From Gemmata palustris (GTDB taxonomy: Bacteria > Planctomycetota > Planctomycetia > Gemmatales > Gemmataceae): DNA of 64,000 nucleotides. The notes under the pieces were generated by a model. That model did not search any database. It was not told where the DNA came from and worked only from the letters and a program-made list of their open reading frames with translations. The position numbers and the translations under genes were made by a program. The stretch covers positions 2,666,001-2,730,000 of the forward strand of contig NZ_JAGKQQ010000001.1 in assembly GCF_017939745.1 (NCBI RefSeq). The letters are read 5' to 3'. Positions within the stretch are counted from its first letter, which is position 1, and each line of letters opens with the position of its first letter. This document shows, piece by piece, positions 1-64,000 of the stretch.

Positions 1-1
1 G

Positions 2-1081
2 CCGCTCCGCAACGGGCTCCAGGTGCTCAAGCTCACCGAGGGCCGGGGGGAGTCCGCGACCCGCGCGCGGGGGATGATGGAGCGGCAACTGGCGCACACG
101 GTCCGGCTGATCGACGACCTGCTCGATATCTCGCGCATCAGCCAGAACAAGCTCAACCTGCAGCGCGCGCCGGTCACGCTGGCCGAGGTCGTGGAGAGCG
201 CCGTCGAAACCGCGCGCCCGCTCGTCGACGCGGCCGGGCACGAGCTCACCGTCACCCTGCCCCCGGAGCCCGTGGTCCTCGACGCCGACCTGACCCGGCT
301 GGCGCAGGTGTTCTCGAACCTGCTGACCAACAGCGCGAAGTACACGCCCCAGAACGGCCACATCGCCCTCGACGCGGAACTCGGGTCCGGTTCGCTGGTC
401 GTCACCGTCCGCGACTCGGGGCTGGGCATCCCGGCCGACTACTTGCCGCGCATCTTCGACATGTTCTCGCAGGCCGATCGCGTGGTCGAGCGGGTCTCGG
501 GCGGGCTGGGCATCGGGCTCGCGCTCGTGAAGGGGTTGGTCGAGATGCACGGCGGCACGGTGGAAGCGCGGAGCGACGGCCCCGGGACCGGCAGCACCTT
601 CACCGTTCGATTACCTGTGCCGGCCCGGGTCGTTGAGACTGAACCCGAGGCGCCCGCGCCGGACCCGGTGATCGCTCGGGGGGCCAAACGGCGGGTGCTC
701 GTGGTGGACGACAACCACGACGCGGCCGAATCGCTCGCCCAGCTCCTCGAGCTCCTCGGCAACGAAGTTCACATCGGGCACGACGGCGTCGAAGCGGTCG
801 AAGCCGCCGAGCGCGTGCGCCCCGACCTGATCCTGATGGACGTGGGAATGCCCCGACTGAACGGGCTCGACGCGACCGCCCGAATTCGCGAACAGTCGTG
901 GTCCTCTTCGACCACGATCGTCGCACTCACCGGGTGGGGGCAAGACTCCGACCGCGAACGGACCACCGCGGCGGGTTGCGACGGCCACCTCGTCAAGCCG
1001 GTGCTCCTCGCGGACCTGGAACGGGTGCTCGGCGACACCACGCGCCCGTCGAAGCCCCCCGCCCAGGCGGGCAAGTTTTGA
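2..1081 (+). CDS. Hybrid histidine kinase / response regulator, 5'-truncated by window edge
   Basis: This is the C-terminal part of a hybrid sensor kinase. The frame is open to the window edge and begins PLRNGLQVL, which matches the segment just after the phosphoacceptor His of a HisKA domain, so the His box and any sensor domains lie outside. A HATPase domain follows: N-box [12 protein letters not shown]1 box DSGLGIP, FDMFSQ and the G2 loop [11 protein letters not shown]. The last ~120 residues are a receiver domain with the acidic pair VVDDN, the phosphoacceptor Asp in LILMDVGMP and the conserved Lys in HLVKPV. Phosphate would pass from the kinase His to this receiver Asp. No output domain or neighbouring target gene is visible, so the regulated process is unknown. 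Family assignment is secure. Confidence 0.93.
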
Positions 1082-1101
1082 GCGGACCAGGTGCCCGGGT
1101 G

Positions 1102-1239
1102 TCACGGCTCCGTGCGGATTCCCATGCTCTGAACGAGCCCACCCTCAATGCGGTACACGTGCCACACGATTTGGTCGTGCAGCAGATTACCGGCCAGATC
1201 CCGAACAACTGATGAACGGTGACCGCGGTCGGCAGACAT
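1102..1239 (-). pseudogene. Possible remnant of a SnoaL/NTF2-like protein (C-terminal fragment)
   Basis: On the minus strand a short open stretch reads DLAGNLLHDQIVWHVYRIEG and then GLVQSMGIRTEP before a stop. That pattern (a bulky strand, 'HVY.IE.GLV..M.IR') resembles the final beta-hairpin of SnoaL/NTF2-fold proteins. The upstream part is not recognisable, and the cupin gene ends immediately upstream, so this is probably a decayed leftover rather than a working gene. The assignment rests on about 35 residues and could be chance. Confidence 0.3.
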
Positions 1240-1264
1240 CGGAGCGCCTCCTCGGGGTACGCAC

Positions 1265-1720
1265 CTACTTCTTCTTCCGGGGATCGTCCGCGGGGTCGAG
1301 GTACTCGATCGTCCACGGCCCTTGCCCGTGAACCTGGAGGATCGTTTCACCCTTCACATACCCGAAGTGCTTCATGCCCGCTCCCGTGCGCCCGTAGGAG
1401 CCAACGGGCATGGGCTTCGCCGCCTTCTCGTCGAACTTCGCGCCCATACCCAGATAGAGCGTGCCCGCGAGGACCGTCACGCGCTCGTCCTTCGGGTGCG
1501 TGTGCGGCATGATTTTGAACCCATCGGGCATTTTCACGCGCATCACGAACGGCCCGTCTTTGGCCGGGTCGCCCTCCAGCAGAATCATCTTCGCGCCTTT
1601 GGGCAGCGACGGCGGGCCGTCCACCCACTTAATGTCGTCGGGGGTCACGATCTCGTGGTCCTTGTCCGCGTGCGGCGGCGCGCCCACGAGGGCAATTGCG
1701 GTAAGCGTTGCGAGCAGCAT
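1265..1720 (-). CDS. Secreted cupin-domain protein
   Basis: A 151-residue protein with a short hydrophobic N-terminus (LLATLTAIALVGAPP), probably a signal peptide, so it likely acts outside the cytoplasm. The core is a single cupin barrel. The first cupin motif is visible as HTHPKDERVTVLAG, with two His and a Glu placed to bind a metal; the second motif is weaker (G.MKHFGYV). It ends in a basic DPRKKK tail. Small secreted cupins with this layout are common in planctomycetes and are usually annotated only as cupins; the substrate cannot be read from sequence. It stands alone, with no operon partner. Confidence 0.8.
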   Translation of the reverse strand: MLLATLTAIALVGAPPHADKDHEIVTPDDIKWVDGPPSLPKGAKMILLEGDPAKDGPFVMRVKMPDGFKIMPHTHPKDERVTVLAGTLYLGMGAKFDEKAAKPMPVGSYGRTGAGMKHFGYVKGETILQVHGQGPWTIEYLDPADDPRKKK

Positions 1721-2160
1721 GAAGGTACCTCCGGGATGGGCGGCCGTGGCATCATACCGCGAGGGAGCGCGCGAGCAAACGCACTGCGTTCAGGTGAAGT
1801 CGGTCAACGAGTGCGTTTGGAGGCGGGAGAAATAAACCCGCCCGGGTCGGGGAAGCGAGGGCACGGGGCGGCCTCACCCAACCCGGGCGGTGTTCCGAAG
1901 GCGAACCGGAACTGGCTTAAGGATGTTTCGTAGACTGACCGCGGCGAGGTGGGTCAGTGATAGCTGAGGCAGCTTGGGCGGGATGCAGTAATCGTAGTAG
2001 ATGTTCCGTAAGTGTGTTAAGATTTTGCCTGATTGTTACAAGACGCGAATATTGTTGTGGGCTCTAATACCACACCCCACTCAATCGCAAGCACAGCCAC
2101 GTTGTGTCCGAATCTCGGACTGACAGGGCTTTTCCTGACACAATTTTGGCCCGCTAACTA

Positions 2161-2189
2161 TTAGCACCACAGGGATTGCTGAGTATATT
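2161..2189 (+). promoter_or_regulatory. Candidate sigma-70-like promoter for a small RNA
   Basis: TTAGCA (2161-2166) and TATATT (2184-2189) are separated by exactly 17 bases, matching the consensus at 4/6 and 5/6 positions. The predicted start, about 7 bases after the -10 box, falls where a terminator-type stem begins. No plus-strand gene follows. The prediction is by eye and planctomycete promoters are poorly characterised. Confidence 0.35.
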
Positions 2190-2195
2190 TCCTGT

Positions 2196-2260
2196 AGACC
2201 GGCCGCGGTCAACGAGGTGAATGGGCGACGCCTCGACGATTTGCGGCCGGTCCTTTTTTT
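2196..2260 (+). ncRNA. Candidate small RNA ending in an intrinsic terminator
   Basis: A 10-bp perfect G+C-rich stem (gaccggccgc at 2197-2206 with gcggccggtc at 2243-2252) is followed by C and seven T residues (2254-2260), the form of a Rho-independent terminator read rightwards. A promoter-like pair of boxes lies directly upstream, so a ~65-nt transcript is plausible. The 36-nt loop holds a further pairing (gaggtg with cgcctc). The nearest plus-strand gene ends more than 1 kb upstream, so the terminator does not obviously serve a protein gene. It lies just past the 3' end of the minus-strand small secreted protein gene. Confidence 0.35.
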
Positions 2261-2297
2261 GCGCGCATCCGAGCACACTGCTTTCATCACTTCTCGA

Positions 2298-2543
2298 TTA
2301 AAACTCCCGAATCTCAACCCGATACCCCGCGTGACGCAGGCGAATCGCAACCAGTTCGGCCGGAGCGTGAAGTCGGTACACACCGTGACTCTTCCAGCCC
2401 TCAGATCCGCGATAGGCCAGCACCTCGAACCGGTGGTGCGGTAACAGTGCCGGCGGACTGGCGTCAGCAATAGTTGGGATCGAGGTCACGCCAGCGACGG
2501 TTGCAGTAGCAGCCACAACAGACAACATCATTTTGCGAATCAT
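2298..2543 (-). CDS. Small secreted protein of unknown function
   Basis: An 81-residue protein. The first ~28 residues form a signal peptide: basic MIRK, a hydrophobic stretch of Ala/Val/Thr, and a likely cleavage near IADASP. The mature part is about 50 residues with His, Arg and aromatic residues (LPHHRFEVLAYRG, GYRVEIREF). The repeated short beta-like strands suggest a small exported domain. I do not recognise the family. The signal peptide and high-G+C codon use support a real gene, but it is short. Confidence 0.5.
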   Translation of the reverse strand: MIRKMMLSVVAATATVAGVTSIPTIADASPPALLPHHRFEVLAYRGSEGWKSHGVYRLHAPAELVAIRLRHAGYRVEIREF

Positions 2544-2729
2544 GGCTCATCCTCGTTCGGGGTCGGCGTCATGCCGGCCCTTCTGCGAGTAGAACGGTGC
2601 GATCCGGGCGCGTTGCGCTCGACCCATACGACTTTCATCGCGATTTTAGCTGAGAAAACCGGCGGTTGGGTAAACCGCGCGTGGTGCGAATGGCGCGGAG
2701 AAGAGCGGCAACTTGGGACATGCACGAGG

Positions 2730-2890
2730 CGTATGGGCGAACGGCCGGTGTGAGCCGGCCGGTGAAGACAGCGCCCACAATTAGGGGGCTTCACCTCGTC
2801 GTTGACACGCCCGGAGTCGATCAGGGCTGCGAACACCAATTCGGCGAGGAGCTTTCACCGGCCGGCTCACACCGGCCGTTCGCCTATACG
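2730..2890. repeat. Long inverted repeat downstream of dabA
   Basis: Two 37-base arms (2730-2766 and 2854-2890) pair with a single mismatch (2735/2885); the inner 31 bp are perfect. Each arm holds the short palindrome ccggccgg. The right arm ends 5 bp from the dabA stop codon. The 87-bp spacer shows no gene. The 15-mer caccggccgttcgcc from the right arm recurs at about 8454-8468, so the arms may belong to a dispersed repeat family. It could form a cruciform or help end dabA transcription. Confidence 0.8.
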
Positions 2891-2895
2891 ACCGA

Positions 2896-5800
2896 TCACG
2901 CGGAACTGATCTCCGCGAACTCCAAGTGGTTCCGACAGTGCCGATACCAGTCGGCCGACGAAGCAGCCGTCGGGAGCCGAGACTCGAGCGGGCGGTACGG
3001 GCGGAAGTCGCCGTTCTCGTACAGCCTGATGTCGTTCGAGTTCGGGGACTGGACGGCCAGTTGCACCCAGCCGTTCTGGGTCATGGCCTTCCCCATCGGG
3101 TTGCCGTTGAGCACCTTGTGCATGATCTCGGGCGTGGTCTCGCACACGATGAGCAGGCGCACCGGTTCGTGGATCTCGACCATCTGCCAGGGTAACCCGG
3201 TGCGCAGGTCGCTCGCCGCGCCGTCCATCACGCCGAGCAGCGCCGTGATGTTGTGCGGGAGCTTGGTCCCGCACCCGTACCCCGGCGAATCGGTGTGCGA
3301 GAAGTAGTATTCGAGGTTGATCCCGCCGCACACCGGGAAGATCGCCGCCATTGTGCGGGCCAGGATGGTGCCGTTTTCATCATCCTGGGTCGGGTCGTAT
3401 GCGGTCAGGAACGCGCGCCGGTCGAGGAACAGCCCGCGCGTGCGGCCCCGGCGCCCGACGTGGGTGACGGCGTTGGTCGCGTGCCCCAGTTCCGGCCGCG
3501 TTTGGGCCAGATCCTCGCTCCGCTCTTCGACGTGGCGCCGGGCTTCCGCGGGGGTCAGATCGAGGGGCGCGGACATGAACCGCCGGCAGCGCTCGTGTGC
3601 GTTTCGTTCCAGCGCCTGTTCGATCTCGGAGCACGCCCGGTTGAACTCCGCCCGGTGCGTGTCCGGCACGCGGTCGAGGTCGAACAGGGTGACCGAGTCG
3701 TTGCACGTGTTGTGGAACCCGCCCACGAACCACGTCGAGTCCGGGATGGCGATGCCGCTCTGTTCGAGGCGCCGGCGCACCCGCGGGTCGTTGAGCACCT
3801 GGGCCGCCCCGCGGCCGTTCGGCGCGCCCGGCGAGCCCCCGCACGCCCCGCAGTCGTAGGCGGACCGGTGCGGGTTGTTCATGCTGGACGAACCGTGCCC
3901 GACCGTGAACACGAGGCGGGCGAAGTTCCCGGTCAGTCCCAGGTCGCGGAGCAGGCGCTCGGCGCTCGCCACCAGTTCGTCGAGCGTGAACCCGAGGCTC
4001 CCGTTCGTGGGGCCGGGCGTACACCCCATCTCGCGTTCGAGCACGAGCCGGGTCCGGGACGTGGGGGCAACGATCCGCCCGAACCGGTTGCGCGCGCGGG
4101 CCGTCAACCGGGGAAAGAGCGTTCGGGCCACCAGTGGAATCGAAGCGAGGAACCCGAGGGCGCCGGCGAGCACCGTCCCGAGCGCCAGCGAGCGGCTCCC
4201 GATGTGCGCCTGGTGCGCGGCCCGGCCGAGAACCCGGTGGGTTCTGCGCACCCGATTGTGCGCGTGCTCCAGGCTCTCGTCGGGGCGCTCCGCGACCCAG
4301 TGTTTCGGCGTCATCACGATCGGGCAGAGCGGGATGAAGTGGGCGTCGTTCGCCCCCTTGTAGTACATCGGGAGCGCGAAGAACCCGGCCGCGCCGAACG
4401 TCTCGCACTCCGGGGCGACTTCTTCCAGGTGCCGGCGGAACGATTCCTCGCGCTCGTCGAGACACGTCACGATTTGGAACCGCGCCGCGTGCGGCTTCTT
4501 GGGCGCGTGGAGAGCAAGGGCGTCGAGCACTTGTGCCCGGAACCGGGCCTCGTATGCGAGGTGAAACACCCGGCGCCGCGGGACGTCCGAGAACCCTTCC
4601 ACTTCGCGCACGAGCGTGTCCCACGCGGCCGGGGTCAGCCACGCGGCCAGTTCGTCCGGCGACCAGCCGAGCACCTGGGCGAGTTGGAAGATCGGGAACG
4701 CGCGCATCTGCGGCGTCGGCGGAACCCACGGTTTGAGCCGCGCCCGCAGGTGCGCCCGCAGTTCCGTGAGCGGCCCCGTGTAGTCGAGCGCCTCGCGCGC
4801 CGCGTTCTCGACCGCGAGGCGCTCGAGGAGCAAGCGCACCGCAACGAACTCGTGCAGACTCCCCGCTTTCGGCGGGGTGGGGAGCCGGTCGCGGCGCTCC
4901 TCGGTCTGGTGAATCATCCCGCCCCAGCCGCGGAGCGAGAGGAGCATCGCGGCGGTGTATGCGTCCCATTCGGTTTCGGGAACGCCCAACGCCGTCAGCG
5001 ACGCGCACGCCGATTCGAGCGGGGCAACGTTCCCATCAAGGAGCCGGGCCAGTTCGGTGTCCAACCCCCGGAGCCACCGATTGGGCACACGGGACGACTC
5101 GCGGTACAGCGCGCCGAACGTGCGGAAGAACCCCTCCTCGCGGTTCGGGAGCGGCCAGTGCGCGACCCCTTGATCCAGGAACGCGGCGCAGAACCGGGTC
5201 AGGAGTTCGTTCACGGGGATGTCGGTATCGGCCCCGGCCACCGCCAGGAGCAGGTCACGATGGCGGACCGGTACCGGCGGCGCGGACGCCGTCTGCGGAA
5301 CGCCCCGCACCCCTTCGAGACAACTGTGCCAGAGCGACTCGAGGGCACACGCCTCCCAGACCTCCTCGGGCAGCATATCAACGCCATCGCCCCCGAACTC
5401 TTCCAGCACACGAACCAACCACGCCGGGCGCTCGGCGGAGTTGTTCCCGCGGAGGTCGCGCATCGCCCACCGGCGGGTCTCGCCGATCAGCTTGGACCGG
5501 GCCGCCGCGGACGCTTCCGGGCGCACCCGGCGCAGTGCATCGGTCTCCTCAATGAACCACTGCAGTTCGGCCTCGTTCCGCACGTCCTGCAACGGGTACT
5601 GGAGCAGCGCCAGGCGCAGGTCCAGCTTCGTTCCGTAAGGCGGGAACGGCTCCGCGGCCCGCGTGCCGAGGTCGCTCGCCAGCACCGCGCGCAAGTCCTC
5701 GAACCGAATGCGCCCGCGCACGAGTGCGTCGCGGTACCGATCCTCGGTCATGTACGGTTCACACCCGAACAACTTGGCCCCGTGCTCGACCGCTTCCAAG

Positions 5801-5979
5801 AACGGCATGTGCTCGAAGGCGTGGAGCGTGTTGTGGTGAATGAAGACCGAGATCGGCCCCTGAGCGGGGAGCAAGTGCGCGGCGTGATCGATTGTTTGGC
5901 GGAGCCGGTCTGTGGGCGGGTCGGAACCCGGCCCGTGTGAGGAGGGGAGGTCGGAATGCGCGGGATTCTTTGCAGCCAT
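2896..5979 (-). CDS. dabA: Inorganic carbon transporter subunit DabA (DUF2309/UPF0753)
   Basis: A 1027-residue DUF2309 protein. In the DAB system DabA is a carbonic-anhydrase-like subunit that works with the membrane ion-pump subunit DabB to drive uptake of CO2 as bicarbonate. The N-terminal family signature is present (GPISVFIHHNTLHAFEHMPF, residues 41-60). The zinc ligands defined for this family are kept with the right spacing: Cys506 and Asp508 (TCLDERE), and His695 and Cys710 (VGHGSSS to DCGACGG), 15 residues apart. A moderately hydrophobic stretch lies near 595-620. DabB (NuoL-like) is normally adjacent but is not in the flanks here: upstream is 587 bp of apparently non-coding DNA, downstream a small secreted protein. 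Confidence 0.94.
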   Translation of the reverse strand: MAAKNPAHSDLPSSHGPGSDPPTDRLRQTIDHAAHLLPAQGPISVFIHHNTLHAFEHMPFLEAVEHGAKLFGCEPYMTEDRYRDALVRGRIRFEDLRAVLASDLGTRAAEPFPPYGTKLDLRLALLQYPLQDVRNEAELQWFIEETDALRRVRPEASAAARSKLIGETRRWAMRDLRGNNSAERPAWLVRVLEEFGGDGVDMLPEEVWEACALESLWHSCLEGVRGVPQTASAPPVPVRHRDLLLAVAGADTDIPVNELLTRFCAAFLDQGVAHWPLPNREEGFFRTFGALYRESSRVPNRWLRGLDTELARLLDGNVAPLESACASLTALGVPETEWDAYTAAMLLSLRGWGGMIHQTEERRDRLPTPPKAGSLHEFVAVRLLLERLAVENAAREALDYTGPLTELRAHLRARLKPWVPPTPQMRAFPIFQLAQVLGWSPDELAAWLTPAAWDTLVREVEGFSDVPRRRVFHLAYEARFRAQVLDALALHAPKKPHAARFQIVTCLDEREESFRRHLEEVAPECETFGAAGFFALPMYYKGANDAHFIPLCPIVMTPKHWVAERPDESLEHAHNRVRRTHRVLGRAAHQAHIGSRSLALGTVLAGALGFLASIPLVARTLFPRLTARARNRFGRIVAPTSRTRLVLEREMGCTPGPTNGSLGFTLDELVASAERLLRDLGLTGNFARLVFTVGHGSSSMNNPHRSAYDCGACGGSPGAPNGRGAAQVLNDPRVRRRLEQSGIAIPDSTWFVGGFHNTCNDSVTLFDLDRVPDTHRAEFNRACSEIEQALERNAHERCRRFMSAPLDLTPAEARRHVEERSEDLAQTRPELGHATNAVTHVGRRGRTRGLFLDRRAFLTAYDPTQDDENGTILARTMAAIFPVCGGINLEYYFSHTDSPGYGCGTKLPHNITALLGVMDGAASDLRTGLPWQMVEIHEPVRLLIVCETTPEIMHKVLNGNPMGKAMTQNGWVQLAVQSPNSNDIRLYENGDFRPYRPLESRLPTAASSADWYRHCRNHLEFAEISSA

Positions 5980-6566
5980 AGCTCGCCGCGGTAGTATTTA
6001 GGTAAGGACCGAGAAGAGGCTGCAACTCAAGTGCCAACCTTACAGTGCCGTCTAATTGGGCACTTCGGATGCGCCAATTGCGTTCGTTAATCGTGTGTCG
6101 AGCGCACAAGATCTACTCTTCACCAGTTCTATGCAAGTGCTCTACAGCAATATCGCCTGATAATGGGCGATCCGCGCTTAATTTAGGCACATCATCGGCG
6201 AGTGTGACTCCCATAATCCCAGCAACAAAACTGAGTGCTCGAAATACGCGCTGAGTGCTAACAGCGCAGAGTCAAACTCCACTGGTTGAATAGCAGCCGG
6301 GGTGGACGCGCCGGGGCCATGCGGGGGCGCACCTGACCAATGCCTTTGTCCAGCGATTGAACACGAGGTGACCTCTTTTTCTCCGGTAGGGGCACGATGT
6401 AAGCACGCCGGTGTGAGGCGGGTGGCGCAAAGTTTCGTGATTGTAACACCTGGCTCGAATCTCCCGGACGGCGTTGTGAACGCGCTTCGATTTGGGGTAG
6501 CATCTCTCTGCTTCGCTCCCGCTGAGGCGCGGGGCCGGCTATCCACCACTCCAGGAGGGGCACGTC
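5980..6566. other. 587-bp divergent intergenic region
   Basis: Lies between the divergently read dabA and the HEAT/CXXCH protein gene and must hold both promoters. G+C is visibly lower in the first half. I see no protein gene, hairpin or clear promoter consensus. A GGAGG-type ribosome site (ccaggagggg, ~6550) precedes the rightward gene. Confidence 0.4.
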
Positions 6567-8246
6567 ATGACCGGCTGTCGGAAGTCGATTCAGTGTGTTG
6601 CCGGAGTTTTCGCGGTCGCGTTCCTTAGCGCGGCTCAACCGCCAGACGCGCCGCCGGCACCACCCGGTTCCGTTCCGGGAACACCGCTGCCTGCGCCCAC
6701 GGTCCCCGCACCCGCGAACCAATTACCCGCTTTCCAACCCGGCCCCGGTCCCGCGCCGAACCCGCCGCCGGCTCTTCCGCCCGGTATGCCGGGTGCTCCG
6801 CCTGTTCACCGGTTTGTGTTCAAGATCGATCCGAAAACGCCGGTCAAGGATCTGCTCCCGGCTCCGCCGAAGGTCGCACCGGTTAGCGGGCCGGCACTCA
6901 CCGACGATCTGAAGAAGGTGGTCGAAGTCGAGTTCCAGGCGAAGCCGGAAAAGGTGTCGCCGGAGGCGAAGCTCGCCGAGCGAACCGCGCACCAGATCGC
7001 GAAGATCAACCACATGAACGCGAAGAAGACCGATGCGTTCATGTCCGCGTTCCTGGAGAGCCGGCCGGACCTCGCCGGGTTACCGTTCGCGATGGGCGAT
7101 GATTGCCGCGTCGACGGCGAGCGCGCCAAATACTTCGCGCAGGCGGTGAGCACCGTGCGCCAGGCGCTCGGTTCCGGCCAAGTTGCGGCGACGACGGTCC
7201 GGGGTTTCGGTCAAACGGGTGGCGCCGGCTTCGTGGTGACGAACTTCCAGCCCGCACAGGCACCGGACGTGCTAACCAGCGTCCCGCCTCTGCAGGCCGT
7301 CAGCGCGCCGCAATCGTTCTGGCAGCAGTACACCACGCTCTGCGACCAAGAGGACGCGGCCCGCGGGCGCGCCGACAAGGACGCGACCGAACACGTCACG
7401 CTCGCGCGTATGGCCGCCCTCGCGCAGATGCTCGCACCCGAGGCGCCCGAGATTCGCCTGGGACTGGTGAAGTACCTCGCGGGCGTATCACACATCGAGT
7501 CGTCCAAGTCACTGGCCCGCCTGGTTCTCTTCTCCCCGGAAGACGACGTGCGCGCGGCCGCAATCGCGGCCCTCAAGGTACGCCGCGAGAAGGACTACAC
7601 CGACGTGCTGGTGAAGGGGCTGCGCTACCCGTTCCCCGCGGTGGCCAAGCGCGCGACGGAGGCGATCACCAAGCTCGAGCGCACGGACCTCATTCCCGAA
7701 CTGCTCGCGGTCCTCGACGCGACCGATCCGCGGATGCCCGTGACGAAAGAAGTGGCCGGAAAGAAGAGCACGGTGGCGCTCGAAATGGTGAAGGTGAACC
7801 ACCACCGCAACTGCCTCATGTGTCACGCGCCGACCGGTTCCGGCACCCCGAACCCGAACGCGATTTCGGCCGAGGTCGCGATCCAGGGGCAACCGCTCCC
7901 GGCCCCGGCCGAGGGGTACCGCCAGTCCACGCCGGAACTGATGATCCGCCTGGACGTGACTTACTTGCGGCAGGACTTCTCCGCGCTGCTGCCGGTCAAG
8001 GAGGCGCACCCGTGGCCGGAGATGCAGCGGTTCGACTTCTTCGTTCGCGAGCGCAAGCTGACCGAGGACGAAGCCGAAACCTATCGCACCCAACTCGCGC
8101 CGAAGGAGGCGGGAGTGCTGTCACCGTACCACAAGGCCGCACTGACCGCGCTCCGCGATCTCACCGGCAAGGACGCGGCCCCGACCGCGGAGGCGTGGAA
8201 GAAGCTCCTCGGCCTCGCGACCAAACCTGTGGTAACGCGCGGGTGA
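6567..8246 (+). CDS. Secreted Pro-rich protein with HEAT-like repeats and a CXXCH motif
   Basis: 559 residues. A signal peptide (residues 1-22) is followed by a Pro/Ala-rich linker (23-80). Residues ~285-385 contain alpha-helical pairs of HEAT/PBS type (DVRAAAIAALK, PFPAVAKRATEAI). A single CLMCH motif at 416-420, preceded by HHRN, is a possible covalent haem-c site. The remainder is alpha-helical and of unknown type. A GGAGG site just upstream supports the start. Planctomycetes encode many exported proteins combining CXXCH with protein-interaction repeats; the function of this one is not known. It could be an electron carrier or a structural protein, and CXXCH may bind metal rather than haem. 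Confidence 0.75.
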   Translation: MTGCRKSIQCVAGVFAVAFLSAAQPPDAPPAPPGSVPGTPLPAPTVPAPANQLPAFQPGPGPAPNPPPALPPGMPGAPPVHRFVFKIDPKTPVKDLLPAPPKVAPVSGPALTDDLKKVVEVEFQAKPEKVSPEAKLAERTAHQIAKINHMNAKKTDAFMSAFLESRPDLAGLPFAMGDDCRVDGERAKYFAQAVSTVRQALGSGQVAATTVRGFGQTGGAGFVVTNFQPAQAPDVLTSVPPLQAVSAPQSFWQQYTTLCDQEDAARGRADKDATEHVTLARMAALAQMLAPEAPEIRLGLVKYLAGVSHIESSKSLARLVLFSPEDDVRAAAIAALKVRREKDYTDVLVKGLRYPFPAVAKRATEAITKLERTDLIPELLAVLDATDPRMPVTKEVAGKKSTVALEMVKVNHHRNCLMCHAPTGSGTPNPNAISAEVAIQGQPLPAPAEGYRQSTPELMIRLDVTYLRQDFSALLPVKEAHPWPEMQRFDFFVRERKLTEDEAETYRTQLAPKEAGVLSPYHKAALTALRDLTGKDAAPTAEAWKKLLGLATKPVVTRG

Positions 8247-8380
8247 CGTGACCTTCCGGCGCCCCGTCGCTCAGAATGTGACGATGGGGCACGGAACGTT
8301 CGGCCCGCGCACTTCCGTTTGCAAATCCTGTTTATCCCGTCAAATCCCTTGCCTTGCTGAAATTCTTGGTACGAGTGACG

Positions 8381-8411
8381 GCCCACCGGTAGTTAGCAGC
8401 TACCGGCGGGC
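8381..8411. terminator. Hairpin between convergent genes
   Basis: gcccaccggtag (8381-8392) pairs with ctaccggcgggc (8400-8411) with one mismatch and a 7-base loop. It sits between the end of the rightward HEAT/CXXCH gene and the end of the leftward ychF, where a two-way terminator would be expected. No long T-tract follows, so it may equally be a dispersed palindrome. Just left, 8315-8336 carries a half-copy of the 'aaatcctgtttatcccgtc' type repeat, related to the pair near 49.8 kb. Confidence 0.4.
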
Positions 8412-8491
8412 TTACGCCGCGCCGTTCGCCAAGCGCACCAACTCGTCGGCCGGCACCGGCCGTTCGCCCAAATCTCTGGCTGGTCACCGGG

Positions 8492-9595
8492 TCACGGGCC
8501 GAAGCGGAAGTGCAGCACGTCGCCGTCCTGCACCGGGTACTCCTTGCCTTCGAGCCGGAACCGCCCGGCCTTCTTCGCTCCCCCTTCGCCGTCGTACTGC
8601 GTGTAGTCCGCGTAACTCACGGTCTCGGCGCGGATGAAGCCCGCCTCGAAGTCGGTGTGAATCACCCCGGCGGCTTGTGGCGCCAGCGTTCCCGACGAGA
8701 TCGTCCACGCCCGGGCTTCCTTCGGCCCCACTGTAAAGTACGTGATGAGGTCGAGTAACCGGTACCCGGCCTTCACCACTTTCGCCAAGCCGGTTTCGGC
8801 CAGCCCCAACGACCCCAGGAACTCTTTCTTTTCTTCTTCGCTCGGCAGGATCGAAATTTCGGCCTCGATCTTCGCGGACACCACGACGCAGGGCGCGTTA
8901 CGGGCCGCGGCCATCGCCTCGACCTTCGCGGAGAGCGAGTTCCCGGTCGCGGCAAATTGCTCCTCGACGTTGCACACGAACATGACCGGCTTCGAGGTGA
9001 GTAGTTGCAGCGCCTCAAGCTGTTTGCGTTCCGCGCGGTCCTTCGGGTTCACCGCAGTGGCGGGCTTGCCGTCCTGCAGCACCTTGACGGCGCGTTCCAT
9101 CATCGCGATCTGCTCGGCCGCGTTCTTGTCGCCGCCCTTCGCCTTTTTCTGTGCCGTGGGGAGGCGCTTCTCCAAGCTGTCGAGGTCCGCGAGCATCAGT
9201 TCGGTTTCGATCACCTCGGCGTCGCGGAGTGGGTCAATGGACCCTTCGACGTGAACGATGTCCGTGTCCTCGAAGCACCGCAGTACGTAGAGGATCGCGT
9301 CCACGGTGCGGATGTGCGACAGGAACTCGTTGCCCTTCCCCTCGCCCTTGCTCGCGCCGCGGACGAGCCCCGCGATGTCCACGAACTCCAACTGTGTGGG
9401 GATCTGCTTCGCCGACCCCGCGATCTTCGCGAGCAGCGGGAGCCGCTCGTCGGGCACCGCGACCCGGCCGACGTTCGGCTCGATGGTGCAGAACGGGTAG
9501 TTCGCGGCCTCGGCCTGCATGGTCGAGAGTAGCGCGTTGAAAAGGGTCGACTTCCCGACGTTCGGCAGCCCGACGATCCCGCACTCGAAACCCAT
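8492..9595 (-). CDS. ychF: Ribosome-binding ATPase YchF
   Basis: 367 residues, the usual length. YchF/OLA1 is an Obg-family P-loop protein that prefers ATP and binds ribosomes, with links to redox stress. Visible features: P-loop GLPNVGKST near residue 8; the switch segment NYPFCTIEPNVG; the G3-like DIAGLVRGASKGEGKGN; and the non-canonical NVEE in place of the NKxD guanine-specificity motif, as is usual in YchF. A helical insertion follows the G domain, and the C-terminal TGS domain ends in a typical DGDVLHFRF strand. It is a single-gene unit convergent with the upstream neighbour. Confidence 0.97.
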   Translation of the reverse strand: MGFECGIVGLPNVGKSTLFNALLSTMQAEAANYPFCTIEPNVGRVAVPDERLPLLAKIAGSAKQIPTQLEFVDIAGLVRGASKGEGKGNEFLSHIRTVDAILYVLRCFEDTDIVHVEGSIDPLRDAEVIETELMLADLDSLEKRLPTAQKKAKGGDKNAAEQIAMMERAVKVLQDGKPATAVNPKDRAERKQLEALQLLTSKPVMFVCNVEEQFAATGNSLSAKVEAMAAARNAPCVVVSAKIEAEISILPSEEEKKEFLGSLGLAETGLAKVVKAGYRLLDLITYFTVGPKEARAWTISSGTLAPQAAGVIHTDFEAGFIRAETVSYADYTQYDGEGGAKKAGRFRLEGKEYPVQDGDVLHFRFGP

Positions 9596-9670
9596 CTTGG
9601 TACTTCCCGCGGTGGTGACGAAAACAGAAGCGAAACGTTCTGTTTATCGCCAACCGGCCCGCGGGGGTAG

Positions 9671-9821
9671 GAAGAAAGCACAGGGCTTCCGCCCTGTGCT
9701 ACAAACGCCGGCCGCTCCGCGGCGGAAAGGCATTGAAGGTCGCTGCCTTCGCCCCGGAGGGGCCGTCTTTCGTAGCACAGGGCGGAAGCCCTGTGCATCT
9801 GCGACACCCTGTGCTTTCTTC
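9671..9821. repeat. CACAGGGC palindromic element, copy 1
   Basis: A ~150-bp element. The 24-base arms (9679-9702 and 9772-9795) are perfect inverted copies, and each arm is itself a hairpin (cacagggc, ttcc loop, gccctgtg). An outer pair of 15 bases (9671-9685 with 9807-9821) also matches, nesting a further repeat around the first. The core is nearly the same as that of the element at 37484-37600 but in the opposite orientation. It fills the gap between ychF and the peptidase gene. It has no transposase and looks like a non-autonomous mobile or palindromic repeat. Confidence 0.88.
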
Positions 9822-9827
9822 TGCGAA

Positions 9828-12800
9828 TCACTTGCTCACGCCCAGCGTGCGGCGAATGAACTCGAGCTGGAGCTTCAGGTAGTGCCCGCCGCCAATGCCG
9901 TGGCGGGCCTGCGGGTACAGCATCATTTCAAAATCCTTGCCGGCCTTCTGGAGCGCGTCGGCGAGTTGCACGCTGTTCTGCATGTGGACGTTGTCGTCCA
10001 TCATCCCGTGAACGATGAGCAACTTGCCATTCAGATTCTTCGCGGCGGCCACACAGCTCGACTTCGAGTACCCGTCCGGGTTCTCCTTCGGCGTGAGCAT
10101 GTAGCGCTCGGTGTAGATCGTGTCGTAGAGCTTCCAGTCTGTGACGGGGCCAGACGCGATGCCCGCGCTAAAGGTCTTGGAGTGCGTGAGCGCGAACGCG
10201 GCCATGAACCCGCCGTAACTGTGCCCGCTGAGCCCCACGCGCGTCGAATCGATGTACGGGTTCTTCGCCAGCCACGCGACCGCTTCTTCGAGGTCTTTGA
10301 GTTCCTGGACGCCGAGTTGCTTGTAGCACGCCCACGCGGACTGCGCGCCCTTCCCGCTCGCGCTCCGCGGGTCCACCCGGAAGCAGATTACGCCGCTCGT
10401 CGCGAGCGATTGCTCCATGACGCGCCCGCCGCCCCACTCGTCGCGCAGAGTCGGGCTGTGCGGTCCGGCATAGGTGAACAACCAGACGGGGTACTTCTTG
10501 GCCTTATCAAAGTTCGGCGGGTACGTGATCGCGCCTTCGAGCACGAACCCGTCCCTGAGTTCGATCTTCACGCGCTCGTACTTCCCGAACTTGAACTCGT
10601 CGCGCTCGCGCACCGGGTTCGTGTCGAGCGTGCGCACGGCGCCCTTTCCCACCTCGCACACGGTCGCGCGCGTCGGCGTCATCACGTCGCTGAACCGATC
10701 GACGAACAGCCCTCCGCTCAGCGCGAGCGACACGCGGTGCGTCCGGCCCTTCTCACTGAGCAGTTCGATGCCCCCACCGAACTGAACGCGGCAGAAGTCC
10801 GTTCCGGTCGGGCTGGTGAGGCCCGCGGTGAAGTACACCGTCTTTTCCTTCGCATCGACGCGCAGCACCTCCCGAACTTCCCACTCACCTTTGGTCACCT
10901 GCGCGAGCAACGTGCCGTCGGCGGAATAGTGGTAGAGGTGCTTCCACCCGCTGCGCTCGCTGGGGAAGAGGAACGTGCCGTCCGGCAAGAAGTGCGGCTC
11001 GCCGGGGTCTTCCACCCACGCTTTCGTCGTCTCGCGGAACAGTTTTTTCGGCTTCGCAGCGGGCGCGGTCCACGTCACGAAGTCGAGCCACGTCTGCGTG
11101 CGGTTCTGCACGAACGCGAACACCGTCTTGGAACCGGCGACCCACCCCACGCGCGCGATCACGGTGCCGTCGGGTTTGTATTCGCCCATGTCCACAAAGG
11201 TCGGCTTGCCGCCGTCAACGCCCACGATGCCGATCTTCACGAGCGGGTTCGGGTCGCCCGGTTTCGGGTAAGCGTAGCTCTCCAGGCGCCCGAGAACCGG
11301 CTGAAGATCGACGAGATTGAACTTGCGCACGGGAGCGTCATCGAACCGCAGGAACGCGATCTGCGTGCCGTCCGGCGCCCACCAGTACGCCTTCCCGTCG
11401 CGGTTGAAGATTTCCTCTTCGTACACCCAGTCGCCCTTCGCGTTGAAGATGTCGCCCCCGCCGTCGGTCGTGAGTTGCTTCTCCTCCGGCTTCTCCACGC
11501 TCACCGCGAACAAGTTGCTCCCGCGAACGAACGCGACGCTCTTCCCGTTCGGTGCGAAGCTGACGTGCTCCTTTGGCCCGGCGCTTTTCGTGAGTCGCGA
11601 ACCCGGGCGCCCGTCGAAGTACGCGATGCCGATGTCCGGGCCGATGTCGAACAGGAACGCGGTTCGGTCGGGACTGGTGCGGAACGAGGTGCCCTTCGAG
11701 AGACTTTCGGCGGTTTCGTTGCTCACATCTTTGATGGCCGCGAGCGACTTCTTGATGAGCGCCGCGTCGGTAAACGACTCGCCCTTCCCGGTTCGTGCTT
11801 CGATCTTCAGAAGCTTCCCGTCTTTGACTTGTAGGAAGTGCTCACCGTCCACCCACGCGCCCGTCGAGAGTGGCGCGCCCGCGAACCCGAAGGTGAACGC
11901 CCCGCCGCGCCCCATCAGCAGCGCTTCCGTGATCGGCTGGTTCGCGCGGCGCGATTCAGGAAGGGTGTGTACGCTACCGAGCGTCATCGGGTACGCCTTC
12001 ACGAGGCGCTGAACGGCGAAGTCCGCACCGGGAGCTACTCCGTTCGCGAAGAACCCCCACGTGGTGAGCCCGTCCTCACTTCGCGGTTCGAGCAGGTAGC
12101 TCGCAAGCGTGCCGAGCGGCTGCGCGGTCTTTACCACGACCGTCCCGGCCGGCACCCTGCGCACCTTCTTTTTCCACTCCCCGCCCACATCGGTCACGAA
12201 GCGCCGTTTCGGGCTCCCGACCTCCTGCGCGTCCACGCGCGTAATGAGCAGCGATTCGGTATCGAGATCGATGTCCTCGCGCAACTCTTCGACCTTGATG
12301 CCGTGCCGCTGGAGCGTCTCGATCGCGACCGTTTCGGTCGCGGGGACGAGGTATGCGAACGGCAGTTCCGCGAACTCCGTCGGGACGACGCGCCCGATGT
12401 AATCGAGCGCGTAAGTCTTCGGTTTGTCCGTGGTGACGCGCTTGCCGTCCTTCTCGATCTCCTCGAACCCCAGAATGTCCGTGCTTCCCGGGAACGCCTC
12501 CGTTTTCGTCCGCAGCGGGACGCGCGTGCTCTTCGCTGGTTGCGTGATCTTCGCCACGTCCGTGCGCTTCTCGGCCGCGACCGTGAAGCACGCGGTCACG
12601 AACGCCCGCGTGCTATCGATTCGGTCCTTGAACGTGGCGTAACTGTACGACTCGCTCAAGATCCCGACGCGGCCGCACAATGCGAAGTATTGGATGCTGT
12701 AGCGCGGGGTCGCGGGGTACGTCTCCCACTTGGTGCGCTCCCGGTTGAAGTTGCCGTAGGGCGCGAGGTCGAACCCGGTCGCGTCCTTGACGCGCTTGGT

Positions 12801-13514
12801 CACCGCGGGGAACAGCGTGGCGCGGGTCCAGGTGGCGATGTCGGTATCGGCTGCCGGGTACCGCGCCCCGTCGTAGGTGAGTGTGTGACGGTGCTTGCTG
12901 CCGTTGGTCGTGTGGCAGTCGATCACCAGCGCCGGTTCCCAGGTGTTGATGAGTTTCACCAGCGCGCGAATTTCCGGCGATTCCAGTTTCACGAAGTCCC
13001 GGTTGAGGTCAAGCCCCTGCGCGTTAGTGCGGGTACCCGCCCCCTCGAGTGGGCCGTTGTCGCCGGGGCGGTTCTTCGGGTCGATCTTCTCGTTCCCGTC
13101 CGTGTTCAGGTTGGGCGCGAGTAGGATCACGAGGTCTTTGAGGAGCGGGTGATCCTTCTTGTCGGTGAGGTCGCGGGCGAGCGCGAGCAGCGCTTCTTTG
13201 CCGTCCACTTCGCCGGCGTGGATGTTGGCAAAGGCCAGCACCACGAGTTTGCCGCTCTTCTTCGCGTCCTCGGGTGTCGCGACGGGCGGATCGGAAACCA
13301 CCAACAGGGGCAGCTTCCGCCCCTCGTGCGACGTGCCGAAGGAGTCGAGCCGCGCGACCGGCCCGCGTTTCGCGATGGCTTCGCAAAACTGGACCACGTC
13401 CGCGCCCGTGGACGTGGCTTTGTAAGCGCTCTTCTCTGCTACGGTTTGGAGCGACTGAGCCGATGCGAGCGACGGCAGCGCGAGCAATACGAACGCGGCG
13501 ACGGTACGAAGCAC
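9828..13514 (-). CDS. Secreted double peptidase: M14 carboxypeptidase fused to S9 prolyl oligopeptidase
   Basis: 1228 residues with a signal peptide (1-19, ASAQ cleavage). Residues ~30-310 form an M14 zinc carboxypeptidase-like domain: zinc ligands His99 and Glu102 (NIHAGE) and His201 (DCHTT), the substrate-binding NRD at 171-173, and a candidate catalytic Glu288 (ILSESY). Residues ~330-960 contain a linker and a DPP-IV-type beta-propeller. The C-terminal ~260 residues are an S9 alpha/beta hydrolase with nucleophile Ser1099 (GHSYGG), Asp1173/1174 (GMMDDN) and His1205 (QARHG). Both active sites look complete. The gene is probably for periplasmic or extracellular peptide breakdown. The fusion of two unrelated exopeptidase types in one chain is unusual. 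It is transcribed alone. Confidence 0.92.
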   Translation of the reverse strand: MLRTVAAFVLLALPSLASAQSLQTVAEKSAYKATSTGADVVQFCEAIAKRGPVARLDSFGTSHEGRKLPLLVVSDPPVATPEDAKKSGKLVVLAFANIHAGEVDGKEALLALARDLTDKKDHPLLKDLVILLAPNLNTDGNEKIDPKNRPGDNGPLEGAGTRTNAQGLDLNRDFVKLESPEIRALVKLINTWEPALVIDCHTTNGSKHRHTLTYDGARYPAADTDIATWTRATLFPAVTKRVKDATGFDLAPYGNFNRERTKWETYPATPRYSIQYFALCGRVGILSESYSYATFKDRIDSTRAFVTACFTVAAEKRTDVAKITQPAKSTRVPLRTKTEAFPGSTDILGFEEIEKDGKRVTTDKPKTYALDYIGRVVPTEFAELPFAYLVPATETVAIETLQRHGIKVEELREDIDLDTESLLITRVDAQEVGSPKRRFVTDVGGEWKKKVRRVPAGTVVVKTAQPLGTLASYLLEPRSEDGLTTWGFFANGVAPGADFAVQRLVKAYPMTLGSVHTLPESRRANQPITEALLMGRGGAFTFGFAGAPLSTGAWVDGEHFLQVKDGKLLKIEARTGKGESFTDAALIKKSLAAIKDVSNETAESLSKGTSFRTSPDRTAFLFDIGPDIGIAYFDGRPGSRLTKSAGPKEHVSFAPNGKSVAFVRGSNLFAVSVEKPEEKQLTTDGGGDIFNAKGDWVYEEEIFNRDGKAYWWAPDGTQIAFLRFDDAPVRKFNLVDLQPVLGRLESYAYPKPGDPNPLVKIGIVGVDGGKPTFVDMGEYKPDGTVIARVGWVAGSKTVFAFVQNRTQTWLDFVTWTAPAAKPKKLFRETTKAWVEDPGEPHFLPDGTFLFPSERSGWKHLYHYSADGTLLAQVTKGEWEVREVLRVDAKEKTVYFTAGLTSPTGTDFCRVQFGGGIELLSEKGRTHRVSLALSGGLFVDRFSDVMTPTRATVCEVGKGAVRTLDTNPVRERDEFKFGKYERVKIELRDGFVLEGAITYPPNFDKAKKYPVWLFTYAGPHSPTLRDEWGGGRVMEQSLATSGVICFRVDPRSASGKGAQSAWACYKQLGVQELKDLEEAVAWLAKNPYIDSTRVGLSGHSYGGFMAAFALTHSKTFSAGIASGPVTDWKLYDTIYTERYMLTPKENPDGYSKSSCVAAAKNLNGKLLIVHGMMDDNVHMQNSVQLADALQKAGKDFEMMLYPQARHGIGGGHYLKLQLEFIRRTLGVSK

Positions 13515-13885
13515 GATGAATCTCCGGGAACGCGGGTGCAGAAGAGTGTAGCGGGAGCGACCGGGAGCCGAATCGGAGATTCTCTCACCGTACTAAATTG
13601 CCCCCGAAACGCCGCCAAGATCGGCTCTCAACATGTGACCTTACCCGAGTCACATTACGACCAGCAAAAAGAACGAATGCGACTCGCGAACAGGCAGAAA
13701 TCTCGTCGCGGGCATCGTGAGAAGCACCACATCACAAGCCCGTGCCGCTGCGATCGGTAACGCGGTGAGCGTCCAGCGCCCGAATTTCCTGATTATTCAA
13801 GGTGCGCAGGGTATTTCCTCCTTGCGCTTTGCGGTTCGTGAGATACGGTAACTAACGTCCCGCACTCCGTCCCGCCGGGTCGTTT
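13515..13885. other. 371-bp divergent intergenic region
   Basis: Separates the leftward peptidase gene from the rightward FG-GAP gene and should hold promoters for both. The middle has lower G+C. No gene, hairpin or clear promoter pair was recognised. Confidence 0.35.
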
Positions 13886-15268
13886 ATGTTCGAGGACGTA
13901 TCCGAGCTAATCGCACACAACCCGCCGGGGTCGCACTACGGTGTCGCTGTAGCGGACCTCGACCGCGGGCGGTACTCGTTCGTGGTGGCCGGGTTCGGTG
14001 GTCCGAACCGTGTGCTCAATTGGTCGGGCGGCGCGCTGCACGACACGGCCCCGCCCGAACTGGCCGACGCCGAGCGCCGGGCGGTCGGGGTGGCCGCGGG
14101 CGATCTCGATGGCGACGGGCGAGAAGAACTCTACGTCCTGAATGCGGACACGTTTAGCGGGCCGAAGCAGTTCGCGGACCGGCTCTTCCGGCGCCGACCC
14201 GATGGGGGATGGGAAGACCTGTTCGAGCGCCCCGTGAACCGGGGGGTGCGGAACCTGGCGGCCGGGCGCAGCGTCGCAGTGATCGACCGGCGCGGGGTGG
14301 GGCGGTACGGGTTCTTCGTGGCGAACCACGGGCGCCCCATGCGCCTGTACGAACTCGCGCCGGGCGGCGCGCTCGCGGACCTCGCCCCCCCTCTGGAACT
14401 GGCGCGCACGGGCGGCGGGCGCGGGGTACTCACGCTCCCCGTATTTTCCGCCCACCCCGACATCTTCTGCGCCAACGAACAGGGGCAGAACTTCGCGTAC
14501 CGCAACCGGGGCGACGGCACCTTTGAGGAAATCGCGACCCAACTTCGCCTGCGGGACTGTGAAGAGCACGCCCGCGGCGTCACCACGTTCGATCGGGGCG
14601 GCGAGTTCGGTCTGGCGTGGGCCAACTGGGACGGCCCACACCGCCTAATGACGCGCGGCAAGAACGGCACCTGGAAAGACGAAGCAACACCGGGGTTCGC
14701 GTTCCCCTCCAGCGTGCGCACGCTGATCGCAGCGGACTTCGATAACGACGGCAACGACGAACTGTTCCTCAACCACATGGGCGAACCGAACCGGCTCTTC
14801 CGCGTCGAGCCCGGATGCGACGAAGAAGCGAAAGTCGGCCTGACGATGCTCGACGCGGGTGCAGCCGTGGACGCCGACGGGTTCGGCACCGGGGCCGCGA
14901 TCTGCGACATTGATGGCGACGGCGTGTTAGAGCTATTGGTCGCACGCGGAGAGAAGTCGGCGCAACCACTGGCCGTATTCAAAGCACGTGCGGCCTACCC
15001 GAACTGGTTGCGCGTGCGCCCGCTCACGCGGTTCGGCGCCCCGGCCCGCGGGGCGGTCGTTCGCGCCGAGTACGGCGGGCGCGTGCGGATAAAGGGAATT
15101 TGTGGCGGGAGCGGCTACTTGTGCCAGATGGAACCGGTCGCGCACTTCGGTCTGGGCGAAGCGAGCGCGGTCGATCGCGTGACCGTGACCTGGCCCGACG
15201 GGGCCGGCGTGGTCGTGCTCAATCCCGGTGGCAACCGCGTACTCACGGTGCCCTACCCGCGCGGGTGA
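13886..15268 (+). CDS. FG-GAP/VCBS repeat protein with ASPIC/UnbV C-terminal domain
   Basis: 460 residues. Calcium-type FG-GAP loops are visible: GDLDGDGREELYV (~residue 72), ADFDNDGNDELFL (~280) and CDIDGDGVLELLV (~340), which together suggest an integrin-like beta-propeller. The last ~85 residues match the ASPIC/UnbV region found in CRTAC1-like proteins (NWLRVRPLTRFGAPARGA through VTVTWPDG). No signal peptide is seen at the chosen ATG, although most relatives are exported; an upstream start is possible but the preceding bases do not offer an obvious one. The role is probably binding or adhesion; no enzyme activity is implied. Confidence 0.85.
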   Translation: MFEDVSELIAHNPPGSHYGVAVADLDRGRYSFVVAGFGGPNRVLNWSGGALHDTAPPELADAERRAVGVAAGDLDGDGREELYVLNADTFSGPKQFADRLFRRRPDGGWEDLFERPVNRGVRNLAAGRSVAVIDRRGVGRYGFFVANHGRPMRLYELAPGGALADLAPPLELARTGGGRGVLTLPVFSAHPDIFCANEQGQNFAYRNRGDGTFEEIATQLRLRDCEEHARGVTTFDRGGEFGLAWANWDGPHRLMTRGKNGTWKDEATPGFAFPSSVRTLIAADFDNDGNDELFLNHMGEPNRLFRVEPGCDEEAKVGLTMLDAGAAVDADGFGTGAAICDIDGDGVLELLVARGEKSAQPLAVFKARAAYPNWLRVRPLTRFGAPARGAVVRAEYGGRVRIKGICGGSGYLCQMEPVAHFGLGEASAVDRVTVTWPDGAGVVVLNPGGNRVLTVPYPRG

Positions 15269-15494
15269 TGGGGTTCGCCCCGATCCGCGTTATCTGCGTT
15301 CATCCGCGGCGGAATTCTTCTCCCGCCTTTCCCCTCCGGCACGACCCCACTTCTCGCCTCGCTCGCGGTTCCGATTGTTCACATCGTGCGGCGGTCTAAC
15401 CACTTTTTGTTCGCGCGAGAGGCTTGGCAAGTCCGCGGTTGCCGGTCACGATGAATACGAACAGGCCTCGCGCGCCCGGAATTGGACGCCATCC

Positions 15495-18164
15495 ATGACA
15501 CACGCACTTTCTCGCTTCGGTCTGGCCTCAGTTGCACTCCTTTGCGCGACAGCGCTCGCACCCGCGCAAATCAAGGAGCCGCCGCGAACCGAGAAAGTGA
15601 AGCTGGAAGTGCGGTACCGCATTCGTGCCGACCGCGACGAGCGCGTGCGCCAGTACCTGGACCTGCAAAAGTTCCTCACAAAACTCGGGTTCGAGGACGC
15701 ACGCAAAAACGACCCCGACTACGACCTCGAAATCCTCGACCCCGGCGCGGAGCGCTTCACCGGTACGATCCCCAGCGCGAAGGTGCTGGAAGTTCTGAAC
15801 AACCCGCGCGTCCAGAACATTCTCTTCGCACCGGACGGGTTCGTGCTCCCGGCCGAGGGCGACAAGCCGGTCGCGATCAAGCTCGGGCTGCGCAGCGACT
15901 ACACCCACTCGATCCAAGAGCAGTTGCACCGGCAAACGGTCGCGCACCTCGCGAACCTCGGCTTCGTGGAAGCACTCGGCTACGACACGCGGGACTACAC
16001 GCTCGTGCGCGGGGCGATTTCCGCCAAGAGTGTGCCGCTCCTGGTGCGTGACCTCCGGTACGAACCGAGCGGGTGGTTCGTGCCACTCGTTCGCACGGAG
16101 CAACTGCCCTCCCCGCTCCGGGACCGGAACCCGGTCCGGTGGGCCGAAGTGCTGCCGGTCACGGAATTCGCCGCGCCATTCGCACCGACCCCTGTTGTGC
16201 CGGCCCAACTCAGGTATTCAACCGACCTGCGCGCATTGGCTATCAACCCCGCAACGAAGGACGCACCGATCCGCGTCGAGGTGATCTTCCAGGACCGTGT
16301 CACCGACTTCGACGCCCTCAAGACACTGTTTGAAGGGCGATACTCGGGGTCTTCGATCGACGGTATCATCGGCAACATCGTCCACGTTCGGTTACACCGC
16401 GGGGCCTATATCGAACCGCTGTCCCAAGAACCCGGGATCTTGGGGGTGCGCTTGCCGCGCCAGGGCGCCGAGACGATCGCGAACACCGGGACCGGGAAGA
16501 GCACAACGGCCGCAGAAGCGATCAAGGCCGCGCGCATCGATGAGTTGCACAAACTCGGCTACACCGGTGCGGGCGTGAAGATCGTACTGATCGGCTCCGA
16601 CTTCACCGGGGCGGACAAACTGATCGGTACCGAACTGCCGAAGCGAACGAAGATCATTGACCTCACGACCGAACTGTCGCCGGACCTGTTCCCGTTCAAG
16701 GCGGACCCGCTGCGCCAGGGAGCCGGGCTCGCCGCGGCGAAGGCCCTCGCTGCTGTCGCGCTGGACGTTGAGTTGGTTCTCGTCCGCATCGATCCCGGGT
16801 GCTTCTTCCACCTGAACTCGGTCATCCGTTTGTCTCGTGGGGACATCCAGTACACCGAAGCACTTCTCGTGCGCCTGAGCGAACTGTCGAACCGGACGAA
16901 CATGTTCGACGCGGACCGCGCGAAGGCGGTCGCCACGTACAAGTCCGCGTACTCGGACCTGAGTGACAACGAGGTGGCTTTGGCCGCCCGAAAGAAGGCC
17001 AAAGCGGACCTGGAGGCGTTCATTCCGAAAGAGAAGGAACTGCTGGCGCTCACGAACCGGTTCAATGCGTACCAGAAAGACATCACGACGGGCCTCGCGG
17101 GTGCGCAGGTCATCGTGAACACGCTCGTGTGGGAATCGGGCTACCCGCTCGACGCGATCAGCGAGTTCGCGGGGATCGTGGACCGACTCGCGACCGACCT
17201 GCCGCCCCGCATCGTGAAGCCGCTCACCCCGCACAAGCCGCCACTCGTCTGGGTGCAGGCGGCGAGCGCTGCGGGCGCGTCCGTTTGGGGCGGGCCGTTC
17301 CTCGACGCCAACCGCGACGGGCTGATGGAGTTCGTTCCGCCGAAGACGAAGCTCCCCGCAGACAACTGGTCTCCTTCTCTAAACTTCCTGGGAACGCGCG
17401 CCGCGGACGGCGCGGTGGCGCCCGACCTCGCGGCCGGGACCAAGTTGCGGCTCGTGGTGCAATGGCGCGAACCGGCCGACCCGAGCTTCCCGGAAACGGA
17501 CATCCCGGTCCACCCGCTCACCCTTCGTGTGCTGCGACAAATCGACCCCAACGGCGAAAAGCGCTCCAGCGACGAAATGGCCGAAGACGCGCGATCGGTC
17601 AGCGTGCCGAACGTCATCTACCGCACACCGACGTTCCTGGTGTTCGAGCAAATGCTGGAATTCACTGTGCCGGCGGCCGGACGTTACGCCCTCGCGTTGG
17701 AGTCCGCCGCGGTTCCCGAACCGCTCCTCCCGGCACTGCGACGCGAAGTCGAGGTGTTCCCGCGCATCGTAATTGAAACGCTCGGCACGAAAGCCAGCGA
17801 CCCGAAGGCGGTGTTCCGCTCGTACACCGCGCCAACGGCGGGTGTTGGCACACCGGGCGATGCGCTCGGCGCCATCACCGTCGGCTCGGACGCGCCGGAC
17901 GCACTCGTTGGCGGCGGAACGGGGCTCACGCTACGCGGTAAGCCCGATGTGCTCGGCCCGAACTCGCTCACCCTCGGTGCGCAGTCGGCGAGCGGCCCCG
18001 GCATCGCGACTGCGTTTGCTGGTGGTACCGCGGCACTTCTGGTACAGGCCCGTACTGCGGGTCCGAACGTGATCGCCGCAACGGGTCTCGAGCCGGGGAA
18101 GAAGCTGGAGATCCCGGAGAAGTGGTTGAAGGTTGTGCCGTCGATTGCTCGACGTCGCGAGTAA
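15495..18164 (+). CDS. Secreted subtilase-like protein lacking catalytic residues (putative pseudoprotease)
   Basis: 889 residues from the ATG at 15495, which begins a clear signal peptide (LASVALLCATALAPAQ); the frame is open further upstream but that part is not protein-like. Residues ~25-325 hold repeated small alpha/beta units. From ~345 the chain follows the subtilase (S8) plan: GAGVKIVLIG (Asp region), RQGAGLAAAKALA (the usual HGT region), AASAAGAS (the usual AAGN region) and GPGIATAFAGGTAALL (the usual GTSMA region). At the expected triad positions it has Gly367, Gln408 and Gly836 in place of Asp, His and Ser. An inserted Lys/Glu-rich helical stretch (~480-545) resembles a coiled coil. 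It is likely a binding scaffold rather than a protease. The alignment is by eye, so the family call is moderately certain. Confidence 0.7.
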   Translation: MTHALSRFGLASVALLCATALAPAQIKEPPRTEKVKLEVRYRIRADRDERVRQYLDLQKFLTKLGFEDARKNDPDYDLEILDPGAERFTGTIPSAKVLEVLNNPRVQNILFAPDGFVLPAEGDKPVAIKLGLRSDYTHSIQEQLHRQTVAHLANLGFVEALGYDTRDYTLVRGAISAKSVPLLVRDLRYEPSGWFVPLVRTEQLPSPLRDRNPVRWAEVLPVTEFAAPFAPTPVVPAQLRYSTDLRALAINPATKDAPIRVEVIFQDRVTDFDALKTLFEGRYSGSSIDGIIGNIVHVRLHRGAYIEPLSQEPGILGVRLPRQGAETIANTGTGKSTTAAEAIKAARIDELHKLGYTGAGVKIVLIGSDFTGADKLIGTELPKRTKIIDLTTELSPDLFPFKADPLRQGAGLAAAKALAAVALDVELVLVRIDPGCFFHLNSVIRLSRGDIQYTEALLVRLSELSNRTNMFDADRAKAVATYKSAYSDLSDNEVALAARKKAKADLEAFIPKEKELLALTNRFNAYQKDITTGLAGAQVIVNTLVWESGYPLDAISEFAGIVDRLATDLPPRIVKPLTPHKPPLVWVQAASAAGASVWGGPFLDANRDGLMEFVPPKTKLPADNWSPSLNFLGTRAADGAVAPDLAAGTKLRLVVQWREPADPSFPETDIPVHPLTLRVLRQIDPNGEKRSSDEMAEDARSVSVPNVIYRTPTFLVFEQMLEFTVPAAGRYALALESAAVPEPLLPALRREVEVFPRIVIETLGTKASDPKAVFRSYTAPTAGVGTPGDALGAITVGSDAPDALVGGGTGLTLRGKPDVLGPNSLTLGAQSASGPGIATAFAGGTAALLVQARTAGPNVIAATGLEPGKKLEIPEKWLKVVPSIARRRE

Positions 18165-18219
18165 TACCTTCATGCCTACTGCGGTCGGCCAGGTCTGCGA
18201 ACCGGCCGACCGTGCCCTT

Positions 18220-18891
18220 TCACACAGTCAAGACAAGTACCACCAGTATCGGCCAATCGACGTACTTCGCGGCACGCGGATAGCGACGCGCGAACTCCGC
18301 GCCGGAGGCGAACTCTTGCACATTTGAGAGAGTGAATCCGGCGCGAATTGCCGCCATCACGAACGCTGCCACCGAGTGCGGAACGCTTCCGGGCACCACG
18401 AGTTCCCCGGAGTGCGGGTCGGTGAACCGTGCCTGAGTGCCGCGAAGGAACATCGCGGGGTGCATCGCCGAGATGATAGCCCGACCGCCCGGCTTTAGCA
18501 CGCGACGCGCTTCGGCAAAGAAAGCGCCCAGGTCTCGCAGGTGCTCGAGAACCAACCCGCTGACAACGAGATCAAATTCGGTTGTAAATGGAAGCGGCGT
18601 GTGCAGATCGTGCGCGATGAAGGTAACAGCCTCCGCGCCCGGTTTTCGACGTGCTTCGGCCAACATGCCTTCGGAGAAGTCCACCGCGGTAACGCTCGCG
18701 CCACAGTTCGCGAGCCACACCGAGTGCCGCCCGGTACCGCACCCGAGATCGAGTGCCCGCAGCCCGCGCACGTCGCCCATTGCCGCGTGCATCACGGGTG
18801 CTTCGAGACCTTGCAACGGGTTGCCGTCGTGATCGTAGACCTCGGCCCAGCGATCGTATCCCGTCTGTACTGATGAAATCGCGTCCGTCAT
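18220..18891 (-). CDS. Class I SAM-dependent methyltransferase
   Basis: 223 residues. The AdoMet-binding motif I is LDLGCGTGRHS, with the acidic motif VTAVDFS after the second strand and FDLVVSGLVLEHL as motif post-I/II, followed by RVLKPGGRAIIS. This is the Methyltransf_11/25 pattern of UbiE/BioC relatives. The substrate cannot be deduced. It lies 21 bp downstream of fhcC on the same strand, so the two may be co-transcribed, but a functional link is not established. Confidence 0.85.
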   Translation of the reverse strand: MTDAISSVQTGYDRWAEVYDHDGNPLQGLEAPVMHAAMGDVRGLRALDLGCGTGRHSVWLANCGASVTAVDFSEGMLAEARRKPGAEAVTFIAHDLHTPLPFTTEFDLVVSGLVLEHLRDLGAFFAEARRVLKPGGRAIISAMHPAMFLRGTQARFTDPHSGELVVPGSVPHSVAAFVMAAIRAGFTLSNVQEFASGAEFARRYPRAAKYVDWPILVVLVLTV

Positions 18892-18912
18892 TGTGCGCCC
18901 TCCGAACCCTCG

Positions 18913-19722
18913 CTACCCTCCGATAAGCACCTCACCGTTTCCACCAGCAAGGAGATCGCCCCGGAAGCAGCGCACCGTTTCGACACCGAACACGGGCGAG
19001 AAGTTCGCTCCCATGCTTCGGAGGTGGTTGAGGTACAGCGGAAGGAAAGACGGCTTGTAATCGCACGAGAAACGGAACGACGGCGGCAAGAACAGTTGGC
19101 GTGCGGTGAGAATGGTGCCGCGTTTCATACCGGCGCCGCAGCGCTCGCCAACATCCCCGAGTAGCACGATGGTACCGGCAATCATCGATGCACCCGCGAA
19201 CTCGCCGCACGTACCCTCGACGACGATCATCCCGCGGCGCATGAGTAACCCGAGTTCGTCACCGGCAGAACCGCGAACAAAGATGGTTCCGCCAGTCATT
19301 CCGCGGCGCGAACCGCGGTACGCAGCCCCCACTTGATCGCCCGCAGCGCCACGGACTTCGATTGTGCCTCCTCGCATCTCCGCGCCGAGCCAGTCAGCGG
19401 CCCCATCATCAAGAACCAACGAACCCCCGCTCATTTGCGCGCCCGCGTGCAGCCCGACCGGGCCTTCTGCGAATACGCTTCCGCTCTTCATACCGGCGCC
19501 GATGTGCTTCACGTTCCGCGTATCGCCCGCGAAGTGCAGATCCGCCAGTCGGTCCCGGTCCGGGGTGACCTCGAAGAACTCGCCGAGTCGTTCCGAACGG
19601 TTGCCGTGCTGAACCGGGAGATTTGCCACATCGAGCGGTGAAAGCCCTGCGACCCGTTCCGGGGTGATGCCCTCGAGTTCGAGCGGGATCGCCGAAGGTG
19701 CGCGGAGGGTGAGTTTGAACAT
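18913..19722 (-). CDS. fhcC: Formylmethanofuran dehydrogenase subunit C-like protein (FhcC/FwdC)
   Basis: 269 residues starting at ATG 19722; a longer open frame upstream runs through an intergenic repeat and is not used. The protein is built of FwdC-type glycine-rich beta-helix repeats (GAGMKSG, GAQMSGG, GAEMRGG, GLLMRRG, GASMIAG, GAGMKRG). In methanogens this subunit belongs to formylmethanofuran dehydrogenase. In methylotrophs and several planctomycetes the FhcABCD complex transfers and hydrolyses formyl groups on methanofuran in tetrahydromethanopterin-linked C1 oxidation. The other fhc genes are not in this window. Its neighbour downstream is a methyltransferase. Confidence 0.88.
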   Translation of the reverse strand: MFKLTLRAPSAIPLELEGITPERVAGLSPLDVANLPVQHGNRSERLGEFFEVTPDRDRLADLHFAGDTRNVKHIGAGMKSGSVFAEGPVGLHAGAQMSGGSLVLDDGAADWLGAEMRGGTIEVRGAAGDQVGAAYRGSRRGMTGGTIFVRGSAGDELGLLMRRGMIVVEGTCGEFAGASMIAGTIVLLGDVGERCGAGMKRGTILTARQLFLPPSFRFSCDYKPSFLPLYLNHLRSMGANFSPVFGVETVRCFRGDLLAGGNGEVLIGG

Positions 19723-19760
19723 GGAGAGTTCCGCACAACTTGGTGGGACAGACGAACCTC

Positions 19761-19846
19761 GCCGCTGATGAACGCAGATACGCGGATCAGAATCGGACCT
19801 TCTCTGCTCTTTGCATGAATCCGCGTTCCCTGTGTTCATCCGTGGC
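19761..19846. repeat. Imperfect inverted repeat of the 'gaacgcagat..cgcggat' type
   Basis: The left arm (19761-19788, around gatgaacgcagatacgcggat) and right arm (19819-19846, around atccgcgttccctgtgttcatc) pair imperfectly across a ~30-bp loop. A single arm of the same wording occurs at about 15282-15313. It separates fhcC from the membrane-protein gene. Confidence 0.6.
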
Positions 19847-19860
19847 CGATTCGCGGTCCG

Positions 19861-20448
19861 TTACGGGAAGTTGGGGATCGAGAACACTTTGGTGCGATCG
19901 ATAAACTCGAACGCCTTGAGTGCGGTCAACTTAAACGAGCCATCGGGCTGTTTACCGAACGTCGCCCGCATGTAAACGGGAATCGTTTTCCCATCGGCCT
20001 CGGCCTTGGCGATGAACCCGAGTTCGATCGTATTATCGTCTATCACTTTCACGTCATCACGGGAGAAGCCCGATACGGACACCGTTACACGGAACTGCCG
20101 GAGCAGCTCCCAAAATCCGGACTTCTTGAGTTCGTCCCGCGTGGCGACTTTCGTCTGATTCGCATCCGTCTGCACACTCACTTTGTCCGCGACCTGCTTG
20201 ACGAATGCGTCCGGGTTCTTCGCGTTCGCGGCCGCACCCATTTCCGTGAGCCGGTGCACCGCCTCTTCGCGCGGGCTGTCGTACAGCCTGTCAATCAGGA
20301 ACACGAGTAGCAGGAGAAGCACCGCGATCCCAAACGGTATCGCGGATTTGCGGTCCTGCCGCTTGGCCGCGATCGCGCCCGTCACAGCGAGTACGACCGC
20401 GAGGATGAGGTACAGAACGGGCGGGGGGTCACTGAGAATTGAGGGCAT
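19861..20448 (-). CDS. Membrane-anchored protein of unknown function
   Basis: 195 residues from the ATG at 20448, which is preceded by a GGTGAG ribosome site; an in-frame ATG seven codons earlier is possible. Two transmembrane helices (VLYLILAVVLAVTGAIAA and IPFGIAVLLLLLVFLIDRL) are followed by ~135 residues outside the membrane with alternating strands and helices (FVKQVADKVSVQ, ELLRQFRVTVSVSGF, YMRATFGKQPDG). The layout recalls an NTF2/DUF4440-like fold tethered to the membrane. That resemblance is weak. It is separated from enolase by an inverted repeat, so joint transcription is uncertain. Confidence 0.7.
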   Translation of the reverse strand: MPSILSDPPPVLYLILAVVLAVTGAIAAKRQDRKSAIPFGIAVLLLLLVFLIDRLYDSPREEAVHRLTEMGAAANAKNPDAFVKQVADKVSVQTDANQTKVATRDELKKSGFWELLRQFRVTVSVSGFSRDDVKVIDDNTIELGFIAKAEADGKTIPVYMRATFGKQPDGSFKLTALKAFEFIDRTKVFSIPNFP

Positions 20449-20471
20449 GATCTCACCGACAAAGGTCATAA

Positions 20472-20532
20472 GGGCGCGAGTCGTAAAGTCGGAGACCGAG
20501 AGGGCCGCGGGGCGACTTTACGACTCGCGCCC
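20472..20532. repeat. Inverted repeat with agtcgtaaagtc core
   Basis: Perfect 20-bp arms (20472-20491 and 20513-20532) with a 21-base loop. The core gtcgtaaagtc is shared with the arms of the repeat at 35783-35872. The right arm stops 6 bp from the enolase stop codon, so it could act as a transcription end for eno. Confidence 0.8.
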
Positions 20533-20538
20533 CGCGAC

Positions 20539-22362
<1,824 letters not shown>

Positions 22363-23238
22363 TCACCCGGCGCGGGCGACACCTTCGGTGGCGAAGCGCC
22401 GGAGCAGCCCGATATTCACCGCGTCCATCTCGGCGCCGTCTTCGTTTTTCTTCGGTGTTTCGAGAATCATGGGGCGGTCCAGGAACCGCGGATCGGTAAC
22501 GAGTCGGCGAAACGCATCCGGCCCGATCTCACCTGATCCGATGCCCGCGTGCCGGTCCACGCGGCTACCCAGCGCCTTCGCGCTGTCGTTGACGTGAAAC
22601 AGCTTCAGGTGCCCGAGGCCGACGAGTTCGTCGAATTGTTGGAACGTGGCCTGATAGTCTGAAGCCGACACGAGCGAGTAGCCCGCGGCGAACACGTGGC
22701 AGGTGTCGAAACACACGCCCATGCGGTCGGCACACGTCGCGCGCTGGAGGATCGCGGCGAGGTGCTCGAACCGGTGCCCGAGTGCGGTCCCCTGCCCCGC
22801 CGTCGTTTCGATCAGCACGCGCACCTTAAAACCGGCACAGCGAGCATGGACCTCCTCGTAGCCCGCAATCACGCGCTCCAGGCCTGCTTCTTCGCCGCTA
22901 CCGGTATGCGCGCCGGGGTGCGTGACGAGGTACTCAAGTCCGAGCGCCTCCGCGCGGTCCATTTCGTCCACAAACGCTTCGACCGACTTCGCGTAAATTC
23001 CGTCGTCCGGTGACGCGAGGTTAATGAGGTACGAATCGTGGGCAGTCAGGTGCTTGAGGCGCGACGCGCCGGCCGACTGGCGGAATTGAGTGACGGCTTC
23101 CGGGGTGAGCGGCGCCGCGGTCCACTGGCTGGCATTTTTGGTGAAGATTTGGACGGTATCGCACCCGAGCGCGGACGCCGCCGAAATCGCGTTGTGCAAT
23201 CCGCGGCTGATCGAAAGGTGAGCGCCAAAAAGCGGCAC
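22363..23238 (-). CDS. nfo: Endonuclease IV (AP endonuclease)
   Basis: 291 residues, full length. Endonuclease IV cuts DNA 5' of abasic sites in base-excision repair, using three zinc ions in a TIM barrel. Recognisable ligand segments are GAHLSISRGL at the N-terminus, THPGAHTGSG, LIETTAGQGTALG, GVCFDTCHVFAAGY, FHVNDSAKALGSRVDRHAGIGSGEIG and ILETPK. It reads leftwards with a 174-bp gap behind the PilZ-kinase gene; no functional link is evident. Confidence 0.97.
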   Translation of the reverse strand: MPLFGAHLSISRGLHNAISAASALGCDTVQIFTKNASQWTAAPLTPEAVTQFRQSAGASRLKHLTAHDSYLINLASPDDGIYAKSVEAFVDEMDRAEALGLEYLVTHPGAHTGSGEEAGLERVIAGYEEVHARCAGFKVRVLIETTAGQGTALGHRFEHLAAILQRATCADRMGVCFDTCHVFAAGYSLVSASDYQATFQQFDELVGLGHLKLFHVNDSAKALGSRVDRHAGIGSGEIGPDAFRRLVTDPRFLDRPMILETPKKNEDGAEMDAVNIGLLRRFATEGVARAG

Positions 23239-23412
23239 GGGTTCGTCCTCCCTGAAGTAAAGGGGAGATATTGTGCCGGACCGTGCGGAGATTTGCAGTG
23301 TCAGTTACGGAGAGGATTGCTACAAATTTTGGCCGGACCCGAAGTGCAATATGGAGCGGTTGTAACGATCCGAATGACGAGAGAGGTGCGAGGATGCGGT
23401 TCCACATCCCCG

Positions 23413-25386
23413 CTATCCGTTAGTCGAATCGAACTCGAGCCGGTACCGGCCGGTGACCACGACCTCATCGTGCTGCCAATCCGCGGTAATAACCTGGAGG
23501 AGCACCGCGAGCCCGGCCGTTCCCGCCACGTCCTCGAACGCCACGTACACGTATTTCGTCGGCGGCTTCACGGGACAGAACAGGGCCATTCCACCCGCGG
23601 ACACGTCGCGACAAAAGCCCTTCATCGGCGGTTCCACTCGACCGTCCGATTGGAGCGGGTAGAGCGTCAGGGGGAACGTCGCGGGAACGCGCGGGTGTTT
23701 CCGCCGGTCCTGGACGTCGTTGAGCGTGCGCCGGATGCCGTCGATGAGTTTCACGATCGTCTTTTCGCCCGACTTCGCGAACTCCGGGGGCGGGTTCCCG
23801 AAGAACTTTCCGGTCACCGCGACTTCCCCGGTACCGCGCCCGGGGTCCGGTAGTTCCACGACTACCTGTAACCCCGAATCGGGCGGCTTGGGCTTCTTGC
23901 TCACGCTGCCGAACCACCCCGTCGGTGCGGCCACGGGCACGAGTTTGCGGAACTCCACACGCCCCTCGGTGCGCGAGTCCATCTCGACCCCGCCCTCCTC
24001 CCAGAGCAGGTCGAGTTTGACTTGAGCCACGCGCGGGTCGATGGTGGTGAGGAACCGGCACCCCCACGTGCCGTCGCTCTCGCGGCTCACCGCTCCCATC
24101 GCGGAATCCATCCCCGCCTCGGCTTCCGCCGCGCGCAACACCGCGTTGACCAAATGCGCGGGCGGGCGACCCGGCACCTGGGCGAACTTCCCTTGTAACC
24201 AGGCGACCGGCACAACCGAAAGAATCTGTTCGAGACACGCGCCGGCCGGTTGCGGTTTCGGCGCTCGTTCGGCGACGACAGGCGCGCGGGCCGGGGCCGG
24301 CGGAGGAGGCACCGTGCGCTGTGGGGGAACCGGCTGCGGGGCGGGAGTAACGAACGACGGCGTGCTGCGGTGAGTCGCTTGGTTCGCGTCACCGGTGCCG
24401 CGCGTAGGCGCGCCGGAGGCGCCGGGAGGCGCGGGCGCGGGCGCCGCCGGAACCGGGTTCGCAATCGGTCCCGAGCCGCGCGGCGATGGTGTGAGCAAAC
24501 TCGCCATGAGCGACGTAACCGAGCGCGACGTGCCCCCGCTCAGCGCGTTCACGAAATCCGCACACGACGCGAACCGATCATCGGGCTTTTTCGCGAGCGC
24601 GGTCCCGATCACAGCACGGTCCGGCGGAGGGAGCCCGCTCAGGTCCGGCGGCGCGGACATGTGCTGGAGCATCATTTGCTGCACGCTGCGCCCGTTAAAC
24701 GGGAACGTACCCGTGAGGAGTTCGTGGTACACGAGCGCGAGACTGTATTGGTCCGATCGGGTATGAACCTGCCCGCAGAGAACTTCGGGGGCCGCATAGC
24801 GCGGCGTGAGTCCGCGGTTTTCCTGGCGGTTCTTCCCCGTATCGAGCTTGCTCACGAGGCCGTAGTCACCGACCTGCACGTGCCCGGCCGTGAGAAAGAG
24901 GTTGGCCGGTTTCACGTCGAGGTGCTGGAGCCCGTACTTCGCGCCGATCACATCGAGTGCTTCGGCCGCTTCGCGCAAGTACCCCAGGAGTTCCGGGCGC
25001 GGGATGCCGGGGAGCCCCCCGGTTCGGCACTCGTCGTACCGGTCCCCGAGTTGCTTGTCGGCCAACTCCATGACCATCACCAACTCGTCACCGACCAGTT
25101 CGACGCGCTCGAGGGAAAGCAGAAACGGGTGGCGGATCGCTTTAACCTGCTGGAACGCATCGAGTTCCTGCCGGAGTTGCGTACTGGTGTTGGGCGCCCC
25201 GTCCGAATCACCGGCAACGAACTTGATCGCTTTGTGGAGCCCCCCGGGTGCTTCGCACTTCCATACCTCCCCGAACCCGCCGCGCCCCAAGGGTTCGAGC
25301 AGGACGTATCCGGGAAGCGGGGAGTACCCGGCCGATTTGGTATACACGGAGTGCGTACCACAGTCGGGGGCGGAAACAAGAGGCAT
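23413..25386 (-). CDS. Ser/Thr protein kinase with C-terminal PilZ domain
   Basis: 657 residues. Residues ~27-290 are a Hanks-type kinase: G-loop GRGGFGEV (34-41), ATP-site Lys55, catalytic HLDVKPAN (155-162, Leu in place of the usual Arg), DYG (174-176) and APE (199-201). A Pro/Ala-rich linker runs from ~300 to 385. A middle domain (~385-555) resembles no family I can name. The last ~97 residues form a PilZ domain with both c-di-GMP motifs, RxxxR (Arg562/Arg566) and DxSxxG (594-599). No transmembrane helix is seen, so it should be cytoplasmic. It probably couples c-di-GMP level to protein phosphorylation; this is inference. Confidence 0.88.
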   Translation of the reverse strand: MPLVSAPDCGTHSVYTKSAGYSPLPGYVLLEPLGRGGFGEVWKCEAPGGLHKAIKFVAGDSDGAPNTSTQLRQELDAFQQVKAIRHPFLLSLERVELVGDELVMVMELADKQLGDRYDECRTGGLPGIPRPELLGYLREAAEALDVIGAKYGLQHLDVKPANLFLTAGHVQVGDYGLVSKLDTGKNRQENRGLTPRYAAPEVLCGQVHTRSDQYSLALVYHELLTGTFPFNGRSVQQMMLQHMSAPPDLSGLPPPDRAVIGTALAKKPDDRFASCADFVNALSGGTSRSVTSLMASLLTPSPRGSGPIANPVPAAPAPAPPGASGAPTRGTGDANQATHRSTPSFVTPAPQPVPPQRTVPPPPAPARAPVVAERAPKPQPAGACLEQILSVVPVAWLQGKFAQVPGRPPAHLVNAVLRAAEAEAGMDSAMGAVSRESDGTWGCRFLTTIDPRVAQVKLDLLWEEGGVEMDSRTEGRVEFRKLVPVAAPTGWFGSVSKKPKPPDSGLQVVVELPDPGRGTGEVAVTGKFFGNPPPEFAKSGEKTIVKLIDGIRRTLNDVQDRRKHPRVPATFPLTLYPLQSDGRVEPPMKGFCRDVSAGGMALFCPVKPPTKYVYVAFEDVAGTAGLAVLLQVITADWQHDEVVVTGRYRLEFDSTNG

Positions 25387-25720
25387 GGGCGAACCCTATT
25401 ACGGGAATGCAACCAATGAAGACCTTAGCTCGCGGGTTCGGGAGAGGTGCGCGAAATCGCCCGGCGCTCGAAAAAGTTAGCACCGGAATTCGGACGAGAA
25501 GTGAAAACGGCCCCGCTGCGGTTCGCGCCGAACAAAAGTGAATCGCGGCGCGAAACCGAACTGCCCCACGACAGAACGGTCTGCGTCTCGACGGATTTTT
25601 GCCGACGAACTCGGGAAGACGAAGCCCGAACCACTCTTCCGACGACCCGCCGGAGCATCGGGAGCGGGCTATTGAGGGCCAGCGCCGCCCCTTCCACCCG
25701 ACGAATTCCCTACAGTCGAG
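25387..25720. other. 334-bp region upstream of the PilZ kinase
   Basis: Holds the promoter of the kinase gene and the 3' end of the glycosyltransferase gene, both leftward. No gene, repeat or terminator hairpin was recognised. Confidence 0.35.
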
Positions 25721-27409
25721 CTATTCCGCGATCGCCTGCAAGCGCGAATCAATCGGCACCGGCAGGCCCGCCAAGAAATCAAAAGTGCGCCCGAATCTCG
25801 CCTCACCTTCAGGAGACAGGACGCGCCCCACCGGCCAAGTTAGAAGGTCGTCGGGCTGACCAATGACCCAGGGGAACGGGAACGGCAGGGCATTAAAGTA
25901 CAGGTCGAGATAGCACCGCGCCAACTCGATCACTCGCGGGGCGGTGCGCGCCGGCCCGGACATGAATTCTTCCACAATGGTCGCGTATTCGTCCGGGGTT
26001 CTGGGATCACCAGTGAACCCCTTACCGGCGTAGTGGGCCATGCCCGCAACCACAACCGGCAGCCCCGAGGATGCCATCTCGAGGCCCGCCGTCGAACTGT
26101 GGACCAATCCAACGTGCGCCATGCTCATGAGCGCGTAGGTGTTGACCGGGTTGTCCGGAAGGATGAGCCGGACGTTCGGCGGGAGCGGTCCCGCACAGTG
26201 CTCCCGCACGGCGCTCTCGACCGATTCGTCCGGCTCCATGAGGCGCTCGGCGGGGTGGGCGCGGATCAGGAGCTGCCAGTCCGCGCGCCGGGCGAACAAG
26301 TCGATTGTCCGACGGATCCAGTCTGAGTGCGATTTGAACACGTCACTGCGGCCCAGCACGACGCTATCGTGTGCCACGTTCGCGCACAACAGGGCCACCC
26401 GCTTTTCGGGGTCGAGGCCGAACTGCTGCAGCAGTTCCTCAACCGGGGCGGGCCGGGTCGTTTGGCACCGGATGATGTACTCCGCCCAGTCGCCGCTCTT
26501 CCGGCCGGACAGAATGTGCCGGACGCGCAGGTCTCGTTTCGATGAATATTCGTGCGGCTCGTCGGCCCGCCACGCGGCGGCGTTGTCTTGGCACAGGACG
26601 GGCACCGTCTGCCCCGCGTGAATGAAGTTGCGGCGGTCGTGGATCTCCAGGGTGGCACACGGCAACCCAACGAGGCGGGCGAGCCGGTAGGCGGCCCCGA
26701 ACTCCAGCACCCAGCCGCTGGGGGTAATCATCCCGTCGTACCGGTGCTCGGCCGCGAGCGCCGCGAGCGCCGTCATCGTGGCCAGGTTCCGAGCGAGTCG
26801 GAACTCGAAAGCGGCCCGGGCGGGGGTGCCCGGCGCGAGGTCGATTTCCTCACGCCGGGTGACGTACTGGGCATCGGTGTATGCGGACGCCTCGGCCTCG
26901 GCCCGCATCTCGGGCGTCGCGACCGCTGGTTGCACCCGAAGCAAGTTAATTACGCGGAATCGTGGGTGTGCCGTGGCGGGGCCGCTGGCCGTCAACCGTG
27001 CCCACTCGTCCGCGGAGACGGGCTTGTCCTCGATATCGGGGTATGGTGTCCACGCGAAATCGACGTGGCACCCTCGCCCCGCGAGTACGACGGCCGTAAC
27101 GAGCGACAGGTCGGTCCACGCCGGCATCGTGCTGAAGAACAACACGCGCCGGGTCGGAGCGGGCGGGTTGGGGCCGAGCGCGGCATCGAGGTCGCGGAGC
27201 ATTGTTTCGAGTTGCGCCCACCGCTCGCGCCACGGGTCCGCGGGCGGTTCGGGTACCTGTACGGGCGGCACCGGTGGGACACTCGCAGAGGGGATCGGGA
27301 GCCGCATCACAAACGGGTCCGCGGTAGGGGGCCGAGGGCGCCCGGTTCGGTCGCCGCTCCGCACACCCGTAAGAGCGGTGAACACTCTGCGGATAAAGCC
27401 GGTCATCAT
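25721..27409 (-). CDS. Capsule_synth-type glycosyltransferase, candidate nonulosonic acid transferase
   Basis: 562 residues. A Pro-rich N-terminus leads into a GT-B-like protein. The C-terminal half shows hallmarks of KpsC/KpsS-like capsule transferases: the HP motif in LLIRAHPAERL and the donor-site loop STAGLEMASSGLPVVV. The first half has a Rossmann-like strand (RVLFFSTMPAWTDLS). The start codon faces the neuA-neuB-neuC-neuD cluster across ~170 bp, a divergent arrangement that suggests use of the CMP-activated sugar that cluster makes. The acceptor and the exact sugar are unknown. It is cytoplasmic or peripheral, with no transmembrane helix. Confidence 0.75.
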   Translation of the reverse strand: MMTGFIRRVFTALTGVRSGDRTGRPRPPTADPFVMRLPIPSASVPPVPPVQVPEPPADPWRERWAQLETMLRDLDAALGPNPPAPTRRVLFFSTMPAWTDLSLVTAVVLAGRGCHVDFAWTPYPDIEDKPVSADEWARLTASGPATAHPRFRVINLLRVQPAVATPEMRAEAEASAYTDAQYVTRREEIDLAPGTPARAAFEFRLARNLATMTALAALAAEHRYDGMITPSGWVLEFGAAYRLARLVGLPCATLEIHDRRNFIHAGQTVPVLCQDNAAAWRADEPHEYSSKRDLRVRHILSGRKSGDWAEYIIRCQTTRPAPVEELLQQFGLDPEKRVALLCANVAHDSVVLGRSDVFKSHSDWIRRTIDLFARRADWQLLIRAHPAERLMEPDESVESAVREHCAGPLPPNVRLILPDNPVNTYALMSMAHVGLVHSSTAGLEMASSGLPVVVAGMAHYAGKGFTGDPRTPDEYATIVEEFMSGPARTAPRVIELARCYLDLYFNALPFPFPWVIGQPDDLLTWPVGRVLSPEGEARFGRTFDFLAGLPVPIDSRLQAIAE

Positions 27410-27506
27410 TCACGCGCTCCTCAATCTGCTACGGTGCCGTGGTCGCGTAGGTATCGCGGCCGGGCGCCCGAGTCAATGCAGCAACCGCATCCGACCCAGA
27501 CCGCCC

Positions 27507-27536
27507 TTGCACCCGTCGCTGGGAATGGGGTATAGG
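27507..27536 (+). promoter_or_regulatory. Weak promoter candidate for the neu cluster
   Basis: TTGCAC (27507-27512) and TATAGG (27531-27536) are 18 bases apart, ahead of neuA with a ~40-nt leader. The match to consensus is 3/6 and 4/6, so this is only a suggestion. Confidence 0.2.
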
Positions 27537-27580
27537 CGTCCAAGCGCTAACTGTACTCGGAGCACCCGCAGGGAATGGCG

Positions 27581-28351
27581 ATGCCAAATATTGTGGCGCT
27601 GGTCACTGCGCGGGGCGGGTCCAAGGGCGTCCCCGGTAAGAACTTGGCGGTCATCGCTGGCAAACCGCTCGTCGCGTGGTCGGTCGGGGCCGCGCTCGGC
27701 GCGAGTGCGGTGACCCGCGTTCTACTTTCGACTGATGATCCGCGGATCGCTGACGCGGGCCGCGCGGCCGGGGCCGAGGTGCCGTTCCTGCGCCCCCCCG
27801 GGCTCGCCCGCGACGACTCGTCCCTCCTGCCCGTCGTGCTCCACGCCCTCGATTGGCTGCGGGGCGACGGGGGGCACGAACCGGACGCCCTTCTGTTGCT
27901 CCAGCCGACGTCGCCGCTGCGCGACGCCCGGGACATCGACGACGCCGCTGGACTGTTATCGGCGACCGACGACGCGGTGGTCGGGGTGTGCCCGACGCAC
28001 CACCACCCGCTGCTCGTGCAGCGGATCGCGAACGACGGCCGGTTGGAGCGCTACGTCCCCGCCGGGTCGGACTATCCGCGGCGCCAGGATCTGCCCCCCG
28101 CGTACGCGCTCAACGGCGCGATCTATCTGATCCGCCCCGCCGCGCTGCGCGAGCACGGAACATTCTTCCCGCCGCGCACGCGCGCCTACGTCATGCCGCC
28201 GGAACGGTCGCTGGACGTGGACGAACCGTGGGACCTGCACCTCGTCCGCCTGGTTATGGAGAACCCCGCGTGGCACCCACGACTCTCACGCTCGCCGGGC
28301 GCCCGGTCGGTTCTGGGCACCCCTGCTTCGTCATTGCGGAAGCCGGCGTGA
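27581..28351 (+). CDS. neuA: Acylneuraminate cytidylyltransferase (CMP-nonulosonic acid synthetase)
   Basis: 256 residues from ATG 27581; an AGGGA site at 27570-27574 has proper spacing to this ATG but abuts the alternative at 27575. The enzyme activates a sialic-type acid with CTP. The nucleotide-binding N-terminus is ALVTARGGSKGVPGKNLAVIAGKPL; the metal/sugar-binding region shows LLLLQPTSPLRDARDI, NGAIYLIR and the late SLDVDEPWDL. First gene of a tight rightward cluster; its 3' end overlaps neuB by 82 nt in another frame. Whether the substrate is N-acetylneuraminic, legionaminic or another acid cannot be decided from this gene. Confidence 0.92.
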   Translation: MPNIVALVTARGGSKGVPGKNLAVIAGKPLVAWSVGAALGASAVTRVLLSTDDPRIADAGRAAGAEVPFLRPPGLARDDSSLLPVVLHALDWLRGDGGHEPDALLLLQPTSPLRDARDIDDAAGLLSATDDAVVGVCPTHHHPLLVQRIANDGRLERYVPAGSDYPRRQDLPPAYALNGAIYLIRPAALREHGTFFPPRTRAYVMPPERSLDVDEPWDLHLVRLVMENPAWHPRLSRSPGARSVLGTPASSLRKPA

Positions 28352-29325
28352 ACCACAACGGCGACGTCGACCGCGCGCACCGGCTCGTGGACGCCGCCGC
28401 CGGTGCCGGGGCCGACGCCGTCAAGTTCCAGACCTTCCGCGCCGACCGGCTCGCAAGCGCCGCGGCGCCAAAGGCCGCGTACCAGGCGGCCCGAACCGGG
28501 GCCGCGCAGTCGCAACTCGACATGCTCCGCGCGCTCGAACTCGCGCCGGAAGCCCACGCCGAACTGCAAGCCCACGCCCGCGACCGCGGCCTTGTGTTCC
28601 TGTCCACTCCGTTCGACGAAGAGAGTGCCGACCTGTTGGAAGCGCTCGACGTGCCGGCGTTCAAGGTGCCCTCGGGCGAACTGACCAACCTGCCGTTCCT
28701 CGCGCACCTGGCCCGCAAGGGTAAACCGCTGATCGTCTCCACCGGTATGGCCGGGCTCGGCGAAGTCGAGGCCGCGGTGCGGGAGATCGAAGCCAACGGC
28801 GCCCCGGGCCTCGTTTTGTTACACTGCGTCAGCAGCTACCCGGCACGGCCCGAGGACTCGAACCTGCGCGTGATGGCGACGCTCGCCGCCGCGTTCGGCG
28901 CACCCACGGGCTACTCGGACCACACGCTCGGAATCGCGGTCCCACTGGCGGCCGCGGCGCTGGGGGCGTGCGTCATCGAGAAGCACTTCACACTGGACCG
29001 GTCACTTCCCGGCCCCGACCACCAGGCATCGGCCGAACCCGCGGAACTCACCGCGCTCGTCGAGGGCGTCCGCACCATCGAGTCGGCGCTCGGCGACGGG
29101 CGCAAACGCGCGGTCGCGGCGGAAATCGACACGGCCGCAGTAGCGCGGCGGAGTTTGGTCGCGGCCGCGGACATCCCGGCCGGAGCGCCCCTGACCCCGG
29201 ACCTGATCGCGCTGCGTCGACCGGGCACCGGGCTACCGCCGGCTCTACACCCGTTCCTGCTCGGCCGAAGGGCGACGACCGCCATTCCCGCCGGCACTCT
29301 CCTGCGGCTGGAGATGCTGACATGA
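28270..29325 (+). CDS. neuB: N-acetylneuraminate (nonulosonic acid) synthase with SAF domain
   Basis: 351 residues from GTG 28270, supported by GGAG eight bases upstream and by alignment of the N-terminus (CFVIAEAGVNHNGD). NeuB condenses phosphoenolpyruvate with ManNAc or a related six-carbon sugar. The TIM barrel shows DAVKFQTF, LSTPFDEESADLLE, FKVPSGELTN, STGMAGLGEVE, LHCVSSYP, GYSDHTLG, and EKHFTLDRSLPGPDHQAS with its metal/PEP-binding residues. A C-terminal SAF (antifreeze-like) domain follows (ARRSLVAAADIPAGAPL). It overlaps neuA upstream and shares the ATGA stop/start with neuC. Confidence 0.95.
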   Translation: MAPTTLTLAGRPVGSGHPCFVIAEAGVNHNGDVDRAHRLVDAAAGAGADAVKFQTFRADRLASAAAPKAAYQAARTGAAQSQLDMLRALELAPEAHAELQAHARDRGLVFLSTPFDEESADLLEALDVPAFKVPSGELTNLPFLAHLARKGKPLIVSTGMAGLGEVEAAVREIEANGAPGLVLLHCVSSYPARPEDSNLRVMATLAAAFGAPTGYSDHTLGIAVPLAAAALGACVIEKHFTLDRSLPGPDHQASAEPAELTALVEGVRTIESALGDGRKRAVAAEIDTAAVARRSLVAAADIPAGAPLTPDLIALRRPGTGLPPALHPFLLGRRATTAIPAGTLLRLEMLT

Positions 29326-30512
29326 GGGCGATCGGCGTGGTGACCGCGGCGCGCTCCGAGTACGGAATCTACAAACCGCTCCTGCGCAAACTGCGCGCCC
29401 GCCCCGACGCGGACCTGCGCCTGTTCGTGACGGGAATGCACCTCGCGCCCGAGTACGGACAAACGGTACGGCAGATCGAAGCGGACGGGTTCCCGATCGC
29501 GGAACGGATCGAGGCGCTCCTCGCGTCGGACGCGCCGGGCGGGATCGCGGCATCAATGGGGCTGGGCACGATCGGTTTCGCACAGGCGTTCGCGCGGAGG
29601 CGACCCGACATCCTCGTCGTACTCGGCGACCGGTTCGAGATGCACGCCGCCGCTCTCGCGGCCCTCCCGTTCAAACTGCCGGTCGCGCACATCCACGGCG
29701 GCGAGGTGACCGAAGGGGCCATTGACGACGCCCTGCGGCACTCGCTGACGAAGCTGGCGCACCTGCACTTCGTGGCCGCCGAGGTTTACGCCCGCCGCGT
29801 CGTTCAGCTCGGTGAGGAGCCGTGGCGCGTGACCGTGAGCGGCGCGCCGGCCCTGGACGACGTCGCGGCCGTCTCTCGCCCGTCCCCCGCGCAACTGGAA
29901 GCGCGCATCGGCCTGCCCCTTGAACCGGCCCCGCTGCTGGTCACGTTCCACCCCGTCACCCTGGAGTACGAGCGCACGGAGTGGCACGTGGGCGAACTGC
30001 TGGCCGCCCTGGACGCCGCCGAGCTCCCCGTCGTATTCACGCGCCCGAACGCCGACACACAGGGGCGGACCGTGGCCCGGCTCATCGAGGCGTTCGCCCG
30101 CACCCGCCCGTGGGCCGTACTCGCCGGGGACCTGGGCACCGAGGCGTACTTCGGGCTAATGGAGTGCGCCGCGGCGATGGTGGGGAACTCGTCGAGCGGA
30201 CTGATCGAGGCGCCGTCGTTCAAGTTACCCGTCGTGAACATCGGGACGCGCCAGCGCGGTCGGCACCGCGCCGCGAACGTGATCGACGTCGGGTACGGGC
30301 GTGCCGAGGTGATCGACGGGATTCGCCGCGCCACGCGGCCCGACTTCCGAACGGTCGAACTCCGGCAACTCACCAACCCGTTCGACCGCGGCGGAGCGGC
30401 CGAGATCATTGCGGAGCGCCTGCTGAGCGCCCCGCTGGGCGACGAACTCGTGAAAAAGCGGTTTTACGACCTCCCGCCGGTGGAGGACGGCCCGTGCGAC
30501 CGCGCTGCGTGA
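29322..30512 (+). CDS. neuC: UDP-N-acetylglucosamine 2-epimerase, hydrolysing type
   Basis: 396 residues from ATG 29322 (ATGA overlap with neuB). The hydrolysing epimerase makes ManNAc, or the analogous diacetamido sugar, from its UDP-sugar and so supplies NeuB. Visible signatures of the GT-B-like epimerase fold are VVTAARSEYGIYKPLL, VVLGDRFEMHAAA, HIHGGEVTEGAIDDALRH, VTFHPVT, NSSSGLIEAPSFKLPVVNIGTRQRGR (read as two parts) and the late NPFDRGGAAE. The gene order neuB-neuC and lack of a dehydratase/aminotransferase pair nearby favour a sialic-type product, but supply genes elsewhere could change that. Confidence 0.94.
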   Translation: MRAIGVVTAARSEYGIYKPLLRKLRARPDADLRLFVTGMHLAPEYGQTVRQIEADGFPIAERIEALLASDAPGGIAASMGLGTIGFAQAFARRRPDILVVLGDRFEMHAAALAALPFKLPVAHIHGGEVTEGAIDDALRHSLTKLAHLHFVAAEVYARRVVQLGEEPWRVTVSGAPALDDVAAVSRPSPAQLEARIGLPLEPAPLLVTFHPVTLEYERTEWHVGELLAALDAAELPVVFTRPNADTQGRTVARLIEAFARTRPWAVLAGDLGTEAYFGLMECAAAMVGNSSSGLIEAPSFKLPVVNIGTRQRGRHRAANVIDVGYGRAEVIDGIRRATRPDFRTVELRQLTNPFDRGGAAEIIAERLLSAPLGDELVKKRFYDLPPVEDGPCDRAA

Positions 30513-31162
30513 TCTTCGGCGCGGGCGGCCACGCCCGTGTCCTGCTGGACCTGATCCTGGAAGCGGGCGCGGCCGAGCCGTGGGCACTTCTCGACCCGGA
30601 CCGGGCGCGGTGGGGCGAAGAGGTGTACGGGGTTCGCGTCGTCGGGGGCGACGAGTGTTTGCCGCACCTCGCGGCCGACGGGGTCTCCCACTTCGTCGTC
30701 GGCGTCGGGTCCGTCGGCCGCGGATCGGCGCGGAAACGGCTGTACGAGATCGGCACCGCCTGCGGACTGGCGCCCCTGACTCTGATTCACCCGACGGCGG
30801 TCCGATCGAGCCGTGCGACCCTGGGGAGCGGGGCGCAGGTACTGCCCGCCGCAGTGGTGAACGCGGGCGCCCGCCTCGGCGAGAACGTGTTGGTCAACAC
30901 TGCGGCGGTCGTCGAACACGATTGCACGGTCGGCAGCCACGTCCACGTCGCCACCGGGGCGCGGCTGGCCGGCGGGGTGCGCGTCGGGGACGCGGCCCAC
31001 ATCGGAGCGGGCGCGACGGTTCTGCAGGGGCGCGTGATCGGGGCCGGTGCGATTGTCGGTGCCGGCGCCACCGTCGTTCGTGACGTCGCACCGGGGGACG
31101 TGGTTGTCGGCGTTCCGGCCCGCGTGCTGCGCGCGGCGGGACCATCGGAGGAGAACCCGTGA
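30494..31162 (+). CDS. neuD: Sialic acid O-acetyltransferase-type protein NeuD
   Basis: 222 residues from GTG 30494, with GGAGG at the right distance and an 19-nt overlap with neuC. The N-terminal Rossmann-like PglD_N domain (CVIFGAGGHARVLLDL) is followed by a left-handed beta-helix of hexapeptide repeats (LGSGAQVLPAAVVNAGARLG, NTAAVVEHDCTVGSHVHVAT, with the catalytic-type His in VEHD). These proteins transfer acetyl groups from acetyl-CoA to a sugar amine or hydroxyl. In neu clusters NeuD modifies sialic acid or its precursor; in legionaminic or bacillosamine paths the relative PglD acetylates an amine. Either is possible. Confidence 0.9.
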   Translation: MRPRCVIFGAGGHARVLLDLILEAGAAEPWALLDPDRARWGEEVYGVRVVGGDECLPHLAADGVSHFVVGVGSVGRGSARKRLYEIGTACGLAPLTLIHPTAVRSSRATLGSGAQVLPAAVVNAGARLGENVLVNTAAVVEHDCTVGSHVHVATGARLAGGVRVGDAAHIGAGATVLQGRVIGAGAIVGAGATVVRDVAPGDVVVGVPARVLRAAGPSEENP

Positions 31163-32001
31163 TTCGGATCATACCCCGCCTGGACATCAAGGGGCCGAAC
31201 CTCGTGAAGGGGATTCGCCTCGAGGGGCTGCGCGTCCTCGGGCGCCCGGAACAGTTCGCCCGGCACTATTACGAGGCCGGGGCCGACGAGCTGCTTTACA
31301 TGGACGCGGTGGCGAGCCTCTACGGGCGGAACAGCCTGCTCGACATCGTCTCCCGGACGGCACGGGAGGTCTTCATCCCGCTGACCGTCGGCGGCGGGCT
31401 ACGGAGCCTGGACGACATCCGCGCCGTCCTCCGCGCCGGCGCGGACAAGGTTTCCCTCAACACCGCCGCCGTGCGCCGGCCGGAACTGGTCCGCGAGGCC
31501 GCCCGCGCCTTCGGCTCTTCGACCATTGTGATTTCCGTCGAAGCGATCCGCCAACCGGACGGGAGTTACCACGCCTACACCGATTGCGGGCGCGAAGAAA
31601 CGGGCCTGGACGCGGTCGCCTGGGCGGTCCGCGCCGTCGAACTGGGCGCGGGCGAGGTACTCGTTACGTCGGTGGATCGTGAGGGGACCGGGAAGGGCTT
31701 CGACATGGAACTGACGCGCCGGATCGCGGAAGCGGTCCCGGTACCGGTGGTCGCGTCGGGCGGCGCGGGTTCGCCGGCCCACGTGAGCGCCGTCATCAAC
31801 GGGGCCGGGGCGAGCGCGGTGTGCCTCGCGTCGCTGCTGCACTACCGCGCGGTCCGGGAACTCCCCCACCAGGAACAGGGCACGGAGGGGAACCTGGAGT
31901 TCCTCCGCCGCGGCGCCTCATCGGTCACAGGGGCGACGCTCGGCGCGGTGAAGGAGCACCTCGCCGAGCAGGGAATCGACTGCCGACACGTTCTGGTCTG
32001 A
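31159..32001 (+). CDS. HisF-like cyclase paralogue in the nonulosonic acid cluster
   Basis: 280 residues, longer than standard HisF; its ATG overlaps the neuD stop. The TIM-barrel phosphate-binding loops are kept ([25 protein letters not shown]) and the first catalytic Asp is present (IPRLDIKG). At the second catalytic position the housekeeping HisF in this window has Asp (VNIDP) but this protein has Glu (ISVEA). Surface-sugar clusters in other bacteria use HisF2/HisH2 pairs to deliver ammonia for sugar amidation; no hisH partner or PseA/WbpG-like amidotransferase is seen here. A role in modifying the nine-carbon acid is the likeliest reading, not histidine synthesis. Confidence 0.82.
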
Positions 32002-32040
32002 TTCGCGAAAATGGCGCCTGTCACTCGAGCGAGGCGAACC

Positions 32041-32220
32041 CAGTATATACCGGGTGCCGGGGTCTTTGTTCACCCCGACGAGCCGTGCGGTCTTGCGGGC
32101 TCCGTCCCCTTCGGCCACGTGAGCCCGAACCGAAACCACTTTGTCGGCGGGCAACCGGGCCTCGAACAGAGGTGTGGCGCGCGGAGAACGGGGCCGTGCA
32201 GGTGAAGCACCGGAACACAC
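32041..32220 (-). pseudogene. Frameshifted transposase N-terminal remnant
   Basis: Two minus-strand frames together read like the start of an IS1-type transposase: FRCFTCTAPFSARHTS (zinc-finger-like, C..C) and then, in another frame, LFEARLPADKVVSVRAHVAEG followed by RKTARLVGVNKD (helix-turn-helix). The usual next step, DTV.R, is lost and no catalytic part follows. It is a decayed fragment just past the end of the neu cluster. The family call is from memory of such transposases and is tentative. Confidence 0.5.
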
Positions 32221-32271
32221 GGCGCTTGATAGGTCCGTACAGGGCGCCTGGAGGCCCTCATTCCACCAAAG

Positions 32272-33483
32272 CTAACCCAACCGCACGCGAAGAATCTTTC
32301 GCCCCAATCGCACAACTAGCCCGTCACTGACCGGCACGCTCGCCTTCACATCGGCCGGTTTCGTGCGGTCGGGGCCGTAGTTGAACGCGCCCTCGTCAAT
32401 CTTCCGGCGAGCTTCTCCTTTACTCGCCGCAAGCTTTGTTTCGGCGATCAGGTCAACGGCCAGCATCGCACCGTCCTTGATCTTGTCGGCAGGAACACGC
32501 ACCTCGTCGATGTTAACAGGATCGATGTTCTTCGATGCGTTATCCCAGTCGATGCGAGTCGCAGACGTAACCTCTTCACCGTGGTAGAATCGCACGATGT
32601 CCATCGCCAGCGTTTTTTTAGCTTCCAGCGGTGACGCGAGGAGTCGGGTTACATCCTCATGCGACCGGTCCGTAAGCAGGGCGTACCACTCGGTGAGCAA
32701 CTCATCGGGAATCCGCATCGTCTTGCCGAACATCTCCTTCGCAGGTTCGTTTAGCCCAATGTAGTTACCGACACTCTTGCCCATCTTCTTCTCGCCGTCG
32801 GTGCCGCGAAGAATCGGCATTGTGAGGCAAATCTGCGGTTCCTGACCGGACGCGCGCTGCAAGTCTCGCCCGACCATCAGGTTGTAGAGTTGCTCCGTGC
32901 CACCGAGTTCTACGTCGGCCCGTATCTCCACCGAGTCCCAGCCCTGCATGAGCGGGTACAGGCACTCGTGCAGGTAGATCGCGGTTCCTGCCTTGATGCG
33001 GTTCGTGAAGTCGTCGCGCTCGATCATCCGCTGCATCGTCGTGTGCCCGAGCAACTTCAGCATGTCGGCGAAGGTGAATTTCGTGAACCACTCGCCGTTG
33101 GGCCGCACCTCGGCCTTCGTCACGTCGATCACTTTCGCGATCTGCGTGAGGTAGGTCTGGGCGTTCTTGTCGATCTGCTCCGTCGTGAGCCCCTGGCGGC
33201 TCGCGTCGCGCCCGCTGGGGTCGCCCACGGCCGCCGTCGCGGTGCCGATGATGAGCACCGCGGTGTGGCCGAGTTCCTGAAACTGGCGCAACTTGCGCAG
33301 CGGAACGGTGTGCCCCAGGTGGACATCGAACCCGGTCGGATCAATGCCGTACTTGATGCGGAGCGGTTTCCCCGTTTCGCGGCTCTTTTCGAGCTTCTTT
33401 TTGAGTTCGGGCGCGGTCTCGGTTTGCGCAGCGCCGCGCAAAATGACCGCGAGCTGCTCATCAACCGGGGGGAACGCGGACAT
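32272..33483 (-). CDS. tyrS: Tyrosyl-tRNA synthetase
   Basis: 403 residues from ATG 33483, which has GGAG seven bases upstream; a TTG five codons earlier is less likely. It charges tRNA-Tyr. Class I signatures: HIGH variant HLGH (DVHLGHTVP) and KMSKS variant KMGKS (EKKMGKSVGN). The tyrosine-binding region has KYGIDPTG and the ELGGTEQLYNLMVGRDLQ stretch. A C-terminal S4-type RNA-binding segment (SKGEARRKIDEGAFNYG through LVVRLGRKILRVRL) completes it. It is the last gene of the leftward ffh-to-tyrS run, but an inverted repeat separates it from yraN. Confidence 0.97.
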   Translation of the reverse strand: MSAFPPVDEQLAVILRGAAQTETAPELKKKLEKSRETGKPLRIKYGIDPTGFDVHLGHTVPLRKLRQFQELGHTAVLIIGTATAAVGDPSGRDASRQGLTTEQIDKNAQTYLTQIAKVIDVTKAEVRPNGEWFTKFTFADMLKLLGHTTMQRMIERDDFTNRIKAGTAIYLHECLYPLMQGWDSVEIRADVELGGTEQLYNLMVGRDLQRASGQEPQICLTMPILRGTDGEKKMGKSVGNYIGLNEPAKEMFGKTMRIPDELLTEWYALLTDRSHEDVTRLLASPLEAKKTLAMDIVRFYHGEEVTSATRIDWDNASKNIDPVNIDEVRVPADKIKDGAMLAVDLIAETKLAASKGEARRKIDEGAFNYGPDRTKPADVKASVPVSDGLVVRLGRKILRVRLG

Positions 33484-33503
33484 GGCAAACTCCGACAAGA
33501 GGA

Positions 33504-33602
33504 TTCACCGCAGAGGGCGCAGAGGGCACGGAGAAAGACATCAAATTCCAAATTCCGCCCCTGAATGTCTTTCTCCGCGCCCTCTGTGCCCTCTGCGGTG
33601 AA
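33504..33602. repeat. Inverted repeat of the 'caccgcagagggcgcagagggc' type
   Basis: 38-base arms (33504-33541 and 33565-33602) pair with two mismatches over a 23-base loop. It lies between yraN and tyrS. Arms of this wording are familiar between genes of many unrelated bacteria, so it is probably a dispersed palindrome rather than specific to tyrS. It could also act as a leader or terminator. Confidence 0.85.
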
Positions 33603-33609
33603 ACCGTCT

Positions 33610-34074
33610 TTATGTGAAGAACTGGAAGCGGCCGGTGGACTCGAAAGCATGAGGGATGTGCTGGATGGTGGGTTCGCGGGCGTGTTCCGGCCAAGCGATC
33701 ACGAGCACATCGTACCGCACCGCGATCTTTCCTAGCAGCCGCCGACGGGCCAGGAAGCGCGACGTCGCCTCGGTGATCTTCCGCTGTTTGCGGAGGTCCA
33801 CCGAGGCGGCGGTTTCGTTGATCGCGTGGGGCCGATCACTGGAGGTCGAGCGCACTTCGACGATCACGAGCGTTTCGCCGTCAATTGCGAGCAGGTCGAG
33901 TTCGCCGTCGCGGTCGGAAACGTTTGCCGCGAGGAGTCGGTACCCGAGCCCGCGAATGTAGCGTGCCGCGGCCCGCTCGCTGCGCCGGCCGAACCACCGT
34001 TTCCACCACCGCCAACGAGAGAAACCGCCGTGGGGCGGTTCCTCGTTCGTGCGTGTGGGGTCGGTGCCGGCCAC
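33610..34074 (-). CDS. yraN: YraN/UPF0102 family endonuclease-like protein
   Basis: 154 residues from a GTG start three bases after the rplS stop, so co-translated with it. The fold is restriction-endonuclease-like: the family pattern GELDLLAIDGETLVIVEVRS supplies Asp and the ExK-type residues, here ending EVR in place of EVK. A basic Trp-rich N-terminus (SRWRWWKRWFGRRS) precedes the domain. The family's biological role is not settled; some members are linked to DNA processing. Its place next to rplS is common in bacteria. Confidence 0.88.
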   Translation of the reverse strand: MAGTDPTRTNEEPPHGGFSRWRWWKRWFGRRSERAAARYIRGLGYRLLAANVSDRDGELDLLAIDGETLVIVEVRSTSSDRPHAINETAASVDLRKQRKITEATSRFLARRRLLGKIAVRYDVLVIAWPEHAREPTIQHIPHAFESTGRFQFFT

Positions 34075-34077
34075 GGT

Positions 34078-34584
34078 TTACTTCTTCTTGGCGGCCTCGG
34101 CTTCTTTGCGCTCGCGCTTCTTCTTGGCCGACTTGCTCTCGCCGCCCGCGGCGGTCGCTGCGGCTGCGGCCTCTTGAGCGGCCTTCGACGCGCTTTCCGC
34201 GGCCTGCTTCAAGGAGATGTCGATCTGCGCCTGGCGCTTCACGTCGTCGCGGATCTTGGTCGCCTTACCCACGCGGTCGCGGAGGTAGTACAACTTCGCC
34301 CGGCGCACCATGCCGGCCTTCTTCACCACGATCTTCGCGATGCGGGGCGAGTGGATCGCGAAGATGCGCTCGACGCCCTCGCCCTGCACCAACCGGCGCA
34401 CGGTCATCGTCTCGCGGGCGCCGCCGTGGTTCAGGGAGATCACGTCGCCCTCGAACACCTGAACGCGCTCCTTGGCGCCGTCCAGGATCTTCTGGTGAAC
34501 TTCGATCCGGTCGCCGACCTGGAACACGGGAACGTCGCTCTTAACGTTACCGCTTTCGACTATCTGCATGAGGGGCGAGAGCAT
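34078..34584 (-). CDS. rplS: Ribosomal protein bL19
   Basis: 168 residues, about 50 longer than usual. The conserved core is clear (VFQVGDRIEVHQKILDG, KERVQVFEGDVISLN, FAIHSPRIAKIVVKKAG, RRAKLYYLRDRVGKATKIR). bL19 sits at the interface of the ribosomal subunits. The extra C-terminus is Ala/Lys-rich (SASKAAQEAAAAATAAGG, then KKKRERKEAEAAKKK), likely a disordered basic tail. An internal ATG five codons in is an alternative start. Between trmD and yraN in the leftward operon. Confidence 0.97.
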   Translation of the reverse strand: MLSPLMQIVESGNVKSDVPVFQVGDRIEVHQKILDGAKERVQVFEGDVISLNHGGARETMTVRRLVQGEGVERIFAIHSPRIAKIVVKKAGMVRRAKLYYLRDRVGKATKIRDDVKRQAQIDISLKQAAESASKAAQEAAAAATAAGGESKSAKKKRERKEAEAAKKK

Positions 34585-34628
34585 AGCCCACCTTTACCTT
34601 TCCGCGGCGCGTGTCGCGCGCGTTTGAA

Positions 34629-35387
34629 TCAACTCGGTTTATTTTGTGCGGCACCGGCTTCCCGTCCAGTGCTCTCGTTTCCACCGGTTTGCGGGCCAGC
34701 GTCACGAGGGGTACTGTCTTTGCGGCTCCGCAGTTCACTCTGCTCCCGCCGCCACTTCGCAACCGCTTGATGATTCCCGCTCAGGAGAATCTCCGGCACT
34801 TCCAGCCCGTTGTACACGCGCGGTCGCGTGTATTGCGGGTACTCGATCCGCCCGTCCTCGCTGTGCGACTCGTCCGCGGCACTTTGCTCATGACCGAGCA
34901 CCCCGGGGATCAGCCGAATCACCGTGTCGATCAGCACCATCGCCGGGACTTCGCCGCCGTTGCACACGAAATCCCCGACGGAGATCTCCCACGGGTCCAG
35001 CAGACTTCGGATACGGTCATCGAACCCCTCGTACCGGCCGCACAGGAGCAGCAGGCGCGGCTCCGAGGCGAGTTTCTCGACGGTCCGCTGCGTGAGCCGC
35101 TCGCCAGCGGGCGTGAGCATCACCACCCGGCCGGGTGGTTCCGCTTTCGCCCGAACCGCGTTCACGCAGTCTATCACCGGCTGGGCCATGAGCACCATAC
35201 CGGGACCACCACCGAAGGGCCGATCGTCCACCCGCTGGTGCTTGTCCTGGGTCCAGTCCCGCATGTTCCAGGCGTGAACCTGAACGAGCCCGGTCTGGAT
35301 CGCGTCTTCGAGCAAGCTCTGGCGCACGTACCCGTCGAAAATGCCGGGGAACAGCGTCAGCACGTCGAAGCGAATCGTCCGATTCAT
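34629..35387 (-). CDS. trmD: tRNA (guanine-37-N1)-methyltransferase
   Basis: 252 residues. TrmD methylates G37 next to the anticodon and prevents frameshifting. The SPOUT trefoil-knot elements are present: FDVLTLFPGIFDGYV at the start, DDRPFGGGPGMVLMAQP, LLLLCGRYEGFDDRI and SVGDFVCNGGEVPAMVLIDTVIRL. A variable polar tail (~residues 215-252) is not conserved. It starts 8 bp after the rpsP stop, the position where rimM usually intervenes. Confidence 0.98.
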   Translation of the reverse strand: MNRTIRFDVLTLFPGIFDGYVRQSLLEDAIQTGLVQVHAWNMRDWTQDKHQRVDDRPFGGGPGMVLMAQPVIDCVNAVRAKAEPPGRVVMLTPAGERLTQRTVEKLASEPRLLLLCGRYEGFDDRIRSLLDPWEISVGDFVCNGGEVPAMVLIDTVIRLIPGVLGHEQSAADESHSEDGRIEYPQYTRPRVYNGLEVPEILLSGNHQAVAKWRREQSELRSRKDSTPRDAGPQTGGNESTGREAGAAQNKPS

Positions 35388-35395
35388 GGGGCAAT

Positions 35396-35728
35396 TCAGC
35401 CGGTGGGCGCGGTGGCTTCAGCGGCCTTCTTCGCGGCTTCTTCGGCGGCTTTCGCGGCGTTGGACGCTTCGATCTCTTCCCACTTCTTCATGAAGTTCTT
35501 GAAGATCGCTTCGCAGTGCTCGGACGCCTTCGCGCCCACGCTCTTCCAATATTTGATGCGTTCGGGAAGGAGCGTCACGCGGTCGCCCTTTTCCTTCACG
35601 TGCGGGTCGTAGGTGCCCAGTTCTTCGATCACCTTGCCGTCGCGCGGTTGGCGGTGGTCGATGGCGACGATGCGGTAATAGTGCCGGTGGGTCCGGCCCA
35701 TCTGCTTCATTCGGATACGTACAGCCAC
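35396..35728 (-). CDS. rpsP: Ribosomal protein bS16
   Basis: 110 residues from GTG 35728, chosen because the homologous N-terminus (AVRIRMKQMGRTHRHYYRIV) begins there and GGGG lies upstream; the frame is open further back but into a repeat. The core has the expected GTYDPHVKEKGDRVTLLPERI and KYWKSVGAKAS. The last ~40 residues are an Ala/Lys/Glu-rich helix (NAAKAAEEAAKKAAEATAP) longer than in many bacteria. First of the ribosomal genes after ffh. Confidence 0.97.
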   Translation of the reverse strand: MAVRIRMKQMGRTHRHYYRIVAIDHRQPRDGKVIEELGTYDPHVKEKGDRVTLLPERIKYWKSVGAKASEHCEAIFKNFMKKWEEIEASNAAKAAEEAAKKAAEATAPTG

Positions 35729-35782
35729 TGCAAATCCCCTTCGATGCTCCAATTCGCGAGAGAAATGGAATGATATTGGACA

Positions 35783-35872
35783 GTCGAAAGTCGTAAAGTC
35801 CAAAGTCGTAAAGTCAAAGACCTCACGGCTTGGGCCTTTGACTTTACGACTTTGGACTTTACGACTTTCGAC
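35783..35872. repeat. Perfect 37-bp inverted repeat with agtcgtaaagtc core
   Basis: The arms 35783-35819 and 35836-35872 are perfect complements around a 16-base loop. Each arm holds two tandem copies of (a)agtcgtaaagtc. The repeat shares this core with the one at 20472-20532. It fills the gap between ffh (stop 2 bp away) and rpsP, where it may reduce read-through from ffh or fold in the rpsP leader. Confidence 0.9.
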
Positions 35873-35874
35873 AC

Positions 35875-37320
35875 TTATTTACGCTTCTTTTTCTTCTTCC
35901 GCTCGTCCGCGCGTTCCTTGGCACTTTTGCGGTGCCCGGTATCGCCCTTCAGCTTCATGCTGTCCATTCCGCCGGGCATGAACGCGCCCATTTTGCCCAT
36001 GCCCGTGACCATCTTCAGCCGCTGCCACAGCGACATCGACGCCATCTGCTTCATGAGAACGCGAACCTGCGCGAACTGCTTGAGGAACTGGTTCACCTCG
36101 TGCGGTTCGACCCCGGCCCCCTTCGCGATGCGGCGCCGGCGCGGGGTGTCGATGATGTCCGGGTCGGCCTTCTCCTTCTTGGTCATCGAGTCGATCATGC
36201 CCTGAACGCGCTTCAGCGCGACTTCCGGGTCTTCGCCCTCGGGGATCATCTCGGACATGCCCGGCATGCGGCCGATCATGTCCTTCATGCCCATCTTGGC
36301 GATCTGCTCGAACTGCTTGCGGAAGTCGTCGAGGGTGAAGTTCCCCTTCTGAATCGCTTCCTGTTGCCGCTGGAGCTCCTCCTGCGACATCTCCTGCTGG
36401 ATGCTCGCGATCTTCTCGACGATCCCCATCATGTCGCCCTGGCCGAGGATGCGCCCGGCCATGCGTTCGGGGACGAAGTCTTCGAGCTTATCAACCTTCT
36501 CGCCCATACCGACGAACTTGATCGGTACGCCGGTCACGCCCTTGATCGAGAGCGCGGCCCCGCCGCGTGCGTCGCCGTCGAGCTTGGTGAGGATGCACGC
36601 ATTCAGTTCGAGGGCGTCGTTGAATGCCTTCGCGACGTTCGCCGCCTCCTGGCCGATCATCGCGTCCACGACGAGGTAGCACTCGTCCGGCTTCACCAGT
36701 TTGTCGATGCGCTGGAGCTCGGCCATCAGGTCCGCATCAATCTGGAGCCGGCCGGCGGTGTCCAGAATCACGATGTCGCAGAGCGTGCGTTTCGCTTCCG
36801 CGACCGCGTTGCGGCACACGTCCACGGGGGTCGTGGCTTCGCTGTAGACCGGCACGCCGATCTGCTCGCCGAGCGTCTTCAATTGCTCGACCGCACCGGG
36901 GCGCTGCAAGTCGGCCGCCGCGAGCATCGGCTTGCGGTTCTGGCCCTTCAGCGTCAGCGCGAGCTTCGCCGCGGTGGTCGTCTTACCCGACCCCTGCAGC
37001 CCGCAGAGCATCAGTACGACGGGCCGGTCGGACCGAAGGGGGATCTTGTGATCCACCGGCCCCATGAGGGCCACCAGCTCTTCGTACACGTTCTTGACGA
37101 TCTGCTCGGACGGGTCCACCTTCGCGAGCACGTCCTGGCCGAGCGACTTGGCCTCGACGCGCGCGATGAAGTCGCTGGCCACGTTGAAGTTGACGTCGGC
37201 TTCGAGGAACGCCCGGCGCACCTCGCGCAACCCGTCCTTGACGTTCTCGGCGGTCAAGCGCCCGCGCCCCTTGAGCTTCTTGAGCGCCTCGCCGAGCGAC
37301 TTCGTGATGCCTTCAAACAT
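35875..37320 (-). CDS. ffh: Signal recognition particle protein Ffh
   Basis: 481 residues. Ffh binds signal sequences and 4.5S RNA and delivers ribosomes to FtsY at the membrane. The N domain is followed by the SRP GTPase domain: G1 GLQGSGKTTTAAKLA, DTAGRLQID, TKLDGDARGG and the GTP-specific closing loop VGMGEKVDKLEDF. The C-terminal M domain is Met-rich (MGMKDMIGRMPGMSEM, MTGMGKMGAFMPGGMDSM) with the RNA-binding RRRRIAKGAG. It ends in a basic KKKKKRK tail. First gene of the leftward translation cluster; its RNA partner is not in this window. Confidence 0.98.
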   Translation of the reverse strand: MFEGITKSLGEALKKLKGRGRLTAENVKDGLREVRRAFLEADVNFNVASDFIARVEAKSLGQDVLAKVDPSEQIVKNVYEELVALMGPVDHKIPLRSDRPVVLMLCGLQGSGKTTTAAKLALTLKGQNRKPMLAAADLQRPGAVEQLKTLGEQIGVPVYSEATTPVDVCRNAVAEAKRTLCDIVILDTAGRLQIDADLMAELQRIDKLVKPDECYLVVDAMIGQEAANVAKAFNDALELNACILTKLDGDARGGAALSIKGVTGVPIKFVGMGEKVDKLEDFVPERMAGRILGQGDMMGIVEKIASIQQEMSQEELQRQQEAIQKGNFTLDDFRKQFEQIAKMGMKDMIGRMPGMSEMIPEGEDPEVALKRVQGMIDSMTKKEKADPDIIDTPRRRRIAKGAGVEPHEVNQFLKQFAQVRVLMKQMASMSLWQRLKMVTGMGKMGAFMPGGMDSMKLKGDTGHRKSAKERADERKKKKKRK

Positions 37321-37483
37321 GCGCTACCGCCTGAACCGGGAAACGAAGCGTGCCGACGCGAAACCGCCAGATTACTTTAAGATAATGCCGAGTCGGGTTC
37401 AACGGGACCGAAAGCCGAGCGGTTCTCGCCGGGTATGGTTCACAAGAGTCGCCGCAGATAAACGGGAATAAACGCAAAATACA

Positions 37484-37600
37484 CACAGGGCTTCCGCCCT
37501 GTGCTACGTCAGCCGGCCCCTCCGGGGCGAAGAGCCGAGCCTTCAATGCCATTCCGCCGCGGAGCGGCCGGCGTTCGTAGCACAGGGCGGAAGCCCTGTG
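37484..37600. repeat. CACAGGGC palindromic element, copy 2
   Basis: 25-base perfect arms (37484-37508 and 37576-37600) around a 67-base core. Read on the minus strand, the core matches copy 1 at 9671-9821 closely (gccggccgctccgcggcgga, then a short variable part, then cgccccggaggggcc). It sits between the divergent ffh and PQQ-propeller genes. Translating either copy gives similar short peptides containing RASALCYERRPLRG, which can be mistaken for a small protein. Confidence 0.88.
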
Positions 37601-37659
37601 TATTTTGCCAGCGTTCATCCGTAAGCGCTCTTGTTCCGCACGAATTCACAGGAGGCGTC

Positions 37660-39039
37660 ATGCGATTGTTCTGGAGCCTTGTCGTAATTGCTACGAGCGC
37701 GGGCGCTGCCGGGGCGGAAGACTGGCCGCAGTGGTTGGGCACGAAGCGCGACGGCGTGTGGCGCGAAACCGGCTTGGTCGAGAAGTTCCCGAAGGGCGGG
37801 CCGAAAGAAGTCTGGAAGACCGAAATCGGCCTGGGATACGCCGGCCCCGCGGTCGCGAACGGCAAAGTGTTCCTCCTCGACCTCGTACCGGCCGCCGACG
37901 CCAAAGTGCCGGAGAGTGGGTTCGCCAAAGGTAAGGTGTCCGGTAAGGAGCGCGTGTTGTGCCTCGACGCGACCACCGGCAAGAAGGTGTGGGCGACCGA
38001 CTACCCCACCGAGTACACGATCAGCTACGCCGCCGGCCCGCGCTGCACGCCCACCGTGGACGGCGACCTGGTTTACACGCTCGGCGCGATGGGCGACCTG
38101 AAGGCGCTCAGCGCTGCGGACGGCAAAGTGGTGTGGGCGAAGAATTTCATCAAGGATTACAAGGCATCGCTGCCCGTCTGGGGCTTCTCGTCACATCCGC
38201 TCGTTGACGGCGACAAGCTCATCTGTCTGGCCGGCGGGTCGGACGACCGGCTCGTGATCGCGTTCGACAAGAAGACCGGCAAGGAACTGTGGGCGTCGCA
38301 GAGCTGCCAGGGCGACTTCGGCTACAGCCCGCCGATGATCTACGAGTTCGGCGGGAAGCGCCAGCTCATCGTCTGGCACACGCGGGCCGTCCTCGGGCTG
38401 GACCTCGAAACCGGCAAGCGCCTCTGGCGCGTGGACTTCGACGTGCGGTACGCGCTCACCGCGCCGACGCCGCGCAAGGTCGGTGACGACAAGCTGTTCA
38501 TCACCTCGTTCTACAACGGCTCGATGCTGCTGAAGGTGGGTGCAGACAAGGCCGACATCGTGTGGAAGAGCAAGGCGAAGGGCGAAACACCGGACCTCAC
38601 CACCGACCTGAGTTCGATCATGGCGACGCCCGTCATCGTCGGCGATCACGTTTACGGTGTGTGCAGCTACGGGCAGTTGCGGTGCATCGAAACCAACACG
38701 GGCAAGCGCGTGTGGGAATCCATGCTCGCGACCCGCGGAAAGCGCACGCCCGAGAAGATCGCCGAGAACACCGAACCGGACGGCAAGGAGCGCTGGAGCC
38801 TCGCGTTCCTGATCCCGCAGGGCGACCGCTACTTCCTCTTCAACGAACAGGGCGACCTCATCATCGCGAAGCTGACCCCAAAGGGCTATGAGGAGATCGA
38901 CCGCGCCCACATCATCGAGCCGACGAACGCGATGGCCGGCAACGGGCGCCTCGTGGTGTGGATGCACCCCGCGTTCGCCAACAAGTGCGTGTTCGCGCGC
39001 AACGACAAGGAACTCGTCTGCGTGCGCCTGGCGAAGTAG
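37660..39039 (+). CDS. Secreted PQQ-type beta-propeller protein (BamB/quinoprotein-like)
   Basis: 459 residues from ATG 37660 with GGAGG just upstream; the frame is open earlier but through the repeat. A signal peptide (LVVIATSAGAAGA) is followed by DWPQWLGTKRDGVW, the usual start of planctomycete PQQ-like proteins. Propeller blades carry the repeated 'D..TGK..W' pattern (LDATTGKKVWATD, DKKTGKELWAS, DLETGKRLWRVD, ETNTGKRVWES). No active-site Cys-Cys or typical PQQ ligand set was identified, so enzyme activity is not assumed. Likely periplasmic. Confidence 0.85.
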   Translation: MRLFWSLVVIATSAGAAGAEDWPQWLGTKRDGVWRETGLVEKFPKGGPKEVWKTEIGLGYAGPAVANGKVFLLDLVPAADAKVPESGFAKGKVSGKERVLCLDATTGKKVWATDYPTEYTISYAAGPRCTPTVDGDLVYTLGAMGDLKALSAADGKVVWAKNFIKDYKASLPVWGFSSHPLVDGDKLICLAGGSDDRLVIAFDKKTGKELWASQSCQGDFGYSPPMIYEFGGKRQLIVWHTRAVLGLDLETGKRLWRVDFDVRYALTAPTPRKVGDDKLFITSFYNGSMLLKVGADKADIVWKSKAKGETPDLTTDLSSIMATPVIVGDHVYGVCSYGQLRCIETNTGKRVWESMLATRGKRTPEKIAENTEPDGKERWSLAFLIPQGDRYFLFNEQGDLIIAKLTPKGYEEIDRAHIIEPTNAMAGNGRLVVWMHPAFANKCVFARNDKELVCVRLAK

Positions 39040-39042
39040 CCG

Positions 39043-39162
39043 CCCGGTGACGCAGGGCCGTTTAGTTCTCACGCAAATTCAATGCGGAAGGCCCGAATAT
39101 CGGGACTGCCTGGCTGAAGAAGAACGACTTACGCGAGAACTAAACGGCCCTGCCCGGTGACG
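39043..39162. mobile_element. MITE-like element with 10-bp flanking direct repeats
   Basis: 18-base perfect terminal inverted repeats (39053-39070 cagggccgtttagttctc; 39135-39152 its complement) bound a 100-bp element. The 10-mer cccggtgacg occurs immediately outside each end (39043-39052 and 39153-39162), as a target-site duplication would. There is no transposase. It lies just after the PQQ-propeller stop codon. Confidence 0.75.
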
Positions 39163-39294
39163 GATGTTCTTGACGATGCGAGAGCTAGGCGAGACAATCA
39201 CCGCGCGAATTCAACACCCGAATCGTGTTGCCTCGCGCGGTACGAATTTGCGATTCAGCAGTTCGGTCGCAGAAGCCTCGCGCCCGGGGAAATC

Positions 39295-39837
39295 ATGTCC
39301 GGTGATCCCTTTGCTGGTTTGTCCGACACGTTCCAAGACCGGAAGCAGCGCGACGTCCGGGTCCGCAAACAAAAGTGGATCGCGTTCTGGGTGGCCCTCG
39401 GGGTAGCAGTTTTGGTCGCCGTTGCCGCGGGGCTCGGGGGCGCGTTCGGCGGTTGGGCCACTGAGCGCGACGCGGGCATCGCGCTCGACCGTATTGCGGG
39501 CGGGGTATTTTGCGGTCTCGTGGGCGGCGTGTTCTTCTTCACCGCCGCGCTGTGGTATTTGATGCGCCAATCGGTCTTCAACGATTCCCGCGAAGATCGC
39601 ACAGACGAACACGCGGGGGCCATTCTGTTTTGGTCGACAATAGCAGGTACGGTCTTGCTCGGTATAGCGGGCGCAACTCTCGGTCTCACTGCGAGAGGAG
39701 CGGCCAGGTATGAGGTAATGGGATGCGCGGGGGCCGCAACGTTTCTCGCACTCGTCCCGGTCTTCATGCTGAGAAACGTCGTGAATCGAAGGAGCCGTAC
39801 TGGTTCCAGCGCAACTCCTTACCGGGCACGCAGTTGA
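39295..39837 (+). CDS. Four-helix membrane protein of unknown function
   Basis: 180 residues from ATG 39295 (SGDPFAGLSDTF), preceded by GGGGAAATC. After a charged N-terminus (QDRKQRDVRVRKQKW) there are about four hydrophobic helices: IAFWVALGVAVLVAVAAGL, GGVFCGLVGGVFFFTAALW, ILFWSTIAGTVLLGIAGATL and AGAATFLALVPVFML. No motif identifies a family. It lies ~100 bp ahead of the ECF sigma factor on the same strand, so it might be linked to it, but no evidence beyond position supports that. Confidence 0.65.
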   Translation: MSGDPFAGLSDTFQDRKQRDVRVRKQKWIAFWVALGVAVLVAVAAGLGGAFGGWATERDAGIALDRIAGGVFCGLVGGVFFFTAALWYLMRQSVFNDSREDRTDEHAGAILFWSTIAGTVLLGIAGATLGLTARGAARYEVMGCAGAATFLALVPVFMLRNVVNRRSRTGSSATPYRARS

Positions 39838-39936
39838 TCGGGATCGGAACGAGACTGACACCCGATTCACCAAATCGTTGAAGGAATCGCGGCGCGCCGG
39901 GGCAGTACATCTCGCGGGTTGCAACCGGGGACCAAC

Positions 39937-41295
39937 ATGACCGCGACGCGATCTCTGTCCGCTTCGCTCCAGCAGCTCAATCGAGCCCTCCACGCCGACG
40001 AACTCGCTGATCTCTCCGACGCGGAGCTGGTCGGGCGGTTCGTCGAGCGCCGGGACGAGTGCGCGTTCGCCGCGCTCGTGCGGCGGTACGGGTTCATGGT
40101 GCTCGGTGTGTGCCGGCGCGTTCTGCGACACGAGCAAGACGCCGAGGATGCGTTCCAGGCCACGTTCCTCGTGTTCGCACGCGACGCGGCCGGCCTCCAT
40201 CGCACCGGTGCGGTCGGGAACTGGCTGTACGGCGTCGCCCACAACGTCGCCCGAAAAGCGCGAGCCGCGCGCGTCCGACGCCACCAAAAGGAACAAACGG
40301 CCGCGACGCACCAACGGCCCGATACGCCCCCGGTGATCGCGGACGATCTGAAAGACGTTCTGGACGGCGAACTCGGCGCCCTGCCCGACAAGTACCGCGC
40401 GCCGATCGTGCTTTGTGACCTGCTGGGCCTGACGACCCAACAAGCCGCGGTCGAGGTGGGGTGCCCACCAAAGACACTCGGCACGCGGTTGAGTCGCGCA
40501 CGTTTGCTCTTGGCTCGAAGGCTCACGCGGCGCGGAGTCGCGCTCACCGCGGGCACGCTTCCCGTGGCACTAATGCCACATGCGTCGGGTTCGGTTCCGG
40601 TCCGGTTGCTCGATCGCGCTGTCACCACAGCGACCCGCTCAGCGACCGTCACCCCGTCGGTCGCGGCCCTCACCACAGGAGTCTCGACCGTCATGGCTTA
40701 CAAGTCACTCAAGTTCGCGTTGCTCGCGTGCGGCCTCGTTGCCGTCGGCGGACTGTTCACGGCCCCGGTGATCCAGCACCTCCACGCGGCACACGCACCC
40801 AAGAAGGCGGCGGTCGCGAGTACGCAATCACAGACGCAAACCGGGAGCGCACCGGCAAAGCCCCCCGCAGACATCCATCGCGAACTGCACCAGTTCTTCA
40901 TGCGCCTCGTTCACGGCGAGTTCTTCACGGTTTCCGCTGAAGAAAAGAAAGACGACAAGCCCCAGGCGCTCTCCGGCGCGTGGGTCAAGAAGGACGGTGA
41001 ACTGCGCATCACGTTCGAGAAAACGGAACTGAAGATTTCCCCGCACGGCAAGGACGATCTCATCCTGATCCTGTGCGCGTACACCGTCAAAGATGGGTTA
41101 GTAAAAGCCAGGATCACCGGGTTCGAGGGCACGGCCGAAGCCAAGAAAGCGGCCGCCGAGAAGCTACCGGTCGGCACCGACTTCACCTTCAAATGGACCG
41201 CCAAGAACGGCACGGCCACCGTCGCCGAAGTGAAAGGTGAGAAGGTCGAAATGCTCGCCTCACACCTCGAAGGCGAGTTCGAGGCGAAGAAGTAA
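39937..41295 (+). CDS. ECF sigma factor with membrane helix and extracytoplasmic tail
   Basis: 452 residues from ATG 39937 (GGGGA upstream). Residues ~30-115 are sigma-70 region 2 (ELVGRFVERRDECAFAALV, QDAEDAFQATFLVFARDA, VGNWLYGVAHNVARKA). Region 4 is at ~150-200 (ALPDKYRAPIVLCDLLGLT, TLGTRLSRARLLLARRL). A transmembrane helix follows (FALLACGLVAVGGLFTAPVI, ~265-285), then a ~150-residue domain beginning LSGAWVKKDGELRITFEK that resembles the small Gemmata paralogue domain TIGR03066. A sigma factor tied to a membrane helix suggests self-contained regulation in place of a separate anti-sigma factor. Target promoters are unknown. Confidence 0.88.
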   Translation: MTATRSLSASLQQLNRALHADELADLSDAELVGRFVERRDECAFAALVRRYGFMVLGVCRRVLRHEQDAEDAFQATFLVFARDAAGLHRTGAVGNWLYGVAHNVARKARAARVRRHQKEQTAATHQRPDTPPVIADDLKDVLDGELGALPDKYRAPIVLCDLLGLTTQQAAVEVGCPPKTLGTRLSRARLLLARRLTRRGVALTAGTLPVALMPHASGSVPVRLLDRAVTTATRSATVTPSVAALTTGVSTVMAYKSLKFALLACGLVAVGGLFTAPVIQHLHAAHAPKKAAVASTQSQTQTGSAPAKPPADIHRELHQFFMRLVHGEFFTVSAEEKKDDKPQALSGAWVKKDGELRITFEKTELKISPHGKDDLILILCAYTVKDGLVKARITGFEGTAEAKKAAAEKLPVGTDFTFKWTAKNGTATVAEVKGEKVEMLASHLEGEFEAKK

Positions 41296-42219
41296 ACGCA
41301 AATCAACCACGCCCGACCGGAACAAGCGCTCCCGGTCGAGCAGGTTCGTTGACGTGCGCTCAGTCGAACGTGATTACTTCTCCGCCGGCCCGAGTAACAA
41401 ACAGCAACACCGCTCGCTCTTCCGCCCCCTTCAGCCGCCAGTCGAGCGAGGGCGCGGCGGCACACCACGAACGTGCGTTGAGCCGCCGGGTACGAGTTCC
41501 TGGCTGTCCGGCCGGCAGTAAACGCCTTAACCAATTCCCACTACAAACGCTGTCGCTTGTAGCTCCAGCCCCTGTCGGTAGATGGGGTACCGCTGACGAG
41601 CGCGGAGCCATCGGGTAACCGCGCGGCACACCTAGCACAGTTACTCGATCAAGCGCTGCCTTTAGTCGCGTTGAGTTACCGCACCAGCGTTTTACCTGGT
41701 CTAGGAATGTAGTGAACACCTAGCTTTGTTGTGAACTTCAAATGGCCGAGAATTGACTGACAAGCATTTCGACGCGGCCGCTTCCTAACGAGGGTTAATC
41801 AGAACACGGGACTGCGTGGAAAACCACCAACAAAGTGCTTTTTGCTTTTCCCAGTTGCGTGCAAATACATAATCACCCAAAGACATCCGGCCCCGGCCAA
41901 ACTGAGTAGCACAGAGTAGAAACAGTCAACTATTGTGACTATCTATTCGACTTGAACGTGATCTGCACTTCCGTTCCACCTGTTCTTCCTGAAAGTTTCA
42001 TCTCAGAACGATTGCAGAGTTCTCGTTGCAGCAGTAGCCTAGTCACTCGAATGACTGAATAGCGGACGCATTGTCGTCTTTCGTGCGAGATTGGTGCCCC
42101 GAACCGAGGGCCCTAGCCGAACGATAGCAGTCGCGCTGCACTGACACCGGCAAATTGCGTTTTGTTCAGAATCATTCCGTGGCGTTATTTTGTGTATCGG
42201 ATCTCTGATGGAGGTTCCC
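41296..42219. other. 924-bp intergenic region, A+T-richer in its right half
   Basis: No convincing gene. A weak hairpin (cgaccgg/ccggtcg, 41314-41338) follows the sigma factor gene. On the minus strand a short open stretch (LLFVTRAGGEVITFD) has a protein-like look but cannot be placed. Right before the next gene, TTGTTC (42162-42167) and TTATTT (42185-42190) are 17 bases apart, a possible promoter. The G+C drop from ~41.7 kb on is visible by eye. Confidence 0.4.
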
Positions 42220-43278
42220 GTGAGAGCACCAAGGCACTCTGCATTCACCCTGATCGAGCTACTGGTGGTGATCGCGATCATCGCGATCCTGATCGGGCTG
42301 CTCCTGCCCGCCGTGCAGAAGGTGCGCGAAGCGGCCGCGCGCATGTCGTGCAGCAACAACATCAAGCAGATCGGCCTGGCAGTACACAATTTCGCAGGCG
42401 CTTACGACAAGGTACCGCCCATCGGTTCGTGGGGTCCCACCTTCCGGAACAACGGGTACCCGCCCGCGAGCAACGGCGGTAGCCTGACCGCAGCCGATGG
42501 CGCCACGGGCTCGTGGCTGGTACACCTGCTGCCCTTCGTCGAGCAATCGAATCTCGCTAACCAGTTTTCCACCCTGGGTAATTTGAGCACCAACGATCCC
42601 AGCTCGACGTACTACGTCGCCTACGACGCTTTGATCGGCACGCCGGTCAAGCTCTACCTGTGCCCCGGGGACAGTTCCACGACCAACGGCCTGCAACTTC
42701 ACGGTGGCTCGGCAACCGGGGGGTACGGATCGACGAACTATTGCGGCAACGTGATGGTTTTTAATTCTAAAGGGCCGGGCAGCATCCTAACGGCCATGCC
42801 GAACGGGACCAGCAACACCGTCATGGTTGGAGAACGGATACAGAACTGCAACGTTGCGATTGGCCTCGGTTACAGCAGCACCGGCCAGTCGACGATCGGT
42901 CCGGTTTATGGGTGGATCTACCCGGACCACGGTGACGGGGCTCAGTGGGCCGCCTTCGGCTGGTGGACCAGCGGCTGGGAAAGCATTAACTCGGGTACCG
43001 CGCCCGGCGCCCCGGCCGGCTCCTGCCTCAGAACGGATTACTACGACTGGAGCGCGAATTACTCCCCCGCCAACCCGTCGGCCAATCCGAACTATCTGTT
43101 CGATCTCAGCGCTAACACGAATCGGTGCAACCTTTTCGTTCTGAACTCCCCGCACACTGCAATGCAGATCGGTTTGGGGGACGGGAGCGTCAGGAGCGTC
43201 ACCAACGGCATCAGCAAAGCGAGCTGGATGGCCGTGTGTGTCCCCAATTCCGGCCAAGTGCCCGGGTCGGACTGGTAA
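42220..43278 (+). CDS. DUF1559 prepilin-like protein
   Basis: 352 residues from GTG 42220, which has GGAGG five bases upstream; ATG 42208 is the alternative. The N-terminus is a type IV prepilin signal (SAFTLIELLVVIAIIAILIG) with Ala, not Gly, before the Phe. The rest is the DUF1559/SBP_bac_10 domain that planctomycetes encode in dozens of copies, with an early CSNNIKQIGLA and the late DG motif (HTAMQIGLGDGSVR). The His-to-DG spacing here is eight residues, against the usual nine. Likely a surface or pseudopilus component. It is followed by a terminator and a small lipoprotein, the usual pairing. Confidence 0.93.
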   Translation: MRAPRHSAFTLIELLVVIAIIAILIGLLLPAVQKVREAAARMSCSNNIKQIGLAVHNFAGAYDKVPPIGSWGPTFRNNGYPPASNGGSLTAADGATGSWLVHLLPFVEQSNLANQFSTLGNLSTNDPSSTYYVAYDALIGTPVKLYLCPGDSSTTNGLQLHGGSATGGYGSTNYCGNVMVFNSKGPGSILTAMPNGTSNTVMVGERIQNCNVAIGLGYSSTGQSTIGPVYGWIYPDHGDGAQWAAFGWWTSGWESINSGTAPGAPAGSCLRTDYYDWSANYSPANPSANPNYLFDLSANTNRCNLFVLNSPHTAMQIGLGDGSVRSVTNGISKASWMAVCVPNSGQVPGSDW

Positions 43279-43303
43279 ATCGTTCAGAGCTTTGAATCTC
43301 TGC

Positions 43304-43337
43304 GCGAAGTCCACCTGAAGGGCGGACTTCGCTTTTT
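43304..43337 (+). terminator. Intrinsic terminator after the DUF1559 gene
   Basis: A 9-bp perfect stem (gcgaagtcc at 43304-43312 with ggacttcgc at 43324-43332) is followed at once by five T residues. It lies 26 bp after the stop codon and 30 bp before the lipoprotein start, so it may stop most transcripts and lower lipoprotein expression. Confidence 0.8.
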
Positions 43338-43366
43338 CATTCTGCCATCTTCAAAAGAGTTCACTC

Positions 43367-43843
43367 ATGCGAATACACTTGAGAATTTCGCGCCCCTCTT
43401 TCTTTGCGGTACTCGTCGCCGCGTGTGCCTTGAGCAGCTCGGGCTGTGGCGGCGGAGAAAAAATTATTTCCGTGTCCGGCACGGTGACGCACAAGGGGCA
43501 GCCCGTTTCCGGAATTGTTGTGTCGTTCGTGCCAGAGGGCGCCACAGAAGCCGGTGTGAGCACCGGTACGACGGACGAGAACGGCAAGTATGAGTTGACG
43601 GTGGTGAAATCAAACAGGAAAGGGGCGGTCGCCGGCAAGCATAAAGTCTGGTTCTCCGTTCCACGAGAACCGTTCGTCGAGCCCGCTGATAAGGAAGAAC
43701 TCGCGAAGCAGAAGAAGGATAAGAAGGCGACCAAGCCGCCGCCCGATTTCGCGGCAATTCTCAAGGTGTACGGTAACCTGGATAAAACCCCGTTGACCGT
43801 GGAAGTGAAAGACGGTGGACAATTCGACCTCAAGCTCGACTGA
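43367..43843 (+). CDS. Small lipoprotein with Ig/carboxypeptidase-regulatory-like fold
   Basis: 158 residues. The N-terminus is a signal peptide ending at Cys27 (ALSSSGCGGG), a lipobox-like site with Ser at -3. The domain begins VSGTVTHKGQPVSGIVVSFVP, followed by TTDENGKYELTV, the usual pattern of the carboxypeptidase-regulatory/transthyretin-like fold. A Lys-rich insertion (KEELAKQKKDKKATK) interrupts it. Proteins of this kind commonly accompany DUF1559 genes in planctomycetes, perhaps as an accessory of the same surface structure. It lies 88 bp downstream of that gene. Confidence 0.85.
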   Translation: MRIHLRISRPSFFAVLVAACALSSSGCGGGEKIISVSGTVTHKGQPVSGIVVSFVPEGATEAGVSTGTTDENGKYELTVVKSNRKGAVAGKHKVWFSVPREPFVEPADKEELAKQKKDKKATKPPPDFAAILKVYGNLDKTPLTVEVKDGGQFDLKLD

Positions 43844-43905
43844 GAACTTGAGTGGCCCCTTTATTTGCTGGCGCCACTCGGGTAGCCGCGACTGATTCCG
43901 GATTG

Positions 43906-45912
43906 TTAGGGCGACGATGGTACGGCCCGCGCTAACGCCATTGTCGCCCAACAGGTAGCGGCGGCGGAGATGAACTGGGACCGGCCGTGCGGGAAGCCGC
44001 TATTGGAATACTCGACGATCGGGAAACTGCGAGTGGCCACGAACCAGGAACCGTCCGCCCACTGAGTTCGCAACAGAAACTCGACCCCGCGCCGGTAAAC
44101 CGGGTGATCGGCTGCGATGCCTCCGCTCTCGTGCAAAGCACACAAGGCCAGACCCGTGGCATAGGCGTCGCTCGTCAGCGTCGGCAACTGTGCCCAACCA
44201 CCATCTTCTCGCTGTTCAGCCACCAACTTCTCGACCACTTTTTTGATTGATTCGGGCTCGGCTTGTGCCCAACCGAGGCCGAGCAGTTGAAACGCCCGGT
44301 CCGTCGTGTCCACCGGCTCCGTGCTTTGCAGCCAGTGTCTCGCCAAATCAACTCGCGCAGCGATTTCCCGTTTTCGCCCTTTCGGGGCATAAGTCTGGAG
44401 CCCGCGGACCGCAAGCGCGGTGAACTGAAAATCGCTGGCCTCGTCCGGCGGGCGATAGTTTTCCTGTTGCCAGCGGCCGTCTTTGCGCTGGCGAAGTACG
44501 AGGTAGTGAACGAGAACGTCTGTAATTCGGCTGGCGGGTTCGTCCTCGGCGGCGAAGCCCGCTAACACGTGGACCGACAACGTCGGATCGATCCCCGTCC
44601 CCAACAGGAGCGGCCGAGCCCGGCCGCCCATGTCCTTCAGGACGTGGGTTCGTTCCTCGCTGACAATAGTCTCATCCACCTTGAACCCGCGCTTGCGGGC
44701 CAGGCCCACCGTCATCGACACCAGCGAGTGCTGGTGACACGTGACGCAGTCCCTGGTCTCGGTGATCTTCTGCTCGCTTTGTTGCAACAGGGGCAGCGCC
44801 GTACTCACGGCGCGCCGCACCGAATCGGCGCCCGGTGGGTGTTGTAGCGTGAGCACCTTTTCCGGTGGCGGAGGTTGCTTGGACTGTTCGGCGCCGGCCG
44901 CACGAAGCATTTTAACAATGTCCGTTTCCCCTCGGCACGCGGCCCAATCCGTCGCCGTTCTACCGCGCCAGTCCGTAACGTTGACGGTGGCTTTGGGGAG
45001 GAGGAACTGCATAGTCTCTTTGCTCGCGGTCGTGGCGGCGCCGAGCAACGCATTGTGATTAAATGGCCCACCCTGAACGTTGACGTCGGCTCCGGCGACT
45101 ATCAGAAGCCGCAGGCAATCCGCGTGGCCCATGCTGGCGGCAACACCAGCCGGTGTTTGCAGGATCCCCCGTTCGAGTTTGCAAACGGCGCTGGGGTTGG
45201 CACCTCGTTCCAGGAGCAGGGCGACGACCTTGGCGTTACCGGACAAGGACGCGCCGATCAGGGCCGTAAAGCCGGTCGGCGTTTGTGCTTTCACGTTGGC
45301 CCCGTGCTCGAGCAAGCAACTCACCGCATCGAAATCTCCGGTGCCCGCGGCGGCCATGAGCGCGGTGTAGGCCGGCCCGGTCGCGCGCCCGCTACCACTG
45401 CCTCCACGCGCGAGCAGCAGTTCGAGAGCGCGACGAGACCCCGGGATACTGGCGGTGGCGACCATGACAAAATCGTCGACCGGGGCGCCTCGATCGAGAA
45501 GAAGCCGCATTTTGTCGAGGTCGTGGGTCGTCCGCAGGAGCGGGGCCGTACCGTCCTGGCCGCGCGCGCGGATGTCTGCACCGTTTTCGATCAATGCGTG
45601 CATCGTCTCCGCGTCCGCGTAGAGAGCGGCGCGCATGAGTGCGGTATCGCCGGCTTCATCGCGCACGTTGGCGCTCGCGCCCTGTTGGAGCAGGTGCCGC
45701 ACCTGAGCGGTGTCGCCGTCACGGATGGCGTCAAGGAGCGCTTTGTCGAGCGCGCCCTGATCGGGCCGACTTTCCGAATCCGACGTGGGACTTGAACCCG
45801 TCGGCGCGAGTCCGGTGAATACCCAGATGCCGACTAGCGAGATAGCAAGGATGAGTAGAGAAGCGATACCGAACGTGCGAAGAGTCATTCCATTGCGGAT
45901 CGGTCGGAGCAT
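43906..45912 (-). CDS. Ankyrin repeat - CXXCH - alpha/alpha-toroid fusion protein
   Basis: 668 residues. One N-terminal membrane helix or signal anchor (FGIASLLILAISLVGIWVF) leads into about eight ankyrin repeats (~55-340), with hallmarks such as DEAGDTALMRAALYADAE and TGFTALIGASLSGNAKVVALLLERGA. At 389-393 a CVTCH motif flanked by His (CHQHS) may bind haem c. The C-terminal ~300 residues have repeats of the squalene-cyclase/prenyltransferase toroid kind, with QW-like motifs (QRKDGRWQQ, QREDGGWAQ, QWADGSWFV). No cyclase DxDD acid motif is seen, so enzyme activity is doubtful. Probably an envelope binding protein; function unknown. Confidence 0.85.
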   Translation of the reverse strand: MLRPIRNGMTLRTFGIASLLILAISLVGIWVFTGLAPTGSSPTSDSESRPDQGALDKALLDAIRDGDTAQVRHLLQQGASANVRDEAGDTALMRAALYADAETMHALIENGADIRARGQDGTAPLLRTTHDLDKMRLLLDRGAPVDDFVMVATASIPGSRRALELLLARGGSGSGRATGPAYTALMAAAGTGDFDAVSCLLEHGANVKAQTPTGFTALIGASLSGNAKVVALLLERGANPSAVCKLERGILQTPAGVAASMGHADCLRLLIVAGADVNVQGGPFNHNALLGAATTASKETMQFLLPKATVNVTDWRGRTATDWAACRGETDIVKMLRAAGAEQSKQPPPPEKVLTLQHPPGADSVRRAVSTALPLLQQSEQKITETRDCVTCHQHSLVSMTVGLARKRGFKVDETIVSEERTHVLKDMGGRARPLLLGTGIDPTLSVHVLAGFAAEDEPASRITDVLVHYLVLRQRKDGRWQQENYRPPDEASDFQFTALAVRGLQTYAPKGRKREIAARVDLARHWLQSTEPVDTTDRAFQLLGLGWAQAEPESIKKVVEKLVAEQREDGGWAQLPTLTSDAYATGLALCALHESGGIAADHPVYRRGVEFLLRTQWADGSWFVATRSFPIVEYSNSGFPHGRSQFISAAATCWATMALARAVPSSP

Positions 45913-46121
45913 CTAGCGCCCACCTTCTCAACGGGGTAAATCAAAGTCTTTCGCGTGCAGTTCTTTTTAGCGGCTGCAGTTTATGCGCGCCTCGCGATTC
46001 CCCATTTTGCGGGCAGCTTGCCGCGTGCGCCACCCGCGGTGAAACATGTTTCTTCAACCCAGATCTTCCTGGGCGGAAGTACCGGAAGAAGCTACCCGCA
46101 GATCTCTACCTGAAGCGAAAT

Positions 46122-46146
46122 CTGCTCGGGTTCCGAACCCGAGCAG
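46122..46146 (-). terminator. Hairpin downstream of pilT
   Basis: An 11-bp perfect stem (ctgctcgggtt at 46122-46132 with aacccgagcag at 46136-46146) with a 3-base loop, ~125 bp past the pilT stop. On the minus strand it is followed by atttcgctt, only a short T-run, so its terminator role is probable but not certain. The remaining ~330 bp of the pilT-ankyrin gap show nothing else. Confidence 0.5.
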
Positions 46147-46269
46147 GAGAAGTGATCTGCGCGCCGTGCGATGAGTACCAATTCCAGCACGGCTGGTAAG
46201 TGGGCAGACGCCACCAAACGAATGCGGTGGGCACCGAGGCTCCGCACCGCATTTTCCAACTAAGACCGG

Positions 46270-47469
46270 TCAGACCAGGCCGCTCGCCGCGACCTTGATA
46301 CCCTTGAGGGCCATGCGGAGCTGCTCCGGGTTGGGCGAGAACTCGAGCGCGGTCGCCTTGTCGATGCGCCCGCCCAAACACAGGTCTTCGAGGTTCTTGT
46401 TGAAGTCCATCATGCCTTCGTTGTAAAACGCGCGGATCGCGTCCAGGAGTTTCGCGTCCTGCGCCTTCAGGATGATGTCGCGGATGCTCGGGTTCACGAT
46501 CATGATCTCGTTCGTCGGCACTCGCTGCACGCCCGGGATGCACGACGGCACGAGCTTCTGCGCCACCACCGCCCGCAGGTTGAACACCAGCGACTGGCGC
46601 ACCGCCCCGTGCTGACTCGGCGGGAACAGCCCCAGGATGCGGTCCACCGTGCTATAGGCGTTCGAGGCGTGGATCGTCCCGAACACGACGTGGCCGGTTT
46701 CGGCCGCGTGGACCGCCGCCTCGAACGTCTCCGAGTCGCGCATTTCACCCACGAGGATCACGTCCGGGTCTTCGCGGACCGCGTGCTTCAGTGCGGTGTG
46801 CCAGTCGCACACGTCCAGGAACACCTCGCGCTGGTTCACGATCGACATCTTGTCCGTGAACACGAACTCGATCGGGTCTTCGATCGTGAGGATGTGGAGC
46901 GCTTCCGTCCCGTTCATGTAGTCGAGCATCGACGCGATCGTGGTCGATTTGCCCGACCCGGTCACGCCCGCGAGCAGCACCATGCCCTGTTCGTAGTGAC
47001 ACAACTTTTCGATCGTGGCCGGCAGCCCGAGTTTCTCGAACGTCGGGATGCTCTGGTTCACGAGCCGCGCGACCATCGCGAACTTGCCCCGCTGCTTCAG
47101 CAGGTTCACGCGGTAGCGCGCCTCGTCGTTGCCGATTACGTGCGCGAAGTCCGCGCCGCCGGTGTCGTCGAGAACCTTTTTGTCCTTGTCCCGCAGGATC
47201 GGGTAGATGAGCTTTTCGAGCGTCTCCTGCGTGAGCACCGGCGTGTTCATCTTCTGAATCACGCCGCGGAGCCGCATCATCCCCGGGAGCCCGGCCTTCA
47301 GGTGCAGGTCGGACCCCTTGTGCAACATCACCGTGCGGAACAACTGGTTGATTTGCGGCTCGCCGGCAATCGTGGCCGCGACCTTCAAACCCGGTTCCGG
47401 CGAGTTGATCGGGATGGGAACGTAGGGCGCCGGAGGGGGCGGAGGTGAAGCTGGTGTCGCAGGAGGCAT
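46270..47469 (-). CDS. pilT: Type IV pilus retraction ATPase PilT
   Basis: 399 residues. PilT is the hexameric ATPase that pulls in type IV pili. A Pro-rich N-terminal stretch precedes the usual start of the fold (INQLFRTVMLHKGSDLHLKAG). Walker A is GVTGSGKST; the Asp box region has LTIEDPIEFVF; Walker B is DVILVGEMRDSET; the His box is TGHVVFGTIHASNA. Other pilus genes are not adjacent here, though a DUF1559 prepilin-like gene is 3 kb away. A single-gene unit by spacing. Confidence 0.96.
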   Translation of the reverse strand: MPPATPASPPPPPAPYVPIPINSPEPGLKVAATIAGEPQINQLFRTVMLHKGSDLHLKAGLPGMMRLRGVIQKMNTPVLTQETLEKLIYPILRDKDKKVLDDTGGADFAHVIGNDEARYRVNLLKQRGKFAMVARLVNQSIPTFEKLGLPATIEKLCHYEQGMVLLAGVTGSGKSTTIASMLDYMNGTEALHILTIEDPIEFVFTDKMSIVNQREVFLDVCDWHTALKHAVREDPDVILVGEMRDSETFEAAVHAAETGHVVFGTIHASNAYSTVDRILGLFPPSQHGAVRQSLVFNLRAVVAQKLVPSCIPGVQRVPTNEIMIVNPSIRDIILKAQDAKLLDAIRAFYNEGMMDFNKNLEDLCLGGRIDKATALEFSPNPEQLRMALKGIKVAASGLV

Positions 47470-47544
47470 CGAAAGAAACTCCTTGATTCAGCAAATTCGA
47501 GAGGCATGAATTGGACGGCGCTCGCCGCCGGGCATTTCGCGCGA

Positions 47545-48327
47545 TCAGGCGCGGGCGATCCGCACCGGTACGCCCCGCGCCGCGAGATACGCCTTGGTGT
47601 CGGGAATCGAGTGCTCGTTGTAGTGGAAGATGCTGGCCGCGAGCGCCGCGTCCGCCCCGGCCTCGAACGCGAGCCGCAGGTGCTCCGGGTGCCCGGCCCC
47701 GCCACTGGCCACCACCGGCACGTTGACGGCCCGGCTCACCGCTTCGAGCATCGGGAGATCGTAGCCGTTCTTCGTGCCGTCCGCGTCCATCGAGGTGAGC
47801 ACGATCTCACCGGCACCGAGTTCGACCACCCGCTGCGCCCACGCGACCGCGTCCAGGCCGGTCGGCACGCGCCCGCCGTTGATGTGAACCTCGAAGAACG
47901 TTTCGCCGGACCCGTCGGGGCGCGGTCGGCGCTTGGGGTCGATGTTCACGACGGTCGCACAGGTGCCGAACTTGCGGCTCACCTCGGCGATGAGTTCGGG
48001 GGTCTTCACCGCGGCAGAGTTCAGGCTGACTTTCTCCGCGCCCGCCTGGATGAGCTGTGTCGCGTCCTCGATGGTCCGAATGCCGCCGCCGACGGTGAAC
48101 GGCATGAAGATCTGTTCCGCGACCCGGCGCACCATGTCCAGCATGATCGCGCGCCCCTCATGGCTCGCCGAGATGTCGAGGAACACGAGTTCGTCCGCAC
48201 CTTGCTCGTCGTACCGCCGGGCGACCTCAACCGGATCGCCCGCGTCGCGCAGGTCCACAAAATTGGTCCCCTTCACCACGCGCCCGCGATCCACGTCGAG
48301 GCAAGGAATGATCCGCTTTGTGAACAT
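47545..48327 (-). CDS. hisF: Imidazole glycerol phosphate synthase cyclase subunit
   Basis: 260 residues from ATG 48327 ([19 protein letters not shown]); an open extension upstream is not homologous. With HisH it makes imidazole glycerol phosphate and AICAR in histidine synthesis. Catalytic Asp residues are in PCLDVD and VNIDP, and the barrel shows [26 protein letters not shown] and [13 protein letters not shown]. hisH is not next to it. It is the housekeeping copy, in contrast to the paralogue in the neu cluster of the same window. Confidence 0.97.
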
Positions 48328-48570
48328 CGGGTCCGCGGTAAAGTCAAGAAAATGAACGGCGCTCACAGAGTTGATCGTACCGGCCGGGGTGGAACTGGTC
48401 AATCAGCGCCCGTGGCTTCAACGGCGTTCAGCGTTTTGCGCGCCGGTTTGTTGACCGGGCGCACCTTGGGCGACAATTGGGCGCCCACCTCCGGGAAACC
48501 AGCCCCCAGAAACGTGAGCAGCCCGGTCCTTCTGGAACCGAGCCGCTTGGAGAGGCGAAATCTTGGTGTT

Positions 48571-48729
48571 TCACGCCATCCGGTTCGCCGCAACCCACAG
48601 CATGTACGCGACCCGGTCGTTGAGCTTTTCGCGCTTCCGGCGGTGCAGGTACACGTCGCGGTATGCGTAGTACAGGCCCGCAATGGTAAGGCACGCAATG
48701 TTGCACGCGAGCAACTGGAACACGAGCAT
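48571..48729 (-). CDS. Small membrane protein of unknown function
   Basis: About 52 residues from ATG 48729 (or GTG 48723, which has a better-spaced GGAG). A single hydrophobic helix (LVFQLLACNIACLTIAGLYY) is followed by a basic stretch (HRRKREKLNDR) and an amphipathic end (AYMLWVAANRMA). Orientation with the basic part inside the cell is likely. I do not recognise the family. The gap to hisF on the right side of the map order is ~240 bp of featureless DNA. Confidence 0.4.
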   Translation of the reverse strand: MLVFQLLACNIACLTIAGLYYAYRDVYLHRRKREKLNDRVAYMLWVAANRMA

Positions 48730-48939
48730 TCTCCACTTCGGCTGTAGGCGACTTGTTTGGGTGAGGACAGGCGGGCGAATGTCTGAGGACACCCGAACCG
48801 TAGATCACGTGTTGGGGCGGTCAACCGCGCGGAGTGGAAAATGGTGCGGGTTAATTTGCTTGTAGTGACGGCTTTTTCGGCAGTTTTATCGTACCCGCTG
48901 AATGCGGTAAAACCGGCACATGCGAAGTTGACAGGGCGC

Positions 48940-49620
48940 TTATTGCGCGCTGTTTGAAGCGGCGAGTTCCCCGCGCAGGCCGATGAGCCCCTCACTACCG
49001 AGGCGAATCAGCGTGCCGTCCACTTCGACCTCAAAGAGGTCGTCGAGTTCCTGATACGCGAGCACGCGGACCCGCGCACCAGGGGTCAACCCTTGCGTGC
49101 GCCAGTGCCGGAGCCGGTCGGGGTTGTCGTCCTGCGCTTCGCGCACAACGACCACATCCCCGGCGCGAAACTCCGACAGGCGCTTGAGATTTCGCGACTT
49201 CAGTTCGCCGGTGCGCGACGGGATCGGGTGCCCATGCGGGTCTTCGTGCGGTTCGCCCAGGTAGTCGGCGAGCGCCTGTTCGAGGCGCGGGGAAATGGCG
49301 TGCTCGAGCGCTTCGGCCTCTGCGTCCACCTCGCTCCAATCGAGCTTCAAGACTTGCGTGAGGAAGAGTTCCACCAGCCGGTGACGCCGGATCACGCGGA
49401 GCGCTTCGGAAAGGCCCTCGGGCGAGAGCTTCGCGCCCGTTCCCGACGTGTACTCGATCCACCCCGCGTCCGCGAGCCGTTTGAGCATTCCCGTGACCGA
49501 GGGCGCCTTAACGCCCAGTGCGGTCGCGATCTTGCCGGACGCGACGCCCTCGTCCGCGCCGCCCAGCCGGTGAATGGCCTTCAAATAGTCCTGAACGGCT
49601 TGCGTCGGCTGATCGGGCAT
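48940..49620 (-). CDS. DtxR/MntR-family metal-dependent regulator
   Basis: 226 residues from ATG 49620 (PDQPTQAVQDYLKAIHRL); an upstream start adding nine residues is possible. The winged-helix N-terminus (SGKIATALGVKAPSVTGMLKRLADAGWIEY) matches DtxR, followed by the helical dimer/metal domain (RRHRLVELFLTQVLKLDW, ALEHAISPRLEQAL, GEPHEDPHGHPIP) with His and Glu metal ligands. The C-terminus is an SH3-like FeoA-type domain (LTPGARVRVLAYQ). These regulators repress iron or manganese uptake genes; none lie beside it, so its target is unknown. Confidence 0.92.
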   Translation of the reverse strand: MPDQPTQAVQDYLKAIHRLGGADEGVASGKIATALGVKAPSVTGMLKRLADAGWIEYTSGTGAKLSPEGLSEALRVIRRHRLVELFLTQVLKLDWSEVDAEAEALEHAISPRLEQALADYLGEPHEDPHGHPIPSRTGELKSRNLKRLSEFRAGDVVVVREAQDDNPDRLRHWRTQGLTPGARVRVLAYQELDDLFEVEVDGTLIRLGSEGLIGLRGELAASNSAQ

Positions 49621-49797
49621 GCCGAAACTCCGTGCGGGTTCGCCCACGTCATCTTAACGAACCCAAACACGCGAGCGCCGTGAGGAGTTCAAGAAACCAA
49701 GAAACCGGACCCTATCTCTTTACCTAATTGGGCTTCATCTTCCCTCGCCCACCGTGTTTCAGCCAAACGGCGGGAAGACAAAGTCAGGCCAAGTATT

Positions 49798-49869
49798 TGA
49801 CAGAATTAACAGGATCGACAGGATTTAAAACGCGCTTCGCGTTGGCTCTTGATCCCGTTAATCCTGTCA
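49798..49869. repeat. Inverted repeat of the 'ttgacaggattaac(a/g)ggat' type
   Basis: 20-base arms (49798-49817 and 49850-49869) pair with two mismatches; the loop holds a second hairpin (aacgcg/cgcgtt). It lies between lpxB and the DtxR gene. Half-copies of the same wording occur near 8315-8336. This family is seen between genes of diverse bacteria. Confidence 0.75.
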
Positions 49870-49929
49870 AAACGCTTCTTCCTTCTCGCGGCGCTAGGGC
49901 ACCGGGAGTGGCTCACAACACCGGTCGCT

Positions 49930-51075
49930 TTAAGCTGCACGTCGAACTTGCGATTCCTTCGATGCCCCCAACAAGAACGCCGCAGCGCGGTCGCACGCCC
50001 CAGGTACCGCGGCACGCGACCGCAGTTCCACGAGTCGATCCACAACGGCCGCCCGGCGCGATGGGTCGTTCAACCACCCGAGGATGTGCCCCGCGATCTC
50101 GGACGACTTGTCGCGCGAGGTCGCGAATTCCGGGAACAGTTCTTCGTTCAACAGCAGGTTCACCAGCGACATGTACCGCGCTTTGATGATCTGGTATAGC
50201 GCCCATGACGCGACTGCCCCGACGCGGTACACCACCACCGTCGGCTTCGCCCGGTACATCAGCTCCAAACTCACGGAGCCGGACACCGCGATACAGGCTT
50301 CGGCCAGTTCGATGACCTCCGGCGTGCGCCCGACTTGGATCTCGACCGGCAGGCCGGGGGGCAGGATCGCGCGCACCGCATCGGCTTGGCGCTGATTAAA
50401 CGCAGCGATCAGGAACCGCGTGTCGGGCCGGGCCGCGTAGACCTTTTGGGCTGCGGCGAGCATCATCTGTGCGTTCGCGGCAACTTCCCCGTTGCGCGAC
50501 CCCGGGAGGATCGCAACGCGAGCACCGGGCTTCGCTCGCTCCTGGGTGAGAAAGAGGGGATCGAGTTGCTGCTGGGCGAGTTCGTCGAAGTACGGGTGCC
50601 CGATGTAGTGCGTCTTCACCCCGCGCTCGCGGTACCATTTGTCTTCAAACGGGAGCGCGGTGAGTACACCTGTGAAGCACTTCCGCACGGTTCGCACGCG
50701 GCCCTGCCGCCAGGCCCAAATTTGCGGCGGAACGAAGAAGTAAGTCGGGATGCCGAAATCGCGAATGCGCTTGGCGAGTTCCAAATGGAAACCCGGGTAA
50801 TCGATCATTACGACCGCGTCGGGTTTCTGCGCGCGGATGTGGCGCACGGCCAAATCGCCGATGTGGAAGAACGTCGGCAGTTCGCGCACGACGTTTTTGA
50901 TTCCCATCACCGCGAAGTTCGCGAGTGGGTACAGCAGGTCCGCGCCGGCTGCGCGGATGCGGCCGCCCCCGAGAGCGGTGACACGGGAATCGGGCTGTGC
51001 GGCAAGAACGGCGCGGACGAGATTGGAGCCGTGCAGATCCCCGCTCGGCTCCCCAGCGCTGAGAAACAGCTTCAT
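49930..51075 (-). CDS. lpxB: Lipid-A-disaccharide synthase
   Basis: 381 residues, family length. LpxB joins UDP-diacylglucosamine to lipid X to form the lipid A disaccharide at the inner membrane. Family signatures are the start SAGEPSGDLHGS, GIKNVVRELP, VMIDYPGFHLELAKR, YFFVPPQIWAWRQGR, ALPFEDKWYRERGV with GHPYFDE, LPGSRNGEV and VSGSVSLELMYRAKPTVVVYR. It indicates that this planctomycete can make lipid A, so a Gram-negative-type outer membrane. Other lpx genes are not in this window. Confidence 0.97.
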   Translation of the reverse strand: MKLFLSAGEPSGDLHGSNLVRAVLAAQPDSRVTALGGGRIRAAGADLLYPLANFAVMGIKNVVRELPTFFHIGDLAVRHIRAQKPDAVVMIDYPGFHLELAKRIRDFGIPTYFFVPPQIWAWRQGRVRTVRKCFTGVLTALPFEDKWYRERGVKTHYIGHPYFDELAQQQLDPLFLTQERAKPGARVAILPGSRNGEVAANAQMMLAAAQKVYAARPDTRFLIAAFNQRQADAVRAILPPGLPVEIQVGRTPEVIELAEACIAVSGSVSLELMYRAKPTVVVYRVGAVASWALYQIIKARYMSLVNLLLNEELFPEFATSRDKSSEIAGHILGWLNDPSRRAAVVDRLVELRSRAAVPGACDRAAAFLLGASKESQVRRAA

Positions 51076-51141
51076 CGTGGCGTCCCTGCCATCGTTGAGG
51101 GTGCGTTCAGTAGCTCGCCCGCGATGGGCGAGCCAACCAGC

Positions 51142-51573
51142 CTAACCCTTCGCCGGGGGCGGGGTTACGGCTGCGCCCACGGGTTCGGGGACGGCGGTCA
51201 CCCCGGACCCGCGCCCGGGAAGATCGGTCGTCTCCGCGACGCGGCGGTACCCGAGCGAGCGGAGCACCTCCAACACCTCGCTCCACGTCGGGAACGGGCG
51301 CCGGTTCTCGCGCTTGTACCGGTCCATTGCCTTCATGAACTCGGTCTCGTCGTCCGAGTAATCGCGCTCGCACGTCGTCGGGTCAATGAGCCGACGGCGC
51401 TCGCTGCTCTTGCGCTTGGCAGCTGCGTTCTCGGCGCGCCGTCGGTCCGTCGCAACGGGAATGTTGCGCTTACGACGATCGGCCGGGAAACCGGTTCCGC
51501 CGGACTTTTGTTCGGCATCAGGACCGGCATCAGGCGCCACTGCGGGTTGCGTGGCGTTTGTAGGGTTCGACAT
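51142..51573 (-). CDS. Conserved hydrophilic protein of unknown function
   Basis: 143 residues from ATG 51573. The N-terminal ~70 residues are polar and basic ([30 protein letters not shown]), probably disordered. A compact conserved-looking segment follows ([20 protein letters not shown] then [19 protein letters not shown]), helical, of a kind I associate with uncharacterised planctomycete proteins. No signal peptide or membrane helix. It starts ~66 bp before lpxB and reads the same way, so the two may be co-transcribed. The frame stays open ~160 codons upstream of the chosen start, but that part is not protein-like. Confidence 0.6.
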
Positions 51574-52254
51574 TAGCGGTGCCTCACAGCCGAAAAAACG
51601 GGGGGAAGGCTGGAGCCAGGCATCCGCGGCCAACCTTGGCCGATCGCACGTCCTGCGCGATCCTAGAGGATGAACGGGTGTTTCTAAGAGTACCCGACTA
51701 ACGGGATGTGTCAACCGAAATTCACGCCGCGTCCCAATTCCGTGAGGAATTATTGTGGTAATGCGTGCGGCTTTCCGAGATGCGCGAATTTGGAGACTTT
51801 GTACCGCCCATTCCTTTCGCAGAATTGCGACGTAATCGTTGCTAGTTGCAAAGCGTCGATCGGGTGCATTTTCACTTGGCAAGGACAATGGCAATGCGTA
51901 TACTATCAGTAGTTTTTGGAGGTATTCCCCACTAGAGGTGAACGCTGCCCGCAAGGGCAGCGGGTAAGAGTGGGTGAAGTCGAGAACAACGTGGGTCGTG
52001 CGTCCAATCTGTTGCTCCTCAGACCCGATCACCCGCCACCCTATACGGGCAGGCCACATTGAGCGGGTAACTGATGACTAACAGGCACTCAAAATACAAG
52101 ATCCGGGAGCAAAACCACTTACAACAAAATGGCTAACATTTGCCCAGGGCCAAAACGTTAGCGAATGTTAGCCCTTTGCCCACCCCACCTGGGTCGCCGA
52201 AGCGAGATCCAGACGAGGTGGGCAGCAAGTCGCACCAGAATCTCTGCGTGTTTA
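51574..52254. other. 681-bp intergenic region, low G+C, with a GCAA-loop hairpin
   Basis: The G+C is well below its neighbours. A 7-bp perfect stem with a GCAA tetraloop (gctgccc 51944-51950, loop, gggcagc 51955-51961) is the kind of stable hairpin found in structured RNAs; the surrounding ~200 bases match no RNA family I know. Another hairpin at the right end is listed separately. No protein gene was accepted. Confidence 0.4.
52131..52173 (-). terminator. Hairpin past the outer-membrane barrel gene
   Basis: ggctaacatt (52131-52140) pairs perfectly with aatgttagcc (52164-52173) over a 23-base loop. Placed ~80 bp after the stop of the leftward barrel gene; on the minus strand the stem is followed by attttgttgt, a partly T-rich run. 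Likely a terminator. Confidence 0.5.
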
Positions 52255-53652
52255 TCAGAACGAGTAGTTGAAGAACGACATCGCTTCGACACCCCACGGG
52301 CGCGGGCCGGTAACCGGGACACCAATCGAGGTGCTGAACGACGCCCGGTTGAACCGGAAGCGGAAGCCACTGGTGATGTTGACCTGATCCTGCAGGTACA
52401 CGAGTCCGTCCGGGTTCCGCTGCGTCAGCGGCGTGCGCACGTGGACCTCGACCACCGGAGCGACGCTGGTCAGCCAAGTGTTGTTGGCCGTGGTGCGATA
52501 GAGGTAGTACCCGACGCCGACGCTGTTGTTCCACAACGTCGGGTCACTGCTACTCGTCGGGACGATGAGGCTCGTGATCCCCTGGACGAACGTGCGGTCG
52601 AAGGTCCGCACGAAGCCGCCCCAGGGCTGGAACAGCACCGAGTGCGGTGCCTTCGTGCCGTCGAGGAGGGTCGCGTCCCCGCTCCCGGTCGGTACGGTCA
52701 GGATGAGGCCGCCGGAGATCAGGTCGCCGGTTTCGCGATTGTTGTAAAAGGCGTACTTGAAGAGCAGCGACAGGTCGCCGACGTTCTGTGTGCCGCCCAC
52801 ACCGGGAGGCCCGTACTGCTGCACGAACGGTAAGCGCATCCCGAACGACGCATCGCCGTTCAGGAACGTCTTCTCGAAGCCGACCGTCTCGCGCTGGAGG
52901 TCGGTTTGACCCAAGCCCGGGTTCAGTGACCCGCCGATGTTGTCGTAAAAGTTGTACCCGCCGTAGATGCGGTCCTGTGGGCGCGGATTGTCGTTATCGG
53001 AGATCAGTACCCCACTGTACCGGCCCGCGAGCGTGAGGCGCGCGATCCGCTGTTGCGCGACGAGAGTGTTCACCGTGACCGGGTCGTTCACGATGATCGG
53101 GTTGTTCGTGGTCGTGACTGTGTTTGTGACGACCAGGCGCCCGAGCTGATCGGTCCCGATCACCTGCGTCGTGGTCGTGACCGGTGTGTACCCGGTGACG
53201 CGCTGCGTGAACCCGACCACTTGGGGCACGATCGTGTACCCGGTCGTGATGCGCCGCTTGTAGTACACGCCGCCAAAGTCGCCGTCGAAGTTTTCGTTGA
53301 ACGTCCGAGGCGCGACTCCCCCGGCCTCCGTTGCTTGCGCGAACGGATCGAGGAGTCGGCGCTCGAGCGGGTTCGGGGCGGGGGCTTCGGGGGGCATAAT
53401 GGGGTCGGTACCCGGCGGCGCAACCGGCGGGTCCATCCGCGGCGCGTTCGGATCGACCGGAACTCCGGGCATACTCGGAACGCCCGGGGTGTAGGGGCCG
53501 ACGCCGAACGGCGGGCACGGCACCACGGGCGGACGCGAGTAGCGCTGGCCGCCCCCGAAAGCGACGGTCGAGGGCACGTATCGATCTTGTGCGCGGGAGG
53601 CCGTACCCGCGAGCAACAGGCCGACGAGGGCTGGGGCAAGCACCCGGCGCAT
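52255..53652 (-). CDS. Outer-membrane beta-barrel protein of unknown function
   Basis: 465 residues. A signal peptide (LVGLLLAGTASRAQ) is followed by a Pro-rich segment (residues ~40-100), then alternating strands: YTIVPQVVGFTQRV, TTTTQVIGTDQLGRLVVT, LTLAGRYSGVLISD, DLSLLFKYAFYN, GGLILTVPTGSGD and so on. The chain ends in Phe (SFFNYSF), the C-terminal aromatic typical of outer-membrane barrels. The pattern suggests a planctomycete barrel of the BBP7/porin-like kind; no transported substrate can be named. It reads leftwards, 113 bp after the cytochrome-type gene, with a terminator hairpin at its end. Confidence 0.75.
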   Translation of the reverse strand: MRRVLAPALVGLLLAGTASRAQDRYVPSTVAFGGGQRYSRPPVVPCPPFGVGPYTPGVPSMPGVPVDPNAPRMDPPVAPPGTDPIMPPEAPAPNPLERRLLDPFAQATEAGGVAPRTFNENFDGDFGGVYYKRRITTGYTIVPQVVGFTQRVTGYTPVTTTTQVIGTDQLGRLVVTNTVTTTNNPIIVNDPVTVNTLVAQQRIARLTLAGRYSGVLISDNDNPRPQDRIYGGYNFYDNIGGSLNPGLGQTDLQRETVGFEKTFLNGDASFGMRLPFVQQYGPPGVGGTQNVGDLSLLFKYAFYNNRETGDLISGGLILTVPTGSGDATLLDGTKAPHSVLFQPWGGFVRTFDRTFVQGITSLIVPTSSSDPTLWNNSVGVGYYLYRTTANNTWLTSVAPVVEVHVRTPLTQRNPDGLVYLQDQVNITSGFRFRFNRASFSTSIGVPVTGPRPWGVEAMSFFNYSF

Positions 53653-53765
53653 GGGAATGCTCCGTGTCTGTGAGAATTGAAGGAATCAACGCCCTCACTT
53701 ATCGGCCCCACGCACACTCTCGGTTCAATCGTTCCTTCGCACGTTTTCAGATTCCCCGGAACTAC

Positions 53766-55295
53766 TCATTTACTCGTTACTTCGATCGGAATCAGTTTCC
53801 GCACGACCGCGTTCGGGTCAAAGGCCTCTTTCGCGGTCGGGTTGAACAAAAAGCGTCGAATCGGCTTCTCGAGATGCTTGCTCTGCAGCACTGTTGGCAG
53901 TGGAAGTTCGGTCTCGGACGCGAGCAGAACGAAGTGTTCCATTCCCGTGTCGCCGCCAGTGAGGATGCTTGAAATCGAGAACCCCTTCCCGTTCGGTGTG
54001 AGGAGCCGCTCGGTATCCGCCTTGAGCACGGTCCCGCCCTGCACCGTCTGCACGCGCACGTCCCCGTCCGCTTGTATTAGGAGCAACGTGAAGAAGACTG
54101 TGCGGTCGCAAGACACCCGCAACTGGAACGGCTCGCTGGCCTTCACTTGTTTGACCGGCTTGCCGTCGATAACGAGTTCGGCCTTTAACACAAATGGGGC
54201 TTTGACGGGCGCGACGTCACCCGCGAACCACGCCGAGAGCGGCGGAATCGGTGCCCGGCCCTCGACCGACGCGGACACACGGACGGCTCGCGCACCTGCA
54301 AACGGTCGCGCGATCGGGCCGTCCGGTTCATCGGCTTTGCCCGCGATGGCCTTTTCAAGTGCGGCCAGTGCTCGGATGTCTTCCGCGAGTGGGGTCGGGT
54401 CCGGCCCGCGCCCCACGGCGCGCGAAAGAAAATTACGCCCGACGAGCGCGTCTGTGAGCCAGTCGTCGCGGACGAACGGGATCGGGCGCACCTGGCTCTC
54501 ACGCGCGAGCAACTTTTCGAGGCGCGGAGCAAGCAGGTCATTCGCGGCGAGCGCCCGCGCGTGCGGGTACTCCAGAAGGATCAGGTCGAAGGGCCGGAAT
54601 CGCACCGCGGTGCCGACCGTGAACCCCTCCATTTTGTTGAACAGTTCGCGCGTGTGCCAACCGAGCTTTCGTGTGTCGATGCGAAAAACGGTCGCGGTGG
54701 AGTCGATCGGTTCCGGGCCGACGGATAACCCGGAGACCACATTCAGGGCCTCGCGCAACCGCTGATCGGCGCCGACCAGATCCGGTAGCGGCTTGCCGTC
54801 AACGATGCGGTGCGCGAACGACACGTAGCGGAGGTATTCGCCCGGTTCGCCGGCTTTCGCGTTCGCACTCGCGCGCTCGAAGTCGTCGGCGATCGCGGCC
54901 AGTGTGGTGCGCTCGTCGAAGTCGATCGGGTAGGCGGGCGCCTTCGCGTTCACCCACTTTTCGAGAACCGCGATCTCGTCCGCGTCCGGTCCCGGCCGGT
55001 TCGCGGGCGGCATCGAGCCGTCCTTCACGAGTTCGAGAATCAACGACCGCCCGTTCGGGCTCGCGAACGGGATCGGCGACTTCTTCGTGACCTGCTTGTG
55101 GTCCGTGAGTTTGAGTTTGCTCGCGCCCGGTTCGAGGCTCCCGGTGTGGCACTCCGCGCAGTGCCGCTTCAGGATGTCGCGCGCGCGGATCGCAAGGTCA
55201 CCGGCAACGCGATAGTCCGGTGTCTCCGCCCCCCGCGCGAGCGCCGGACAAAGGAGCACCAAAGTGAGAACAAAGCCGGCGACGACGCGAGGCAT
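53766..55295 (-). CDS. Secreted CXXCH protein with planctomycete cytochrome domain and DUF4384-like tail
   Basis: 509 residues from ATG 55295, with a clear signal peptide (GFVLTLVLLCPALARGA). Residues ~28-120 are a planctomycete cytochrome c-type domain: haem site CAECH (46-50) and the typical later SPNGRSLILELVKDGSMPP. The middle ~250 residues are of unknown type. Residues ~390-495 (ELVIDGKPVKQVKASEPFQLRVSCDRTVFFTLLLIQADGDV, read as two parts) resemble DUF4384, a domain often found with caspase-like proteins. The gene starts 53 bp after the caspase gene on the same strand, so an operon is likely. An axial ligand beyond His was not identified. It may bind haem and partner the caspase. Confidence 0.82.
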   Translation of the reverse strand: MPRVVAGFVLTLVLLCPALARGAETPDYRVAGDLAIRARDILKRHCAECHTGSLEPGASKLKLTDHKQVTKKSPIPFASPNGRSLILELVKDGSMPPANRPGPDADEIAVLEKWVNAKAPAYPIDFDERTTLAAIADDFERASANAKAGEPGEYLRYVSFAHRIVDGKPLPDLVGADQRLREALNVVSGLSVGPEPIDSTATVFRIDTRKLGWHTRELFNKMEGFTVGTAVRFRPFDLILLEYPHARALAANDLLAPRLEKLLARESQVRPIPFVRDDWLTDALVGRNFLSRAVGRGPDPTPLAEDIRALAALEKAIAGKADEPDGPIARPFAGARAVRVSASVEGRAPIPPLSAWFAGDVAPVKAPFVLKAELVIDGKPVKQVKASEPFQLRVSCDRTVFFTLLLIQADGDVRVQTVQGGTVLKADTERLLTPNGKGFSISSILTGGDTGMEHFVLLASETELPLPTVLQSKHLEKPIRRFLFNPTAKEAFDPNAVVRKLIPIEVTSK

Positions 55296-55348
55296 AAACA
55301 CGGTCTCCGACTCGGTTCTACCGGACAACCTAGCGTTCCCGTTCGCCC

Positions 55349-58300
55349 TCACCGTTTCAGCAGTGGGGTCTTCGACAGTTGGCGCGGGAAGCACACCGGT
55401 GTTTGTGGCTCCTTCAGCCCGGCTCGTTTCAGCAGATCGGGCACCTTCGCCGCAACGTAGCCGTACAACTCCTCCGGCGAAAGCGCGCCGTCGGAATCGT
55501 AGTCGGCTTTGCGGTAGCCTTTAGTTTTGTCGAGCGCGTCGAGTACTGCGAACGTAAACAGGCCGTGGCCGTACTTCGGGTGCTCGTAGGACTGCTCGCC
55601 CCAATCGCACGCGGCGATAATCATCGGCCCCTGTCCGTTCGGCACACACCGGCGGAGCACGTTCGCGGTCGTTGCCCGCCCCGAGTGGCACGCATCGAGG
55701 AGCACCACCTTGCGGCAATTGATCTTCGCGAGCGCGGCGAACAGTTCGTCGGCCGAGTACGCGGTCGCGCGCGGCTTCGTGGGCGAGTAATTCGGGCAAC
55801 AGAACAGGAACTCCCCCTCGTCCACGAGCACCCCCCGACCTCGCGGCGGGAGCGCTCCGTCCTTCGGCATGAGCAGATCGCCGTGACCCGCGAAGAACAC
55901 GACGAGCGTGTCGTCCGGCTTCGCGGCATCGGCGATGCGTGCGAGTTCCGCGGCAAAGGTTTTGCGCTCGGGGTCGAGTTGCAGGTCGATCTTCGCCTTC
56001 ACGTACAAGAGTTTTGCCCCCGCACACTTCTCCAACTCGGTGCTGAGTGCGGTCGCGTCGTCGTGCGCGTTCTTGAGGTCGCCGAACTTCCGCGCGCCGG
56101 CTACGTTCTTGCGCGTATCGGAGTAGTCGTTGACGGCCGTGAGTAGCGCGAGCAAGTTCGCATCGGCGGGAGGGAGGGCGTTTCGCACGACTTGCATTTC
56201 CTCGGCTCGTCCGCCGGCCGCATTGAACGCGAGCACCGTGACTTGGTTCTCGCCCGTGCGGAACTTGTTCGCGGGGATCGTGTACGGCACGTCGAACGGC
56301 TTCGTCGAATCCAGCACCTGCCCCGGTCGCGGCCAGCTCTCCGCGAGGTGATCGTTCACCCACAACTCGACGCGCTCCGGCAACAGGTCCGGGTTCGTCC
56401 CTCGAGCGCGCATCGAGATCGTGAGCGGGAGCCCCACCTTTTGGACGTCGAGGGCCTTGAGCGCGACCCGCACGGGCGCCGGTTCGTACTTCGTGAACGG
56501 TACGAGGGCCGGAGTTTCGCCGCGGGCCGCGACCAGCGCAGTTCCCGCGTCGCCGGTTTCGGTGAGCTTTTCGATGACTTCGGGCAGGTGGAACAGCTTC
56601 TCGAACTGCTGGAGCTGGTAGAACTCTGGGCGCCCACTGGGTTCGGGGTGGTTGACGTGCCAGCCCGCGAGTCGGTCGCCGTTGGCGGTCTTCGTGTGGT
56701 AGTACGAGCCGTGCCACATCCACACGACCCAGTCGTTCATGTGGTTCTGGGCGTCGAACGCGGGGAACCACTTCCACAGCGGGCGCTGCCGCACGGTGGT
56801 GAGCGTGTCCCGGCGCGCGGACTTCTCTTTGGCCGCGATCCCGAAGAACAGTTCGATGCCGGGTTGCGGAGCTTTGAGTGCATCGAGCGCGGCCGCGACC
56901 GTCCCGACCCGCGCCCCCTTGCGGCGATCGAACACGATGAATTTATCCACCACGAGCAAGTCGAGCACGTCACCGACGCGGAGCCCAGCTTCCCACCCCG
57001 GCGAACCCGATTCGACAACCTCAACAGCGACGCCGTCCCTGTCCTCGAATTTCGCGCCGAGGCCCGGTTCGCTCTTCTTCCAGTCCTTCAATGACCACGC
57101 CGCGAGCGTCTGGTCCGTTCCGCCCGTCGCGAACCACGACTGATCCTTTGATGCCACTACCGACGTGACCTCGCCCGCGTGCCCGGTGAACACTTTCGTG
57201 CCCGAAACCGCACCGTCTTTCGCACGGTCCGGTACCAACTCGAACAGCGTGCAGCCGTAATAGTGGCCGATCAGCACGCGCGTCGGGTAATCGGCCGAAG
57301 CGGGAAGGAACGTGAAGCACGTCGGCGCCTGATCGCGGTTCCGGTCGAGCGCGAGCCGCAAGCGCTCGGTTTTGCCCTCGCGCGTGCGCTCGGCGAACCA
57401 GATGAACCGGTTCTTTTCGTGGGGCACGATGGTCCACCCGTCCGCCTCGGGGCGCGGATTCATCCACACTTGGTTCTCGTCGAGCGTCGGTTTGAGACGA
57501 GACAGGTCAAAGCGCGTCCACGCTCCCGTGCCGCGGGCGTTCGGATCAATAGACTTTGGGTCGCGCTCGACTTGCACGCCGACGATCTTGCCGTTCTCGG
57601 ATACGTTCACGGCCCACGGTCGGCGCCCGGCGCCGCGAACCACGCTCAGCGGTTTGTCCCAATCGGTGAGCCTCCGCAATGTGATTTCGTCCGCTTCACC
57701 GCCCGCAATGGCGAGGTGGGGTTCCGCGGGGTGGAACGCGAGTGCTTCGGCCCGGCCCGCGTGGTGGAACTTGCGTGGTTGTAGGTCCGGTTCCGCTAGC
57801 GGATCTGCGTAGATCCAAATCTGATCGTCCCCATCAGAAAAGAATCGCGGCTTGTCCCCGGTCGGGAGGGCCGCACCGACACCGACCGCGAGTTGCCGCG
57901 TCTTCGGTTGCCATGCGACACTACGCGGAAACTGGTTGGCGCCGAGCGCGAGTTTGATCGTCTTCGTGCCATCGGCACTGCACAGCAGCACTTTCGCATC
58001 GACGCTCGCAATCAGCAGCCACTTCCCGTCGTCGATGAGTTCCGCGCGGTAAACGCGGGCGTCGTCCCGCTGCGTCGCGTTTACGTTGAAGAGCTCTTTC
58101 CCGGGCGGTGCCTGTTTGGGCGCATCCGCCACGGTGCTCACTAGATGGCACGAATAAACCTGCCCGCTCTGCGCGACCGAAACGAGCGTGTGCTTGTCGG
58201 GGAAATAGATGAGCCGCGGGAGGTTGAAGCCCGCGGTCGCGGCGAGGTCTTTCGGCGGCTCGTGTTTCCCCACGCGCACGGGGGGCGCGGCGCTGCGCCC

Positions 58301-58858
58301 GTCCGGGTCCGATTTTTCTAATCGTGTCGTATCCCAAATCCACAGGCTCCCGTCGGCGGTTCCGAATCCGACGCGCTTCCCGTCCGCATGGAACGCGACC
58401 GCGGTGACCACGTTGAAGTTCGCGTCCCCCTCGCGCGACACGGGCCACGTAATGGCAACGGTATCCCCGGTCGCGCGATCTAACACCGCGACCGTGCTCG
58501 GTTTCATCCCGTAACCGCCGACCACGACCCTCTTGCCATCGGGCGTGGCACTCACGGCCTTGATCCCGCCGCGCTGCTCGCGCCAGGCGCGCCACCGCAG
58601 TGTTTGCACCTTCACGCGGTCCGTTTCGAGGCCCGCTGCCGCGTGCGGCCACACGCGCACGACTTTGTCGTCGCCGGCCGCGAACAGGTACTTCCCGTCC
58701 GAAGTGAACCGCAGCACGTCACACGGCCCGACGCGCCCGCCGGCCTCGACAACGATTTCCGGTTCCTCCCGCGAGCGCCGGTCGAACTGCTGTGCCGCGG
58801 CCGGCTCCACAAAGAACGTCGCAGCGGCAATGGTGAAAAAGAGTGCGTTCACGGTCAT
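55349..58858 (-). CDS. Secreted WD40 - PDZ - caspase (C14) protein with EF-hand loop
   Basis: 1169 residues from ATG 58858 with a signal peptide (LFFTIAAATFFVEPAAAQ). Residues ~40-590 form WD40-type blades (SDGKYLFAAGDDKVVRVW, HADGKRVGFGTADGSLWIWD, SKDQSWFATGGTDQTLAAW). Residues ~595-675 are PDZ-like (VVESGSPGWEAGLRVGDVLD). After a linker, ~901-1169 is a caspase p20-like domain: GDLKNAHDDATAL, catalytic His992 (FFAGHGD) and Cys1057 (LLDACHSG). A canonical EF-hand loop occupies 1119-1130 (DYDSDGALSPEE), so calcium may control it. Substrates are unknown; metacaspase-like proteases favour cleavage after Arg/Lys, which is only an analogy here. The downstream CXXCH gene is probably co-transcribed. 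Confidence 0.9.
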   Translation of the reverse strand: MTVNALFFTIAAATFFVEPAAAQQFDRRSREEPEIVVEAGGRVGPCDVLRFTSDGKYLFAAGDDKVVRVWPHAAAGLETDRVKVQTLRWRAWREQRGGIKAVSATPDGKRVVVGGYGMKPSTVAVLDRATGDTVAITWPVSREGDANFNVVTAVAFHADGKRVGFGTADGSLWIWDTTRLEKSDPDGRSAAPPVRVGKHEPPKDLAATAGFNLPRLIYFPDKHTLVSVAQSGQVYSCHLVSTVADAPKQAPPGKELFNVNATQRDDARVYRAELIDDGKWLLIASVDAKVLLCSADGTKTIKLALGANQFPRSVAWQPKTRQLAVGVGAALPTGDKPRFFSDGDDQIWIYADPLAEPDLQPRKFHHAGRAEALAFHPAEPHLAIAGGEADEITLRRLTDWDKPLSVVRGAGRRPWAVNVSENGKIVGVQVERDPKSIDPNARGTGAWTRFDLSRLKPTLDENQVWMNPRPEADGWTIVPHEKNRFIWFAERTREGKTERLRLALDRNRDQAPTCFTFLPASADYPTRVLIGHYYGCTLFELVPDRAKDGAVSGTKVFTGHAGEVTSVVASKDQSWFATGGTDQTLAAWSLKDWKKSEPGLGAKFEDRDGVAVEVVESGSPGWEAGLRVGDVLDLLVVDKFIVFDRRKGARVGTVAAALDALKAPQPGIELFFGIAAKEKSARRDTLTTVRQRPLWKWFPAFDAQNHMNDWVVWMWHGSYYHTKTANGDRLAGWHVNHPEPSGRPEFYQLQQFEKLFHLPEVIEKLTETGDAGTALVAARGETPALVPFTKYEPAPVRVALKALDVQKVGLPLTISMRARGTNPDLLPERVELWVNDHLAESWPRPGQVLDSTKPFDVPYTIPANKFRTGENQVTVLAFNAAGGRAEEMQVVRNALPPADANLLALLTAVNDYSDTRKNVAGARKFGDLKNAHDDATALSTELEKCAGAKLLYVKAKIDLQLDPERKTFAAELARIADAAKPDDTLVVFFAGHGDLLMPKDGALPPRGRGVLVDEGEFLFCCPNYSPTKPRATAYSADELFAALAKINCRKVVLLDACHSGRATTANVLRRCVPNGQGPMIIAACDWGEQSYEHPKYGHGLFTFAVLDALDKTKGYRKADYDSDGALSPEELYGYVAAKVPDLLKRAGLKEPQTPVCFPRQLSKTPLLKR

Positions 58859-58979
58859 AGCGGTTCGTGGGTTTCGTGCGGGCCGAAGCGCGGCCGACCT
58901 CAATAGCATACGCGAGCGGGTGCCGACAGTTTCAAGTACAATCGCATTACTTTGCCGCCCGGTGAACGGAACGAGACCG
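58859..58979. promoter_or_regulatory. 121-bp divergent promoter region between caspase and kinase genes
   Basis: Both start codons face outward from this short gap, so both promoters must be inside or overlapping it. On the minus strand TTGAAA and TATGCT lie 19 bases apart, a weak candidate. On the plus strand a TACAAT at ~58938 is a possible -10 box without a good -35 partner. Shared control of the two genes is likely from the geometry. Confidence 0.35.
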
Positions 58980-61403
58980 ATGTTCGACACGTTATCCGAC
59001 GACGACAAGAACCGCGTGACGGCACGGTCCGAGGAGTTCCAGCGCGCGCTCGGGCGCGGCGGGGTGACCGACTGGGAGCCGTTCCTCGCGGGCTTGATCG
59101 GGGACGCGCGCCGGCTGCTCCTCACGGACCTCGTCGCGCGCGACCTGGGGCACCGGTGGGAGCGGGGCGAACAGCCGAAGATCGAAGACTACCTCGCGCG
59201 CTACCCGGAACTCGGCCCCGCGGATCGGGTCTCGGCCGCGCTCATACTCGAAGAGTTCCGGTGCCGGGTTCGGGCCGGCGCCCGGCCCCCCGCGACCGAG
59301 TACCGCGACCGCTTCCCCGGCCAATTCGACGCGATTCAGACCGAACTGGACGCGGTCGTCTCGTCGGGAACGATCTCCGAGGGCGGCCCCCGCCCGTGGG
59401 AACCGATGGCCGAGAGCGTCGTCGCGATGTCGCAGCAGTACGAACTGGTGCGCGAACTGGGCCGCGGAATGTACGGCGAGGTGTGGCTGGCCCGGAAGAA
59501 GCCCAGCGGCATCGAGCGGGCCATCAAGATCCTGCTCCAGTCCGCCGACCGCGAGGCCGGGCAGCGCGAACTGAAATCGCTCGAACTCATCAAGAACTTG
59601 CGCCACCCGTACCTGCTCGCGACGGAAGACTTCTGGGTCACGAACAACCGGCTCCACATTGTGATGGAGCTGGCCGAAGGCACGCTCCGCGGGCGCTTAA
59701 AGGAGTATCTCGCTCAGGGGCGCCCGGGCGTCGAGGCGGATGAACTGTTCCAGTACATCGCGGAAGCCGCAGAGGGGCTCGATTTCCTCCACTCACAGAA
59801 GATCACCCACCGCGACGTGAAGCCGGACAACATCCTCATCCTCCACGGCCACGCGAAACTCGCGGACTTCGGCCTCGCGCGCGCCCAGGCGCAAGTCGTT
59901 GAGTCGATGAGTCTTGCCGGGACACCGGCGTATATGGCGCCCGAGATTTGGGGCGGCGAGGGCGGGCCGGCCAGCGACCTTTACAGTCTCGCGTTCGCCT
60001 ATGTCGAACTGAGACAGGGTCGGTCCCCCCTGCGGCCCCGGCCGCTCGTGGAGTTGATGATTGCGCACCAGGAGGGGAGTTACGAATTCACCGAAACGGT
60101 GACGGAAGCCGAACGCGCGGTGTTGCGCCAAGCACTGGCCGCAAAACCACAGGACCGCCACCCGACCTGCACGGACTTCGCCGCGGATCTGGCGGACGCA
60201 CTCGGGCTGCCCTTTGCAGGCGGTGGGCGCAGAGTTGCGGGCCGTGGGTCTTCACATCACGGTAACCCGCCACTCCCCCCCGTGTTTGGTTCGGCCGGCG
60301 CGTTCGCGAGCGGTAGCCTGCCGATGCCGGAGACCGGCGTCGCGGGCGGAACGGTTGTCATCGATTCACTGCGCCGAAAACCGCGCCCCGAACCGGAACC
60401 ACTTCCAGAAGCGGAACCGCTTCCAGAAGAGTACGCGCCCACCGAATCGCGGCGCGCGTGGCCACTCATTGCCGGAGGAACGGTCGCGCTGGCCGCGCTC
60501 GTCGCGTTCGGCATTTGGGCCGTGTTCGGCGGGCCGAGAATCAACCCGACCCAGCCCGAGATAGCCACGAAACCCTCTACCGATCAACCCAATCCGAACC
60601 CGAAGCCACCCGGCCCGGATGTCCCCCCGGCCGTTCCGCCCACAGGAGACGTCATTCGCGGGGCGGCCGTCGCAGTAGTCGATCGAGCGAACAACCTGCC
60701 CGATGTACCTCCGAAGCCGGAACCGAAACTGCTGTTCCCCGCGGGCACGATACCAGAGCCGGGCGCGAAGGAGGTACAACTCGCTGATAAACGGGTACCC
60801 GAGTGGGTGTTCGTCGAGAGGAATAACGAGAAGGTCCGGTTCCGGCTCATCACGGGACAACCGGGACCGAACGTGGCGCCGTTCTACATCATGGAAACGA
60901 AGGTCACGAACAAGCTGTACACGGGTGGCGACGGCACCCCCGTCGTGAACGTAACGGCCCGCGACGCACAGGAATTCGCGCGAAAGGTATTCGGCGGCGA
61001 CCTCCCGACCGACGAACAGTGGGACCACGCGGCCGGCTTCCACGACCAGGACGGCCAAACCGGGCCGACGCTCCCCCCGGGGCGGGCGTGGATCGATAAG
61101 GACGTGCCCGGTCCGGTGAAGCGCGCAACGACCGAAGCTGATGTGAACCGCTACGGGTTGCTCGATATGGCCGGCAACGGCCGCGAATGGACGCGGACCG
61201 TCCTGACGCGCGCCGGCAAACGGAAGGTTCTTGGCACGGACCCGCTCGACGAAATGGACAAGGTCATTTTGCGCGGCCGGAGCTTCTTCCTCGACCGCCC
61301 GCTGAACTTCAAAATGCTAGAGACGGAACGCACCACGCAACCGCAAGCCGCGATCACCGCGGGGCCGTACACGAGTTTCCGCGTCGTTCTCGCACTGCCA
61401 TGA
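58980..61403 (+). CDS. Membrane Ser/Thr kinase with FGE/sulfatase-modifying-like outer domain
   Basis: 807 residues from ATG 58980. Residues ~10-135 are a helical N-terminus found in many planctomycete kinases. The Hanks kinase domain (~154-410) is complete: GRGMYGEV (161-168), Lys183, HRDVKPDN (278-285), DFG (296-298) and APE (320-322). A Pro-rich linker leads to one transmembrane helix (494-518), with Arg residues before it, so the kinase is inside and the rest outside. After a further Pro-rich spacer, ~630-807 resembles the FGE-sulfatase fold (FYIMETKVTN, LPTDEQWDHAAG, NRYGLLDMAGNGREWT, SFRVVLA). This outer domain has no Cys, so it cannot be an active formylglycine enzyme; it is probably a sensor. 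Confidence 0.9.
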   Translation: MFDTLSDDDKNRVTARSEEFQRALGRGGVTDWEPFLAGLIGDARRLLLTDLVARDLGHRWERGEQPKIEDYLARYPELGPADRVSAALILEEFRCRVRAGARPPATEYRDRFPGQFDAIQTELDAVVSSGTISEGGPRPWEPMAESVVAMSQQYELVRELGRGMYGEVWLARKKPSGIERAIKILLQSADREAGQRELKSLELIKNLRHPYLLATEDFWVTNNRLHIVMELAEGTLRGRLKEYLAQGRPGVEADELFQYIAEAAEGLDFLHSQKITHRDVKPDNILILHGHAKLADFGLARAQAQVVESMSLAGTPAYMAPEIWGGEGGPASDLYSLAFAYVELRQGRSPLRPRPLVELMIAHQEGSYEFTETVTEAERAVLRQALAAKPQDRHPTCTDFAADLADALGLPFAGGGRRVAGRGSSHHGNPPLPPVFGSAGAFASGSLPMPETGVAGGTVVIDSLRRKPRPEPEPLPEAEPLPEEYAPTESRRAWPLIAGGTVALAALVAFGIWAVFGGPRINPTQPEIATKPSTDQPNPNPKPPGPDVPPAVPPTGDVIRGAAVAVVDRANNLPDVPPKPEPKLLFPAGTIPEPGAKEVQLADKRVPEWVFVERNNEKVRFRLITGQPGPNVAPFYIMETKVTNKLYTGGDGTPVVNVTARDAQEFARKVFGGDLPTDEQWDHAAGFHDQDGQTGPTLPPGRAWIDKDVPGPVKRATTEADVNRYGLLDMAGNGREWTRTVLTRAGKRKVLGTDPLDEMDKVILRGRSFFLDRPLNFKMLETERTTQPQAAITAGPYTSFRVVLALP

Positions 61404-61412
61404 GGCCGCGTC

Positions 61413-62417
61413 TCACCGCCCCTTCCCTTGCCGCCAGCGGTTCAGGCTCACGTTCGCGATGAGCAGCGCGCCGATGAGGACGTACTGCATTTCGACCGGA
61501 ACGTTGAAGAGGCTCACACCGTTCTTGATGAGGATCAGAATCAGCACGCCGAGCATCGCCCCCACCACGGTCCCCTTCCCGCCCGACAAACTCGCGCCGC
61601 CGATCACAACAGCCGTAATCACGTCGAGTTCCAGTTGTTCACCGAGCGTCGGGTTCCCGCTGTTGCTGTGGGCGAAGAGAATCACACCCGCCCAACCGGT
61701 GAGCAGCCCCGCGAGCGCGTAAACGAGCAGTTTCGTTCGCGTCACGTTCACGCCGCACAAACGGGCGGTCGATTCGTTCGACCCCACTGCGTACAGGTGG
61801 CGCCCGAAGACAGTGAGTTTGAGTAGCACGGCCGTCAGAATCGCTAGTAACACGAGTGACCACAATCCGGGGTTCGTGAGCGACACACGTCCCACCGTAT
61901 CCACCCATTCCGGGCTTCCGCCGAGCGGGAACGGGAGCGTGGTCCGCCCCGCGAGCCACACCGCGATCCCGCGGGCGATCCCGAACATCCCGAGGGTCGC
62001 AACGAACGGCGGGAGTTGCAATTTCGTGACGAGCAAGCCGTTTACGAGACCACACACGCCACCCGCACTTACCCCGGCCACGATCGCGACCAAACTGTTC
62101 GTGGGTGACGGGCCGGAGGAAGTGTACATCGCGGTGTAGACGCGCATCGTGACCACAGTAACGAGCGCGACCGTTGCGCCGACGGACAGATCAATGCCCC
62201 CGCTGATGAGCACGAGCAGCATTCCCAGTGCGACGATTGCGGGCACAGTTCCTTCGTGGAGCATCACGCGCAGGTTGCCGAGACTCAAAAACGTACCGAG
62301 TTCGCCCTGAATTCCGATCAGCGCGGTGAACAGCGCCAGCACTGCCGCGAACCCGATCCACGGACCGGTAGGGAGGCTAAACGACTTCGCAGGAGATCCG
62401 GCCGGAGAGGTAGACAT
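61413..62417 (-). CDS. Ribose-type sugar ABC transporter permease
   Basis: 334 residues with about ten hydrophobic helices of the BPD_transp_2 (RbsC/XylH/AraH) kind. Family marks are LVLISGGIDLSVGATVAL, NGLLVTKLQLPPFVATLGM, GRHLYAVGSNESTARLCGVNV and VVIGGASLSGGKGTVVGA. It forms the membrane channel for a sugar or related solute; which one cannot be told. It lies 40 bp downstream of the ATPase gene in the same operon. Confidence 0.93.
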   Translation of the reverse strand: MSTSPAGSPAKSFSLPTGPWIGFAAVLALFTALIGIQGELGTFLSLGNLRVMLHEGTVPAIVALGMLLVLISGGIDLSVGATVALVTVVTMRVYTAMYTSSGPSPTNSLVAIVAGVSAGGVCGLVNGLLVTKLQLPPFVATLGMFGIARGIAVWLAGRTTLPFPLGGSPEWVDTVGRVSLTNPGLWSLVLLAILTAVLLKLTVFGRHLYAVGSNESTARLCGVNVTRTKLLVYALAGLLTGWAGVILFAHSNSGNPTLGEQLELDVITAVVIGGASLSGGKGTVVGAMLGVLILILIKNGVSLFNVPVEMQYVLIGALLIANVSLNRWRQGKGR

Positions 62418-62457
62418 TGCGAGCCACTTTGGGTTTCTTGACGGGCCAATTCCGAGA

Positions 62458-63945
62458 TCACGCCCCGGTCGCGGTGGCGATCACCTGTTCCGGGGTCCAT
62501 TCTGCAACCGGGCGCGCAGCCGAGAGCTTTCCGCGGCACATCACCGCGAGCGTGTCGCACACGCCGAACAGCTCGGGGAGGTAGCTGCTCACCACTAGCA
62601 CCGCCTTACCGTCCGCGGCAGCGGCACCGATTTGCCGATAGATGTCGGCCTTGCTCCCCACGTCCACGCCCTTCGTCGGCTCATCGAGCAGGAGCACGTC
62701 CGCGCGCTGGTGGAAGAGGCGGGCAATGGCGACCTTCTGCTGGTTCCCGCCACTCAGATCGCCTACGGCCTGGTCCGCGTCGCGAAACTTCACGCCGAAG
62801 CGCGCGAGAACTTCACCGACCGCAGCGCGCAACCAGGAACGCGACAGGAATCCGAGCGTTGCGCCCCCATCGAGTCGGCTGAGGGCGACGTTATCGCTGA
62901 TCGACAGGTTGAGCGCGAGCCCCTCTGTCTTGCGATCCTCACTCACCAGCCCTACGCCCTGCTCAATGCGTTCCGCGGGGGTCGCGCGTTCGCTACTGTG
63001 CGCGCCCACTTTCACCCGACCGGCGCGAACGGGATCGAGGCCGTACACCGCGCGAAGCAGTTCCGTGCGCCCGGAACCGATGATCCCCGCGATACCGAGG
63101 ATCTCCCCGCGGCGCAGCGTGAGACTCGCGCCGTTCGGCAGTTCCTCGCCGTTCAGGTCGGTGAGCTCGAGTACCGGGGCGCCGATTTCGTGCGGCGTTC
63201 GCGGGTACTGCTCCGTGACCGTGCGCCCGACCATCATCTCGACGACCCGCTCGCGCGTCACATCTCCCCAGCGCCCGCTGCCGACCGCCTGTCCGTCGCG
63301 CAGGACCGTGAACCGGTCCGCAATGGCGTCGAGTTCTTCGAGGAAGTGGCTGATGTAAACGACCGTGACGCCCCGTGCCTTCAGCGACTTCACCAACTCA
63401 AAGAGCCGCGCCGCGTCCTCTTGTGTCAGCGCACTGGTCGGCTCGTCGAGTACGAGCACTTTCACATCGGAAAGCAGCGCGCGGGCGATCTCGACCACTT
63501 GCCGCCCCGCGGGGTTGAGGGTCGCGATCGGCGCATCGGGTCGGATCTCCGGGTGCCCGAGTTGCGCGAGTGCCGACTCGACCCGCGCGCGATTGGCGCT
63601 AGATGTGAGGAACCCGTACCCGCTACGTTCCTGCCCGAGCGTGACGTTCGCTTCAACAGTGAGGTCCGGGCAGATCGCGAGTTCCTGATAAATCATCGCG
63701 ACGCCGCACTCGCGTGCCGATTGCGGCCCGGCCGGGCGGTAGAGCCCCCCATCGAGCTCCATCGCGCCGGTATCGGGCTCTTCCGCGCCCGAGAGGATCT
63801 TCATGAGCGTGGACTTACCCGCGCCGTTCTCGCCGACGATCGCGTGAATTTCACCGGGCCGCAACTCGAGGTCCACGCCGCGCAGTGCGGCCGTCGGCCC
63901 GTAGCTCTTGCGGATGTCGGTCATGCGGAGACGCACGGCACTCAT
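62458..63945 (-). CDS. Ribose-type sugar ABC transporter ATP-binding protein (two ABC domains)
   Basis: 495 residues with two tandem nucleotide-binding domains, the RbsA/MglA/XylG layout. The first has Walker A GENGAGKST and Walker B VLVLDEPTSAL; its signature region LNPAGRQ is atypical. The second has a degenerate Walker A (GIAGIIGSGRTE) but a good signature LSGGNQQK and Walker B LLLDEPTKG, as is normal for the family. It powers sugar import with the downstream permease. Its ATG overlaps the stop of the upstream, edge-truncated gene (ATGA). Confidence 0.94.
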   Translation of the reverse strand: MSAVRLRMTDIRKSYGPTAALRGVDLELRPGEIHAIVGENGAGKSTLMKILSGAEEPDTGAMELDGGLYRPAGPQSARECGVAMIYQELAICPDLTVEANVTLGQERSGYGFLTSSANRARVESALAQLGHPEIRPDAPIATLNPAGRQVVEIARALLSDVKVLVLDEPTSALTQEDAARLFELVKSLKARGVTVVYISHFLEELDAIADRFTVLRDGQAVGSGRWGDVTRERVVEMMVGRTVTEQYPRTPHEIGAPVLELTDLNGEELPNGASLTLRRGEILGIAGIIGSGRTELLRAVYGLDPVRAGRVKVGAHSSERATPAERIEQGVGLVSEDRKTEGLALNLSISDNVALSRLDGGATLGFLSRSWLRAAVGEVLARFGVKFRDADQAVGDLSGGNQQKVAIARLFHQRADVLLLDEPTKGVDVGSKADIYRQIGAAAADGKAVLVVSSYLPELFGVCDTLAVMCRGKLSAARPVAEWTPEQVIATATGA

Positions 63946-64000
63946 CGCTTCGGCCCCTTCCGCAATTCTTCGGTCGTGCGCTTGGCCTGGGCCACGGGGT
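63942..64000 (-). CDS. C-terminal end of the gene upstream of the ABC ATPase, truncated by window edge
   Basis: Only the last 18 codons are present (PVAQAKRTTEELRKGPKR, then TGA). The stop overlaps the ABC ATPase start as ATGA, so the genes are translationally coupled. By operon convention it would be a periplasmic sugar-binding protein, but the basic tail is not diagnostic. Confidence 0.5.
   Translation of the reverse strand, partial: PVAQAKRTTEELRKGPKR

Follow-up and report, generated by a model that had tools for sequence, protein, structure and literature searches.

The window, a stretch of 64,000 nucleotides from Gemmata palustris (NCBI RefSeq assembly GCF_017939745.1, contig NZ_JAGKQQ010000001.1, forward-strand positions 2,666,001 to 2,730,000), holds a compact locus whose parts are collected in Table 1. 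As an earlier, sequence-only reading had described, an exported-looking WD40-PDZ-caspase (CAS) is followed on the same strand, 53 bp behind, by a CXXCH protein (CYT), and a Ser/Thr kinase (KIN) is encoded divergently, 121 bp away from CAS. Outside the view of that reading were three further partners: an ECF sigma factor (SIG); X, an exported-looking protein that is a further partner in relatives; and BAR, which is also present in the window.

Table 1. Positions of the genes and features of the locus within the window
Feature	Position	Strand	Remarks
BAR, beta-rich protein that looks exported; gene directly following CYT	52255..53652	-	follows CYT in 14 genomes
CYT: predicted signal peptide, c-type cytochrome-like domain (CXXCH, GSMPP), middle region, beta-sandwich tail (DUF4384-like)	53766..55295	-	509 aa
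CYT Met95 (GSMPP), likely axial haem ligand	55011..55013	-	invariant in 10/10 aligned CYT
CYT haem-attachment motif CAECH	55146..55160	-	
CAS: predicted signal peptide, WD40 propeller region, PDZ-like, linker, caspase (Peptidase_C14)	55349..58858	-	1169 aa
EF-hand-like loop DYDSDGALSPEEL near CAS caspase C-terminus	55466..55504	-	EF-hand_5 E 0.073
CAS catalytic Cys1057 codon (DACHSG)	55688..55690	-	C in 29/30 relatives, one truncated
CAS catalytic His992 codon (HGD)	55883..55885	-	H in 29/30 relatives, one truncated
Shared divergent promoter region of KIN and CAS	58859..58979	.	blocks TAGCATACGCG; GTACAAT, conserved among close relatives
KIN: cytoplasmic Ser/Thr kinase, transmembrane segment, outer FGE-like domain	58980..61403	+	807 aa, divergent from CAS
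KIN kinase domain, HRD and DFG present	59439..60161	+	
KIN transmembrane segment, approx. residues 494-516	60459..60527	+	strongest hydrophobic stretch (hydropathy)
KIN FGE-like outer domain (C-type-lectin-fold family)	60927..61388	+	without Cys past GN-x-x-EW

CAS, whose start codon is the ATG at 58858, matches the Pfam families WD40 (2.6e-18) and Peptidase_C14 (39.9 bits, exceeding the curated cut-off of 21.4), and reaches 20.8 bits with PDZ_6, under the cut-off of 27. The His992/Cys1057 pair had been called intact and is so; the dyad is likewise intact in 29 of 30 CAS, the remaining one being truncated, and the sequence points to a Cys/His protease that would be active. An EF-hand-like pattern is present in 22 of 30 CAS, and lanmodulin and EF-hand entries came up in a profile search. 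A PF00656 search of the window's own genome did not list the window caspase, though a protein scan detects CAS. In a survey of 343 genomes of the phylum, with three candidates scored per genome, at least 4, counting the window genome itself, have a match at E ≤1e-40.

The CXXCH motif noticed in CYT held up; both CXXCH and the methionine of GSMPP are invariant across 10 aligned CYT. Among all 24 CYT calls the motif is present in 19 and appears in three more after start extension, the final two being cut at contig ends. Cytochrome_CBB3 matches 9 of 10 members and PSCyt1 3 of 10 (E up to 0.1); for the window CYT, the Cytochrome_CBB3 score of 16.3-16.5 bits (cut-off 27) is sub-threshold for this protein taken singly. 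The same is true of DUF4384, which scores 17.4 bits (cut-off 27) and, with E values allowed up to 0.1, matches 2 of 10 members. The tail is a beta-sandwich in the predicted structure, and the VIA structure matches for CYT mostly cover this tail (residues ~350-509), where Ig-like sandwiches reach a Z of 9.5; a Foldseek search of the CYT fold gave no match at E up to 0.001. Judging by its motifs, CYT probably binds haem.

KIN is a single-pass kinase with the architecture that had been proposed for it: Pkinase matches with 148.7 bits, the transmembrane segment stands out by hydropathy, and the outer part matches the FGE-sulfatase fold family with 62.3 bits. FGE enzymes need C-terminal catalytic cysteines. 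We found no Cys downstream of GN-x-x-EW in the FGE domain of the window KIN, which makes a binding domain more likely than a catalytic one, and assignment of KIN as a formylglycine-generating enzyme was rejected on the same ground. Cys past this motif is absent in 11 of the 12 motif-bearing KIN, with one Cys in the other (G072). The FGE family is akin to the C-type-lectin fold, according to a passage of PMC8195603. We also built a tree from 26 kinase domains, in which the KIN that adjoin CAS or SIG are separate from a cluster of four other kinases. Two placements in this tree speak against a module: a kinase from a genome outside the family (G421) falls with the KIN of G037, and the KIN of G094 adjoins the outside group.

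Export was judged by an in-house hydropathy rule alone, under which CAS, CYT and BAR each start with a hydrophobic stretch at the N-terminus. When only family members with an ATG start call are counted, 18 of 19 CAS and 14 of 17 CYT pass the limit, which is reached by none of 9 sigma factors and by 14 of the 44 window genes (CAS, CYT and BAR included). CAS and CYT would accordingly be exported from the cytoplasm if the rule is a fair guide. The predicted structure of BAR has a mean pLDDT of 34.9, so that we label this protein beta-rich only. The conserved blocks of the region shared by KIN and CAS appear, by eye, sigma-70-like, and none of them ties SIG to the CAS operon, which counts against a module under sigma control. 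So does the window itself: no sigma gene is present at its locus, and the best sigma match in its genome is only 37% identical.

Conservation of the three-gene neighbourhood had been set beforehand as the test of the locus. In a survey by profile search, with adjacency defined as within 3 kb, this test was not cleanly passed: adjacency recurs in other genera, but the genes are partly scattered. CYT follows CAS in 14 of the 29 CAS-bearing genomes and KIN is divergent from CAS in 11 of them, with SIG between in G037 and G094; all three genes are adjacent in 8. Distant relatives have a larger locus, in which KIN is divergent from a run of ECF sigma factor, CAS, X, CYT and the beta-rich protein. 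Its parts recur pairwise: KIN and SIG as a divergent pair in 8 genomes, which belong to 5 genera, SIG followed by CAS in 7 genomes, CAS by X in 12, X by CYT in 8 and CYT by BAR in 14. One example comes from another genus (locus L087 of G037, CAS ~36% identical), where all six genes lie in one run and none of the non-module genes matches the window's flank. In Zavarzinella formosa (locus L146), KIN is divergent from SIG followed by CAS. In four close relatives (G009-G012) the entire region is syntenic with the window, so that adjacency there says little by itself. In four genera KIN is a neighbour of CAS, whether or not SIG separates the two, and each of these genera has at least one tested genome with flanks unlike the window's (G019, G037, G087, G094). 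On the other hand, 5 of the 29 CAS genomes have X without CYT linked to CAS (G029, G030, G032, G034, G043), which counts against a module. Comparison of X with PDB and Pfam led nowhere, and comparison with the CYT tail by profile gave no usable relation (probability 3.7, E 0.011).

Presence and absence across 95 family genomes likewise point to linkage, the three genes occurring together far more often than expected. CAS and CYT occur together in 23 genomes, CAS only in 6, CYT only in 2 and neither in 64 (p 1.8e-14, kinship ignored); for CAS and KIN the corresponding numbers are 21, 8, 0 and 66 (p 7e-15, kinship ignored). Thus all 21 family genomes with a strong KIN also carry CAS; at a looser KIN limit, 7 of 32 are without it. 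Within the window's genus all three genes are present in 12 genomes, none in 6 and CYT only in 1, and the genomes without the module are scattered over several branches of an RpoB tree (18 of the 19 genomes; G013 had no RpoB match). Against a module, SIG relatives are also found in genomes without strong CAS (e.g. G001, G049, G014). The earlier proposal that the genes form one unit is therefore upheld in part: co-occurrence, joint loss and distant adjacent loci stand for it, full adjacency in only 8 of 29 genomes against it. Linkage of CAS, CYT and KIN is supported by shared presence and absence, joint loss and adjacency within differing flanks, and we rejected a chance neighbourhood on account of the loci with different flanks and the shared absence.

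Individual elements of this locus have precedents. Passages of the survey PMC3501461 place WD40 and FGE among the commonest partner domains of bacterial caspases, mention sigma factors in some caspase operons, and note that some caspases have a likely signal peptide, with 30 placed outside the cell and 529 of 671 without a localisation clue. CAS shares the His/Cys dyad and the WD40 fusion with known bacterial homologues (Peptidase_C14, ortho- and metacaspases), whereas here FGE belongs to a kinase of its own and the caspase gene is followed by one for a cytochrome-like partner; 29 of 30 CAS have the dyad, while the figure reported for planctomycetes in PMC3501461 is 64%. In the EACC2/EACC1 caspase conflict systems, as outlined in passages of PMC8195603 and PMC7159879 that also name Gemmata species for TRADD-N caspases, the caspase likewise neighbours an ECF sigma factor; in contrast, the window set is exported-looking and includes a cytochrome-like protein. 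CAS missed the EACC1-associated model NF047832 (70.3 bits, cut-off 140). Nor did we adopt a filing as a defence system, PADLOC giving a single weak caspase match (29.7 bits) and KIN, matched by 33 kinase-type families with MAD6 on top, scoring 126 with the NCBIfam MAD6 model against a cut-off of 460. In 8 relatives an ECF sigma factor adjoins a Hanks-type kinase that spans the membrane, which is also the arrangement of the known kinase-sigma pairs (ECF43: PknT-EcfP, PknS-EcfK; planctomycete ECF59, 61, 62, 217). Unlike the phosphorylation-activated ECF43 sigma factors, which are without the DxxD acidic motif, the relatives' sigma keeps D(P/A)ED in region 2.2 in 10 of 10 aligned, so we rejected ECF43 membership and the known ECF43 phospho-switch is not directly transferable; the window locus, moreover, is without a sigma factor. 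Among the literature matches listed we found no published description of the module.

An exported-looking caspase accompanied by a cytochrome-like protein, a membrane kinase and, in relatives, a sigma factor makes a signal-controlled protein-cutting system of the envelope plausible. Our best explanation, to which we give about an even chance, is a lineage-restricted envelope signalling and proteolysis module under kinase/ECF control, reduced in Gemmata. The lectin-like FGE domain of KIN would read an envelope cue, and the ECF sigma factor, divergently encoded in 8 relatives, would be the inward target of KIN and set the transcription of genes including the caspase operon. The earlier model had the outer kinase domain sensing the caspase or its products; the gene arrangement in relatives rather suggests that KIN signals to the sigma factor and that the caspase operon may be one of the outputs. 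The effector would be CAS, exported together with X and/or CYT; its WD40 region and PDZ-like part would hold the protease, the EF-hand-like loop might make it calcium-gated, and CYT might supply a haem (redox) input or act as a partner. In the window lineage, sigma and X would have gone from the locus, where KIN and CAS have one divergent promoter region in common. The computation shows gene content, conservation, linkage, joint loss and intact active-site residues; export, haem binding, protease activity, phosphorylation of sigma by KIN and SIG control of the operon are steps that we infer. In other systems, kinases of this type are known to control ECF sigma factors (PMC13147305, PMC8999054).

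It might be argued that only CAS and CYT form a true unit, with kinase and sigma factor being a separate signalling pair that is their neighbour through the shared promoter region. Indeed, a KIN-SIG pair without CAS nearby is seen in 6 genomes (G015, G018, G022, G034, G088, G092), although the view beyond SIG spans only ~1.8 kb in G092 and ~0.2 kb in G088, and in G013 a gene that by eye resembles a LysR regulator occupies the expected place of KIN. Moreover, 134 kinase-domain matches are found in the window genome, though some are fragments of a single gene, and a kinase neighbour is thus not rare. This division is nevertheless rather unlikely in view of the presence of CAS in every strong-KIN genome, even when unlinked, and of the four genera in which KIN adjoins CAS. 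A housekeeping role, in which CAS would act in the envelope to trim or remove CYT, BAR and X or their substrates and would have no dedicated signalling function, fits the short gaps between co-directional window genes and the recurrence of BAR behind CYT. However, the whole set is patchily and repeatedly absent and co-occurs with a receptor-like kinase and a sigma factor, which better fits a conditional system; we regard housekeeping as very unlikely.

By analogy with the apoptosome, CYT could dock in the envelope, through its haem domain, onto the CAS WD40 propeller and gate the caspase as a redox switch. Planctomycetes have many cytochrome-like proteins, which weakens the case, as does the linkage of CAS to X and not to CYT in several genera. 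In its favour, 14 genomes have co-directional genes for a WD40-caspase and a c-type cytochrome-like protein within 3 kb, the haem motifs are conserved, as is the catalytic dyad, and WD40 repeats sense cytochrome c in the APAF-1 apoptosome, as a passage of PMC7159879 has it. The two parts lists have WD40, a c-type cytochrome and a caspase in common; they differ in that the present set belongs to a bacterial envelope, joins WD40 and caspase in one chain and has a putative CYT-CAS interaction, and a Pfam scan of CAS, CYT, KIN and five neighbouring genes of the window yielded neither STAND NTPase nor AP-ATPase. Such a switch seems to us very improbable. Highly doubtful, too, is the extended version, a Gemmataceae extracytoplasmic apoptosome analogue in which an envelope haem protein gates the WD40-caspase and a lectin-like receptor kinase, via an ECF sigma factor where present, sets expression. 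If true, it would amount to a proteolytic or self-killing response outside the cytoplasm, controlled by redox and surface cues.

Most discussion of bacterial caspases treats them as effectors of death or defence. If real, the kinase/ECF-controlled module would be a well-defined case, open to testing, in which a signal controls proteolysis by a caspase in the bacterial envelope, and the naming of the partner genes sigma, X and BAR makes its control circuit testable.

The genes for the WD40-PDZ-caspase (CAS), the cytochrome-c-like CXXCH protein (CYT) and the membrane Ser/Thr kinase with an outer FGE-like domain (KIN) lie where the sequence-only reading had placed them; their positions, the 53-bp and 121-bp gaps and the caspase His992/Cys1057 pair were all borne out (see table). 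In Pfam searches, WD40 and Peptidase_C14 exceeded the cut-off in CAS and the PDZ match was sub-threshold; an EF-hand-like loop lies near the end of the protein, its pattern being present in 22 of 30 members. KIN matched Pkinase and FGE-sulfatase, both above cut-off. Its FGE-like domain has no cysteine after the core motif and, judging from the sequence, is likely a ligand binder. In two relatives (G009, L064:12703-15290; G011, L069:12687-15094), KIN is broken into two overlapping frames close to the linker that joins the membrane helix to the FGE domain; sequencing error, decay and frameshift are candidate causes. A second Ser/Thr kinase gene occupies 23413-25347 of the window, away from the locus, and the genome holds 134 kinase-domain matches, together with three more caspase-domain matches outside the CAS locus (G000:C1:4328937, 3888378 and 8258648; L001-L003).

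Coordinates of module genes and related features (window positions; L### are loci extracted from relatives)
Feature	Position	Strand	Remarks
CAS	58858 (ATG) to 55349	minus	1169 aa; HGD His992, DACHSG Cys1057
CYT	start 53 bp behind CAS stop	co-directional with CAS	
KIN	start 58980	opposite to CAS	121 bp from CAS
KIN-CAS intergenic	58859-58979		blocks TAGCATACGCG and GTACAAT kept in close relatives
Protein X, examples	L078:3230-4585; L089:634-3443; L091:101-2948		exported-looking

For the window's CYT protein, both the cytochrome and the DUF4384 matches were sub-threshold in Pfam. The assignment is strengthened by family evidence: all 10 aligned members have CXXCH and the GSMPP methionine, and 9 of the 10 matched Cytochrome_CBB3 and 3 PSCyt1 (E up to 0.1). 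The AlphaFold2 model is fair (mean pLDDT 77.6, pTM 0.80) and has a beta-sandwich tail; residues 48-76, around the haem motif, score under 50. By a simple hydropathy rule, the sole basis of our export calls and counted on proteins called from ATG, 18/19 CAS, 9/9 X, 14/17 CYT and 10/13 BAR proteins passed (X is an exported-looking protein of relatives' loci; BAR, also exported-looking, is beta-rich and encoded behind CYT, in the window too); the limit was reached by 0/9 sigma factors and 14/44 window genes.

Linkage of the module genes is well supported. Among 95 Gemmataceae genomes searched for the three proteins, 39 had some CAS match (E up to 1e-10); at presence limits of 200, 100 and 330 bits, CAS, CYT and KIN were present in 29, 25 and 21 genomes, respectively. 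CAS and CYT occurred together in 23 genomes, CAS only in 6, CYT only in 2 and neither in 64, and CAS was found in all 21 KIN genomes. With the KIN limit lowered to 270 bits, the corresponding CAS/KIN table was 25, 4, 7 and 59 (Fisher p 9.5e-13, kinship ignored). The genus of the window is represented by 12 genomes with the full set of genes, six with none (94-98% complete) and one, G025 (68% complete), with CYT and a KIN fragment below the limit. In an RpoB tree of 18 of the 19 genus genomes, the six empty genomes are scattered over five positions among the full ones. Because support for the backbone is poor (0.27 to 0.75), we put the separate losses of the three-gene set in this genus at three or more.

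The sequence-only reading had proposed looking for the three-gene neighbourhood across Gemmataceae and other planctomycetes. In the family, the arrangement is partly scattered: CAS, CYT and KIN lie together in 8 of the 29 CAS genomes (G000, the window's own, G009, G010, G011, G012, G019, G037 and G087), contig ends limiting the view in others (e.g. G015, G016, G017, G044, G046, G092). All three genes are far apart on one contig in G022, on different contigs in G015 and G018, and at separate places in G072 and G073; G014, the sister of G015, G018 and G022, has none of them and retains a sigma relative. In G013, what looks by eye like a LysR-like gene occupies the place of KIN.

Six family profiles, searched against 60 loci plus the window, with neighbours tallied within 3 kb, revealed a larger arrangement that includes an ECF sigma factor (SIG, matching Sigma70_ECF). 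The co-directional pairs were CAS>CYT (14 genomes), CYT>BAR (14), CAS>X (12), X>CYT (8) and SIG>CAS (7), and the divergent ones KIN/CAS (11) and KIN/SIG (8); SIG>CYT occurred in 2 genomes, plus 2 convergent. KIN pairs with SIG in five genera (g1, the window's, g13, g15, g37 and g39), facing CAS directly in g1 and g37 and across SIG in g15 and g39. The fullest locus (L087, from G037) has KIN divergent from SIG-CAS-X-CYT-BAR. Four loci (L064, L065, L066, L069) are syntenic with the window well past the module; in L067, L075, L078 and L083-L087, no non-module gene matched the window's flank. The family was recognised as Gemmataceae from its named relatives, among them Gemmata sp. IIL30, Zavarzinella formosa, Limnoglobus roseus and Fimbriiglobus MAGs. 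In two genomes with no strong CAS (G028:C124:4278-7450; G042:C81:4242-7204), KIN-like and SIG-like matches lie <2 kb apart, convergent by coordinates. Protein X, of ~450 aa and duplicated in some of the 12 family genomes where it follows caspases, had no Pfam match above cut-off, no PDB match and no match in the window's genome (E up to 1e-8); it is possibly an undescribed caspase partner family.

Outside the family, at least 3 of 342 further genomes of the phylum had a match (E up to 1e-40). One of them, G215 (L111:4961-18401), encodes a WD40-caspase beside a divergent ECF sigma factor, followed by STPK-TPR and STPK-FGE; the matches to X and BAR alongside score 30 bits (very weak) and 63 bits (weak), respectively. 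This locus is possibly an older form of the module and, given its gene set, the caspase-sigma-kinase association may predate the family. Alternatively, the association may stem from the abundance of kinases and sigma factors next to planctomycete WD40 genes (PMC5587647).

The KIN-SIG pair resembles the kinase-activated ECF43 sigma factors in layout. However, region 2.2 of ECF43 is described as lacking the acidic motif and gaining charge through threonine phosphorylation (PMC13147305, PMC8999054), whereas SIG retains D(P/A)ED in 10 of 10 aligned relatives and so differs in this motif. Under phosphorylation, a review gives planctomycete members for groups ECF59, 61, 62 and 217 (PMC8999054). The window's genome has three SIG relatives, the best 37% identical (E up to 1e-15). 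In G044, a T6SS VasE (TssK) gene adjoins SIG (L083:7771-9195); a T6SS is under the control of the Xanthomonas PknS-EcfK pair (PMC13147305), and the proximity in G044 may be coincidence.

Bacterial caspases frequently carry WD40 and FGE domains, some have likely signal peptides and some of their operons include sigma factors (PMC3501461); EACC2-caspase systems are accompanied by an ECF sigma factor (PMC8195603). Among the matches listed for open-access literature on caspases and metacaspases in combination with planctomycetes, Gemmata, cytochromes, WD40 or sigma factors, the module was not described. We infer each functional step of the following scheme. KIN would read an envelope cue via its FGE-like domain, and SIG, where it exists, would be its natural inward target. 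CAS, X, CYT and BAR, exported-looking and encoded together, would be the obvious candidates for an output or effector arm in which CAS acts as the protease. In the window's lineage, SIG and X are absent from the locus, and KIN and CAS share an intergenic region whose blocks, conserved in close relatives, are possible divergent promoters. The module is real and conserved, a variant among bacterial caspase systems for which no description was found in the literature searched.
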